Assembly (NCBI GenBank): GCA_002067315.1 | Contig: MVRA01000101.1 | Location: 1-47,207, forward strand | Source: Methanocella sp. PtaU1.Bin125 | Lineage (GTDB): Archaea; Halobacteriota; Methanocellia; Methanocellales; Methanocellaceae | Length of the DNA stretch: 47,207 bases | Direction: 5' to 3' | Shown here: positions 1 through 47,207 of the stretch, in pieces | Layout: each line of letters opens with the position of its first letter | How positions within the stretch are numbered: position 1 is the first letter of the stretch | Notes under the pieces: generated by a model | What the model saw: only the letters and a program-made list of their open reading frames with translations | Databases searched by the model: none | What the model was told of the DNA's origin: nothing | Position numbers and translations under genes: made by a program

Positions 1-103
1 CATGTTCATCTCGCCCGACCCGACGTTCTTCTCCCAGCTGATCGTTCTGGCGATACTGGCGGCGCTGTTCGAGGTAGGGCTGTTCATGTCGAAGTTTATC
101 TGA
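1..103 (+). CDS. tatC: TatC C-terminal end (partial)
   Basis: The window opens inside a gene whose last 33 or so codons end in TGA at 101-103. The peptide has the order seen at the end of TatC, the core membrane subunit of the twin-arginine translocase: a short SPDP turn, then a hydrophobic last helix (SQLIVLAILAALFEVGLF) with a Glu inside it and a short basic end. TatC families typically read TPDPxSQxxLAxPxxxLYE here. The next gene is a hydrogenase small subunit with a twin-arginine signal, a natural client of this translocase. The assignment rests on about 30 residues plus context, so another polytopic membrane protein cannot be excluded. Confidence 0.65.
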   Translation, partial: MFISPDPTFFSQLIVLAILAALFEVGLFMSKFI

Positions 104-289
104 TTGTCGCGGCTATCCTGCTCTGGCAGGCAGATGTGCGAGTTCCGCCATCTGTCTGTGAGGTATTTCGACACCTCGCGCGCGCGAGCGTGTGGCCGCC
201 AGGGGAACTTCTTGTGCCTTACGTCTTTGTGTCTGTGTCTCCATAGTTATTTGGTGATACGAAAAGGCTTTTAAGAGTAAGGGTGGAAA
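104..289. other. Intergenic region with CG tract and word-like tract
   Basis: No gene is visible here. An alternating CGCGCGCG tract lies at 177-184, of the kind that recurs in other intergenic regions of this window. From about 202 to 242 there is a run of loosely repeated words (CTTGTGCC, CTTACGTC, TTTGTGTC, TGTGTCTC), similar in style to single arms of the family A element but not in sequence. No complementary second arm is found nearby. AAGGCTTTTAAG at 264-275 may be the promoter of the hydrogenase operon. Confidence 0.4.
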
Positions 290-1519
290 GTGTATACAAT
301 ATCGAAAACGATGGTAACGGGCTTTGCGCTCGGTGATGGGATGGATACGGAGAGGCAGAAGGACGGCTCCGGCCTGCCGGCGTTCGGCAGGCGGACCTTT
401 TTGACGATGGCAGCGGCTGCCGGCGCGGCCGTGTTCCTCGCTTCGCACGCGCCCGCGGTGGCGGCGGCGGTAGCTGACGCTGACAAAAAGATCCTCTGGC
501 TCCGGGGCGCCGGCTGCGGGGGCTGCACCGCCTCGTTCCTGAACGGGGGCAACCCGGACATCCTGGCGGCCATCGAGAACATCCGCATCGAGCTGTCGTA
601 CCACGACGGGCTCATGGGCCAGCAGGGCATCTTCATCGACGAGAAGCAGGGAAACACCGAACGGTTCAACTCGATCGCCCGGATGGATAACCTGATCAAC
701 GCCGGCGGATACCTGCTGGTGGTCGAGGGAGCCATCCCCAACGGCCCGGACGGCAGCGGCAAATACGGGGTGATCGGGAGCCGGATCAGGAACGGCCAGA
801 TCGAGAGCCTGACCATGAAGACGGCCTTCCGGGACGCCGCCGAGAACGCCGACGCCATCCTGGCGATCGGCACCTGCGCGGCTTTCGGTGGGATATCTGC
901 CGCGGGCGGCTCGGCTACCGACGCCCGGGGCGTGGCCTACACGGGCTCGTCGCGGTTCAAGGGCATCATGGGCGAGCTCGGGATGAAGAAGGACGTGATC
1001 AACGTGCCGGGCTGCCCGCCGCACCCCGACTGGCTGCTGCTGACCATCGCCGACATGGTGACCGGGGCCCCGATCGAGACGGACGACTACCGCAGGCCCG
1101 CCGCCTTTTTCCGGGAAGCGGTCCACACCTCCTGCCCGCGCCGGGGGTACTATGACGACGCCCGGCGGGACGGTAGCCTGGCCGAGGGCCGCTGTCTATA
1201 TAATCTTGGCTGCAAGGGGCCTGTGGCGTACGCCGACTGCCCGGTGCGCCGGTGGAACGCGGGCGCCAGCATGTGCACCCAGACCGGGGGCCCGTGTATC
1301 GCGTGCGTCGAGCCGGAGTTCCCCGACGCGTTCTCGCCGTTCTTCTCCCGCATCGAGGACCGGAACCTGCTGGGCGGCATCAACATCGACACGGGAGCGA
1401 AGATCATCCTGGGCGGCGCCGTGCTGGGCGCGGGCATCCACGCGGTCAAGCGGATCGCCATCGGCGACAGCGATCGCGAGGAAGAGCCGCCGAAAGAGAA
1501 GGGCAAGAGGGGGCTATAG
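290..1519 (+). CDS. [NiFe] hydrogenase small subunit with Tat signal
   Basis: This is the electron-transferring Fe-S subunit of a group 1-like, membrane-bound uptake [NiFe] hydrogenase, 409 aa. A twin-arginine signal (RRTFL, residues 34-38) followed by an Ala-rich hydrophobic stretch marks export of the folded heterodimer. The mature part begins with the proximal-cluster motif CGGC (C76, C79), then GTCAAFGG and GCPPHPDW. The distal and medial cluster cysteines lie in HTSCPRRGYY, NLGCKGP, YADCPVRRW and CTQTGGPCIAC. A hydrophobic segment near the C-terminus (IILGGAVLGAGIHAV) could anchor it beside the cytochrome subunit. The GTG at 290 has a GGTGG only 3 nt upstream; ATG at 341 is an alternative that keeps the RR motif. 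The stop abuts the large-subunit start. Close to methanogen VhtG in layout, but the exact hydrogenase subgroup was not tested. Confidence 0.9.
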   Translation: MYTISKTMVTGFALGDGMDTERQKDGSGLPAFGRRTFLTMAAAAGAAVFLASHAPAVAAAVADADKKILWLRGAGCGGCTASFLNGGNPDILAAIENIRIELSYHDGLMGQQGIFIDEKQGNTERFNSIARMDNLINAGGYLLVVEGAIPNGPDGSGKYGVIGSRIRNGQIESLTMKTAFRDAAENADAILAIGTCAAFGGISAAGGSATDARGVAYTGSSRFKGIMGELGMKKDVINVPGCPPHPDWLLLTIADMVTGAPIETDDYRRPAAFFREAVHTSCPRRGYYDDARRDGSLAEGRCLYNLGCKGPVAYADCPVRRWNAGASMCTQTGGPCIACVEPEFPDAFSPFFSRIEDRNLLGGINIDTGAKIILGGAVLGAGIHAVKRIAIGDSDREEEPPKEKGKRGL

Positions 1520-3286
1520 ATGGTCAGGATCGTGATCGACCCGGTCACCCGGACGACCGGGGGGCTGCGCTTCGCCGCGGAGATGAGAGACGGCTCGGTG
1601 GTGGACGCGAGGTGCTCGGGCACCACGTACCGCGGCTTCGAGCAGATGCTCGTCGGGCGCGACCCCATGGACGTGGTCTATTATACCCAGCGCATCTGCG
1701 GGATGTGCTCCACGCCGCATGCCATCGCGGCGGCCGGCGCCGTCGAGAGCCTCTGCGAGGCGTCCGGGGAGGTGCCCAAAGACGCGCTGGTCATCCGCAA
1801 CATCCTGAACGGGCTGGCCTGGATCCGCAGCCACGTCGAGAACCTCTACCTCTCGTTCCTGCCGGACCTCGCCGACCCCTTCTACTGGGAGCTGTTAAAG
1901 TTTTCCGACACGGGGACCGCGCTGTACGGCGAGCTCGCGAGCCGCTTCAACGTCCCCGGCTACGCGTCGGCCGTCATGACGGCGCCGGGCAGCGCCTACG
2001 CGGACGCGGTCCGGTGCGTCAAGCTCATCGGCGAGACCGAGGCCATCCTGTCCGGCCGCTCGCCCCACGGGCCGGCGATCGTCCCGGGCGGCGTCACCGC
2101 AAGGCCGACCGCCTCGGATCTTTCGAGGCTGAAGTCGAACTACGCCGCGATCGTGGACTTCCTGGAACGGCGGCTCACCGCGCCGCTGTCGCTGGACCAG
2201 TGGCTCGCGAACACCCATGCGGGCACCCCGGACCCGAACTACATCCTCGATCACGTCAACGCCCTGCCGCTCAAGGACCTGTCGGCCGGAAAAGGCTGGA
2301 ACGACATGATGCTCTTCACCGTGTTCGGATCGAGGATGATGAGCAGCGACTTCCTGGCCCTGCCGGTCTATATCGAGCTGGACACGCTGGGCGGATACCC
2401 GCTGCTCGACCAGCTGATCGGTTTCCTGAACCACGGGGCGTTCTACCGGGTGCGGGATGGCTATGCGCCCCTCGACGCGGCGCAGGCCGACGCGTACCAG
2501 GTCGCACCCGGGTTCACGGCCGGCAGCCTGCAGAACCTGTTTGCCAGCGCCGAAAGCCCGGACCCCGCCCGGATCGCGGAACAGGTCGGCAGCTCGTTCT
2601 ACACATATTCCGGCGCCGGCCTGGCGGTGCCCCCGGCGGGCGGCGAGACCATCCCGGCGGGCAGCGCGGCCGACATCGACTATGCGGGCCAGAAGTACAG
2701 TTTCGTCAAGGCGCCGCGCTACGGCGGCGTTCCCTGCGAGGTCGGGCCCATGGCCCGGATGATCAACTCCCGGGAGCCGTTCATCTTTAACATCATGAAA
2801 ATGCTGCACGACAGCAACTCCCGGTTCGCCGCCGGCAAAAGGTACACGATGACCAGCGTGTACACACGGGCCCTTTCGCGCATGCAGGAGACGCTCGTCG
2901 TGGCCCGGTGGCTCGGCGACTGGATCAACAACGACCTCGAGGTACACGACAGCGCCCGGAGGTACTGCGTCCCGGTGACGCTGAAGTCGGGCCGGGCCGG
3001 CGCGTGCCTGACGGAGGCGCCGCGGGGCATGCTGGGGCACTGGATAAGGGTGGACCACAACAGCCGGATCGCCGGCTACCAGATCGTGTCGCCCACCACC
3101 TGGAACGCCTCACCGCGGGATAACGAGACCAGGTACGGCCCCATGGAGCTCTCCACCATCGGCATCAAGACCACTCCCCGGGGCAACATGCCCGGCTCGG
3201 AAGCCAACCCTCTCAGCCTGTACCATATCATCCGGTCCTTTGACCCGTGCGTGTCCTGCGCGGTCCATACCATTAGAGGGAAATGA
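1520..3286 (+). CDS. [NiFe] hydrogenase large (catalytic) subunit
   Basis: Catalytic subunit holding the Ni-Fe(CN)2CO centre, 588 aa. The four nickel ligands are present: RICGMC (C60, C63) and DPCVSC (C577, C580) followed by AVH. RGFEQMLVGRDP precedes the first pair as in the family. Two things are odd. The N-terminal PxTRxEGH motif reads DPVTRTTGGL, so the usual Glu and His are Thr and Gly. After His583, where the maturation endopeptidase normally cuts, only five residues remain (TIRGK), against roughly 15 in many group 1 enzymes. It starts directly after the small-subunit stop and overlaps the cytochrome gene by 4 nt (ATGA), so the three are one transcription unit. No maturation protease gene lies in the window. 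The partner layout resembles VhtA. Confidence 0.92.
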   Translation: MVRIVIDPVTRTTGGLRFAAEMRDGSVVDARCSGTTYRGFEQMLVGRDPMDVVYYTQRICGMCSTPHAIAAAGAVESLCEASGEVPKDALVIRNILNGLAWIRSHVENLYLSFLPDLADPFYWELLKFSDTGTALYGELASRFNVPGYASAVMTAPGSAYADAVRCVKLIGETEAILSGRSPHGPAIVPGGVTARPTASDLSRLKSNYAAIVDFLERRLTAPLSLDQWLANTHAGTPDPNYILDHVNALPLKDLSAGKGWNDMMLFTVFGSRMMSSDFLALPVYIELDTLGGYPLLDQLIGFLNHGAFYRVRDGYAPLDAAQADAYQVAPGFTAGSLQNLFASAESPDPARIAEQVGSSFYTYSGAGLAVPPAGGETIPAGSAADIDYAGQKYSFVKAPRYGGVPCEVGPMARMINSREPFIFNIMKMLHDSNSRFAAGKRYTMTSVYTRALSRMQETLVVARWLGDWINNDLEVHDSARRYCVPVTLKSGRAGACLTEAPRGMLGHWIRVDHNSRIAGYQIVSPTTWNASPRDNETRYGPMELSTIGIKTTPRGNMPGSEANPLSLYHIIRSFDPCVSCAVHTIRGK

Positions 3287-4014
3287 TGAAGGAGAAGGAC
3301 AGGAACAGGATGGTCGTCACCCGGCACACGACGCTGGAGCGGCTGACCCACTATGCCAACATCTTCTCGCTGGCCGGCCTCCTGGTCAGCGGCTTCGTCG
3401 TCTATCTCGGCCTGCCCTATCTACAGTACAGCGACGCGTACGCGATCCATATCATATCCGCGGCCGTCTTCCTCGCGAACAACTGGATCGTCATACCGTA
3501 CAGCGCCATCGCCGACGGCCGGCTGCTGGAGTACTGGTTCATGCCCTCGGACTTCCGCCGGCTCTGGGCGGTGATCAACAATTTCTTCACCGGCTCGGAG
3601 TACCCGAGGTACTCGATCTACGACGAGCGGAAGCGGAAATTCAGGAACCGCCTGCACCCGGTGACGAAGCTGCTGCTCTACTCGCACTACGCGGCGCTCC
3701 TGGTGGCCACCGTCACGGGGGTCGTGCTCTATTCGACCGCCATCGCGCCCATGGGCGTGAACATCTCCGGCATCATCATGACCGTCCTGGACTTCGCCGC
3801 GCCCGCGCTGACCCTGTCGGGCATGGAGCTGGCCCGGATGCTCCACCTGGCGGCCGCCTACTGGTTCATCATCGAGGTCGTCCTCCACGCCGGGCTCGTC
3901 CAGCTCGACCCGAGGAAGTTCCAGCACGTGAAGTCCATGTTCATCGACGGCCGGGAGGACCTGATGACCGACCCGACGGCCGAAATCATCAACATGCTCG
4001 AAGACGACGAGTGA
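3283..4014 (+). CDS. b-type cytochrome subunit of [NiFe] hydrogenase
   Basis: Integral membrane subunit, 243 aa, expected to take electrons from the exported hydrogenase dimer and pass them to a membrane carrier (methanophenazine in Vht systems; not shown here). Four hydrophobic segments lie near residues 24-44, 54-75, 125-147 and 185-210. Histidines suited to haem b ligation occur in them: LTHYANIF (H23), AIHIISAAVF (H56), YSHYAALL, and MLHLAAAYWF with VVLHAGLV in the last segment. The start overlaps the large-subunit stop; GAGGG sits just upstream. ATG at 3286 is an equal alternative start. The C-terminus is hydrophilic and acidic. The fold and operon position fit VhtC/HyaC-type cytochrome b; haem content is inferred. 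Confidence 0.85.
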   Translation: MMKEKDRNRMVVTRHTTLERLTHYANIFSLAGLLVSGFVVYLGLPYLQYSDAYAIHIISAAVFLANNWIVIPYSAIADGRLLEYWFMPSDFRRLWAVINNFFTGSEYPRYSIYDERKRKFRNRLHPVTKLLLYSHYAALLVATVTGVVLYSTAIAPMGVNISGIIMTVLDFAAPALTLSGMELARMLHLAAAYWFIIEVVLHAGLVQLDPRKFQHVKSMFIDGREDLMTDPTAEIINMLEDDE

Positions 4015-4074
4015 CGGTAAAGTCGCATCGCCGTATAAGGGCGCAAAGAGCCGGCGGATGACACATGTTCCGAT

Positions 4075-4245
4075 CAGGTACGCGATGATGAAAACCGGGA
4101 ATGGCCCTCATCGGCCGGCGGCCGCTCGCGCGCGCGTGCGTGCGTGCTCCTGCGCCGGCAGAGTATCGTTTTTCATCGTAATACCCGACCAGGACTCAGG
4201 TCATCGACCAATTCCCTGCGGCCCTTTTTCTGACATTCTATACGG
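4075..4245 (-). repeat. GC-rich intergenic element, family E (copy E3)
   Basis: Read on the minus strand, this stretch matches the 3' half of the elements at 15515-15795 and 35138-35480. Shared blocks in the same order are TCGATGACC, a short gap, CGGGTATTACGATGAAAAACG, then GCCGG followed by a long CG-alternating tract (4127-4136, extended by TGCGTGCGTG) and CGGCCGCCGG. It fills the gap between the convergent cytochrome and mobA genes. Similarity is partial and was judged by eye. Confidence 0.55.
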
Positions 4246-4246
4246 A

Positions 4247-4843
4247 TCATCCGGGCAGGTCTTCCGCGCGGTTAACGTTTAAAAAAGTCTTCAGCTCCGG
4301 GTCGATTATTCTGATCTCGTCGGAGGTGACGTAAACGACGTCCCTCAGGTGTTTCAGCGGCGCGGCGATACGGCGCTCGCCCTTACTGACGGCGGTCTCG
4401 ACCGCCCGGACCATCGGCTCCCGGCGGTAGACGGCGTGCAACGGCTCGATGAAGCCGTCGTTCCCGACGGGCACGGCCGCTTCGTGGCCCTTTGCCTTTT
4501 CAAATAACAGCTCGATGACACGCGTGTTCACCAGGGGCATATCGCAGGCGACGATGACCACGTACTCGCCTCGGGCCGCCTTCAGTGACGGCAGGACGCC
4601 GGCCAGCGGGCCGATGTCGCGCAGCTCGTCGTAGACGAAGACGTTATGGCCGTCGATCAGGTACGGGAACACGCGGTTGCGCTGCTCCTCGTCCCTCACC
4701 GAGACGATGATCTCGTCCACTAAAGGAGCGATCGCCTCCCGCACGTGGCAGATCATGGGCCGGCCGTTGACCGGCCTCAGCGACTTTTCCCCGCCCCCGA
4801 AGCGGGTGGACCTTCCGCCCGCGAGAATGATGCCCGACCTCAT
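4247..4843 (-). CDS. mobA: Molybdenum cofactor guanylyltransferase MobA-like
   Basis: Cytoplasmic nucleotidyltransferase, 198 aa, which would attach GMP from GTP to molybdopterin to make the guanine-dinucleotide cofactor used by archaeal molybdo- or tungsto-enzymes such as formylmethanofuran dehydrogenase. The N-terminus carries the family signature LAGGRSTRFGGGEK (residues 7-20). DIGPLAGVL and the metal-binding VACDMPL follow at the expected places, then a C-terminal NVNRAEDL, also typical. Full length for the family. No Shine-Dalgarno sequence is visible; a TATA-like ATTTTATACC about 25-30 nt upstream suggests a nearly leaderless message. The related moaB lies 10 kb downstream. A different sugar-phosphate or CTP:nucleotidyltransferase of the same fold is possible but less likely. 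Confidence 0.85.
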   Translation of the reverse strand: MRSGIILAGGRSTRFGGGEKSLRPVNGRPMICHVREAIAPLVDEIIVSVRDEEQRNRVFPYLIDGHNVFVYDELRDIGPLAGVLPSLKAARGEYVVIVACDMPLVNTRVIELLFEKAKGHEAAVPVGNDGFIEPLHAVYRREPMVRAVETAVSKGERRIAAPLKHLRDVVYVTSDEIRIIDPELKTFLNVNRAEDLPG

Positions 4844-4866
4844 TGCACAGGCATAATGATCGAAGT

Positions 4867-4876
4867 GGTATAAAAT
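4867..4876 (-). promoter_or_regulatory. TATA box of mobA
   Basis: On the minus strand the sequence reads ATTTTATACC, centred about 29 nt before the mobA ATG. With an archaeal TATA-to-start distance of about 25 nt, transcription would begin within a few bases of the start codon. Confidence 0.5.
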
Positions 4877-4949
4877 GCTTTATCTGGAGACACAGTCCGG
4901 CCGGCTACGCGCGAGGGCACATGCGTATGGCCGGATGAAGCAGGCGGAT

Positions 4950-6353
4950 TCAGAGGAAGAATAAGTAATAGATCAGCATTGCCAGCAGGCCCGTGATCAG
5001 GGTGGCCGCGAAGTTCACGCCGGCGTTGGAGAGAATCCTCTGATGCTGCAGGGTGGCGCCCAGCAGGCTGTCGATGTTCGTGCCGACGAATCCCATCAGG
5101 ACGGTCAGGAAGATCATGGGCCCGGCGCCGGAGCCCATCATGCCCATGAGGAAGGCGGATACTGCGATAGCCGCCGCGCCGAACAGTGACGCGGCCTCGC
5201 CCAGCGGCGACACGCCGCCGTCGGTGCCGGGGGGCACCCGCTCGAAGGTGGTGATCATCCAGGGCTGGCCTTTGTACGTGCTGCCGATCTCGCTGGCCAG
5301 GGTATCGGCGGTCGCCATGGCCATCGAGCCGAGGAATCCGACCAGGTAGATGGACTTGTCCACGATGCCGAAGTAGGGGATGTTCGCCGTGCCCACCACT
5401 CCGTAGAGCACCACGAATACCAGCGGCACGAAACAGTTGCCGAACACGTTCTTGTAGCCGCGGGAGCCGGCGTTCGCCTCGGCGGCGCCCAGCTTTTTCT
5501 TGTACCCGTACTTGTACTTGGTGAACAGGGCCCCGAGGAAGAGGAACACGAGGATGAGCGCGAACCAGGACAGCCCCTCGCCGAACACGATCATGAACAG
5601 CCCCAGCATCACGCCGCTCAGCGCTCCCGACAGGTCGACGGCGTTCAGCTTGTAGGACATGATGCCGATGGCGAACGGGATGGCCACCGCCACGGCGATC
5701 TCCGCCGGATCGGGCACCCGGGAATAGTTGAACGACGAGAAGAGCCACATGGCCATGCCGGCGCCCAGCGGGACGGCGATATCGTCCTCGTCAACGATAG
5801 TGTACAGCAGCGCGCCGGTGACCGTGCCGATCACCGACAGGAAAAACATGAAGTACAGCGGGTCTGCGCCATTCGGCACCGGGTATTCGCCCTTCACGAG
5901 GACCCAGGTGCCGAAGATGAAGGCGAACGCCGTGCCCATGACCAGCAGCGTGACGCTCCAGAACACGTCCCGGTCGCCCTTCGCCAGCAGGTTCACGATA
6001 GACGCGGTGCCTTCGCCGAACGCGACGGCGCCGATGACGGCGGCCAGGACATATACGGGAAAGTTTAGCACGATGGTGAGAATGGCCAGCAGGAGCAGGG
6101 CCCCGCAAAACTTCAGGGGCCCGAGCAGCACGCCGGCCTCCCGATCCTTCTCCGAGGCCATGGCCTTGAACAGCGGCGAGCCTTTCGGCATGTAGATGAT
6201 GCCGATGGTGCCCAGCAGTATCCCCAGGACGATGAGCTCTTTAGGGATGAACGGGAAGAGCAGCGCCAGCAGGCCCAGCGAGATATAGGCGGACTGTTTT
6301 TTAATCTCGTAGCTGATGCTATGTCCGGCTTCGCCCGGCAGCCTCGGATACAT
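4950..6353 (-). CDS. DUF92 membrane protein with prenol-kinase-like N-terminal half
   Basis: Polytopic membrane protein, 467 aa, about a dozen hydrophobic segments. The C-terminal half (from about residue 225) is a DUF92 domain: LGALFTKYKYGYKKKLGAAE, GSRGYKNVFGN, ATADTLASEIGSTYKG and ERVPPGTDGGVSPLGE are its hallmark blocks. In plants the DUF92 protein VTE6 converts phytyl phosphate to phytyl diphosphate. The N-terminal half has the spacing of CTP-dependent dolichol/phytol kinases (an AFGEGTASIV block, then a charged GDRDV and a hydrophobic GTAFAFIFG). The inference is a fused two-step kinase salvaging a prenol such as geranylgeraniol to its diphosphate. It is divergent from a cis-prenyltransferase homologue with 62 bp between, which supports a prenyl-lipid role. 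Substrate and activity are not established by sequence. Confidence 0.75.
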   Translation of the reverse strand: MYPRLPGEAGHSISYEIKKQSAYISLGLLALLFPFIPKELIVLGILLGTIGIIYMPKGSPLFKAMASEKDREAGVLLGPLKFCGALLLLAILTIVLNFPVYVLAAVIGAVAFGEGTASIVNLLAKGDRDVFWSVTLLVMGTAFAFIFGTWVLVKGEYPVPNGADPLYFMFFLSVIGTVTGALLYTIVDEDDIAVPLGAGMAMWLFSSFNYSRVPDPAEIAVAVAIPFAIGIMSYKLNAVDLSGALSGVMLGLFMIVFGEGLSWFALILVFLFLGALFTKYKYGYKKKLGAAEANAGSRGYKNVFGNCFVPLVFVVLYGVVGTANIPYFGIVDKSIYLVGFLGSMAMATADTLASEIGSTYKGQPWMITTFERVPPGTDGGVSPLGEAASLFGAAAIAVSAFLMGMMGSGAGPMIFLTVLMGFVGTNIDSLLGATLQHQRILSNAGVNFAATLITGLLAMLIYYLFFL

Positions 6354-6415
6354 AATCCCAGTGTAAATAGCGGATACGCAAAATACTTTACTCTATGAGC
6401 GTATTATGAAGTACC

Positions 6416-7057
6416 ATGCTCGTGCGACAGGTAGCTTACGACATCTACGCCAGGTCCATGCAGAAGAGCATCGCGGGAGAGCCGGTGCCCCGGTGCATCG
6501 CGCTGGTCATCTCCGACGCGGACCTGGTGGACGACCGCGCGATCGCCAAGCTTACCGAGCTCGCCGGCTGGTCTGCAGAACTGCACGTAGGTGAGATATT
6601 CATCTACGTCAGCATCACGGAAACCAGCATCGTCGTCACGCTGACGGAATCCATTCGCGACACGTTCGCGCACGCCGGCTTCCCGGCGAAGATCGTCTCG
6701 CCGGACATGGTCGCCGAGATCAAAGGCGACCGGCCCTGTAAGGTCAACATCTCCATCGGCTTCGGCGGCAAGCACGAGCTGACGAACGCGCTGCGGGAGA
6801 TTATGGACATGGTGAAGGCCGGAAAGATCAAGCCCTCCGATATCGACGAGGCCATGGTCGAGTCCCATCTGGTCTTCCGGAGCGAGCCGGACCTGTTCAT
6901 CCGGACCGGCGAGGAGCGGCTGAGCGATTTCCTGATCTGGCAGTCGGTCTACTCCGAGCTCTACTTCACCGACGTCAACTGGGAAAACTTCCGTAAAATA
7001 GACCTGCTCCGGGCCATCCGGGACTACCAGTACAGGCAGCGCAGGTTCGGCAAATGA
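6416..7057 (+). CDS. cis-Prenyltransferase homologue lacking catalytic Asp (NgBR/Nus1-like)
   Basis: 213 aa. The C-terminal third is typical of the undecaprenyl/dehydrodolichyl diphosphate synthase family: PDLFIRTGEERLSDFLIWQ (near residues 158-176), then YSELYF and W-x-x-F. The N-terminal motif HxxxxMDGNxRWA, which carries the catalytic Asp, is absent: at that position the protein reads RCIALVISDADLVDD and the helix after it is shortened. The protein ends in RFGK, an RxG motif at the extreme C-terminus as in the eukaryotic accessory subunit NgBR/Nus1 (which ends RLGK). It therefore looks like the non-catalytic partner of a heteromeric cis-prenyltransferase making the long polyprenyl carrier for glycosylation; such a two-subunit enzyme has been described in Methanosarcina mazei. 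The catalytic partner is not in this window. Confidence 0.8.
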   Translation: MLVRQVAYDIYARSMQKSIAGEPVPRCIALVISDADLVDDRAIAKLTELAGWSAELHVGEIFIYVSITETSIVVTLTESIRDTFAHAGFPAKIVSPDMVAEIKGDRPCKVNISIGFGGKHELTNALREIMDMVKAGKIKPSDIDEAMVESHLVFRSEPDLFIRTGEERLSDFLIWQSVYSELYFTDVNWENFRKIDLLRAIRDYQYRQRRFGK

Positions 7058-7082
7058 TGACCGCAGGAGGTTGCGCCCTTTT

Positions 7083-8141
7083 ATGATCTCCGAGACCGAC
7101 GTCAGGTTCCCCGACATCCCCTTCAGGAAGACGGCCATCCTGATCATCGTCGGGCTCGTCCTGTACTTCGGCTACCTGTACCTGGTCGGCTTCGAGACGG
7201 TGAAAGAGCAGCTCGCCCGGGTCAACCTCTGGCTCGTGCTGCTGGCCGTGGCCGTATCGCTGTGCAGCAACGTCTTCCACGCGGCCGGATGGTGGGTGCT
7301 GCTGCGCCACTTGAAATATAAGATTTCCCTGGGATGGGCATACATCATCTACCTGTCCAGTATCTTCTTCACCAACCTGGTGCCCTCGGCCGCGGTCAGC
7401 GGCGAGATCGGCAAGATCTACTTCATCCAGAAGAGCGTGCCCGACACCCGTGTAGACCGGACGTTCGCTGCAGGCCTGTTCAGCCGCCTGCTCGAGGTCG
7501 TGCCGACGGCGACCGGGGCCATCCTCGGGGTCGCCTACCTCGCGCTGTACTACGACCTGCCGCTCTGGGCGATCACGCTGTGCGCGATGATCGCCGTCAG
7601 CATCGCGATGGGCGCGCTGTTCGTCCTCGCGATCTCCATGAACGTGAAGCTCCTGCAGTCCACCGCAAACGCGGTGCTCGGAGTCGTGGCCGCGGTATTC
7701 AAAGGCCGCAACATGGACGGCGTCAGGACGAAAGTCGGCGCGCTGGTCACGCAGTACGACCGGAGCATCCGGGAAATATCGGCCAGCAAGACGCTCGTCG
7801 TAAAATCGCTGGCGCTGATCTACGCCGCATGGTTCTTCGACGTGTCCGTGGCGTACATCGCCTTCGCCGCCATCGGCTACGACATACCGGTCGGCGTGGT
7901 GATGACGATCTATTCCATGATGGTCCTCGTGACCCTGATTCCCGCATTCATCCCGGGGGGGCTGGGATACGTGGACGGGCTGATGAACGTGCTGTACAGC
8001 CTGGCCGGGGTGAACAAGAACGACGCGTTCAGCGGCACCTTCGTCATACGCTTTGTCACGCTCTGGTTCCTCACGGCCGTGGGTGGCCTGTGTACGCTTT
8101 ATCTGGCGAGAGCGACGGGCAAAGAGCGACCCGGGCCTTAA
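7083..8141 (+). CDS. Flippase-like membrane protein (LPG synthase TM / AglD-type)
   Basis: About 352 aa, with some eight membrane segments, of the lysylphosphatidylglycerol synthase TM region/UPF0104 family. Recognisable blocks are NVFHAAGWWVLLRHLKYKIS, SSIFFTNLVPSAAVSGEIGK, and the late GGLGYVDGLMNVLYSLAGV. In archaea this domain occurs in AglD-type proteins linked to lipid-linked sugar handling. The position 25 bp after the cis-prenyltransferase homologue fits a role at the polyprenyl carrier, by inference. GCAGGAGG lies at 7063-7070; ATG 7083 is used here with a long 12-nt spacer, while TTG 7071 directly abuts the GGAGG. No soluble aminoacyl-transferase domain is present, so it is not a full MprF. 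Confidence 0.8.
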   Translation: MISETDVRFPDIPFRKTAILIIVGLVLYFGYLYLVGFETVKEQLARVNLWLVLLAVAVSLCSNVFHAAGWWVLLRHLKYKISLGWAYIIYLSSIFFTNLVPSAAVSGEIGKIYFIQKSVPDTRVDRTFAAGLFSRLLEVVPTATGAILGVAYLALYYDLPLWAITLCAMIAVSIAMGALFVLAISMNVKLLQSTANAVLGVVAAVFKGRNMDGVRTKVGALVTQYDRSIREISASKTLVVKSLALIYAAWFFDVSVAYIAFAAIGYDIPVGVVMTIYSMMVLVTLIPAFIPGGLGYVDGLMNVLYSLAGVNKNDAFSGTFVIRFVTLWFLTAVGGLCTLYLARATGKERPGP

Positions 8142-8206
8142 AACCGGCCAGACCGGCGGCCCGGAAGGAAGTGCAACCACGAGCGGCCAAATAAATACAG
8201 CCTAAC

Positions 8207-8214
8207 GTTATATA
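8207..8214 (+). promoter_or_regulatory. TATA box of the DUF151 gene
   Basis: GTTATATA is centred about 25 nt before ATG 8236 and no purine-rich ribosome-binding site lies between. This places the expected transcription start at the start codon, a leaderless message. Confidence 0.6.
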
Positions 8215-8235
8215 CTCGTAAACTAATGTACTTTT

Positions 8236-8688
8236 ATGAGCGAGTACGTGCCGGTCAACGTCAGGGGCGTGTATTTCGTCAGCACGATCACCGGGCCGCA
8301 GGCCGTGGTTTTTCTGTCCGACAACGGCGACCGGATGGTGCCGATCTACATCGGCCCGGCTGAGGCGATCTCCATCGACATCGCGCTGCGAAAGGAGACC
8401 ACGCCGCGCCCGATGACCCACGACCTCGTCAAGTCGATCATGGAAAACTTCGGCATCAACATCGACCGCATTATCATCGACGACCTGGACGAGCAGGTGT
8501 TTTACGCGCGCCTCATGCTGCGGAACGGGGGACGGGAGATCGAGATCGACGCCCGCCCGAGCGACTGCATCGCGCTGGCCGTACGGTCCAACGCCCACAT
8601 CTTCATCGAGCAGGGGATCCTCGACAAGGTTTCGATCGACCGGAAGGATATCGAAGCAGCCGGGAACATCGAGGACTTTTTCGAATAG
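8236..8688 (+). CDS. Bifunctional nuclease family protein (DUF151)
   Basis: 150 aa, matching the DUF151/BFN domain over its whole length: VVFLSDNGDRMVPIYIGPAEA near residues 24-44, RPMTHDLVKSIMENFG, then IEIDARPSDCIALAVRSNA. Plant and bacterial members have nuclease activity in vitro; their physiological role is unclear, and that of the archaeal members is unknown. The gene stands alone, with its own TATA box and apparently no leader. The C-terminus is acidic (IEDFFE). The family assignment is firm, the function is not. Confidence 0.9.
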   Translation: MSEYVPVNVRGVYFVSTITGPQAVVFLSDNGDRMVPIYIGPAEAISIDIALRKETTPRPMTHDLVKSIMENFGINIDRIIIDDLDEQVFYARLMLRNGGREIEIDARPSDCIALAVRSNAHIFIEQGILDKVSIDRKDIEAAGNIEDFFE

Positions 8689-8799
8689 CGCCTCTGGCAT
8701 AACCCGACGGACACAATTACGAAGTGCCCGCTGCAGGCTGCTATTCGCCCGCAGGGCCGTGCAGGTTATTGTCAGCCAGACGATTACTTTCACCATGCT

Positions 8800-8808
8800 G
8801 TATATAAA
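8800..8808 (+). promoter_or_regulatory. TATA box of the gene at 8843
   Basis: GTATATAAA precedes ATG 8843 by about 38 nt. The predicted transcript would have a leader of about 12-15 nt without a Shine-Dalgarno sequence. Confidence 0.55.
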
Positions 8809-8842
8809 GTTTTAATTTACTTATTCTCAGTATAATGAAAAT

Positions 8843-9652
8843 ATGTTCATACCCCTCAACGCTGTCAAAGAAAACGGATGGCCCAACGTGCTCGCGATCG
8901 GCGACACGGCGAGCGTGTTCTTCCTGCTCAGCCTGCTCTCGCCGTTCAAGATGAACGTATTCATCGCGGACACCGGCGTGGACGGCTCGTCGCCGCTGCA
9001 GTTCCGGCGGGGAGCGAAGAGCTCGCCCGACGTGGCTGCCGCGTACTACGACTTCTTCGACTCGCCCTACCGGATAGGCGCCGGCGTCCTGAAACGCATG
9101 GACCTGATCGTTTACACGATCGGCCGCGGGTACGTCGCCGGCTGGTCGCGGCGGCTGCGGGTGCCCTCTGCCTTCCTGAAGCGCCGCCCCGATGGCGCCA
9201 TCTTTGAGCTGGAGGGCACGTTGCCCGACGCCGGGAGCCTCGCCGGATGCCGGACGCCCGAAGGCGCCATTTCCGCCTTGCTGTCAGGCCTCGTGGACGC
9301 GGCCGGGCCGGGCCGGTACAGGGAATCGACGTCGATCGTGGCCATCGACAGCGACGGGAAAGGGCGCGTTTACCCGCCGTCCGAACGAAAGCCGTTAGAA
9401 CGCATCGTCCCGGACGAGACAAAATACAGCGCCTGGGACAGCATCGTGGAAGTGCTCGGGCCCGAGGAGAGCCTGGTGATCGACCGGCCTGACGCCAGCG
9501 GCCCGATGATGGTATCCGCCAGCCAGTCCCCCGGGCCGAAGCTGATCGAGCTGGGCGTGCCCGAGCTGCACATCCTGAAGGTCAACGGGCCGAAGGAGCG
9601 GTACATCGAGCTGACCGGCGACGCTGCACGCGTCTTCGACGGCGTGCTCTGA
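8843..9652 (+). CDS. Protein of unknown function
   Basis: 269 aa, codon use like its neighbours, preceded by a good TATA box. I do not recognise the family. It begins with a hydrophobic stretch that is too short and too polar for a clear signal peptide (NVLAIGDTASVFFLLSLLSPF), followed by alternating strand-like segments (MNVFIADTG, DLIVYTIGRGY, STSIVAIDSDGKG, ESLVIDRPD). No cysteine pairs or nucleotide-binding loop are apparent. It ends at the edge of palindromic element A1. It may be a lineage-restricted gene of methanogens; no function is proposed. Confidence 0.75.
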   Translation: MFIPLNAVKENGWPNVLAIGDTASVFFLLSLLSPFKMNVFIADTGVDGSSPLQFRRGAKSSPDVAAAYYDFFDSPYRIGAGVLKRMDLIVYTIGRGYVAGWSRRLRVPSAFLKRRPDGAIFELEGTLPDAGSLAGCRTPEGAISALLSGLVDAAGPGRYRESTSIVAIDSDGKGRVYPPSERKPLERIVPDETKYSAWDSIVEVLGPEESLVIDRPDASGPMMVSASQSPGPKLIELGVPELHILKVNGPKERYIELTGDAARVFDGVL

Positions 9653-9909
9653 GGCTCAAGGCGCCAAGTGGCCAAGAGAAGACGCCAAGACGCCACTGTA
9701 GAAACTAAGAGACGCCAAGACGCCAAGCGTTTTTTTTAATTTCAAGATGCCAAGGGGCCAAGTTCTATTTTATATAAATAATTAAACATCCGATAGGATC
9801 TTGGACACTTGGCGACTTGGACTAATAAATAAATCTTGGCGCCTTGGCGCCTCTTAGTTTCTACAGTGGCGCCTTGGGCACTCATCTTGGACACCTGGCG
9901 ACTTGATGA
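9653..9909. repeat. Word-built palindrome, family A (copy A1)
   Basis: This element fills the whole gap between two convergent genes. Two 36-nt arms, 9692-9727 and 9835-9870, are reverse complements with two mismatches; their core reads TGTAGAAACTAAGAG and then GCCAAG-type words. Outside and inside the arms more degenerate GCCAAG / CTTGGC words continue the symmetry. The AT-rich centre contains a T8 run at 9730-9738. A second copy, with the same arms and a diverged centre, lies at 29378-29640. It could act as a bidirectional terminator here; it may also be a non-autonomous mobile element. Confidence 0.85.
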
Positions 9910-10443
9910 TCAGAGCCGGTGGGCGATGTCGGCGACGCGGTCGAGGAGCGCGCCGATGCCCTGGCCGGTGCCGGCGGAGACGGGCATCACGAGGGCGTCG
10001 TTACCCGCTTCGTTCCGCACGCGATCGAGCGAGGCGCCGGGCAGGTCCATCTTGCTGGCGAGGACGATGCAGGGGACGCCGTGCGCTTTCAGCTCCGAGA
10101 GGAGGTGCTTCTCGAAGGCGGTCATCCCGCGGGTGGCGTCCGAGACGACCAGCCCCATGTGCAGCCCGAAGGCGATCACGTCGCGCGCCACCCCGAAGCG
10201 CTCCTGCCCTGGCGTGCCGTAGAAAAAGATCCTCATGCCCCGGTGCTCCCGGACGCCCAGGTCCAGCGCGACAGTGGTAGTGCCGTCCTTCTCCGGGGCC
10301 TCGGTCAGCCGGGCGCGAGGGTCGATGGCCCGGATCAGCGACGTCTTCCCGGAATGGTAGGAGCCGAAGACCACGACCTTGGCCCGGGTCTCGCTACCGT
10401 GATGGTCCAATCGGTCAGAGTGATGCTCGAACATTACTTCCAT
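9910..10443 (-). CDS. Small Ras-like GTPase
   Basis: 177 aa. G1 is VVFGSYHSGKTSLI, G3 is FFYGTPGQERFG, G4 is ASKMD, and G5 lies near PVSAGTG. This is the layout of small archaeal/bacterial GTPases (MglA/Rab-like), which commonly work with Roadblock/LC7 proteins; two LC7 proteins occur at 27757 and 34550. The start is one of two nearby ATGs (10443 or 10434); a GGTGGGG directly before the first gives a better spacing to the second. Longer upstream extensions would overlap the divergent protease gene and have no family similarity. Note SKMD in place of NKxD at G4, a change tolerated in several small GTPases. Confidence 0.85.
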   Translation of the reverse strand: MEVMFEHHSDRLDHHGSETRAKVVVFGSYHSGKTSLIRAIDPRARLTEAPEKDGTTTVALDLGVREHRGMRIFFYGTPGQERFGVARDVIAFGLHMGLVVSDATRGMTAFEKHLLSELKAHGVPCIVLASKMDLPGASLDRVRNEAGNDALVMPVSAGTGQGIGALLDRVADIAHRL

Positions 10444-10534
10444 CCCCACCAAATATTTACCCGGCAAGCAATAACCTTTGTCCTCTGTACCGTGCCCCAA
10501 CAAATTGATATACTCAGAATCATGATTACAGGAC

Positions 10535-11257
10535 ATGAGTTCCCGCTTCGGCACCTCAGAGCTCATCGACATCTTCGTCTCATTCATAGTCCTGACCATC
10601 GCCTTCTCCTTCAGGGGAGGGTTCGGGTCGTTTGCCATACCGGGCGCGGAGATTATCATTATCACCGCCGTGGGCGTCGGTTCGGGGTTCATGCTGCACG
10701 AGCTGGCGCACAAGTTCGTGGCCCAGCGCTACGGCTACTGGGCCGAGTATAAGGCAAGCGCAATGGGGCTGATCTTCACCGTGGTCAGCGCGGTGATGTT
10801 CGGGTGGGTGTTCGCGGCGCCGGGAGCCGTCCTGATCCGCAAGCTCGGCGGCAGCCACGGCGGCAGCTTTAATCCGCCTCAGTCGACCTACTCGCCGGAC
10901 GACGACCGCTACTGGGAGGCCTACGATGTCAGGACGGGCGGGGAAGAAGGCAAGATCGCGCTGGCCGGGCCGGTCACCAACATCATACTGGCGGGCATAT
11001 TCTTCTCGGTGTACATGGCGCTGCTGACCATGCCCGGCCTGGACCCGCTCTTCGGGTACGGGGCGTTTTACGCGATGTACATCAACGTCTTCCTGGCGGC
11101 GTTCAACATGATCCCCTTCGGGCCGCTGGACGGGGCCAAGGTCCTGCGGGCAAACCCGGTGCTGTGGGGCGCCGTCGGCCTGCCCGCGATCGTCATCACG
11201 CTGGTCCTGATGTTCAGGATAGACCTGTTCTTCGACCTTATCGGGGTCCTGTTCTGA
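10535..11257 (+). CDS. Site-2 protease family membrane metalloprotease (M50)
   Basis: 240 aa integral membrane protein. Zinc ligands and catalytic Glu are in HELAHKF within a hydrophobic segment (near residue 55), and the third ligand region is NMIPFGPLDGAKVL near residue 190, both diagnostic of M50 intramembrane proteases. A soluble loop of about 50 residues with DDDRYWEAYDVRTGG lies between. Members cleave membrane-anchored regulators or peptides; the substrate is unknown here. No PDZ or CBS domain is present. The gene is divergent from the GTPase with 91 bp between, and its stop touches the convergent polC stop. Confidence 0.88.
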   Translation: MSSRFGTSELIDIFVSFIVLTIAFSFRGGFGSFAIPGAEIIIITAVGVGSGFMLHELAHKFVAQRYGYWAEYKASAMGLIFTVVSAVMFGWVFAAPGAVLIRKLGGSHGGSFNPPQSTYSPDDDRYWEAYDVRTGGEEGKIALAGPVTNIILAGIFFSVYMALLTMPGLDPLFGYGAFYAMYINVFLAAFNMIPFGPLDGAKVLRANPVLWGAVGLPAIVITLVLMFRIDLFFDLIGVLF

Positions 11258-14200
11258 TCACATAAAGTCGGACAGGCCCATCTGCTTGCTTTTATCGTTC
11301 TCGAACAGGCTCTTAATTGACAGGCTCAGTAGCTCCAGCCGCTGGATGGTGTACTTCGGCACGTCGTACTCCTTCGCGATGGCGAGGGAGACGTCCATGT
11401 ACTTGGTCACCGCGCCCTCGTGGACGGTCAGGATGACCCGGCCGCCGCATTTGGGGCACGTGCCGGTCAAAGGCGGCCTGCGGTATTTGGCGCCGCACTT
11501 CACGCAGCGCATCTGCTGCGTCGAGAACGCGCGCAGGTTGCCGATCAGGTCGGGCAGGAAGTGGGAGTTGATCACCCGCTCCGCCACGTCGCGCTCGTCG
11601 ACGGCGCGCAGGCGGCGGGCCAGCTGGAGCTGGGCGCGGAGCTTGTCCTCCATGCTGCCTAACGTCTTATAGGCCGAGTTGGCCGGGCCGGCGGCGATGT
11701 CGCTGGTGCCGTGGGTGAACATGAAGCCTTCGTACTGCGCGGGCGTGCCCAGCCGCTTCGACACGAGATCGATGGCCTTCTCGAGGTCCTTGGGCGACTT
11801 CATCTCCCGGGTGGCCAGGTAGAACTCCCGGGGGTAACGGGCCATGACGTCGATGTTGTGCGATTCCTTGTCGATCTCCTTGGGATCGATTCGCATGCCC
11901 AGCACCAGAGGGGCGTCCATCCGCCCGCCGCGGCGGTCCGGCAGGAAAGAGCGGGAGAAGTTCAGGAGGCCGTCCATGAGCATCATCACGCAGTCTTCGT
12001 CGCCGTCGCAGTTGCGCCGCTTGGCCGCGTGGAAGAACGGGTGGGCGTACCCGGCGGACGCGCCCGTGAAGCCGAGGATGCGGCCCAGCACGCCGGCGGA
12101 GGTGTGCGGCGCCAGCCCGATGACCAGCTGCCCGATCAGGTCTTCCTCTTTCGCCGCGTTATAGAAGCGGGGCATGCCGTAGAACTTATCCAGCAGGTCG
12201 TCGATGAAGCCGCAGACCTTGATCAGGTAACCGGAACAGTCGTGGGACAGGATGATGTCCTGTACCCTGAGCTCGAGGATCTGCTCAGGCGAGGTCAGCG
12301 GGTTGCCGTAGACGTCCTTCTCGTATCCGAGCGCACGGGCTTTCTCCACGCTAAGGCCGATCTCGCGGGGGATGAAATGGGTGATGGGCACATCGCTCAG
12401 GTCGTAGCGGATGGTGCCGTCCTTGAACACGAACACCTCGTGTTTCGCCCGCAGGATGCCCTTCTCCAGCGGCTCCGGGGTCTTGTCCTTCGAGATCAGC
12501 CCCTGCACGCCCTTCAGCGTGTCGAAATTGTCGCGCTCGCCCAGGCGTTTCAGCGCCGCCGCGAAGAGGCCCTTCACGTCTATCTTTACCGGCGCGTTCG
12601 CCGTCGTGGGCTTATGGCATCGCGGACACTCGCCGGTAATCCCGTAGATCTTGCACTCGGGACAGCCGTATACGGGCATGGTATGGCCGCCGCACTCGCA
12701 TTTGCTCCGGAACGTCTTCCGGCCGCAGGCCTCGCAGGCCCGCACGCCGATCTCGACCTCGATCTCGCCGATGCGGTCGTTCATCGACTTGCTAAAGGCG
12801 CTGGCGTCCTGCAGCGACCGGTGGATGCCGCCCGCCTCGCCCACCGGGAACAGCACGTGTACCGGGGGCTTCATTTCCCGGAGCTTGCTCTTCTCCGGCC
12901 GGCCCATGCGGGCGCCGATCCGGGTCGGGGCACGCTCCATGACCGTCACGCCGCTCAACGCCGAGATCGCTTTGCAGGGATGCGGGTCCAGGCCGGCGTA
13001 AGTGTCTTTATCCTTCATGGAAAGGTCCGGGTTCAGGCCCAGGCACCGGCAGAGCACGACAGTCTCCTGTTCCGGCACCGTGACGACCTTTTCCCTGAGC
13101 TTGTGTGGCACGAGGAGCACCTCGAGGAGGCGCTTGAAATCGGGCTCCAGCGGTAGCTTCAGCTGGCCGTGCTCGATCTTACCGTTCGCGCTGATGTAAG
13201 TGGCCAGATGTACGATCTGCTCAAGCTTCAGGTCGTGCCACATGTACGTATAGTCCGGGTGGAGGGGCACGCCGTACTTCTCCGAGACCGCGAACGCTTC
13301 GGCCGCAGAGCCGACGGTGACCGGGTCCTCCGTCTTCGCCCGCAGGTCCTGCTCCCACCACTCCACGACGTAGGGCGAGGGCACCAGCGTGTGGTTGTTC
13401 TCCAGGAAGTCGCCGAAGTTGATGATGATCTCGCCGTTGTCCAGGATCTCCGAGACGTCGGGCCGGAGCTTCCGGGCCTCGGCCTCGGTCTTGATCCGCA
13501 CCACGTCGCCGTTGATCAGCCTCACCGTGGGGCCCTCGAGGCTGTCCACCGGGACCATGGCCGCCGCCTTGCCCGGGCGCTCGACTTTCAGCTGCGTCCC
13601 GGTGGCGATGAAGTCGTCCATGATGACCATGGAGGCGGGGTGGATGCCGGCGGTCGCGAAGCCGGTGTTCCGGGCGCGGCCGTACCGGAGCCGGAACCCG
13701 CCCTCCCGGGACGGGTGGCCGAACACGGGCCGGCCCGCGATCAGGTCGACGAGGAACTTGTCCTTCGGCTTGACCTTCTTCTCCTCCTCGCCGGAGGGGG
13801 CGGCCGGCTTCGAGCCGGCGATGATTTTATCCAGGAACTCCCAGCCGTCGAACTTGAGCTTGTCCACGTGCTTCTTCACCTTGGGCGCCTTGAGGATGAT
13901 GCCCTCGGCGATCACCAGCGCGATGCCGCCCCGGACCCGGTTCGTCTCCACCCGCTCGAGGTCGCGGTAGCCCTGCACCTCCGCGTCTTCCGTGGGCTCG
14001 CCGTCGACGCAGATCGGGCAATTGCGGACGATCAGCCGGATCTCGTCGTCCGTGGGGGAGTACTGGAGGCCGGCGGTCGACTGGTACAGCTGGATCTCCT
14101 CGACGTATCGCTCGATCTCGTTATCCCGGGGCCGGTACGGCGCCAGTCCTGATTTTCGCCGGACGTAGTCGGCGGCCAGCACCGCAAGGGCCTCGGCGGT

Positions 14201-14656
14201 GCCGCCGGCGCTCCGGATGGGGCCGGCGAAGTAGACCTTGATGTACTCGGTGCCGTCGTCGTTCTTGCCCAGCGTGACCTGCGAGATGCCTTCCAGCGGC
14301 GCGGCGACCACGCCCTCGGTTATGACCGCCACGGCCGTCTGTATCGCGCACTGGATGGCGGCGACCCGGTCGGCGAACTTTCCTACGTGGCCCGAGGCAA
14401 TGTCGGCGGCCACCTGCAGCGAGGCCTCTTCCCGCGACATCTTCTCCTCGCACTTCCGGATATGCGCGGCAAGCCCCGGGACGCCCATGAGCACCTCGAC
14501 CCGGTCGGCGAGGTCCTCGGCCGTGGGCACCTCGACCTCCAGCGACGGGTCGTAGCCCTGCGCCCGGGCCGCTCCCGCTATCTCGAGGCAATGCTTCAGC
14601 CCGGACTCGAGCGTCTTAAAATAGGCTTCCTGCGCTTCGCTGGTTTTTTGCTTCAT
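11258..14656 (-). CDS. polC: DNA polymerase D large subunit DP2
   Basis: Catalytic subunit of the archaeal D-family replicative DNA polymerase, 1132 aa. Seen in order: an N-terminal helical region with [13 protein letters not shown]-like family blocks, [37 protein letters not shown], a Cys-rich zinc module ([17 protein letters not shown], then [18 protein letters not shown]), [20 protein letters not shown] (catalytic acidic residues; on the protein read [10 protein letters not shown]), and a C-terminal zinc finger ([20 protein letters not shown]). No intein interrupts it, unlike some homologues. The start at 14656 has GAGGT seven nt upstream; an in-frame ATG at 14740 would add 28 residues without similarity. 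The DP1 partner is outside the window. Confidence 0.97.
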
Positions 14657-14966
14657 AACGATAACCTCAGTAACGCGCCCATACGCATAAGCATGACGGG
14701 CAATCGTCACGGTTTCATGCGACGAATGGTGCGCAGGCATGCAACAAAAAAGAGAATATAATATGCCCGGATATATTTAAGAGCGCATAATGGTTCGCCG
14801 GCGTCAGGGATTGCGCCCGCCGGGCCCTGGAGAGCATACAGAATAGAAAAGGACCCGGTTTCGATATCGCCTGGACATGGCGAAGACCGCAGGCACTTTT
14901 AATAGCATAGCGTATAAACTATTGGAGCGTCCGATCGATGTAACGGCCGGCGTGCGGAGGATTCAC

Positions 14967-15506
14967 ATGGCGAAAGCGTCTCACGAGAAGCACAAGGAAA
15001 AAGCGGAAGGCAAACAGTACACGGTAGCGGTCATCACGGTCAGCACCTCCCGGTTCGAGAAGTACGGCAACAGCAAGAGCCCCGGGGACTGCGACGACGT
15101 GTCCGGCCAGGTCATCATCGACCTGCTGGAAAAGGCGGGGCACAAGACCGCGTACTGGCTGCTGAAGGATAACCTGCTCGACATCCAGACGACCCTCATG
15201 GAGATGCTGGAGCGGGCGGACGCGGCCGTCCTGTGCGGCGGCACCGGGCTGACGGCCAGCGACGTGACCATCGAGGCGGTCACGCCCATGCTGGAGAAGA
15301 CCATTCCCGGGTTCGGCGAACTGTTCCGCCTCAAGAGCTACGAGGAGATCGGCACCGCCAGCGTCCTCTCCCGGGCCACGGCCGGCGCGATCAAGGGCCG
15401 GGCCGTGTTCTGCATCCCCGGCTCGCCTAACGCCGCCCGGCTGGCCGTCTCACAGATCATCGCACCGGAGCTGGGGCATATTGTGTCCCATATCAGAGCT
15501 CACTAA
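14967..15506 (+). CDS. moaB: Molybdopterin adenylyltransferase MoaB/Mog-like
   Basis: 179 aa. The core is a MoaB/Mog domain: VAVITVSTSR at the start, then DDVSGQVIIDLLEKAGH, LCGGTGLTASDVTIEAV (the substrate-binding GGTG loop), and CIPGSPNAARLAV near the end. It adenylylates molybdopterin before metal insertion, the same pathway as mobA at 4247. An N-terminal extension of about 20 Lys/Glu-rich residues precedes the core. ATG 14967 has GGAGG six nt upstream, so the possible 30-residue upstream extension from 14877 is rejected. Confidence 0.9.
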   Translation: MAKASHEKHKEKAEGKQYTVAVITVSTSRFEKYGNSKSPGDCDDVSGQVIIDLLEKAGHKTAYWLLKDNLLDIQTTLMEMLERADAAVLCGGTGLTASDVTIEAVTPMLEKTIPGFGELFRLKSYEEIGTASVLSRATAGAIKGRAVFCIPGSPNAARLAVSQIIAPELGHIVSHIRAH

Positions 15507-15514
15507 AGTATGAG

Positions 15515-15795
15515 ATGATGAAAAAGGGCGACTTCCACTCCATCATATCGTCAATACGAATAGCGCTGCGCGCCAGGGGCGGGAGGGAGGGTAGTACGAA
15601 TGGCCCGCCGAAGGCGGCAAACGACGGAGCCCGGCGCGCACATCCGACAAGTTTTTACAGGAGCCCATCGATGACCGGGATTTTCGCCGGGTATCAACGA
15701 AGAAAAACGGGCAGGGCTGCCGTCGTACGCCCGGCCAGAGCATTCGCCCGCGCGCGATCGGCCGCCGCCGGAATGGGCCCTTATCGAAGGGCATA
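15515..15795 (+). repeat. GC-rich intergenic element, family E (copy E1)
   Basis: About 280 bp between moaB and the DUF998 gene align along their length with 35138-35480. Shared blocks in order include GCGCTGCGCGCC, GCGGGAGG, CCGCCGNAGGCGGCAAACGAC, ATCGATGACCG, GCCGGGTATCAACGA, AAAACGGGCA, GTCGTCGTA, CCGGCCAGAGC, then a CGCGCGCG tract (15749-15756). No convincing gene lies in it. This also accounts for the 300-bp stretch without genes. Confidence 0.75.
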
Positions 15796-15810
15796 AATAT
15801 CAACAGGCCG

Positions 15811-16446
15811 ATGTTATTCCGGGTGAGGACCCTGGACAGCGCGGACGTGAGGAAGATCGGCGGCGGCTGCGGCATCGCTGCCATCGCGACCTATGTGTCG
15901 GGCACCATTGTAGCTGCCGCACAGTATCCGGTACAGTTCAGTCCGTTCGACCTCCTGATCAGCGACCTCGGGAACTATCTCCATAATCCCTCGGGCGCCG
16001 TCTATATCAATGCGGGAGGGGTCATCGCCGGGCTGCTGCTGGTACCGTTCTTCGTCAGCATCGGGCCCTGGTATGACCTGGCGAAGAGCCGGAAATTTTT
16101 TTACATCGGCGCCGAGCTGTTCGGCATTGTGCTGGCGCTGGGCATGATCATGCAGGCCATCTTCTCCCAGGACACGCCCCTGCACCGGCCGTGGTCGGCC
16201 ATCGCCTTACTCTCGATGCTCCTCATGCTGCTGTTCGCGAACTTTGCGCTGCTAAAAAATCCGGCGTTCAACCGGCTGATCGGCTGCTTCGGGTTTGCGG
16301 CAACGCTGGCCTGCGCGGCGTTCCTGGCCCTTTACGCGATCGGCCTGTCCCCGTTCATCCTGGAGTGGATAGCGGTGTACGCCTGCCTGCTCTGGGTGTG
16401 GCTCCTGTCGTTTAACGCGCTTAGCCTGAAGAGAAGCGGCAGCTAA
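15811..16446 (+). CDS. DUF998 family membrane protein
   Basis: 211 aa with six hydrophobic segments. The first loop carries DLLISDLGNYLHNPSG, the characteristic block of DUF998 proteins, whose function is unknown. No Shine-Dalgarno sequence precedes ATG 15811, and the TATA-like ATAAATAT at 15794-15801 is too close to it, so the true start may be GTG 15823 or 15850. The last helix ends with SLKRSGS. It is flanked by element E1 and a convergent deacylase. Confidence 0.82.
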   Translation: MLFRVRTLDSADVRKIGGGCGIAAIATYVSGTIVAAAQYPVQFSPFDLLISDLGNYLHNPSGAVYINAGGVIAGLLLVPFFVSIGPWYDLAKSRKFFYIGAELFGIVLALGMIMQAIFSQDTPLHRPWSAIALLSMLLMLLFANFALLKNPAFNRLIGCFGFAATLACAAFLALYAIGLSPFILEWIAVYACLLWVWLLSFNALSLKRSGS

Positions 16447-16472
16447 AACCCGGACGGCCTGCGGGATTCCGG

Positions 16473-17597
16473 TCATCTTAACGTTTGTAGCAATAGTCGC
16501 TCGTAGACGTCGACGGCCTTCCGGAGCTGTTCGATCTCTATGTATTCGTCGACCACGTGGGCCTGCTCGATGCTGCCCGGGCCGATGACGACCGCGGGTA
16601 TCCGCTTCGCGCGGAACGCCCACATGTCGCAGCCCGCCGGGAACCCGGCTGGCTCCGGATCGACGCCCGATTCTCCGAGCGCACGAGACGCCAGCCGGAC
16701 GATGGGTTCGTCCTTATCCGTGGAGGACGGCGGGTACGCCGACAGCAGGTCCAGGTCCACCTCGGCGTCGTGCCGCCTAGAAAAACGGCTGACAAGGCGG
16801 CGCAGGTCGTCGTAGGCCGACTCGATGCTCTCGCCGGACACCAGCCGGCGGTCGATGAAGAACGTGCAGCTCTCCGGCACCACGTTGATGCGCTCGCCCC
16901 CGTAGATCATCGTGACCTCGGACGACGAACGGCCCAGCAGCGGGTCGGTCTTTTGGCCGACGCGACGGCCGTAGGTCTCGATGTTCTTGATCAGCCGGAT
17001 CGCGATGGTGATCGCGTTGGTGCCCTGCGCCGGCCGGGAGGCGTGCGCCGCCTCGCCGTAGACCGTTATGATCGGCCGGATGGCCCCCTTGTGGGCGATG
17101 GCCACCCGTAAGCCGGTCGGCTCCCCGATCACCGCCGCCGCGGGCGTATAGGCCTCGAGCAGCTTCCGCGCGCCCGTCGACCGTCCTGTCTCTTCCTCGA
17201 CCACGGCAGCGACCGCCACGCACCCTTTCACCCGGCCCTTCACCCGGGCCATCGCCTCCATCATGGCCGCCAGCGATCCCTTGGCGTCGGTGGCGCCTCT
17301 CCCGTAGATGCGCCCGTCCCGCACTGAAGGGGTGAACGGGGGCGTCTCCCAGCCGGCCGCGTCGAGCGCCGGGATGACGTCCTGGTGCGTGCATAGCATG
17401 AGCCCGATCGGCCCGGCGCCGGCCTTCCCGATCACGTTGTACCGGTCGCTGTCCACCGCCTGCATCTCCACCTCCAGGCCCAGCTCCCCGAACTTGCGCT
17501 CGAGGTAGCCGGCCAGCGGCGTTTCCGAGCCGGTGACCGACGGGATCGCGATCAGTTCCTGCAGGATGCCCTCGGCCGAAAAAGGGGTCTCGCTCAT
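16473..17597 (-). CDS. M20 family metallo-deacylase (ArgE/DapE-like)
   Basis: 374 aa cytoplasmic zinc hydrolase. The metal-binding series is present: CTHQDVIP (first His), GRGATDAKGS (bridging Asp), VVEEETG (catalytic Glu pair), a mid-protein VIGEPTG, and the last His in EQAHVVDEYIE. The dimerisation domain occupies about residues 180-290 (IAHKGAIRP, AHASRPAQGTNAI). The family includes acetylornithine deacetylase and succinyl-diaminopimelate desuccinylase, and many archaeal members have uncertain substrates. Neighbours do not point to arginine or lysine synthesis. A TATA-like AATATACC lies about 30 nt upstream of the start. Confidence 0.9.
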   Translation of the reverse strand: MSETPFSAEGILQELIAIPSVTGSETPLAGYLERKFGELGLEVEMQAVDSDRYNVIGKAGAGPIGLMLCTHQDVIPALDAAGWETPPFTPSVRDGRIYGRGATDAKGSLAAMMEAMARVKGRVKGCVAVAAVVEEETGRSTGARKLLEAYTPAAAVIGEPTGLRVAIAHKGAIRPIITVYGEAAHASRPAQGTNAITIAIRLIKNIETYGRRVGQKTDPLLGRSSSEVTMIYGGERINVVPESCTFFIDRRLVSGESIESAYDDLRRLVSRFSRRHDAEVDLDLLSAYPPSSTDKDEPIVRLASRALGESGVDPEPAGFPAGCDMWAFRAKRIPAVVIGPGSIEQAHVVDEYIEIEQLRKAVDVYERLLLQTLR

Positions 17598-17713
17598 CTT
17601 AAAGAGGTTAGCTGCGAAGGTATATTGTTCTTTTCATGAGGCCGCGGCGGCCGCGGCGGCTTATGTGAAAATAGCGAAAACCATTTTACCGCTCAGCCCT
17701 ATTGTATACCATC

Positions 17714-18391
17714 ATGGCAAGGAAAGACGACCTGCCGGACATGATCGTCTCGGCCGCGAGGTATGCGTTTTCTAACATGACCGCCCTCCTCATCGGCGGC
17801 ATCGTCATCGCGCTCTCTTTCCTTATCATCGGGCTGCCGTTCTTCCTGGGGTACATCACCCGGTGCATGAAGGAGATCGTCCGGGGCAACGGGGTGATGC
17901 CGGAGTGGGACGACATCGGGCAGATGTTCGTGGACGGCATCCGGATGACGGGCGTGTTCTTCGTCTATGTGGCCCTGTTCATCGCCGTGATTACGATCCC
18001 GGTGGTGACCCTCGCGATCTTCAACTTCATCGGCGCGCCGATGATGATCCTGCTCAGCACCCTGTTACTGGCGATCACGTCGGCCATCGTGTTTTGCCTG
18101 TTAGCCGTCGCCTTCTTCGCTTCGTGGATCGTCTACGCGAGCACCGGCAGCATGCGGAAGGCGATCACGGTGAAAATGGTGTGGGGATTCATCGTATCTG
18201 ACCCGACCAACTATCTGGTTGCCCTCGTGGCCTGTTCCGTCGTCGCGCTCCTGGGCGTCGTCGCCATGTCGCTCTTCGTCACCATCCCCTGGGCGCTGTT
18301 CGTCATGTGCTCCGCGGTCACCTTCATCTACGCCAAGTTCTACCAGGACACGATGAAGTCCACGGCCCATGCGCTGGACTGGCTGAAGTAA
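17714..18391 (+). CDS. DUF4013 membrane protein
   Basis: 225 aa. The N-terminal part matches the DUF4013 family: FFLGYITRCMKEIVRGN followed by MPEWDDIGQMFVDGIRM, then alternating hydrophobic segments. Such proteins are common in methanogens and have no known function. ATG 17714 is preferred over a TTG at 17702. It ends 32 bp before the precorrin-2 dehydrogenase start and may be transcribed with it. Confidence 0.85.
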   Translation: MARKDDLPDMIVSAARYAFSNMTALLIGGIVIALSFLIIGLPFFLGYITRCMKEIVRGNGVMPEWDDIGQMFVDGIRMTGVFFVYVALFIAVITIPVVTLAIFNFIGAPMMILLSTLLLAITSAIVFCLLAVAFFASWIVYASTGSMRKAITVKMVWGFIVSDPTNYLVALVACSVVALLGVVAMSLFVTIPWALFVMCSAVTFIYAKFYQDTMKSTAHALDWLK

Positions 18392-18423
18392 ACGTTTTAA
18401 GCCGGGGCGGCATATTTTATGCC

Positions 18424-19053
18424 ATGGCCCGGTACCAGCCGCTGTTCATCGACTTCACTGGCAAGCGCGTCGTCGTCTTCGGCGGCGGCCCGGTCGGTGA
18501 GAGGAAGGCGGCTTATTTTGCGGGCGCGAATGTCACGGTGGTCAGCAGGGACTTTACCCCCGGCCTGGAGTCGATGCCGGGAATCCGGCGGGTCAGGCAG
18601 CACGTGGTGGCTGCGGATGTGCCCGGGCTGGTCAAAGATGCGTTTCTGGTGGTAGCGGCGACCGGCAATCCGGCGCTGGACCGGGAGATCGCCCGGATGG
18701 CCGGCGAGGCCGGGGCCCTGGCCAACTCGGCGGCAGGCGGCTCGGAGGTCATCCTGCCGGCGAAGATCGTGCGGGACGATATCATCGTCGCGGTCTCCAC
18801 CGGCGGCACCAGCCCGGCCATGGCCCGGTTCATCCGGCAGAGGCTGGAGTCGTCGCTCGGCCGGGAGCTCGCGGACATGGCCCGGCTGCAATCGAGCCTG
18901 CGGGAGACGCTGAAGAAGGAGGTGCCTTCGCAGGAGGAGCGGGAACGGCTGCTATGGAAAGTGCTGGAGGACCCGGACGTCTGGGATGCGCTAAAGATAT
19001 CATACAATAATGGGATGCTTCTCGCTATTGAGAAGCTGCGGAAAGAAATATAA
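18424..19053 (+). CDS. Precorrin-2 dehydrogenase (CysG N-domain / Met8-like)
   Basis: 209 aa. An NAD-binding Rossmann motif near the N-terminus (VVVFGGGPVGERKAAYF, residues 16-32) and the conserved NSAAGGSEVILPA and STGGTSPAMARFIR blocks identify the enzyme that oxidises precorrin-2 to sirohydrochlorin, the precursor of siroheme, F430 and the anaerobic corrinoid route. The methyltransferase domain of full-length CysG is absent; it is supplied by cobA at 24070. ATG 18424 is chosen because earlier in-frame codons lie inside the DUF4013 gene. It leads the tetrapyrrole cluster but is separated from hemA by an AT-rich island. Confidence 0.92.
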   Translation: MARYQPLFIDFTGKRVVVFGGGPVGERKAAYFAGANVTVVSRDFTPGLESMPGIRRVRQHVVAADVPGLVKDAFLVVAATGNPALDREIARMAGEAGALANSAAGGSEVILPAKIVRDDIIVAVSTGGTSPAMARFIRQRLESSLGRELADMARLQSSLRETLKKEVPSQEERERLLWKVLEDPDVWDALKISYNNGMLLAIEKLRKEI

Positions 19054-19081
19054 ATTTGGGTTATTTATCGGCTACCCAAAT
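19054..19081 (+). terminator. Stem-loop directly after precorrin-2 dehydrogenase
   Basis: A perfect 8-bp stem, ATTTGGGT at 19054-19061 with ACCCAAAT at 19074-19081 and a 12-nt loop, begins one base after the stop codon. No U-run follows immediately, so it is a possible transcript 3' end or stabiliser rather than a proven terminator. Confidence 0.45.
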
Positions 19082-19581
19082 ATAATAAACCATACTATTT
19101 TTAATAAACTGAGATTGATGAAAAATGAGATGCTTTTACAATAATGAGATGATAAGATTCAATGAGCTAGATATTGGGCGATTTTAGATATATTTCTGAA
19201 TCACAAAGTAGTAAGTGTTTACATTGCGATTTGTTTTATACCATCATGGTTAAGGTCGCTATTAATTCTCGTATGTTTTTTCTTTTAATCCAGGACCTAG
19301 TTTTTGATGTACAATTTTTGCACAACAAACAGTCAGCTGAGCAACTATTTGAACATCATAAGGAACAGGCTCTGGCTTTAGTTTGTATTTATAATCTCTC
19401 ATGGCTCAGTAAGGAAGCGATCCGATTTATTTTTCAATTTATTGCATATAAGTTTTTTCTTTGATTCGGATATTCAAGCCAGCCACTAAGACCCATTATC
19501 CGTAAACTATATTCGGTTATAGTGCTAAGAATAAACCAAATAGTGTTACTTATTTACATTACATATTTATAGTGTGATACT
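19082..19581. other. AT-rich island in the tetrapyrrole cluster
   Basis: About 500 bp with base composition strikingly unlike the flanks (roughly one third G+C by eye, versus over 60%). The longest reading frame, 19174-19464 on the plus strand, would begin with TTG and encode 96 aa with no recognised domain and unusual composition; I do not call it a gene. Short repeats of AATGAGATG occur at 19122-19151. The end of the island, with CATATTTATAG before ATG 19582, probably carries the hemA promoter. It could be a decayed insertion or a long regulatory leader. Confidence 0.6.
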
Positions 19582-20865
19582 ATGCGGTGCCTCTCCAGCC
19601 TCTCGATCAGCTACAAAACAGCAAACGTCGACCTGATCGAGAGGGCCCGTCTCCCGGACCCCGACCTCGCGTTGCGCCGGCTGGCCTCCCGGGAAGGCGT
19701 GTCGGAGGCCATGCTGTTGCAGACCTGTAACCGGGTGGAGTTGTATACGGTATCCGGATCTCCGGATCTGCTGGCCGGCTTTGCCCGGGACGAAGGCCTG
19801 CCGTCGGAAGCGATGACGCCGGCGTCGGACGAGGGCTGCATGCGGGCGATGATGCGGCTGGCCTGCGGGCTGGAGTCGATGATCGTGGGCGAGGACCAGG
19901 TCCTCGGGCAACTGAAGGCCGCGTACCTGCATGCGGAGAAAAACCGCACCATGGGGCCGGTGCTCTCGGCCGTGGTGATGAAGGCCATCCACACCGGCCG
20001 GAGGGCCCGCGCGGAGACAAAGATCAACAAGGGCTCGGTCTCTATCGGATCGGCCGCGGTCGACCTGGCGGAGGCGATCGCCGGCGGCCTGCGGGGGAAG
20101 ACGATCCTCGTCGTGGGGGCCGGGGAGATGGGCACGCTGGTCGCCCGCGCGATCGCGGAGAAGAGCCTCCGGGCGATCTACGTGGCCAACCGGACGTTCG
20201 AGCAGGCGGAGAAGCTGGCTTCCAGCCTGCAGGGCACGGCGGTCCGGCTGGACCGGATAGAGGACTATATCAGCAGCGCCGACGTAATTATTTGTGCTAC
20301 GGGCGCGCCCCACATCATTATTACGAGAAAGATGATCGAACGGAACAGGAACGGCCACCCCCTGCTGGTCATCGACATCGCCAATCCCCGGAACGTCGAG
20401 ACCGCGGTCGGGGAGCTGCCCGGCGTCACGCTGCACAACATCGACAGCCTGAGGCGTATCAGCGACGCCAACCTGGAGACGCGTCGGGCGGAGGCGGCGA
20501 AGGTCGAGCTGATCATCGAGGAGGAGATGGCGCTGCTGAATCGGGACCTGAAGCGGATGCAGGCGGACAGCGTGATCGGCGGCCTGTACCGGAAGACGGA
20601 CAGCATCCGCGCCGCCGAGCTCGATTACGCGATCACGAGGCTGACCTCGGCGGGCGGGCTGTCCGAGAAGCAGGTCGGCATCCTGCGGGACTTCTCCGCG
20701 GCGCTGACCGGCAAGATCCTGGCCGTCCCGACGCGAAAGCTCCGGCTGGCCGCCGAGCGGAGCGACGAGGACTGTCTCCGGGTGGCACAGGACCTGTTCG
20801 ACCTGAAGGGTGAGGAGGAAGATGTCGTATCCAGTCACAAGGCCAAGGCGCTTAAGGCAGAGTAA
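19582..20865 (+). CDS. hemA: Glutamyl-tRNA reductase
   Basis: 427 aa, first committed step of the C5 pathway: reduces glutamyl-tRNA to glutamate-1-semialdehyde with NADPH. The nucleophilic cysteine lies in LLQTCNRVELY near residue 48. GLESMIVGEDQVLGQ follows, then the NADPH-binding segment TILVVGAGEMGTLVAR, and a C-terminal dimerisation helix region. Full length. The 3' end overlaps the hemB start, indicating co-transcription with the following genes. The promoter is expected in the AT-rich sequence just upstream; no ribosome-binding site is evident. Confidence 0.96.
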   Translation: MRCLSSLSISYKTANVDLIERARLPDPDLALRRLASREGVSEAMLLQTCNRVELYTVSGSPDLLAGFARDEGLPSEAMTPASDEGCMRAMMRLACGLESMIVGEDQVLGQLKAAYLHAEKNRTMGPVLSAVVMKAIHTGRRARAETKINKGSVSIGSAAVDLAEAIAGGLRGKTILVVGAGEMGTLVARAIAEKSLRAIYVANRTFEQAEKLASSLQGTAVRLDRIEDYISSADVIICATGAPHIIITRKMIERNRNGHPLLVIDIANPRNVETAVGELPGVTLHNIDSLRRISDANLETRRAEAAKVELIIEEEMALLNRDLKRMQADSVIGGLYRKTDSIRAAELDYAITRLTSAGGLSEKQVGILRDFSAALTGKILAVPTRKLRLAAERSDEDCLRVAQDLFDLKGEEEDVVSSHKAKALKAE

Positions 20866-21796
20866 GGCCATCCGCGGGATGGTCGGCGAGCACGCCCTGG
20901 ACGCCGGCGACCTGATCTGTCCGGTCTTTATCGACGAGACCGCTACCGAACGAAAGCCTGTCGGCTCCATGCCCGGCGTGGAGCGCCTGCCGCTTGATGC
21001 GGTGGAGGCCGAGGCGGACGAGATCGCCGGGCTCGGGATACCGGCCGTCATCCTGTTCGGCATCCCCGGGGAGAAGGACGAGACCGGCGAAGGCGCTTAT
21101 GCCGCGGGCAACGTCATCGAGAAGGCGGTCAGGACAATCAAGCGGCGAAACCGCGACATGGTCGTGATCACGGACGTATGCCTGTGCGAGTACACGACGC
21201 ACGGCCACTGCGGGCCGATCAAGAACAACACGGTCGATAACGACGCGACCCTCGACATCATCGCGAAAACGGCGGTCAGCTACGCGAGAGCGGGCGCCGA
21301 CGTCGTGGCCCCCTCCGGGATGATGGACGGCATGGTCCACGCCATTCGCAGCGAGCTGGACTTCCATGGCCTGAAAGACACGATCATCATGTCCTACGCG
21401 GCCAAGTACGCGTCGGCCATGTACGGTCCGTTCCGCGACGCTGCCTCATCCGGCTGCAAAGGCTTCGACCGGTCCACCTACCAGATGGACCCCGCCAACG
21501 CGGACGAAGCCATGCGCGAAGTGGCTATGGACCTGGAGGAAGGCGCGGACATCGTCATGGTCAAGCCGGCGCTCTCGTATCTCGACATCATCTACCGGGT
21601 CAAGGCCGAGTTCCGGGTGCCCGTGGCGGCGTACAGCGTCAGCGGCGAGTACGCGATGATTAAAGCGGCGGCGGCTAACGGGTGGATCGACGGCGACCGC
21701 GTCGCCCTGGAGGCGCTGCTGTCCATGAAGCGGGCCGGCGCCGACATGATCGTCACCTATGCCGCGAAGGATATCGCCAGGCTGCTGCAGGCGTGA
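20822..21796 (+). CDS. hemB: Porphobilinogen synthase (5-aminolevulinate dehydratase)
   Basis: 324 aa; condenses two 5-aminolevulinates to porphobilinogen. The catalytic zinc-site cysteines are in DVCLCEYTTHGHCG (near residue 120), so this is a zinc-type enzyme. The two active-site lysines are in MSYAAKYASAMYGPF and MVKPALSYLDII. ATG 20822 is preceded by overlapping GGTGAGGAGG within the end of hemA, and the genes overlap by 44 nt. The hemL gene follows after 50 bp. Confidence 0.96.
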   Translation: MSYPVTRPRRLRQSKAIRGMVGEHALDAGDLICPVFIDETATERKPVGSMPGVERLPLDAVEAEADEIAGLGIPAVILFGIPGEKDETGEGAYAAGNVIEKAVRTIKRRNRDMVVITDVCLCEYTTHGHCGPIKNNTVDNDATLDIIAKTAVSYARAGADVVAPSGMMDGMVHAIRSELDFHGLKDTIIMSYAAKYASAMYGPFRDAASSGCKGFDRSTYQMDPANADEAMREVAMDLEEGADIVMVKPALSYLDIIYRVKAEFRVPVAAYSVSGEYAMIKAAAANGWIDGDRVALEALLSMKRAGADMIVTYAAKDIARLLQA

Positions 21797-21846
21797 AAAA
21801 TGAATATCATTTATTGGCTTACTGTTTAAATCATTGAGGTATTCCC

Positions 21847-23139
21847 GTGAAACTGGACATGTCAAAATCGCTGTACGAACAGGCCGTTACCATCTTCCCC
21901 GGCGGGGTCTCCAGCCCCGTACGGGCCATCAAGCCTTACCCGTTCTACGTGAAGTCCGCCAGCGGCAGCCACATTACCGATGCGGACGGCAACGAGTACA
22001 TCGACTGTTGCATGGGCTACGGCCCGCTCATCCTCGGCCACGCCCACCCGGGCGTCCGGGAGGCCATCGCGCAGCAGCTCGAGAAGGGCTGGCTGTACGG
22101 CACGCCCACCGAGCTGGAGATCAGGTACGCCCGGAAGATCCAGGCGTATTTCCCGGGCATGCGGATGCTCCGGTTCGTGAACACCGGCACCGAGGCCACG
22201 ATGGGCGCCATCCGGGCGGCGCGGGGGTTCACCGGCCGGGACAAGATCGTGAAGATCGAGGGCGGCTTTCACGGCGCCCACGACGCGGTCCTGGTCAAGG
22301 CCGGCTCCGGCGCCGCCACGATCGGCGTGCCCGACTCGCTCGGGGTCCCGGCGGACGTGGCCAAGAACACGCTGCAGGTGCCTTTTAACGACGTGGCCGC
22401 CATGGAGGAGACGCTCTCCGCCCACAGGGACGAGATCGCCTGCGTGATCATGGAGCCGGTGATGGGCAACATGGGCCCCATCCTGCCGAAGGACTACTAC
22501 CTGCGGGCGGTGAGGAACCTGACCCGCGACTACGACGTGCTGCTCGTCCTGGACGAGATCATCACCGGGTTCCGCGTCAGCATGTTCGGCGCCCAGGGGT
22601 ACTATGGCATCGAGCCGGACCTGACCACGCTGGGCAAGATCGCCGGCGGCGGCCTGCCCATCGGCGTCTTCGGCGGGCGGAAGGACATCATGGAGACGGT
22701 GGCCCCGCAGGGCGGGGTGTACAACGCCGGCACCTACAACGGCAACCCGCTGTCCCTGGCCGCCGGCCTGGCGACCGTCGAGACCCTGGAGCGGGAGCGC
22801 GTCCACGCGAAGCTGAAAGACCGGACGACGGCGCTGGGCCAGGCGCTGACGGACATGATGAGGCACCTGAAGCTGGACTACACGCCGGTTGGCCTCGCGT
22901 CCATGTTCCAGGTCTTCTTCGGCCCGCAGCCCGAGAACTACGAGGGCGCGCTGAAGTCGGACAAGGCCAGGTACGTCGAGTTCTGGCGGCGCATGCTGGA
23001 GAACGGCGTCTTCCTGATGCCATCCCAGTTCGAGACCAACTTCCTTTCGGCGGCTCACACGCAGCAGGATGTCGACCGGATCGTGCAGGCCTGCCACCGG
23101 TCGTTCGAAGCGATGATGACGGGTCCCGGGACTCGCTAG
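21847..23139 (+). CDS. hemL: Glutamate-1-semialdehyde 2,1-aminomutase
   Basis: 430 aa PLP enzyme converting glutamate-1-semialdehyde to 5-aminolevulinate. Characteristic blocks are [14 protein letters not shown] at the N-terminus, [29 protein letters not shown], and the PLP-lysine segment [16 protein letters not shown] 21847 is the start because GAGGT lies six nt before it. It is placed between hemB and hemC, a little out of pathway order but in the same run. Confidence 0.96.
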
Positions 23140-23161
23140 CGAGTCAGGGGAGGTAACGGGC

Positions 23162-24073
23162 TTGAGGATCGGTACGCGAGGGAGCCGGCTGGCAATGGCG
23201 CAGGCCAACAGGGTATGTTCTCTGTTGAGCGAGAATGGGGTTAACGCAGAGCCCGTGGTCGTGAAGACCTCGGGGGACGTGCAGTCGGACCGCCCGCTGT
23301 ACGCGCTGAAGGGCTACGGCGCCTTCGTCCGGGAGATCGACGAGCTGCTGCTCCGGGGGGAGATCGACGCCGCGGTGCACAGCCTGAAGGACGTCCCCAC
23401 CGAGCGGCCGGAAGGGCTGACGCTGGCCGCCACGCTCAAGCGGGAGTCCGCGCTCGACCTCGCCGTGACCCGGGACGGCAGGCTTTTGAAGGACCTGCCC
23501 GGGGGCGCGGTGATCGGCACCTCAAGCACCCGGCGGAGAGCGCTGATAAGGCGGTACTACCCGGGGCTGCGGACGAAGGACGTCCGGGGCAACGTGGACA
23601 CACGGCTGCGTAAGATGGAGGCCGGGGAATACGACGGCATCCTGCTCGCCGAGGCGGGACTCATCCGGCTCGGCATTGTCCTGCAGGCCGAACGACTGGA
23701 CCCATACCAGTTCGTGCCGGCCGGCAACCAGGGCGTGATCGCCGTGGTGACAAGGGAGGACTCGCCCGCGCTCGGGCCGCTGCGACAGCTGAACGACCAC
23801 ACCACCTGGCTGGAGACCAGGGTCGAGCGGATCATCACCTCGGCGCTGGACGGCGGCTGCGTCGTCCCGATGGGCGCCTACGCGAGCATGGTCGGCGACG
23901 AGATCGACGTGATCTGCGAGGTGCTGTCCCTCGACGGGAGCCAGCAGGTCCGGGTCAGGGAGACGATACCGGTGGCCGGCTGCGAGGAGCATGCGCTGCG
24001 GATCGCGGAGCGGCTGGCGATGTCGGGCGGAAAGATGCTGGCCGGGGCGGCCAGGAAGGAGCTGTTACGATGA
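23162..24073 (+). CDS. hemC: Porphobilinogen deaminase (hydroxymethylbilane synthase)
   Basis: 303 aa; assembles four porphobilinogens to hydroxymethylbilane. RIGTRGSRLAMAQA opens the protein, followed by HSLKDVPTE and GTSSTRRRA. The cysteine that holds the dipyrromethane cofactor is in LDGGCVVPMGAYA (near residue 225). The start is a TTG with GGGGAGGT nine nt upstream. The last codons overlap the cobA ATG by 4 nt. Confidence 0.95.
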   Translation: MRIGTRGSRLAMAQANRVCSLLSENGVNAEPVVVKTSGDVQSDRPLYALKGYGAFVREIDELLLRGEIDAAVHSLKDVPTERPEGLTLAATLKRESALDLAVTRDGRLLKDLPGGAVIGTSSTRRRALIRRYYPGLRTKDVRGNVDTRLRKMEAGEYDGILLAEAGLIRLGIVLQAERLDPYQFVPAGNQGVIAVVTREDSPALGPLRQLNDHTTWLETRVERIITSALDGGCVVPMGAYASMVGDEIDVICEVLSLDGSQQVRVRETIPVAGCEEHALRIAERLAMSGGKMLAGAARKELLR

Positions 24074-24810
24074 CGGGAAAAGTGTACCTTGTGGGCGCGG
24101 GGCCGGGCAGCGCGGACCTGCTGACCGTACGGGCGATGAACGTGCTTAAGGAAGCCGACGCCATCCTGTACGACGCCCTGGTCGGAGAGGAAGTGAAGGC
24201 GCTGTTCCCCCCGGGGGCCGAGCTGATCGACGTCGGCAAGCGGGCGGACAACCACGCGTACCCGCAGGCGGAGATCAACCGGATGCTGGTCGACCTGGCG
24301 CATCAATACCGGACCGTGGTCCGGGTCAAAGGCGGCGACCCTTACGTGTTCGGACGCGGCGGGGAGGAGGCGGAAACCCTGGCGAGGCGCGGCATCACGG
24401 TCGAGGTTGTCCCGGGCATCTCCTCGGCGATCGCGGCCCCGGCCAGTGCCGGCATCCCGGTGACCTTCCGGGGCTACGCGTCGTCCGTGACGATCATCAC
24501 GGGCCACGAAGACCCGACGAAGGGCGCGACGGCGCTGGACTTCAGGGCGCTGGCGTCGCTGCAGGGCACGCTGGTCATCCTGATGGGCATCAAACGCCTC
24601 GAGGATAACGTGCGGGCGCTACTTGACAATGGCAAGGCCCCGGACACGCCGGTCGCCATCGTGGAGAGCGGCACCACCCGGGACGAGCGGGTCACCGTGG
24701 GCACGCTGGGGACGATCGTCGGGCTGGCGAAACAGCGCGGGGTGGAGGCGCCGGCCGTGATCGTGGTCGGGGACGTCGTCCGCCTGAGGGAAGTGCTGGG
24801 CAGGAAATGA
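24070..24810 (+). CDS. cobA: Uroporphyrinogen-III C-methyltransferase (SUMT)
   Basis: 246 aa SAM-dependent enzyme making precorrin-2 from uroporphyrinogen III. Diagnostic segments: VYLVGAGPGSADLLTVRA at the N-terminus, VVRVKGGDPYVFGRGGEEAE, and a central VPGISSAIAAPASAGIPVT. Single-domain form, so it is separate from the dehydrogenase at 18424. It overlaps hemC upstream and hemD downstream by 4 nt each, suggesting translational coupling. Confidence 0.96.
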   Translation: MTGKVYLVGAGPGSADLLTVRAMNVLKEADAILYDALVGEEVKALFPPGAELIDVGKRADNHAYPQAEINRMLVDLAHQYRTVVRVKGGDPYVFGRGGEEAETLARRGITVEVVPGISSAIAAPASAGIPVTFRGYASSVTIITGHEDPTKGATALDFRALASLQGTLVILMGIKRLEDNVRALLDNGKAPDTPVAIVESGTTRDERVTVGTLGTIVGLAKQRGVEAPAVIVVGDVVRLREVLGRK

Positions 24811-25571
24811 AGCGGATTGCCATTACCAGGCCCCGAAAGCTGCTGCCGGAAGCGGAAGCGCTGGTGCGATCCCGGGGACTCGAGCCCGTCCCGGCGCCCA
24901 TGATGGAGCTGGTGCCCCGGGAGGACGGGGCGCTGGAGCAATTTTTCAAGCGGCTTGAGGCGGGGGAGGTCGACACGGTCGTCATCACCAGCCAGAACGG
25001 CGTCGGCTTCATCTTCGACCGGGCCCCCGACGCCATGGCGCTGAAGGACCGGCTGAACCGGGTCGAGGTCATCTCCATCGGGCCGAAGACCAGCCAGGCG
25101 CTGGAGGAGCACGGCGTACGGGCGCGACGGATGCCGGCGGAGTACTCGAGCGAAGGCCTGGTGCGCGATTTCCGGCTGCCCGGCAGGCGCGTCGAGGTAC
25201 TGCGCAGCGACCACGGCAACCCGGTGCTCATCTCGGGGTTCCAAAAAGGCGGCGCGTCAGTGAGAGAAGTGATCATCTACGATATCGTGCCCCTGGCCGG
25301 GGACGCGCAGGCCGCCTTCGTCCGGGAGGCGCTGTCGGGCCGGATCGACGCGTTCACGTTCACCAGCACCATGACGGCGAAGAGCCTGCTGGCGATGGGC
25401 GAGTCTTTGGGAGTGCTGGATGACCTGAAGCGGGCCATTAACGACCGTAAGGTCGCCGTCATCGGCCACCCGACGGCCGACTTTTTAAAGGCCAGCGGCA
25501 TCCGCATCGACGCGGTGCCGGAGCGGTTCACCTTCGAGGACATGATCGACGCCCTGCTGAACGTCCTGTAA
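24807..25571 (+). CDS. hemD: Uroporphyrinogen-III synthase
   Basis: 254 aa; cyclises hydroxymethylbilane to uroporphyrinogen III. The family is poorly conserved, but the N-terminal IAITRPRKL, the central TSQNGVGFIFDR and SIGPKTSQALEEHGV, then DAFTFTSTMTAKSL and VIGHPTADFLKASGI all match its pattern of two Rossmann-like halves. It is the last gene of the cluster and overlaps cobA by 4 nt. Together these genes lead from glutamyl-tRNA to precorrin-2. Confidence 0.93.
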   Translation: MKRIAITRPRKLLPEAEALVRSRGLEPVPAPMMELVPREDGALEQFFKRLEAGEVDTVVITSQNGVGFIFDRAPDAMALKDRLNRVEVISIGPKTSQALEEHGVRARRMPAEYSSEGLVRDFRLPGRRVEVLRSDHGNPVLISGFQKGGASVREVIIYDIVPLAGDAQAAFVREALSGRIDAFTFTSTMTAKSLLAMGESLGVLDDLKRAINDRKVAVIGHPTADFLKASGIRIDAVPERFTFEDMIDALLNVL

Positions 25572-25641
25572 GGCCAGTGCCCCCTTATGGTAAAATATGA
25601 GTACTTATAAGTGATTCTTAAAGCTACGGGAGATCGAACTC

Positions 25642-26190
25642 ATGGCTATCTGTAAAAACTGCGGTACGGAGGTCCCCGGGGGCACCGAATTCTGCCCGAC
25701 CTGCGGCAGCCGTCTCTCGGGCGAAAGCCGGCGCAACGGCCGGCGGACGGACCGCTGGGAAATGTGGTGGGGAGACGAGCGGGTGAGGGAGTGGAGCTGG
25801 ACCTGGTCGCCGTTCTGGATCATGGTCAACGCCGTCGTCTTCGGCCTGGGCATTGTCCTGATAGGCACGCTGCTGTTCCTCCGGGCGTCGGGCTTCATGT
25901 CCCTGGTGTCCGGCGACAACTTCTGGGCCTGCCTGCTCATCGGCCTCGGCGCCCTCGGCGTCGTCCGCGAGGCGGCCAAGATCCTGGTGAGCGGCCGCAT
26001 GCACTGGCCCGGCGGGCTCATCTTCGCCATCGTGCTGATCGTCCTGGGCGCCGCCGGCCTGGCCGCGCAGCTCATGAACTGGGGCCACTACTGGTGGACG
26101 TTCGTGATCGCCGCCGCGGGCCTGATCATCATCCTGATGGGCGTCTTCAACTACTTCTGGATGAAGGCCCGGTTCAAGCGATTCGATTAA
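25642..26190 (+). CDS. Zinc-ribbon membrane protein
   Basis: 182 aa. An N-terminal zinc ribbon (CKNCG at residues 4-8 and CPTCGS near 20) is followed by a basic and Trp-rich linker and four hydrophobic segments, each with glycine-rich cores. This is the common archaeal type of zinc ribbon plus membrane domain; its function is unknown. TATA-like CTTATAAG at 25603-25610 and a GGGAG near 25628 serve it, so it is independent of hemD. Confidence 0.82.
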   Translation: MAICKNCGTEVPGGTEFCPTCGSRLSGESRRNGRRTDRWEMWWGDERVREWSWTWSPFWIMVNAVVFGLGIVLIGTLLFLRASGFMSLVSGDNFWACLLIGLGALGVVREAAKILVSGRMHWPGGLIFAIVLIVLGAAGLAAQLMNWGHYWWTFVIAAAGLIIILMGVFNYFWMKARFKRFD

Positions 26191-26321
26191 TGACACGACC
26201 CCGGCCGGGTATAATATTTGCCGGGCAAACGTCGCATGCATGGCGGTCGCCAGCTACACGGGCGGGCGGGCGCTCGCGCGTGCGCGCGTAACCGGGCGGA
26301 GAGACCCCCGGCGGCCCGTCA

Positions 26322-26876
26322 TTATTTCTTCGCCAGGTCGTAGTAGTAGCGGATCCGGCAGCTGTGCTCGATCATCGCCGTCGTGTTAAAACAGTCCTTC
26401 AGGTCCGGGCCGAAGGCGAACGAGCCGTGGCCGCGGTTGATGAATCCCTTGTAATGGCCCGATTTCAGCAGCCTGCCGATGTTGTCCCACAATAGCGGCT
26501 CGCCGGTCGCCCCGTCCACGACGGGGATGGTGCCGAGGAAGGGCAGGCCTTCGCTGTCGAGCGGCGTCACCGTGTCTTTCTGCAGCAGCGACTCGACGAT
26601 GGCGAAGGGCGGATGGGCGTGGATGATGGCCCGGGCGCCCGTGTTCATGTAGATAGTCCGGTGGCTCTGCGTCTCCGTGGACGCCTCGCCCAGCGGGTCG
26701 GACAGCGACGGCCCGACCTCGATGACGTCATCCGGCCCGTTGACTTCTCCGAGCATCACGTTGGTCCTCTTGATGACCAGCCCGTGTTTCGTGCGCACGC
26801 TGATGTTGCCGAACCGGGAGCTGGTCAGGCCGCTCTCCTCGAGCTTCTTACCCCAGAAAGCTATCTCTCGCCACAT
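26322..26876 (-). CDS. Class II aldolase/adducin family protein (FucA-like)
   Basis: 184 aa cytoplasmic zinc aldolase fold. GNISVR near residue 25, the zinc pair in IIHAHPPF and the later His in NRGHGSFAFG match L-fuculose-1-phosphate aldolase relatives. A homologue in Methanocaldococcus has been proposed to make lactaldehyde on the way to coenzyme F420; a similar role here is an inference only. A conserved Glu of the family is likely the one in ASTETQSH. ATG 26876 has GGATGG seven nt upstream; a longer form from 26897 adds seven residues. The gene is divergent from a methyltransferase. Confidence 0.82.
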   Translation of the reverse strand: MWREIAFWGKKLEESGLTSSRFGNISVRTKHGLVIKRTNVMLGEVNGPDDVIEVGPSLSDPLGEASTETQSHRTIYMNTGARAIIHAHPPFAIVESLLQKDTVTPLDSEGLPFLGTIPVVDGATGEPLLWDNIGRLLKSGHYKGFINRGHGSFAFGPDLKDCFNTTAMIEHSCRIRYYYDLAKK

Positions 26877-26905
26877 CACTATCCCATCCAGATACACACC
26901 TGCAC

Positions 26906-26915
26906 ATTATTATAT
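26906..26915 (-). promoter_or_regulatory. TATA box of the aldolase gene
   Basis: On the minus strand AGATATAATA lies about 35 nt before ATG 26876, giving a leader of around 10 nt that still includes the GGATGG ribosome-binding site. Confidence 0.5.
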
Positions 26916-26986
26916 CTATCCGGCCATAGACGATACTGTGAGCCGGAACCGCGGGCTCCACCGGAAATAAAGGGGGTAAATGCGCT

Positions 26987-27601
26987 GTGCACGATCATTT
27001 GACCGCCTGGAAGGCAGAATACGGAAAAGCCGTCTGGCGCGGGCCCTACGATGTCGGGCCGGTGACGTCTTCCGTCAGGACGGAAAGCAGGCTGCTGGAC
27101 GCGGGCTGCGGGAGCGGCAAGATGGCCGTGCCGCTCGCGAGGGCGGGCTACCGCGTCGTGGGCATGGACCTGGTCCGGGACGGGCTTCGGGAGATGAGGG
27201 ATAAAGCCGACGCTGACCCGGTGGTCGGGGATGTGAGGAGCCTGCCCTTCAAAGACGGCACCTTCGATGCCGTCGTGTGCTATGACGTGTTGCAGCACCT
27301 GCTGGAGCCGGAACGGGCCGGGGCGGCCGCCGAGATCAGGCGGGTGCTGGCTCCCGGGGGGCAGGTCTTTGTCGAAGCCTTCGGCCGGGAGGACATGAGG
27401 TATGGCGGCCCGGAGGCCGAGCCACATACGTTCCGGCGGGAGAGCGGCATCGTCTATCACTACTTTTCGGAAGGCGAGATGGAAAGCCTGCTGTCCGGCT
27501 TCGAGGGCGTCCGGGTGAAGAGCACGGTGACGCGCAAGGTTTTCAGGGGCAGGGAGTACATCCGTCACAGGATATTTGCCTGCGGTACGAAGGGCCGTTA
27601 A
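26987..27601 (+). CDS. Class I SAM-dependent methyltransferase
   Basis: 204 aa. The SAM-binding motif I is LLDAGCGSGKMAVPLA (near residue 36), motif II GMDL, and post-I blocks GDVRSLPFKDGTFDAV and RVLAPGGQVFVE are typical of the UbiE/BioC-like group (Methyltransf_11). The substrate is unknown. The start is GTG 26987 with AAAGGGGG about 10 nt upstream. It is divergent from the aldolase across 110 bp and followed by a long gap before the LC7 gene. Confidence 0.88.
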   Translation: MHDHLTAWKAEYGKAVWRGPYDVGPVTSSVRTESRLLDAGCGSGKMAVPLARAGYRVVGMDLVRDGLREMRDKADADPVVGDVRSLPFKDGTFDAVVCYDVLQHLLEPERAGAAAEIRRVLAPGGQVFVEAFGREDMRYGGPEAEPHTFRRESGIVYHYFSEGEMESLLSGFEGVRVKSTVTRKVFRGREYIRHRIFACGTKGR

Positions 27602-27691
27602 AATGTATTGCAACCAACAGTTTACCAATTTTTTGTCATTTTTAAGATAAATTTTAATACGTTCGCAATCAATTGCTAGTAGCACCTGAGA

Positions 27692-27715
27692 TGCCTGCAG
27701 CATAAGATGCAGGCA
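27692..27715 (+). promoter_or_regulatory. Hairpin in the leader of the LC7 gene
   Basis: A perfect 8-bp inverted repeat, TGCCTGCA and TGCAGGCA with an 8-nt loop, lies about 42 nt before ATG 27757. The AT-rich stretch at 27630-27665 upstream likely holds the promoter, so the hairpin may be in the transcript leader. No known riboswitch is recognised. Confidence 0.35.
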
Positions 27716-27756
27716 GTATCAAAGATGATGCGTATGCCCGCAGGGGTATTGGACAC

Positions 27757-28431
27757 ATGGACATATCAGGCACCCTGTACAGCGTTTTTGGCGTGAGCGA
27801 GCCGCTATTCCTGGCGCTCGAGGCACTGGTAGCGCTGCTGCTGGCCGTTTCCCTCTCCGCGACCGTGCTGGAGACCGTGCGGATCTACCGGGAGTACTCC
27901 GTGAAGGAGGAGCCGGAGGAAGCGGAGGAAGAGCCAGAGAAGACCATGCTGATGCCCGGGGAGGCCGGGAAGATCGACCTCACGAAGCTCGGCCAGGCCG
28001 CGCCGCAGAAGCCCGCCGGGCCCGCAAAGCCATCCGTTATCGTTACGCCGCCGCCCGCGGCCCCGGCCATCGAGGTGGTCAAGGGCACGCTGCCGGAGAG
28101 CATCAAGGCCCTCACGGCGAAGTACGGGCTGGACTGGCTGACCATCTCGTCCGGCGACGGCCTGGTCATCGCCTCGACCAGCAAGACCCCCGACGAGGAC
28201 GCCGCGGTCTACTCGAACCTGTTCTACGAGCTCCACCGGGCCCGCGCCGAGACCTACTTCAACGTCTCGAACAAGAACATCCACCTGCTGCAGGTCGAAA
28301 GCGGCGGCCACAAGGTGATCGACGTGGCCGGCAGGGCCGGGCAGATGACGCAGGCCGAAGTGTCCGGGCTGCGAGAGGATACCCGGATGGTCGTGGAGCG
28401 GTTTCTCTGGGCCGCGAAGGCGCAAAGGTAA
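27757..28431 (+). CDS. Membrane-anchored Roadblock/LC7-like protein
   Basis: 224 aa. One transmembrane helix (about residues 18-40, FLALEALVALLLAVSLSATV) is followed by a Glu-rich then Pro/Ala-rich linker (residues 50-105). A C-terminal domain of about 115 residues has a Roadblock/LC7 pattern (LDWLTISSGDGLVIASTSKT). LC7 domains bind and regulate small Ras-like GTPases; the GTPase at 9910 is a candidate partner, by inference. The linker would hold the domain away from the membrane on the cytoplasmic side. Confidence 0.75.
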   Translation: MDISGTLYSVFGVSEPLFLALEALVALLLAVSLSATVLETVRIYREYSVKEEPEEAEEEPEKTMLMPGEAGKIDLTKLGQAAPQKPAGPAKPSVIVTPPPAAPAIEVVKGTLPESIKALTAKYGLDWLTISSGDGLVIASTSKTPDEDAAVYSNLFYELHRARAETYFNVSNKNIHLLQVESGGHKVIDVAGRAGQMTQAEVSGLREDTRMVVERFLWAAKAQR

Positions 28432-28439
28432 CTAAAAAT

Positions 28440-28560
28440 GAGCGACCGTCGGCCGGGCGGCCTCGCGCGCGACCGGCGCGGAGGCATCCATTTCTAACGG
28501 GAGGACGGGCAGCGCATATCTCCGCCGGAGGCAGCTTGCGAGCGCTCCGGCGCGGCTGCT
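28440..28560 (+). repeat. GC-rich intergenic element, family E (partial copy E4)
   Basis: Between the LC7 gene and the first HAD gene, TTTCTAACGGGAGGACGGGCAG and CCGCCGGAGGC followed by GAGCGCTCCGGCGCG parallel the middle of element E2 (TTGTTAGCGGGAGGGCGGGTAG, CCGCCGGAGGC). A CGCGCGCG tract lies at 28464-28471, but upstream of these blocks rather than downstream as in E1 and E2. The match is partial. Confidence 0.4.
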
Positions 28561-28633
28561 ACACGACACTATCTTTTTGCCCATGTGATAAAGGCTATCT
28601 AATAGCGGCGTGCAATGATTTGATCGGACGACT

Positions 28634-29377
28634 ATGGGCACGGGTTCAATTGAGGCGGTCACGCTGGACCTCTGGTTCACGCTGATCGCACACGACGAGT
28701 CATACGACAGCAAGATCACAGAGGCAAGGCTATCGGGCATATCGAGGGCGCTGCGGGACGCGGGCCACGACGTCCCGCGGGAGCGGATGGAAGAAGCGTT
28801 CGGCAGCTCCGGCCGGTACCTGGAACAATACTGGTCCACATACCGGGACATGGACACGGACGGGCAGGTCCGGGTGCTGCTGAAATGCCTGGGCATCGCG
28901 CCGGAGCCGGGGCTGGTCGCGGCGGTCGCCGACCCGTACGCGAACGCCGTGCTCCGCGTGGAGCCGTTCCTGGTGGACGGCGCGCGGGAGGCGCTGAAGG
29001 CGCTGCGGGACAGCGGCCTGAAGCTGGCGCTCATCTCCAACACGGGCCGGACGCCGGGCCAGGCCATGCGGAAGGTGATCAGCAGGATGGGCATCCTCGA
29101 CTTCTTCGAGGTGACCACGTTCTCGAACGAGGCCGGGTACCTCAAGCCGGACCCCCGCATCTTCGAGGCCACCCTGTCACAAATCGAGGCCCTGCCGGCG
29201 CGGACGGTCCACGTGGGCGACCACGACCTGCTGGACGTGAAGGGCGCGAAAGGCTACGGCATGAAAAGCGTCAAGGTGCTGCAGTACGCCAGCAATCGCC
29301 GGCCATCGGACGAGGCCGACCTGTGCATCGGCACGATGCACGAGCTGCCCGACGCCGTCCTCCGGCTCATGAAATGA
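28634..29377 (+). CDS. HAD-superfamily hydrolase (first of two paralogues)
   Basis: 247 aa. Motif I is VTLDLWFTL: the nucleophilic Asp is present, but the usual second Asp is Trp. Motif II is LALISNTGRTPG, motif III the Lys of YLKPDPRIFE, and motif IV GDHDLLDV. A helical cap lies between motifs I and II. Replacement of the second Asp resembles the haloacid-dehalogenase branch (DxYGTL), so phosphatase activity should not be assumed. It is paralogous to the protein at 29663, and the two are separated by palindrome A2. Confidence 0.87.
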   Translation: MGTGSIEAVTLDLWFTLIAHDESYDSKITEARLSGISRALRDAGHDVPRERMEEAFGSSGRYLEQYWSTYRDMDTDGQVRVLLKCLGIAPEPGLVAAVADPYANAVLRVEPFLVDGAREALKALRDSGLKLALISNTGRTPGQAMRKVISRMGILDFFEVTTFSNEAGYLKPDPRIFEATLSQIEALPARTVHVGDHDLLDVKGAKGYGMKSVKVLQYASNRRPSDEADLCIGTMHELPDAVLRLMK

Positions 29378-29640
29378 TCACAAGCCGCCAAGGGTCCAAG
29401 AGGAGGGACCAAGACGCCATTGTAGAAACTAAGAGGCGCCAAGATGCCAAGTCTCTTTTTTAAGTTCAAGGGGCCAGGAAGCCAAGATATTATCTGCATA
29501 CTTTTTACTAAGTACTTTAACTCTTGGCCTCTTCAATCTAAAAATAATCTTGGCGCCCTGGCGCCTCTTAGTTTCTACAGTGGCGTCTTGGCCTCTCTTC
29601 TTGGACTCTTGGGAGTTTGGTGAGATAGTTTTTTTAGTGG
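29378..29640. repeat. Word-built palindrome, family A (copy A2)
   Basis: Arms at 29416-29451 and 29549-29584 are 36 nt each and reverse complementary with four mismatches. They are nearly identical to the arms of A1 at 9692-9727 and 9835-9870 (core TGTAGAAACTAAGAG, then GCCAAG words). The centre differs from that of A1 but keeps TTTTTTAAGTTCAAG followed by GGGCCA. It separates two tandem HAD genes and starts at the stop of the first. Confidence 0.85.
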
Positions 29641-29662
29641 GGGGTGCAACAGTATTGCTGGC

Positions 29663-30451
29663 ATGATCGACACGGTGACCTTCGACGTCTGGAACACGCT
29701 GGTGGTCCACGAGTTTTACGACGACCGGCTGAAGCTCCACCGGATAAGCAGCATCATGGAGGCGCTGCGGGCCGAAGGGTATGTAATCACCGGGGAGCAG
29801 ATGGACGCCGCCTACGACTACACCGAGGCCAGCCTCGCCGCCGTATGGAAGAGCGAACGCGACGTAGGCAACGACACGCACCTCGCGCTGTTCCTCGAGG
29901 GGCTGGGCCTTGACGTCTCGGACGCACTCATCGACGCCATCCGGGAGCCTTACTCGCACGCGCTGCTCCACTTCCGGCCGAAGCTGGTCGACGGCGCGGC
30001 GGAGCTGCTGGTCGGACTGAAACGGCAGGGCTACAGGATCGGGCTGATCTCGAACACCGGCCGGACGCCGGGCCGGACGATGAGGAAAGTGCTTGACGGG
30101 TACGGGCTGACGAAATGCTTCGACGCGATGACGTTCTCGGACGAGGTGTGTTACATCAAGCCGAACCCCAGGATTTTCGCGCTCGCGCTGGACAGCCTCC
30201 GGGCGAAGCCGGAAAGCACGGTCCACGTGGGCGACAACCCGCTGCTGGACGTGTACGGGGCCCGGGCCTGCGGCATCGGCGCCATCCTGTTCACGAAGTA
30301 CATGGACCGGTTCGAGCAATATGCCTCGAAATACTACAGCGCCAACGGCCGCCAGTGCGAGCCCGACTGCCGGGTGGACGCCCTGCCGCTGGTCGAAAAG
30401 GCGCTGGCGCGGCTGGCCGGACGACATCTTCCGGGCAGCCCGGAAAAGTAA
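29663..30451 (+). CDS. HAD-superfamily hydrolase (second paralogue)
   Basis: 262 aa, sharing all motifs with the preceding HAD protein: VTFDVWNTL (nucleophile Asp, Trp at the second acid position), IGLISNTGRTPG, CYIKPNPRIF, and GDNPLLDV. The C-terminus is about 20 residues longer and carries CEPDC. No strong ribosome-binding site is seen; start ATG 29663 follows palindrome A2. The two genes look like a tandem duplication that has diverged, with the element between them. Confidence 0.87.
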   Translation: MIDTVTFDVWNTLVVHEFYDDRLKLHRISSIMEALRAEGYVITGEQMDAAYDYTEASLAAVWKSERDVGNDTHLALFLEGLGLDVSDALIDAIREPYSHALLHFRPKLVDGAAELLVGLKRQGYRIGLISNTGRTPGRTMRKVLDGYGLTKCFDAMTFSDEVCYIKPNPRIFALALDSLRAKPESTVHVGDNPLLDVYGARACGIGAILFTKYMDRFEQYASKYYSANGRQCEPDCRVDALPLVEKALARLAGRHLPGSPEK

Positions 30452-30492
30452 ATATAACTTGACGGGAGTTCCCCCTCATTAAGGACACAGCT

Positions 30493-31380
30493 ATGGACGC
30501 CATGATGGATGTCGACCTGCGCTCGACGATGGATATCCAGATTACCGCGCTGGAGTGGATGCCGTACGAGAACGGCTACCTGAAATACTACCCGGACGAG
30601 GACAGGGACGTCTACCTGGAACAGTGCCCGGACGGTACCCTGATGGTCTCCCCGGAACGCTTCCGTGCGCGGGTCATGTCCGAGTTTGACTACCCGCTGG
30701 ACCAGGTCTACTGCGGGGACAACCCGGTCCTGCTCAAGCTGAAGGAGTTCTACAGGCACTGCTGGGTGCTGAAGCTGCACGATCCCTACATCTCTCTCAT
30801 CATTACCATTCTTACCCAGAACAAGACGGCCGACAGCGCCCGCCGGACCTTCTACCGGCTGCAGCACCGCTACAAGGGCATCGACGTCCACAAGATGGCG
30901 GCCGCGGACAAGGGCGAGCTGGAGGAGCTGATCCGGACCTCGGGGCCGTACAAGGCCGACTTCATCATCCGCTGCTCGCAGGAGATCATCGACCGCTACG
31001 GCGGCAGCATCGAGTGGATGCGCGACGCGCCGACGCGCGAGGCCCGGGAAGCGTTGCTCGGCTTGTACGGCGTCGGGCCCAAGACCGCGGACTGCGTGCT
31101 GTTGTTCAGCCTGGGCCACAGCGTGGTGCCGGTCGACACGCACATCTGCCGGGTCTCGGAGCGCACCGGCCTCAGCATGGCCACCGGCGACTCCGAGGCG
31201 GCCAAGCGGAAGGTGAAGGAAGACCTGGAGAAGCGCCGGCGGATACCGGGGATGGCACATCTGCTGATCATCAACCTGGGCCGGGATTTCTGTAAAGCGG
31301 TGGCCCCGCTGCACAGCATCTGTCCGGTCGGAGACATCTGCCCCAAACGGGACGAGCGTAAGGAGAAGAAGCTGACGTAG
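30493..31380 (+). CDS. Endonuclease III/OGG-like DNA glycosylase with Fe-S loop
   Basis: 295 aa base-excision repair enzyme. The helix-hairpin-helix LLGLYGVGPKTADCVLL (about 188-204) holds the catalytic Lys197, and the Asp is D215 in VPVDTH. These are the bifunctional glycosylase/AP-lyase residues of endonuclease III. The domain starts near residue 95 (HDPYISLIITILTQNKT), preceded by a 90-residue N-terminal part that Nth lacks and that may be OGG-like. The C-terminal [4Fe-4S] loop reads C267-x6-H274-x2-C277-x5-C283: the second of the four Cys of Nth is His. Damaged-base specificity cannot be read from sequence. The rnhB start follows after 9 nt. Confidence 0.88.
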   Translation: MDAMMDVDLRSTMDIQITALEWMPYENGYLKYYPDEDRDVYLEQCPDGTLMVSPERFRARVMSEFDYPLDQVYCGDNPVLLKLKEFYRHCWVLKLHDPYISLIITILTQNKTADSARRTFYRLQHRYKGIDVHKMAAADKGELEELIRTSGPYKADFIIRCSQEIIDRYGGSIEWMRDAPTREAREALLGLYGVGPKTADCVLLFSLGHSVVPVDTHICRVSERTGLSMATGDSEAAKRKVKEDLEKRRRIPGMAHLLIINLGRDFCKAVAPLHSICPVGDICPKRDERKEKKLT

Positions 31381-31389
31381 GTGCGTTCC

Positions 31390-32076
31390 ATGGGCAGGGC
31401 GAAGGCGAAGGCGCGGGCGCAAAAGGTCATGGGGGTCGACGAGGCGGGCCGCGGGCCGGTCATCGGGCCCCTCGTCGTCTGCGGCGCCCACATCGACCAG
31501 CGCGACCTGCCGGACATCGAGGCGCTCGGCCTGAAGGACTCCAAGAAGCTGACCGCGAAGAAAAGGGAATCATTCGCGACAGAGCTGAAGGGGCTGCTGA
31601 AATACGAGCTCGTCGTGCTCACGCCCGGGGCGATCGACGCCCGGGTCGGCTCCGAGGAGAACCTGAACGCGCTCGAGGTCAACTGCTTCGCCGAGACGAT
31701 CCGGAAGGCGATGCCCGCCGTCGCGTACGTGGACGCGTGCGACGTGAACGCCGAGCGCTTCGGCCATAACATCCGGCAGGCCCTGGACTTCGACCTGGAG
31801 ATCGTCTCCTGCCACGAGGCGGACGACAAGTACCCCATCGTCATGGCCGCCTCGATCCTCGCTAAAGTCCGCCGGGACGCGCTGATCCGGGAGATTTCGG
31901 AGCAGCTGGGCGAGGACGTGGGCAGCGGCTACCCCAACGACCCGGTGACCGTCGAGTTTTTAAAGGGCTATTACAGGAAAAACAAGAAGCTGCCCGACTG
32001 CTGCCGCCGGTCGTGGAAGACCTGCAACGCGATCATCGCCGACTGCCTGCAGGCCCGGCTGTTCCAGTACGAGTAA
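31390..32076 (+). CDS. rnhB: Ribonuclease HII
   Basis: 228 aa; cleaves the RNA strand of RNA-DNA hybrids and ribonucleotides in DNA. The acidic catalytic set is present: GVDEAGRGPVIGP (Asp and Glu), VDACDVN (Asp) and HEADDKYPIVMAASILAKV (Asp). LGLKDSKKLT is another family block. ATG 31390 has AGGTG six nt upstream; GTG 31381 is a possible alternative. It is co-oriented with the glycosylase and convergent with the SelB-like gene, with only 2 nt between stops. Confidence 0.95.
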   Translation: MGRAKAKARAQKVMGVDEAGRGPVIGPLVVCGAHIDQRDLPDIEALGLKDSKKLTAKKRESFATELKGLLKYELVVLTPGAIDARVGSEENLNALEVNCFAETIRKAMPAVAYVDACDVNAERFGHNIRQALDFDLEIVSCHEADDKYPIVMAASILAKVRRDALIREISEQLGEDVGSGYPNDPVTVEFLKGYYRKNKKLPDCCRRSWKTCNAIIADCLQARLFQYE

Positions 32077-32078
32077 CG

Positions 32079-33116
32079 TTACGGCGTGCCGCTGGCGAGG
32101 AACCGCTGCTTGGGGTCCTCCAGCTTCGACAGCAGGAACAGGTCGCCGGGCGAGTAGGCCAGCTCTTTGTCCGTCTTTATATGGACGGTGTACTTCACGG
32201 CCGACTTCGTGGATTCGACGTCTTTCCCGTCCTGAATAATCTTCGTGACCAGCGCGGGTGATGACTGGAGCCCGGAATAGACGTGCACCTTGTCGCCCGT
32301 CTTGAACTCGCCCTTGAACCGGGCCGTCGTGGCGGCCAGCGCGAACTCGTCGCCCGCCTGCTCGGACGGCGAGAGGATGAAGCCCCGGTCGAGGTCCTTG
32401 CTCTGGACGTTCTTCAGCGCGATGCCGACGCGGGAGCCGGTCGGCGCCGACTTGACGTCGATGTCGTTCGTCTGGATGGAGCGGACCTCGGCCTCCTGCT
32501 TGAGCGGGGAGACCATGAGCCTGTCCCGCATGTTGACCGTGCCCTGCTTCACGTACCCGAGGATGACGCAGCCGATGCCGGTGACGTTGAAGTGGTGGTC
32601 GATCGAGATGCGGACGGGCTTGTCGTTGAGCGCCTTATGCTCTTCTTTCAGCTGGTCGTCGAGCTTGAAGAGGAAGTCCTTCAGCTCCTCGACCCCCTCA
32701 AACGTCTTCGTCGAGGTGGCCAGGACGGGCCAGCTTTCCATGACGGTGCCCTTCGTGAGATTCTTTATTTTATTTTTCAGCTCGTCGACGGCGAACGGGT
32801 TGGAAGTGTCGGTTTTGGTGATCGCGATGATGCCGTGCTTCGGCTTGAGCAAATCCATCAGGATGATGCACTCGCCGGTGCGGGCGTCCATGCCGCCGGC
32901 CGGGATGCAGAAGACGATGACGTCGGCCATGTTGACGGCGTTGACCAGCGCCTTGGGGGACTTGGGGTAGCCGATCGGATCGATGGCGGCCAGGATGTGG
33001 TCGCCCTTCATGAAATTATACAGGACGATGTCCGACTCGGTGCCCTTCTTGCCGAGCTTGCCGGCAAGCGTCGTCTTGCCCGACTGCTCCCCGCCGATGA
33101 TTGCTGCGTTCACCAT
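32079..33116 (-). CDS. EF-Tu/SelB-like GTPase paralogue
   Basis: 345 aa. The N-terminal GTPase domain has G1 GGEQSGKTTL and G4 ITKTD, but the G3 site that should read DxPGH is DPIGYPKS, so the switch II His is missing. Domains II and III follow (residues 170-345), with the EF-Tu type VRISIDHHFNVTGIGCVILG. This is the SelB-like, EF-Tu domain 2 protein of methanogens. There is no long C-terminal SECIS-binding domain. It may have lost normal GTPase cycling; function is unknown. The start is ATG 33116, with GTG 33125 as alternative. Confidence 0.8.
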   Translation of the reverse strand: MVNAAIIGGEQSGKTTLAGKLGKKGTESDIVLYNFMKGDHILAAIDPIGYPKSPKALVNAVNMADVIVFCIPAGGMDARTGECIILMDLLKPKHGIIAITKTDTSNPFAVDELKNKIKNLTKGTVMESWPVLATSTKTFEGVEELKDFLFKLDDQLKEEHKALNDKPVRISIDHHFNVTGIGCVILGYVKQGTVNMRDRLMVSPLKQEAEVRSIQTNDIDVKSAPTGSRVGIALKNVQSKDLDRGFILSPSEQAGDEFALAATTARFKGEFKTGDKVHVYSGLQSSPALVTKIIQDGKDVESTKSAVKYTVHIKTDKELAYSPGDLFLLSKLEDPKQRFLASGTP

Positions 33117-33247
33117 GATGATCACTTCGAGTACGGTAGTACAATACGGGAAATCACATAAATATGTTGCCCTTTTCGGAAAAGATCATCTCCTTCTCAA
33201 GATGAACCGGAAAATGCATGTTCCGTTACAGGTTTAATATGAAACGC

Positions 33248-34495
33248 TCAACGTTGCATTCGGGCCCGGGCTGCGAGGCCGATGGCGAGCGCGGGCAACA
33301 CCAGCATGGGCAGGCACCAGCAAACCGGCGTGTAGCCGGGGCCCCGCGTGTAGCCGATGCCGACCAGCCAGGCGGAGCGGTTCCCGTTACCGGCCAGGGC
33401 CGTGCCGCCGAACACGTAGCTGCCGTCGCCCGCTTCGATCACGCTGCATAGAAACCCTTCGGGCCCGAAGGTCCGTTGCCAGTCGGCGACGCCGTCCCCG
33501 CTCACCTTGATGATATCGGGCCCGCAGGCGAGGGCGAAGCCGCCGTCGGAGGCCTGGATGACGTCGTAAGCGATCCCTTCGGATTCAAAGGTCCGGTTCC
33601 AGAGCCCGGTGCCGTCGAGCGCGACCCTGCTCAGGTAAATCTTCGTGTCGTCGTCCTCGTGCTTAGTTCCGGCGAGCAGGTAGCCATCGTTGCCGGCATT
33701 GCAAAGGGTGTAAAAGTTTGTATCGCCGTCTCGCTCGTAGCTGATGTCCCACAGCTTGTTGCCAGTGCCGTCAATCCGCAGCAGGTAACCGTGAGTAAGG
33801 CTACTGCCTTCAATGAACCTGAAGCCCGCGATCGCGTATCCGCCGTCGGGGGACCTCGCGATGCCATAGCCTTCGAGATTGCCGCTGCCATAGGCCTGCC
33901 ACCAGATCGGGTCCCCGGTGGCGTCGATCTTCAGCACGTATATGTATAGCCCGCCCGCGCTATTGTTACCAATGCGCGTGCGGTTATCGATGGCCCCCAG
34001 GATGACCAGGCTGCCGTCAGCCTCCTGTACCGCGTCCTGGAACCAGCTGACGCCACCGATGCCGTAAGACCTGGTGAGTAACGGGTTTCCGTCCGGGTCT
34101 GTCTTCAGCAGGTAGCCGCCGTAGTGGCCACTGCCGTCGTCGCGGCGACCCGTCCCGACGAAGAGGAAATTGCCGTCGAGCGTATTGAGGGCCGCGCTGA
34201 ACGAGCTGTCTTCCGCAGGGTATATGTTATGCCACAGCAGCGAGCCGTTCTGGTCCGCCCGGCCTGCATAAGCACGCACTTCGTCCGCAGCAAAGGACCG
34301 GCCGGCGAAGACGTACCCCCCGTCGGGCGTGCGCGCGACAGACAGGCAGCTGGAGTTCCCGCTTCCCTCGAACGTGCTCGACCAGAGGACGTCGTCCGGC
34401 CGCGCCGGTGGCGTTGCATATGCCGTACCGATTAAAAATACAAAAGCGATTGCGGCCAGGATACACAGGCCCGCCCGGAGATATGAAGGTTTCAC
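33248..34495 (-). CDS. Surface protein with beta-propeller-like repeats
   Basis: 415 aa. A signal peptide (residues 1-27: LCILAAIAFVFLIGTAYA) is followed by at least seven repeats of about 45-50 residues, each with a DGGYxxAG or equivalent strand (DGGYVFAG, DGNFLFVG, DGSLVILG, DGGYAIAG, DGYLLAG, DGGFALAC, DGSYVFGG). That pattern suits a beta-propeller. A C-terminal hydrophobic stretch (CLPMLVLPALAIGLAARAR) ends in basic residues and would anchor the protein outside the cell. The start is GTG with AGGTG five nt upstream. Function unknown, perhaps adhesion or sensing. Confidence 0.78.
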   Translation of the reverse strand: MKPSYLRAGLCILAAIAFVFLIGTAYATPPARPDDVLWSSTFEGSGNSSCLSVARTPDGGYVFAGRSFAADEVRAYAGRADQNGSLLWHNIYPAEDSSFSAALNTLDGNFLFVGTGRRDDGSGHYGGYLLKTDPDGNPLLTRSYGIGGVSWFQDAVQEADGSLVILGAIDNRTRIGNNSAGGLYIYVLKIDATGDPIWWQAYGSGNLEGYGIARSPDGGYAIAGFRFIEGSSLTHGYLLRIDGTGNKLWDISYERDGDTNFYTLCNAGNDGYLLAGTKHEDDDTKIYLSRVALDGTGLWNRTFESEGIAYDVIQASDGGFALACGPDIIKVSGDGVADWQRTFGPEGFLCSVIEAGDGSYVFGGTALAGNGNRSAWLVGIGYTRGPGYTPVCWCLPMLVLPALAIGLAARARMQR

Positions 34496-34549
34496 CCCGA
34501 CACCTGAGAGAGATATGGTATGGCTTAATATTCAAGCTTTTTCGAGGCG

Positions 34550-34954
34550 TTACGCAGGCTGGAGCGCCTTCACGATCCCCCGGACCTCGTGCGCGGCGCG
34601 GTCGATCTCCTTCAGCGCCCGGGTAAACTGCGGCCCGGCAGACAGCGAGGCGACCAGCAGCGCGACCGGGCCGGCGCCAAGCTCGACGATCCGGCGGTCG
34701 CCCGCTTCCATGATCACCCGGCGGGGCACGCCCTGCCGGAGCTCGGACGCGGCCGTCTCCGCCGCGCCCAGCAGGGCTGCGGCCATGGCGGCGAAGGACT
34801 CCTTCTCTTCCGGGCTGCCGGGCAGGTCCGCCTCGATGATCACCCCGTCCCGGCGGATGACGGCAGAGGAGTCTACGCCAGCCTCCTTTAGCTTAGCCAG
34901 CACGGCCTTGAGATCGCCGCCGAACTCCTGCACAGCCCTTTCCTCCACCGGCAC
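34550..34954 (-). CDS. Roadblock/LC7 domain protein
   Basis: 134 aa, a stand-alone soluble Roadblock/LC7 domain: SSAVIRRDGVIIEADLP (near residues 29-45), then a central helix and a C-terminal VALLVASLSAGPQFTRAL. Such proteins are GTPase-activating or scaffold partners of small Ras-like GTPases. The start is a GTG at 34954 with GGGGGA upstream; GTG 34948 is possible. The stop is close to the surface protein gene upstream on the map, and its promoter is the AT-rich stretch from 34980 to 35060. Confidence 0.85.
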   Translation of the reverse strand: MPVEERAVQEFGGDLKAVLAKLKEAGVDSSAVIRRDGVIIEADLPGSPEEKESFAAMAAALLGAAETAASELRQGVPRRVIMEAGDRRIVELGAGPVALLVASLSAGPQFTRALKEIDRAAHEVRGIVKALQPA

Positions 34955-34994
34955 TCCCCCGAAAACAGCCAGATGATTAACCCTGAGATATCAA

Positions 34995-35027
34995 TCTATA
35001 TTGACTACTATCAATAATAAATATAGA
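34995..35027 (-). promoter_or_regulatory. Inverted repeat in the LC7 promoter region
   Basis: TCTATATT at 34995-35002 and AATATAGA at 35020-35027 form a perfect 8-bp inverted repeat with a 17-nt spacer, in an AT-rich block (34985-35055) upstream of the LC7 gene. It could be an operator or simply overlapping TATA elements. The remaining intergenic part up to 35137 holds nothing I recognise. Confidence 0.35.
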
Positions 35028-35137
35028 TCATAGTAATTATATTATTATACTATAACGGTGTTTAGAGCACATCACAGGATAGCCCGGTCTACGCTATTTT
35101 TCCAGAGAGTCGGCAGATGACCGGAGCCCCGGTCAGG

Positions 35138-35480
35138 TATAAGTTGATGAGAAAAAGTTAACTTCATCCTCCGCCGTATCTTCAATCAGGTAAGGCGCTG
35201 CGCGCCTTGACCGACGCATCGGCATCGCATATAACGATGCCGCGGCGTCCCTTGTTAGCGGGAGGGCGGGTAGTGCGGGTGAACCGCCGGAGGCGGCAAA
35301 CGACTGATGCAAGCGCGCCAACCGGACGATTTTTTCATAAATGTCGATCGATGACCGCTATTTTGGCCGGGTATCAACGATGTAAAACGGGCATCACCGT
35401 CGTCGTATGTCCGGCCAGAGCGTTCGCATGCGCGCGCGAGCCTGCGCCCAATCGCCGGAATGCCCGGCTTTTAGTATGAA
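35138..35480 (+). repeat. GC-rich intergenic element, family E (copy E2)
   Basis: The longest copy, aligned with E1 over its length. It contains GCGCTGCGCGCC, TTAGCGGGAGGGCGGGTAG, CCGCCGGAGGCGGCAAACG, TCGATGACCG, GGCCGGGTATCAACGATG, CCGGCCAGAGCGTTCGC, and a CG tract at 35431-35438. An additional 40-bp block with ATCGGCATCGCATATAACGATGCCG is a small inverted repeat absent from E1. The stretch from 35481 to 35581 before the alaS stop holds no gene that I see. Confidence 0.75.
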
Positions 35481-35581
35481 AAACGTTCAGGGTTTTCATC
35501 GTATATCTCTGTGCAGCAGGCACATCGGCGTTTCATGAGAAAGGGCATACATCGGGTATAGCTTAAAAAATGGCAGGGCAT

Positions 35582-38212
35582 TCAGGCCTTGCCTTTCGCC
35601 TTGAATGCCCTGGCCTCGTGCTCGTTGCCGTCGACGTTCTGGAACTGCTCGCCGAGCTTCTCCTTGACGTTCAACGTATCGGAGTACCCGTACGCGAAGT
35701 TATCGCCCTTCAGTATGACCGTTCTCCCTTTAAACTCCTTCTTGCGGGACTGGGCCGCCTTCATCAGCGCCCCGAACTCCGACACGGGCAGCTGCAGCTC
35801 GACGAAGCTCTCGCCGCCCTTCAGCGCCGCCTCTAACAGCGCGTTCACGAACTCGGCCTGGAGCTCCTTGTTCTTCTTGGACAGCTCCTTCCACTCGTTA
35901 AAGAACCGCTGGGCGGTCTTCGGGATGTCGTCGTAGCCGACGCCCCAGAGGTCGGACACGTCCTTCAGGATGGATTCGTGCCGCTGCACCTCGTTCATGG
36001 CGTTCTCCAGCGACTTGAACTCGAGCCGGACCACGCCGTCCTGGATGCGCTCGCTGGATAACATCTTAATAAAGCCGACCTTCGAGGTGTTGTCGACGTG
36101 GATGCCGCCGCACGCCTCCACGTCGTAGCCGTCGATGATCACGATGCGCAGCGTCTTGCCCGGCACCGCGCCGCCCTGGTAGATGCGCATGGAGTACTCC
36201 ATCTCGGCCGCGGTCCGCGACATCTCGCGGATGCGTACCGGCACCTGCTTCATGACCAGGTCATTGGCCACCCGCTCGATCTCCTGCAGCTGTTTGAAGT
36301 TCAGCGACTCGTAGTGGGTGATGTCGAGACGGGCTTTTTCCGGCGTCTTCTCGGCGCCGGCCTGCCAGACGTGATCACCGAGCACCTTCCGCGCCGCGTA
36401 GTTGACGATGTGCGTGGCGCTGTGGTGGGCCGAGAGTATCCGGCGCCGGTCACGGTCGACCTCGCCGGTGACCTTCGTGGTGCCCGCCGGCAATGGCGAC
36501 TTCAGGACGTGGACGATCACGCCGTCCTGCTTGTAGACGTCGACGACCTCGACGCCGTCGATGAACCCGGTGTCGCCGGCCTGGCCGCCGCCCAGCGGGT
36601 AGAAGAGCGTCTGATCGAGGACGACCTTATTCGAGTTGATCGTCTTCACGACCGCCGCCTCGAATTTGAACTCCTGCGGGCGCTCGTAGTACATCGGCAC
36701 CGTCTTCGGCAGGCCCGTAGTCTCGTTCGCCTCGATCTTCCGGGACTCCTTCGCCTCGTGCCGCGCCTGCACCCGGGCGTAGAAGTCCTCGGGGATGGCC
36801 ACGTCCGGCCGGGCCTCTTTTATTAATTCGGGCGAGATGCCCTGCGAGTCGTACAGCTCGACCAGCTTCTCGGGCGTGAACGACTCCTTGCCCTTCACCA
36901 TGCGCTTGACGATATCCCGGCTCTTGCGGCGCGACTCCTCGTACCGCTTCTTCTCCACCTCCAGGATGTCGAACAGGCTGCCGTAGTCCCGGAGCTCGGT
37001 GTACCACGAGCCGAACTCGTCGATGTGGGAGCGGAACACGTCGTTCAGGTCGAGGTTGAGCTGGTACTGGTCGATGAGCGTCCAGCACCGGCGCAGCAGG
37101 TTGCGCAGGTTGTAGCCGCCGCCCACGTTGGAGGGCAGCGCGCCGTCGTGGATCGCGACGAGCAGGCTGCGGGTGTGGTCGGCGATCGCGTACAGCGACC
37201 GCATCCGGTAGACCTGGTCCTGCAGCGCGCCGATGTCCATGTCGAGCTGCTTCGCCACGTCCTTCCAGACGGAGTTGACGTCCTCGATCTCGTCGACGTT
37301 TAATATGCCCGCGTAACGGGCGAAGCGTGCCTGGAAGTCGCGATCCGGCCGCCAGCCCACGCCCCGGTATATCATTTCCATGGTCTTCGGGAACGTGGCG
37401 TCGTACGACATCGGCAGGCCCTGGCTGAACCACGCCCAGCGCTCCAGCCCGGCGCCCATGTCGATCACCTTCGTCCGCAGCTCGCGGAAGTCGCCGCCGG
37501 GCAGCTGCTCGTACTGCATGTACACCTGGTTGCCCAGCTCCAGCCCGCGGGAGAAGAACTCGATGGACGGGCCGAAGTTGCCGCCGCCGGCCCAGACGTC
37601 CTCGTGGAACACGATCTCGTGGGCCGGGATGCCGAGGCCGCCCTTCGTGAGGAAGTGCTGGATCTGCTCGATGCCCTCCTCCTTGAAGTAAACGTGCTTC
37701 TCGGGCGTATTGAACGTGTGCTGGCCGACCATGATGAAGCCGGTGTAGTGGCGGCCGGTGATGCCGACGTTGTCGATGTCCGGGAACCGGAGGCAGAACT
37801 GCGGCTCCAGCACCGCGTCCGCGGGCGGCTCGATCTCGCCCGAGACGACGTACGGCTGGAAGTCGTTGATGCCTGCGGCGACGAAATAAAGGTCCTCGTA
37901 CCAGCGGCAGACGACCGGGTAGCGCTCCAGCGGGACGTAGCCCCACTGCTCGAACGTCTTTACGTAAGTATCCCAGGCCTCTTTGTACTCGAACTTCTTC
38001 CGGGTGAGCGACTCCCCGACGAACCGGTAGCCGCCGCTGCACTCCGCCTCGTCGCAGTAGTCGCGATCGGTCTGGCTCCAGAAGCCCCGGCCGCAGTGCT
38101 TGCACACGTGCCTCGAGTAGCCCAGCCCGGTCAGCGTCTTCACCGGGTAGTACTTCTCGTAGTTCTTCGCGAACTCCGGCTTCATCAGCTTCTTGATCTG
38201 CTTGTCGTCCAT
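35582..38212 (-). CDS. alaS: Alanyl-tRNA synthetase
   Basis: 876 aa, archaeal type. An N-terminal Cys module, CKHCGRGFWSQ with a following C and C (residues 37-60), is typical of the archaeal enzyme. Class II motifs lie in the catalytic domain (FQPYVVSGEI region, AGGGNFGPSIEFFSRG). The editing domain has HSATHIVNYAARKVLG and the Cys-containing CGGIHVDNTSKVG. The C-terminal part is Lys-rich and helical, as in the oligomerisation domain. The start follows GAAGGGA by seven nt; a TATA-like ATAAATTTA (38275-38283) is about 65 nt upstream. It stands alone. Confidence 0.97.
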   Translation of the reverse strand: MDDKQIKKLMKPEFAKNYEKYYPVKTLTGLGYSRHVCKHCGRGFWSQTDRDYCDEAECSGGYRFVGESLTRKKFEYKEAWDTYVKTFEQWGYVPLERYPVVCRWYEDLYFVAAGINDFQPYVVSGEIEPPADAVLEPQFCLRFPDIDNVGITGRHYTGFIMVGQHTFNTPEKHVYFKEEGIEQIQHFLTKGGLGIPAHEIVFHEDVWAGGGNFGPSIEFFSRGLELGNQVYMQYEQLPGGDFRELRTKVIDMGAGLERWAWFSQGLPMSYDATFPKTMEMIYRGVGWRPDRDFQARFARYAGILNVDEIEDVNSVWKDVAKQLDMDIGALQDQVYRMRSLYAIADHTRSLLVAIHDGALPSNVGGGYNLRNLLRRCWTLIDQYQLNLDLNDVFRSHIDEFGSWYTELRDYGSLFDILEVEKKRYEESRRKSRDIVKRMVKGKESFTPEKLVELYDSQGISPELIKEARPDVAIPEDFYARVQARHEAKESRKIEANETTGLPKTVPMYYERPQEFKFEAAVVKTINSNKVVLDQTLFYPLGGGQAGDTGFIDGVEVVDVYKQDGVIVHVLKSPLPAGTTKVTGEVDRDRRRILSAHHSATHIVNYAARKVLGDHVWQAGAEKTPEKARLDITHYESLNFKQLQEIERVANDLVMKQVPVRIREMSRTAAEMEYSMRIYQGGAVPGKTLRIVIIDGYDVEACGGIHVDNTSKVGFIKMLSSERIQDGVVRLEFKSLENAMNEVQRHESILKDVSDLWGVGYDDIPKTAQRFFNEWKELSKKNKELQAEFVNALLEAALKGGESFVELQLPVSEFGALMKAAQSRKKEFKGRTVILKGDNFAYGYSDTLNVKEKLGEQFQNVDGNEHEARAFKAKGKA

Positions 38213-38500
38213 GGATGTTCCCTTCGATGAAAAATCGGTGAAAGTGATTCTCTTCGCCCTATGTGGCAGAGACGCATAAATTTATCGGTTTCACGACGCC
38301 AGGTATCGGTGGTCGCGCGCGCGAGGCGGCGGGGCTGGCACAAATAGCGGGGCATGGCAACCCGCGGCAAATCGTGCGAGGGCGATCTGCCGGATATTCG
38401 GGCAATCAGGGCGTTGTTTCTTCGCCCCCTTAGGCCTCTTCGAATACGGAAAGGTTTATTGTCTTTCAGTAGAAATTGTAATAGCCTCTGGCGGTTTTAT
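38213..38500. other. Intergenic region between alaS and the coiled-coil gene
   Basis: Divergent promoters are expected here: ATAAATTTA near 38275 for alaS (minus) and GGTTTATT at 38453-38460 for the coiled-coil gene (plus). A CGCGCGCGCG tract of 10 nt lies at 38314-38323, next to GAGGCGGCGGGGC. Reading frames upstream of 38501 have no similarity and are not called. Confidence 0.45.
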
Positions 38501-39424
38501 ATGTCCGATTCGCACGCCCAGCAACCGAAAAAGCGCTCGTTCAGCTTCGACGACATCCTGTCGATCCTGGACGACGATAAGCCCGTTCCTAAAGCCGCAC
38601 CCGCAGCAGCAGAGCCGCCGGCAGCGCGGCCTGCCCCCGTCGTGAACGAGCCGCTTGCCCCCGCCACGAGCGAGCGTCCCGCGCCGCTTCCGGAACCGGC
38701 CAGAGTAGCCGCACCGATGGCGGCCCAGGCACAGCCCGATTCGGCCATCGTGGACCGGCTGCTGGCGGACTTCGAGGTCAAGAACGCGGAAATTATGCGC
38801 CTCAACAACGAGCTGATGCAGCTGAAGTTCGAGATCAAGGAGAAAGAGCAAAAGATCAGCAGCCTCACCGCCGTGGAGGTCACGCTGAAGGAAAAAGAGG
38901 AAGCCATTAAAGACCGGGACGCATCAGTCAGGGAGAAAGAAGCGATCATCAGGGAGAAAGAGGCCATCATCAAAGAGAAAGACTCGGTCATCAAGGAGAG
39001 AGAGGCCGCCATAAAAGAAAAAGAGGCCATCATCAAAGAGAAAGAGGCGGCCCTCAAGGACACAGAGATGGCCCGGAAAGAAAAAGAGATGGCCATTGCG
39101 GCAAAAGAAGCGGAGATCAACGCGTACGAGGCTAAGATTAAAGAGCTCGACGCCCGGATGAGCGTCATGTCCGAGCAGCTCGGCACGCTGCGGAAGTTCT
39201 CGGCCCGCGAGACGTCCCACGAGCCGTTCGACGAGCCCGTAGAAACCCCGGAGGAAAAGCCTGCAATCCACGTGCAGGAGCAGATGCCGGCTGCTAACGA
39301 CGACGACGTGGCGGCGATCTTCAAACGGCTGGCCGCGGCCAGGGCCGAGGAGCCCGCCGAGGACGGCGAGGAAGGGCAGGAGAAGCCTCGCAAGCCCAGG
39401 TCGGCCAAGCTGTACGATTTATGA
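38501..39424 (+). CDS. Long coiled-coil protein with heptad repeats
   Basis: 307 aa, no recognised enzyme domain. The first 80 residues are Pro/Ala-rich (a short FSFDDILSILDDDK helix comes first), then one continuous coiled coil from about residue 85 to 225. Its middle part consists of near-identical seven-residue units of the type KEKEAII, encoded by about 21-nt DNA repeats, with charged positions at regular heptad spacing. The C-terminal 60 residues are acidic, ending KPRSAKLYDL. A cytoplasmic scaffold or filament role is possible. ATG 38501 is chosen because an upstream extension lacks similarity; no ribosome-binding site is evident. Confidence 0.75.
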   Translation: MSDSHAQQPKKRSFSFDDILSILDDDKPVPKAAPAAAEPPAARPAPVVNEPLAPATSERPAPLPEPARVAAPMAAQAQPDSAIVDRLLADFEVKNAEIMRLNNELMQLKFEIKEKEQKISSLTAVEVTLKEKEEAIKDRDASVREKEAIIREKEAIIKEKDSVIKEREAAIKEKEAIIKEKEAALKDTEMARKEKEMAIAAKEAEINAYEAKIKELDARMSVMSEQLGTLRKFSARETSHEPFDEPVETPEEKPAIHVQEQMPAANDDDVAAIFKRLAAARAEEPAEDGEEGQEKPRKPRSAKLYDL

Positions 39425-39478
39425 TAAATCTGTCACCGGATCTTTTTTGTAAAGGCTTATATAATAATCCCTGCACAG

Positions 39479-39663
39479 GCAAAGCGAAGCGCTACAAACT
39501 CGCGACGAGCGCAACGAAACGCGACGGGCGCGACGTTTGTCTAAGAATGGTTAAATAACCTGTTATCCTTTAACAGACGTAGCGCCCGTCGCGATTCGTC
39601 GCGGCCGTCGCGGGAATACCGCCCGTCGCATAGCCTATACAAGGCCACGACGAATGCTTCGCC
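39479..39663 (-). repeat. Word-built palindrome, family B (copy B1)
   Basis: Arms made of CGCGACG / GCAACGAAACGCGACG words (39501-39536) and the complementary CGCCCGTCGCGATTCGTCGCG (39583-39603) enclose an AT-rich centre with CTAAGAATGGTTAAATAACC. That centre matches the reverse complement of the centre of B2 and B3, so this copy is inverted relative to them. The flanks (for example AATACCGCCCGTCG and ATACAAGGCC) repeat directly in B2. With B2 this accounts for nearly all of the 598-bp gene-free stretch after the coiled-coil gene. Confidence 0.8.
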
Positions 39664-39855
39664 AAGGCTCAGCGCAGCGCTACACACTCGCGACGAGCGC
39701 AACGAAACGCGACGACCGCGACGACGATAAATAGATAAACAACCACTATTAGCCACTCTTAAAGAAACGTCGCGCCCGTCGCGATTCGTCGCGGCCGTCG
39801 CGGGAATACCGCCCGTCGAAATGCCCATACAAGGCCTCGACGAATGCTCTGCCAT
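39664..39855 (+). repeat. Word-built palindrome, family B (copy B2)
   Basis: The core, from CGCGACGAGCGCAACGAAAC at 39689 to GGCCGTCGCGGG near 39803, is almost identical to B3 at 43191-43307, including the centre GATAAATAGATAAACAACCA. It is a tandem neighbour of B1 with shared outer flanks. The sequence from 39856 to 39970 holds no gene or recognisable element. Confidence 0.85.
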
Positions 39856-39970
39856 AGCTAAGCGCAATACGTTACCCGCGACAACCACGACGTTAGCGGC
39901 TAAAGATCGCGTGCGAAGTCCAAAAATTTTTCATAAGCGGCAGCCACATCAGGGTTCACGCCGGTCGATC

Positions 39971-40002
39971 AATGCGCAATTTTTATATATATAATGCACA
40001 TT
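39971..40002 (+). promoter_or_regulatory. Promoter with possible operator of the RHH/RelE pair
   Basis: AATGCGCAATTTTTATATAT and the following ATAATGCACATT form an imperfect inverted repeat overlapping a strong TATA box (39981-39992), about 30-40 nt before ATG 40023. RHH antitoxins commonly autoregulate by binding palindromes at such a site; here that is inference. Confidence 0.5.
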
Positions 40003-40022
40003 TTTTAATCATGAGGAAATAG

Positions 40023-40268
40023 ATGAGCCTGAACGTCAACCTTGGCACCCCGTACGAGACGAGGATCAACGAAATCATTGAAAAGGGCTACGCTGCCACC
40101 CAAACAGAGGTTATCCGGCAGGCGATCATGTATTATGCGACTTTTCTCGAAGACCAGGAAGAAATCCGGCTTTTGAACAAGGGCATATCCGCCGACATGA
40201 AGGATATAAAAAGCGGTAAGGTCAAGACCGTGGCTCATGATGAGTTGAAGAAGAAACTCGGATTGTGA
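40023..40268 (+). CDS. Ribbon-helix-helix antitoxin
   Basis: 81 aa. The N-terminus has the RHH pattern of a short strand (SLNVNLG) followed by two helices (YETRINEIIEKG and TQTEVIRQAIMYYATFL), the usual dimeric DNA-binding fold of CopG/ParD-like antitoxins. The Lys-rich C-terminus would wrap the toxin. GAGG six nt before the ATG serves as ribosome-binding site. The next gene, 9 nt after the stop, is a RelE/ParE-type toxin. Confidence 0.85.
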   Translation: MSLNVNLGTPYETRINEIIEKGYAATQTEVIRQAIMYYATFLEDQEEIRLLNKGISADMKDIKSGKVKTVAHDELKKKLGL

Positions 40269-40277
40269 TGTGATCGG

Positions 40278-40535
40278 GTGCGGATCGAGTATTCGGAGCA
40301 CGCGGTAAAAACACTCATGAAAATGGACAGAGTCACCCAGATCGCGTTTCTCGAGCATGTCGAAAAAATCGCCGGGACCGGCCCGAGAAGGCACCTGAAG
40401 TATGGCCAGCCGTTCAACGTCGAAAACGTCGGGCAGGGCCGGATCGTCTTTCAAATCGAAGGCGATACCCTGTATATTACGCGATGCTTCGATAACCATA
40501 AACAATATATGAAGTGGATCAAATCGCTCGAATGA
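40278..40535 (+). CDS. RelE/ParE-family toxin
   Basis: 85 aa. The order of elements is that of the RelE/ParE superfamily: MRIEYSEHAVKTLMKMD with basic residues in helix 1, then GQGRIVFQIEGDTLYI and the terminal strand-helix RCFDNHKQYMKWI. The conserved C-terminal His and Tyr are candidates for mRNA cleavage if it is RelE-like. The start is GTG 40278. With the antitoxin it forms one operon in the accessory region. Confidence 0.85.
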   Translation: MRIEYSEHAVKTLMKMDRVTQIAFLEHVEKIAGTGPRRHLKYGQPFNVENVGQGRIVFQIEGDTLYITRCFDNHKQYMKWIKSLE

Positions 40536-40566
40536 ACGCCGGACCCTGGCACAGCACCCGGGGGGA

Positions 40567-40926
40567 TCATAATTGTCTCACGAAAACATCCCGGGGCGAG
40601 CCGCCTTCCCAGATCCGTGCCCTGTCGTTGCTCATTATGTAGAGAACAGTCTTGTTTTCGTAGTGGACGTTGTAAGCTGTATCATTTATCCTGGTCCAGC
40701 GACCTTCGAGACTCTGCATGCCAGACAGGTACCCCCGGAAATCCTCCTGCTCATTGAAGACAAGCGTGGCCGTGATCGTCGAACCGTTGTACGAGATTTT
40801 ATATTCCCAGGTCCCTGCAATGGGATCTGCGGCTGGTTTCACCGTGGGGCTTGTACAGCCGCTGATAAGCAATGTCACCAGCGTGACGACAACAATGAAA
40901 TTGCACACAAAGATATATTTCCTCAC
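40567..40926 (-). CDS. Small secreted lipoprotein
   Basis: 119 aa. The N-terminal hydrophobic helix ends in a lipobox (LLISGC, Cys near residue 24), so the mature protein is probably anchored outside the cell through Cys. The domain of about 85 residues is predicted to be all-beta: AGTWEYKISYNG, TATLVFNEQEDFRGYL, LEGRWTRINDTAYNV. The pattern resembles small lipocalin-like proteins common in methanogens. The start is GTG with AGAGGA upstream. Function unknown. Confidence 0.78.
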   Translation of the reverse strand: MRKYIFVCNFIVVVTLVTLLISGCTSPTVKPAADPIAGTWEYKISYNGSTITATLVFNEQEDFRGYLSGMQSLEGRWTRINDTAYNVHYENKTVLYIMSNDRARIWEGGSPRDVFVRQL

Positions 40927-40949
40927 GATAGTTCCTCTGCTTTACTCAT

Positions 40950-41858
40950 TTACTGGTTGTTGTAATCTATAGCTGTATTCATGACCGTGTTCACGGTCAG
41001 ATCCACGACGGTCTCTGATGTCACACCTTGATCCGCCAGTTGTGATCTCAACGCTTCCCGCAACTCGGCCTTGTGGCTGACGACCCACTGCGGGTCGAAC
41101 GTGACCGCGATGACCAGTACCTGGGGCTCCGGCGGCTTTTTTTCCGGGACATAATTATAAAACCCGCTCGAGTGCCAGAAATCCACATCACTCCACCTCT
41201 GTTGGAGATACTCCCAATATTCATTCCTTTTTTCTTCGTCGAGCAAGGCCTGGTTTATGGCATCCGTCGTCGTAACGTTCTGCGGGGACGACTGGTTTTG
41301 GGCACTGGTGTTGCCGGGAAGCGGAGACGGTCCGGACTGGTACGGATATCCCGCGACGCTGCCTATGACCACGACGGTGCGGCCGCCGGGCAATTTCCCG
41401 ACCTCGACGACGATGCATGCCGCCTTGACGTCGGTCGTCGCATAGGTCAGGACCCTCCGGTTCAGGAGCTCCTTCGTGTACGCATTGTGCATCGGGCCGC
41501 CGATGACCACGAGGTCGAATAACTCGATGCTCTGCTTCTGGAACGTGCGGGTGCTATCGTACAGCACGTAGCTGGCGTTCACCTCATTGTTCGCCTTATA
41601 GGCATCGAACAGCTGCCGCTCCACTGAATCGATGCCCGAGCCCAGGATCACCAGGGGATCGTCCATCGTGACCGAGCTGACATCGTTTACCTTGATGATC
41701 CGGACGCCATCCGGCAGGCCCATGCTGCTCAATGCATCGTCGATATTCAGCGCGTTGCTTACCTGCTTCGACCCGGCGATCTCCTGTGCACACACCCCGA
41801 ATATGCCCAGGAGCAGAGCCAGCACAATGAACAACGAGAATAGCGACCGCAAGCCCAT
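40950..41858 (-). CDS. Secreted protein of unknown function
   Basis: 302 aa. A signal peptide (about residues 1-24, cleaved near CAQE) is followed by a domain with alternating strands: DPLVILGSGIDS, ELFDLVVIGGPMHNAYT, and TVVVIGSVAGYPYQ. These resemble blocks in other exported methanogen proteins. An Asn/Ser/Gln-rich linker follows (NTSAQNQSSPQN), with N-glycosylation sequons, then a C-terminal alpha/beta part (VLVIAVTFDP). GGAGCTGG lies about 6 nt before the ATG. It follows the lipoprotein gene on the same strand and may be co-expressed. Confidence 0.7.
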   Translation of the reverse strand: MGLRSLFSLFIVLALLLGIFGVCAQEIAGSKQVSNALNIDDALSSMGLPDGVRIIKVNDVSSVTMDDPLVILGSGIDSVERQLFDAYKANNEVNASYVLYDSTRTFQKQSIELFDLVVIGGPMHNAYTKELLNRRVLTYATTDVKAACIVVEVGKLPGGRTVVVIGSVAGYPYQSGPSPLPGNTSAQNQSSPQNVTTTDAINQALLDEEKRNEYWEYLQQRWSDVDFWHSSGFYNYVPEKKPPEPQVLVIAVTFDPQWVVSHKAELREALRSQLADQGVTSETVVDLTVNTVMNTAIDYNNQ

Positions 41859-42054
41859 TTACCCAGCTCCTATATTAATCAAGCCTATAATAATCATGCC
41901 GTTGGATTATATATGTTTTTAGAAAGCTCCCCGGGGTCCCTCAAAAATCTATGGCCCCGTCAGGATGCCGGCACTTTTTTAAGATGCCATCGTCTCCCTA
42001 ACATCAAGGCCAATATGGCCGAGACGAACGGCACGTCCGGGCACCTTCCGAGGT

Positions 42055-42260
42055 CATGGATGACAAGGAGGCTAAGGAGACGAGACCAGGGAGGACGAAG
42101 GAGGTCAGGGAGACTTTTTTTAAACCGGAGGACTATGGAGGCAGGGAGGACCAGGGAGAACGCTTAATTAATAAAGTCTCCCTGGTCCTCCCTGCCTCCA
42201 TAGTCCTCCGTTTTTTCCGTTTCTCCGTATCCTCCGTAACCTCCTTTACCTCTTCTCCTT
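42055..42260. repeat. Word-built palindrome with perfect 34-bp stem (family C)
   Basis: The arms 42126-42159 and 42177-42210 are exact reverse complements over 34 nt, made of GGAGG words (for example GGAGGCAGGGAGGACC), with a 17-nt AT-rich loop. Outside them, looser GGAGG words on the left (42065-42113) and CCTCC words on the right (42211-42260) continue the symmetry. A T-run flanks each arm (42114-42121 and 42211-42216). Only this copy is in the window. The remaining stretches 41859-42054 and 42261-42383 contain no gene I can support. Confidence 0.88.
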
Positions 42261-42383
42261 AGCCTCCCGGCACTCCAAAGCCTCCAGAGCGACAGAAGGT
42301 GAAATACAAATGAACCTCGGGACCAATATTTCAAATTTTACCATAGCACCTGCCCCGTATCGCTTGTGAGCACTGTATGCGAC

Positions 42384-42773
42384 CTACTTGATGTTCCTCA
42401 AAAACCGCAAGATATGCGGGGCCACAGCATCGCAGCTGTACAAAAGCCCGACATGGTCGGCTCCCGGGATAGTGACGAATTCGATCATGGGAGAGAACCG
42501 GGCCCCTTCTTTTATCTTCTCGTAGCTCCCGTCGCGGTCGCCGACTATCATCATGCAGGGCGTGGACAGCCCCTTCAGGACCGCCGTCTGATCGACCCGG
42601 GGGTCGTGGCAGGCGGCCATCAGCGCCTCCCTGTCGTTGGCGAGGTTCCGCGCCCGCATCGCCGCCGAACGGATCTCGGCCGGGACCCACCAGTCCATCG
42701 TCCTGATGCCTTCGCGCATGCCCTTCATGTCGTTCTCGAACGGGTGCGCGGCCATCACGACGAAGGACGAGAA
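42384..42773 (-). pseudogene. Alpha/beta hydrolase, 3' half only
   Basis: About 130 codons encode the C-terminal half of an alpha/beta hydrolase: a cap region (MREGIRTMDWWVPAEI), then the acid residue in MIVGDRDGS and the catalytic His in IPGADHVGLL, ending FLRNIK. The N-terminal half with the nucleophile elbow is missing. The reading frame runs straight into the antisense of an ABC-transporter fragment at 42774, so the gene was cut by a recombination or insertion event. It is unlikely to be functional. Confidence 0.8.
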
Positions 42774-43001
42774 CCTCGGCCCGAACGGCTCGGGCAAGCC
42801 CACCAGCATGAAGATGATGCTGGGCCTCATCCCGCCCACCTCGGGCACCGTCAACGTCCTAGGCTACGACGTATCGAAAAACCCCATCGAAGTCCGCCAG
42901 CGGATCGGCTACGTGCCGGAGTCGCCGCGCATCTACGAATTTTTAACCGCGCTGGAGTTCCTGGACCTTACGGGCGACATCTACGGCATGGCGCCCGACG
43001 C
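42774..43001 (+). pseudogene. ABC transporter ATPase fragment
   Basis: About 76 codons, from the Walker A region (LGPNGSGKPTS) to DIYGMAPDA, nearly the same as residues in the pseudogene at 45280. The Walker A Thr/Ser after the Lys is Pro here. Neither the start nor the signature motif or Walker B are present, and both ends are abrupt. The frame is open, unlike the other copy. It is a displaced duplicate. The sequence between 43002 and 43190 holds nothing recognised. Confidence 0.85.
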
Positions 43002-43190
43002 TATTGGTCGTCCTTGATAAAAATGCCGATCCTTGCCCTGCACGTACAGCACGTGAAGATTACAGAGCGCGGTTTTCAGGCCGCAGAGACCGCAGGCTTC
43101 GCCACGCAGCGAATTACTTGATGGAAAAATCGTTTTCATGTGCAGGCGATGAAAATGGGTTTTGTTTCGGGGGCCTGTCGTACTAATTCT

Positions 43191-43307
43191 CGCGACGAGC
43201 GCAACGAAACGCGACGACCGCGACGACGATAAATAGATAAACAACCACTATTAGCCATTCTTAAAGAAACGTAGCGCCCGTCGCGATTCGTCGCGCCCGT
43301 CGCGAGA
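43191..43307 (+). repeat. Word-built palindrome, family B (copy B3)
   Basis: Nearly identical to B2 over its whole length: the CGCGACG-word arms, the centre GATAAATAGATAAACAACCA and the second arm CGCCCGTCGCGATTCGTCGCG. Found next to the displaced ABC fragment and before the XRE-ImmA/IrrE gene. The stretch 43308-43521 holds a short weak hairpin near 43390 and otherwise nothing that I recognise. Confidence 0.85.
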
Positions 43308-43521
43308 ATACAGTCCTGCGCTAAGCCTCTGCAAGGACTAACCGGAAGCCTGAAATAGATTTTCATGGAAAGGAAGTCCTCTGATGGCTGGTTTCTAGCC
43401 AGGCAGTAATGATGGAAAACAGGCCTGGGGACCTGGACAGCTGAAATAAAAAGTACTCAATAGTCCGTGCTAGGTAATCGATGTTATTACTTTCACATGA
43501 GACATACCACAAATTTTTAAC

Positions 43522-44676
43522 ATGCAGAGTGAACAATATAATAATATAGGGATGTCTCCATCTGTCAGTGTCAAGGTCAAACCCGATGTCATTAAATGGC
43601 TTCGGGAAAGCTCAGGCTGGACTATCTCGGAAATAGGTAGCTATATTGAGGTGCCTGAGGAGACTATTTTAAGTTGGGAAAAGGGTGCATCTTACCCTAC
43701 CTTTAACGAAATCTGTAAGATGGCGAAGGCATTCAAACGCCCCTCTGCAGCCTTCTTCCTGCCGAAGCCTGCCGAAGAGCCCTCGCTGCCTCAGGACTTC
43801 AGAAGGCTTCGTGGAGCATCCGGCGGTTTCAGTAAGAAGACCATGGAAGTATTCAGAAGGGCCAGAAACCTTCAGTCCACGGGTAAAGAGCTGCTGGAAA
43901 ACCTGAACTACGATGTTCAGCCGGACATTACCAAAGCCCGTCTATCAGACAGCCCTGAAAAAGTAGCCGCCGCCGAGAGGGATCGTCTGGGGGTCACCAC
44001 AGCAGAACAGATCGCCTGCAAGGATAAATACAAAGCCTTCGGCATGTGGAGAAATCTGCTAGAAAGCGAAGGCATCATGATTTTTCAGTTTTCTATGGAA
44101 CTGGAAGAGCTCAGAGGCTTCACCATCATCGATTCTGCGCCGTATGTAATCGTCGTCAACTCTTCGGACGACATCGGGGCAAGGATCTTCACCCTGCTTC
44201 ACGAGTACGGCCACATCATCTTGAGAGAGCCTGCTCTCTGCACCCCGGAGGAACCTACGAAAGACAAGCATGGCGCAGAAGTAGAGGCCTGGTGTAACCG
44301 GTTCTCTGCCGCATTCCTTCTTCCCCCCGATGAAATTAAGGCTGACTTCGAGAAAACGGGCCTGAAACAGTATAGCCGGACCGCATCGAGATTCAAGGTC
44401 AGTAAGTATGCATTGTTGACACGGCTGGTATCTCTCAAGCTCATTTCAGACAAGCAGTACATGGACGAAACCACCAGGCTAAAAATGAAGGATAAAGATC
44501 AGGCTGAATCCACGGGCGGCATAGGAGAAACAGCAGCCGGCCGCGCCCGCCGGGAGATGGGAGAAGGGTTTGTTGCTTTAGTCATCGAAAACTCGCAGAA
44601 GGGCCTGATTACGTACAGTGATGCTCTTGATTACCTGGACGTCAAAACCAAAGGCTTGGAAGAATTGATGAAATAA
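43522..44676 (+). CDS. XRE-type regulator fused to ImmA/IrrE metallopeptidase
   Basis: 384 aa. An N-terminal helix-turn-helix (residues 25-70: SGWTISEIGSYIEVPEETIL) is followed by a linker with QDFRRLRG. The ImmA/IrrE (DUF955) zinc peptidase domain has the HEYGH motif near residue 230 and the third ligand in EVEAWCNRFSAAFLLP. Such fusions usually regulate a neighbouring toxin or mobile element by cleaving a repressor or acting as antitoxin. The next gene is a PIN-type DUF4411 protein 14 bp downstream. Composition is less GC-rich than the core genes. ATG 43522 lacks a ribosome-binding site; ATG 43552 is possible. Confidence 0.9.
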   Translation: MQSEQYNNIGMSPSVSVKVKPDVIKWLRESSGWTISEIGSYIEVPEETILSWEKGASYPTFNEICKMAKAFKRPSAAFFLPKPAEEPSLPQDFRRLRGASGGFSKKTMEVFRRARNLQSTGKELLENLNYDVQPDITKARLSDSPEKVAAAERDRLGVTTAEQIACKDKYKAFGMWRNLLESEGIMIFQFSMELEELRGFTIIDSAPYVIVVNSSDDIGARIFTLLHEYGHIILREPALCTPEEPTKDKHGAEVEAWCNRFSAAFLLPPDEIKADFEKTGLKQYSRTASRFKVSKYALLTRLVSLKLISDKQYMDETTRLKMKDKDQAESTGGIGETAAGRARREMGEGFVALVIENSQKGLITYSDALDYLDVKTKGLEELMK

Positions 44677-44690
44677 ATTACAGTGGGAAG

Positions 44691-45203
44691 ATGGGTAGCA
44701 ATAACTTCTATGTGATCGACGCCTCATCGCTGATTAACATTAGAATGCACTATCCAGTCACCGTTTTTGCGTCATTCTGGGACAGGTTGAGCGAGCTGGC
44801 GCTTGAAAACCGCCTCGCAGCGCCCCAGACAGTCTTCGACGAGCTCGGGCAGAAAGACGACGACTACTTGATTAACTGGTTTAAAGAGAGAAAAGACAAG
44901 CTCGTATATACCGAATATTCAGAAAAACTACTGGAGTATGTCGGCGAAATCTTAGCCAAATACCCTAAACTAATCGATGAAAACCAATCGAAAGAGCAGG
45001 CAGATCCATTCGTAATCGCTATGGCTTTGGAATATAGAGAAAGCCCGCAGAAAAAGCTCGTAGACTATGAAATATGTGTCGTTACTGATGAAAGCAGGAA
45101 GACTGGTGCCAGGAAAACCAGGATTCCTGAAGTTTGTGATCATTACAAAATACCTTGCTATAAGATGCTGAAGATGGCGGAGATCGAGGGCTGGAAATTT
45201 TAA
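44691..45203 (+). CDS. DUF4411 PIN-like protein, probable toxin
   Basis: 170 aa. The DUF4411 family pattern is clear: YVIDASSLINI at the N-terminus (metal-binding Asp), QTVFDELGQKDD, then KEQADPFVIAMA and CVVTDESRKTGARKTRIPEVC. The acidic residues are placed as in PIN ribonucleases. The pairing of an XRE-ImmA/IrrE gene with DUF4411 recurs in many bacteria and archaea and is regarded as a toxin-antitoxin-like unit. GGGAAG lies just before the ATG. Toxicity is inferred. Confidence 0.88.
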   Translation: MGSNNFYVIDASSLINIRMHYPVTVFASFWDRLSELALENRLAAPQTVFDELGQKDDDYLINWFKERKDKLVYTEYSEKLLEYVGEILAKYPKLIDENQSKEQADPFVIAMALEYRESPQKKLVDYEICVVTDESRKTGARKTRIPEVCDHYKIPCYKMLKMAEIEGWKF

Positions 45204-45279
45204 TTTTTTATGAATGCTTTTTATCAGCCACAGAAACCTTGATGCTTCCCTATCCCGTATTTTCCAGACGTGTCAACCT

Positions 45280-45815
45280 ATGGCGCCGAATGACATTCCA
45301 GCCGTGAAGTTAACCAACGTCACGAAAAAATACGGCGACCTGACTGCCGTCGACAACTTGAACCTCGACATCAGAAAGGGCGAAATCCTCGGCCTCCTCG
45401 GCCCGAACGGCTCGGGCAAATCCACTTCCATGAAGATGATGCTCGGCCTCATCCCGCCCACGTCGTGCACCGTCAACGTCCTCGGATATAACGTATCTTA
45501 AAACCCCATCGAAGTCCGGCAGCGGATCGGCTACGTGCCGGAGTCGCCGCGCATCTGCGAGTTTTAAACCGCTTTAGAATTCCTCGATTTAACAGGCGAC
45601 ACCTACGGCATGGCGCCCGACGCCAAGAAGGCCCGCATCCAGGAGTTCGTCGCCGCCTTCGACTTAGAGGGCCGTGAAGGCGACATCATCAGCTCCTACT
45701 CAGACGGCATGAAGCAGTAGGTCGCCATTATCTCGGCGCTGATGCACCGGCCGGAGTTCCTGATCATGGACGAGCCGCTACGGGGCCTGGACCCGAAGTC
45801 GCATACCTCCAGGCG
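45280..45815 (+). pseudogene. ABC transporter ATPase with three in-frame stops
   Basis: Starts as an intact ABC ATPase (VKLTNVTKKYGDLTAVDNL, Walker A LGPNGSGKSTS), then stops appear in the same frame at about 45499 (TAA for AAA), 45566 (TAA for TTA) and 45718 (TAG for a Lys/Arg codon), without frameshifts. The signature SSYSDGMKQ and Walker B FLIMDEPLRGLD are still readable. After DPKSH the similarity fades. The sequence 45816-46021 has small remnants that could be a membrane-protein end, but nothing I can call. Confidence 0.85.
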
Positions 45816-45989
45816 GATGCACTTAGCGACTTCTTCCCCGGCCCCGGGCCCGCGCCGCCCTCGCGCGCATACTTGTCCGCCGCCTGGCTGATCAGCGAGC
45901 GAGCTGCTGGCGCTCGCGATCAGGTGCACATTCTATATCCTCTCGTTCAGGCTCCCGACCGGCCTCTTCGAACGGACGGACACGTAATC

Positions 45990-45997
45990 CTTATATG
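45990..45997 (+). promoter_or_regulatory. TATA box of glnA
   Basis: CTTATATG is centred about 28 nt before ATG 46022, and no Shine-Dalgarno sequence follows. A leaderless or near-leaderless glnA transcript is implied. Confidence 0.6.
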
Positions 45998-46021
45998 ATA
46001 TCGAGCACCAAAGTCTTGCCT

Positions 46022-47207
46022 ATGAGTAAAATGACAAAGCAGGCTGTTCTGGAGAGGGCGGAACAGCTCAAGGTCGAATTCGTCAAGCTCCAGTTCACTG
46101 ACGTCATCGGCACGACCAAGAACGTGGCGCTCCCGGTCAGCCAGCTCGAGAAGGCGCTGGACGGCGACGTCATGTTCGACGGCTCGTCCATCGAGGGCTT
46201 CGTCAGGATCGAGGAGTCCGACATGTACCTGAAGCCGGACCTCGACACGTTCACGCTCATCCCGTGGCAGAGCGAGTACGGCAACGTGGCCCGGCTCGTC
46301 TGCGACGTGTACCTGCCCAACGGGAAGCCGTTCCCCGGCGATCCGCGGGGCAACCTCAAGCGCATTATCAAGGAGGCGGAGAGCGCCGGGTTCGTCATGA
46401 ACGCCGGCCCCGAGCCGGAGTTCTACCTGTTCGAGCGGACCGAGGAAGGCTCGCCGACTATCGAGACGAAGGACAAGGGCGGCTACTTCGACCTGTCCCC
46501 GATCGACCTGGGCGACGAGGTGCGCCGGGCCATGGTCATGGCGCTGCAGGACATGGGATTCGAGATCGAGGCGTCCCACCACGAAGTCGGGGAAGGCCAG
46601 CACGAGATCGACTTCAAGTACGCCGACGCGCTGTCGACTGCCGATAATATCGCGACCTTCAAGTTCGTAGTGCGTAAGATCGCCATCAACTACGGCATGC
46701 ACGCGACCTTCATGCCGAAGCCGATGTTCGGCAAAGCCGGCTCGGGCATGCACATCCACCAGTCGCTGTTCAAGAAGGGCGGCAAAGTGAACGCCTTCTA
46801 CGACGAGAACGGGAAGTACCAGCTCAGTAAGACGGCGCTGCACTATATCGGCGGCCTGCTGACGCATGCAAGAGGCTACTGCGCGGTCACCAACCCGCTG
46901 GTCAACTCGTACAAGCGGCTCGTGCCCGGCTACGAGGCGCCCGTCTACATCGCGTGGTCCGAGAAGAACCGCTCCCCGCTGGTGCGCATCCCCGCCCGCA
47001 GGGGCATCGGCACCCGGGCGGAACTGCGCTGCCCGGACCCGGCGTGCAACCCGTACCTGGCGCTGGCCGTGACGCTGAAGGCCGGCCTGGACGGCATCAA
47101 GCGAAAGCTGGACCCCGGCGACCCGGTGAACCTGAACATCTACCACCTGACCGAGGACGAGCGCAAGCACTACGGCATCCGCAACCTGCCCGCCACCCTC
47201 TCGGAGG
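46022..47207 (+). CDS. glnA: Glutamine synthetase (type I, cut at the window edge)
   Basis: 395 codons are present and the frame is open to the last base, so the C-terminus lies outside. Family blocks in order: [19 protein letters not shown] (near residue 50), [20 protein letters not shown] (metal-binding Glu residues), the ATP-site [18 protein letters not shown], and [20 protein letters not shown]. The enzyme makes glutamine from glutamate, ammonia and ATP. The start ATG 46022 fits the TATA position. The adenylylation Tyr region is not in the window. Confidence 0.95.

Follow-up and report, generated by a model that had tools for sequence, protein, structure and literature searches.

The closest described relatives of the protein analysed here are those of arCOG02245 (COG1836, DUF92), a group of two-domain proteins described by Makarova, Galperin and Koonin in 2015 (PMC5898192). 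In the part of that paper concerned with this group, HHpred links DUF92 to cytidylyltransferases, and a SEC59-like N-terminal domain is described in Mbar_A3310 (99.85%), with both aspartates of this domain stated to be conserved. The single conserved gene context given for arCOG02245 is uppS, and a kinase step in isoprenoid synthesis is predicted. A search of the literature for arCOG02245, Mbar_A3310 and MJ_0933 found nothing besides this paper.

Several other systems are also relevant. VTE6 is a phytyl-phosphate kinase, and both VTE5 and VTE6 prefer CTP, according to the section of PMC9782597 that deals with them. The proteins MM_0618 and MM_1083 of Methanosarcina mazei make up a heteromeric cis-prenyltransferase with C45-50 products, as summarised in PMC8131916. 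Kinase activities towards geranylgeraniol and geranylgeranyl-P were described for Sulfolobus in a 1996 report cited within PMC9385802. The archaeal steps that follow the cis-prenyltransferase, or the last steps of dolichyl-phosphate synthesis, are described as unknown in a section of PMC5088576.

The window is the whole 47,207-nucleotide stretch of Methanocella sp. PtaU1.Bin125 DNA that was analysed. On its minus strand, a frame that is open from its ATG through 467 residues encodes a membrane protein (Table 1) that has the same architecture, uppS context and kinase-step prediction as arCOG02245 proteins such as Mbar_A3310. Since the fusion, the likeness to SEC59 and the linkage to uppS are all in the 2015 paper, the finding is already in print as a prediction. 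What is added here is that the N-terminal half (N-half) of the protein has lost catalytic residues, and which of the cis-prenyltransferase subunits is encoded beside it. Elsewhere in the window, genes for the small and large subunits of a NiFe-hydrogenase are followed by one for a cytochrome b subunit (290-4014, plus strand; Pfam NiFe_hyd_SSU_C, NiFeSe_Hases and Ni_hydr_CYTB). An open reading frame of 269 residues (8843-9652, plus strand) matches nothing in Pfam or NCBIfam at an E-value of 1 or below. In the intergenic region at 9657-9900, an AT-rich spacer is flanked to one side by degenerate 8-base repeats (GACGCCAA-like) and to the other by the reverse complement of these.

Table 1. Features of the DUF92 locus, with positions in the window.
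Feature	Position	Strand	Basis
Two-domain membrane protein, SEC59-like N-half and DUF92 C-half, 467 aa	4950..6353	-	ORF, Pfam, profile comparisons
DUF92 domain (PF01940; VTE6/COG1836), residues 225-454	4992..5681	-	Pfam E 2.7e-64
D428-S429 of the DUF92 half	5067..5072	-	alignment
DTLASEIG motif of the DUF92 half, residues 350-357	5283..5306	-	alignment
N-half (residues 1-218), degenerate dolichol/phytol-kinase-like (SEC59/COG0170) domain	5700..6353	-	hhalign 97.3-98.5%, key residues lost
GEGTA, residues 113-117, where standalone kinases have the GD motif; Glu114 for Asp	6003..6017	-	alignment
Non-catalytic (NgBR/Nus1-like) cis-prenyltransferase subunit	6416..7057	+	PF01255 match at residues 102-212 only; alignment; divergent from the DUF92 gene
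LPG_synthase_TM / flippase-like protein (PF03706)	7071..8141	+	E 4.7e-42; downstream of the accessory subunit

The C-terminal half (C-half) belongs to the VTE6 family, as the initial annotation had it. The Pfam DUF92 match spans the whole C-half and, at 217.4 bits, is over the curated cut-off of 27.5; the C-half scores 195.4 bits with NCBIfam TIGR00297, which is under the curated cut-off of 205.85. The protein carries the DUF92 motifs DTxASEIG, GxDGG(V/I) (residues 376-381) and DSxxGA (residues 428-433), and the Asp, Glu and Gly residues of these motifs are invariant or nearly so among 68 aligned DUF92 proteins. D350, T351, E355 and G357 are kept in all 68, and D428, S429, G432 and A433 in 67, the remaining one having a gap. 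Unlike VTE6, the window protein is archaeal, bears an N-terminal SEC59-like half, and has an activity that is a prediction. DUF92 is present in 379 of the 392 genomes of the phylum. Most DUF92 open frames among those listed are of 400-500 residues, and frames of ~250-300 residues also occur; in the working set, with L001 excluded, 61 of the 69 proteins have at least 380 residues and six are short.

It is unlikely that the archaeal DUF92 proteins carry out some other polyprenyl-phosphate step that uses CTP or CDP, such as the formation of a CDP-lipid or the reverse conversion of Dol-PP to Dol-P. Such a step would fit the published HHpred link to the cytidylyltransferase family (in the arCOG02245 part of PMC5898192), the description of the archaeal steps past the cis-prenyltransferase as unknown (in the section of PMC5088576 noted above), and the position of the gene among carrier-lipid genes. 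However, a characterised member of the family, plant VTE6, is a phytyl-phosphate kinase (PMC9782597, in the section on these enzymes), and the profile comparisons of DUF92 with CTP-family proteins are weak (12.9% and 0.4%).

Residues 1-220 of the window protein matched no Pfam or NCBIfam family, nor, barring scattered weak matches, did 32 aligned long relatives (A2) show any further Pfam family. The ancestry of the N-half was evident from comparisons between profiles. By hhalign, a profile of 61 fused N-halves matched a first set of standalone SEC59-type proteins (relatives of L082/L085) at 97.3% (E 2.1e-11, 176 columns) and a second set (L083 and L170-L189) at 98.5% (E 2.2e-15), the alignment to these VTE5/SEC59 (COG0170) proteins, which include L083 and L085 of the same genome, extending across 164-176 profile columns. 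A profile made from the window's family only (4 sequences) gave 96.3% and 95.2% with the two sets. When the second set was compared with full-length fused proteins, the match (98.2%) fell on columns 26-212, which are those of the N-half, and a search of 147 genomes with the first-set profile also matched two N-halves directly (G005, 5.8e-4; G054, 8.4e-4).

Two other origins of this likeness were considered and rejected. A generic membrane-protein likeness was ruled out by the scores of unrelated membrane families against the N-half profile (UbiA 6.0%, flippase 0.2% and CarS 0.9%) and by reversed-profile controls, which reached at most 7.3%; a duplication of the DUF92 half was ruled out by a profile comparison of 2.6%. 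The high match to the standalone proteins and the low controls together indicate that the likeness exceeds generic membrane-protein resemblance. Judged from these profiles, residues ~13-215 are a true distant homolog of the SEC59/COG0170 dolichol/phytol-kinase-type proteins, in keeping with the VTE5-like layout first proposed for this half. An AlphaFold2 model built from two aligned sequences, those of the window protein and of a partial relative, had a mean pLDDT of 36.4, too low for the model to be used.

The full dolichol-kinase motif is DxxAxxxGxxxG...KKTxEG. Residues at the sites of this type were counted from MAFFT columns mapped by hhalign, with the partial L001 excluded; two of the loci, L002 and L053, are that of the window. 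The Asp of the GD motif is present in all 51 standalone kinases (21/21 and 30/30 in the two sets) versus 5 of the 61 fused N-halves, which are a non-random set of best-scoring loci, others chosen by family, and further matches, with family f3 over-represented. The motif Lys is found in 47 of the 51 (20/21 and 27/30) versus 2 of the 61, and the His of RKxxH in 51/51 versus 11/61. The window protein differs from the standalone proteins at all three sites, with Glu114 for the Asp, Asp129 for the Lys and Tyr23 for the His. Among the fused N-halves, Glu occurs at the Asp site more often than any other residue (16/61). A lenient count, in which an Asp up to 3 residues away is accepted, leaves the figure at 5 of the 61, and any Lys within 3 residues of the motif site is found in 22. 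Only L006 and L018, both with GDG, combine the GD motif with a Lys within 3 residues. The later DN motif retains its Asp more often: the window protein has Asp190, and the Asp is at exactly this position in 21 of the 61 N-halves and within 2 residues of it in 45. By these alignments, the N-half has lost two residues of its nucleotide site, the Asp and the Lys. This differs from the statement on the aspartates in the arCOG02245 paper, made there for Mbar_A3310, in that the GD Asp is absent from the window protein and from most of the 61 relatives.

The initial annotation had suggested that a single protein might carry out both steps, with the N-half phosphorylating a prenol and the DUF92 half adding the second phosphate. 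For this to be so, Glu114 would have to stand in for the Asp, and a basic residue that has gone unrecognised for the Lys. The initial annotation itself named an N-half devoid of the conserved nucleotide-binding residues as what would speak against its proposal, and the window protein has such an N-half. With the N-half lacking the needed residues, as the Glu, Asp and Tyr of the window protein and the counts across its relatives indicate, a two-step enzyme in one protein is quite improbable. The same genome also has three standalone SEC59-type genes, and short forms of DUF92 exist without any N-half. What speaks for both halves being active is that the N-half is truly homologous to SEC59/VTE5 and well conserved in the window's family, that L006 and L018 retain GDG with a nearby Lys, and that the N-domain aspartates are given as conserved for one example in the part of PMC5898192 on this group.

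The two halves differ in how they have diverged. Across families, identity to the window protein is 18-40% in the N-half versus 39-52% in the C-half; inside the window's family it is 65-72% versus 60-71%. An N-half that is kept within the family and diverged across families is the pattern expected of a retained, non-catalytic domain. Glu sometimes substitutes for Asp in metal binding. This reading of the N-half is not proven because the Glu may serve a metal site, and the strong conservation seen inside this family could also reflect an active domain.

Standalone SEC59-type genes are found at three places in the same genome, C80, C70 (where the gene adjoins a CarS paralog) and C58. The gene at C58 (L083) encodes GDGVATLAGKAVGG followed by RKTLAGS, together with a C-terminal Glu and Asp-Asn. 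Taken alone, L083 and L085 are under the Pfam cut-offs. In the second standalone set as a whole, PF01148 matches 5 of the 20 members (best 1.8e-7), and the profile of the set finds the CdsA structures 4q2g (2.7e-4) and 4q2e (8.1e-4) in the PDB. The PF01148 and CdsA matches place this set in the cytidylyltransferase superfamily. The three genes could supply the first, prenol kinase, step. A match to the standalone profile was found in 114 of 147 genomes searched across the phylum, despite the doubt expressed in a section of PMC5088576 about dolichol kinase orthologues in most Euryarchaea. The CarS genes of the same genome, L081 and L082, initially came up as PF01148 matches and were set aside as CDP-archaeol synthases. 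At L082:488-1821 a standalone SEC59-type gene adjoins the second CarS-like gene, the genome having two CarS copies.

DGNRR is the catalytic motif of cis-prenyltransferases. The gene divergent from the DUF92 gene, previously described as that of a cis-prenyltransferase, does have a PF01255 match, but it encodes an accessory subunit and not the catalytic one. Compared with full-length cis-prenyltransferases, its 213-residue product is without the DGNRR region and the His that follows, and keeps the C-terminal RxG (it ends RRFG), a motif discussed in a passage of PMC8131916. A full-length catalytic type with the DGNRR region is encoded on another contig of the same genome (G000:C172). The presence of both types is a heteromeric cis-prenyltransferase layout, like that of the two-subunit M. 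mazei enzyme. Unlike the two-subunit set of the M. mazei comparison, only the accessory gene adjoins the DUF92 gene in the window, and the arCOG02245 paper differs in naming the neighbour as uppS.

The divergent pairing of the accessory subunit and DUF92 genes was found at 30 of 69 loci, in 13 of 24 families, by a strict test, and at 33 of the 69 when L004, L065 and L080 are counted, which the strict test missed with their open reading frames extended to an upstream start. In family f3 the two genes are adjacent in none of the 22 loci inspected; families f1 and f3 are, by inference, those of Methanocella and Methanosarcina respectively. The PF03706 flippase-like gene downstream of the accessory subunit recurs at the remaining window-family loci (L053-L056, of which L053 is the window). 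The assignment of the locus to prenyl metabolism can be retained. At L041, L044, L058-L062, L065 and L080 there is a second accessory-cis-prenyltransferase-like open reading frame near the DUF92/accessory pair. Both subunits of the cis-prenyltransferase may share a locus in some families.

The separation of the two genes throughout the f3 loci inspected would be expected if their pairing were incidental and the protein salvaged a geranylgeraniol-derived phosphate for membrane lipids, and the Sulfolobus kinase activities cited within PMC9385802 also speak for this. This is very improbable given that the divergent pairing recurs in over half of the families by the strict test, and that it is the single conserved context according to the arCOG02245 part of PMC5898192.

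On balance, the protein is probably a CTP-dependent isoprenyl-phosphate kinase that acts through its DUF92 half, with the N-half as a non-catalytic membrane platform. The activity, the nucleotide, the substrate and the role of the N-half are all predicted here from the sequence of the protein and its relatives. The DUF92 half would use CTP to phosphorylate a prenyl monophosphate, either geranylgeranyl-P or polyprenyl-P, to the diphosphate, and this diphosphate would serve, or the kinase would act around, the heteromeric cis-prenyltransferase responsible for the glycosyl-carrier lipid. The N-half would descend from a CTP-dependent lipid kinase of the SEC59/VTE5 type, its nucleotide-site Asp and Lys having been lost, and would most likely provide a substrate groove, a dimer interface or a docking surface for the prenyltransferase. 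Prenol phosphorylation, if it is present in the cell, would probably be carried out by the separate standalone SEC59-type enzymes.

More tentatively, and with less confidence than is placed in the kinase assignment, the N-half may be a pseudo-lipid-kinase that holds the prenyl chain or docks the cis-prenyltransferase so that the diphosphate is handed over directly. Since a few members (L006 and L018) keep the GD motif and a nearby Lys, the domain would then have been caught at different stages of the loss of catalysis, and one archaeal phylum would show it at these successive stages.

Being near-universal in the phylum and paired with a cis-prenyltransferase subunit, the DUF92 protein makes a good candidate for a step among the last ones of dolichyl-phosphate synthesis and the kinase activities reported for Sulfolobus. 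With the N-half probably inactive, it is the phosphate kinase step that should come first in considering this protein, and the prenol kinase that should be sought among the standalone genes.
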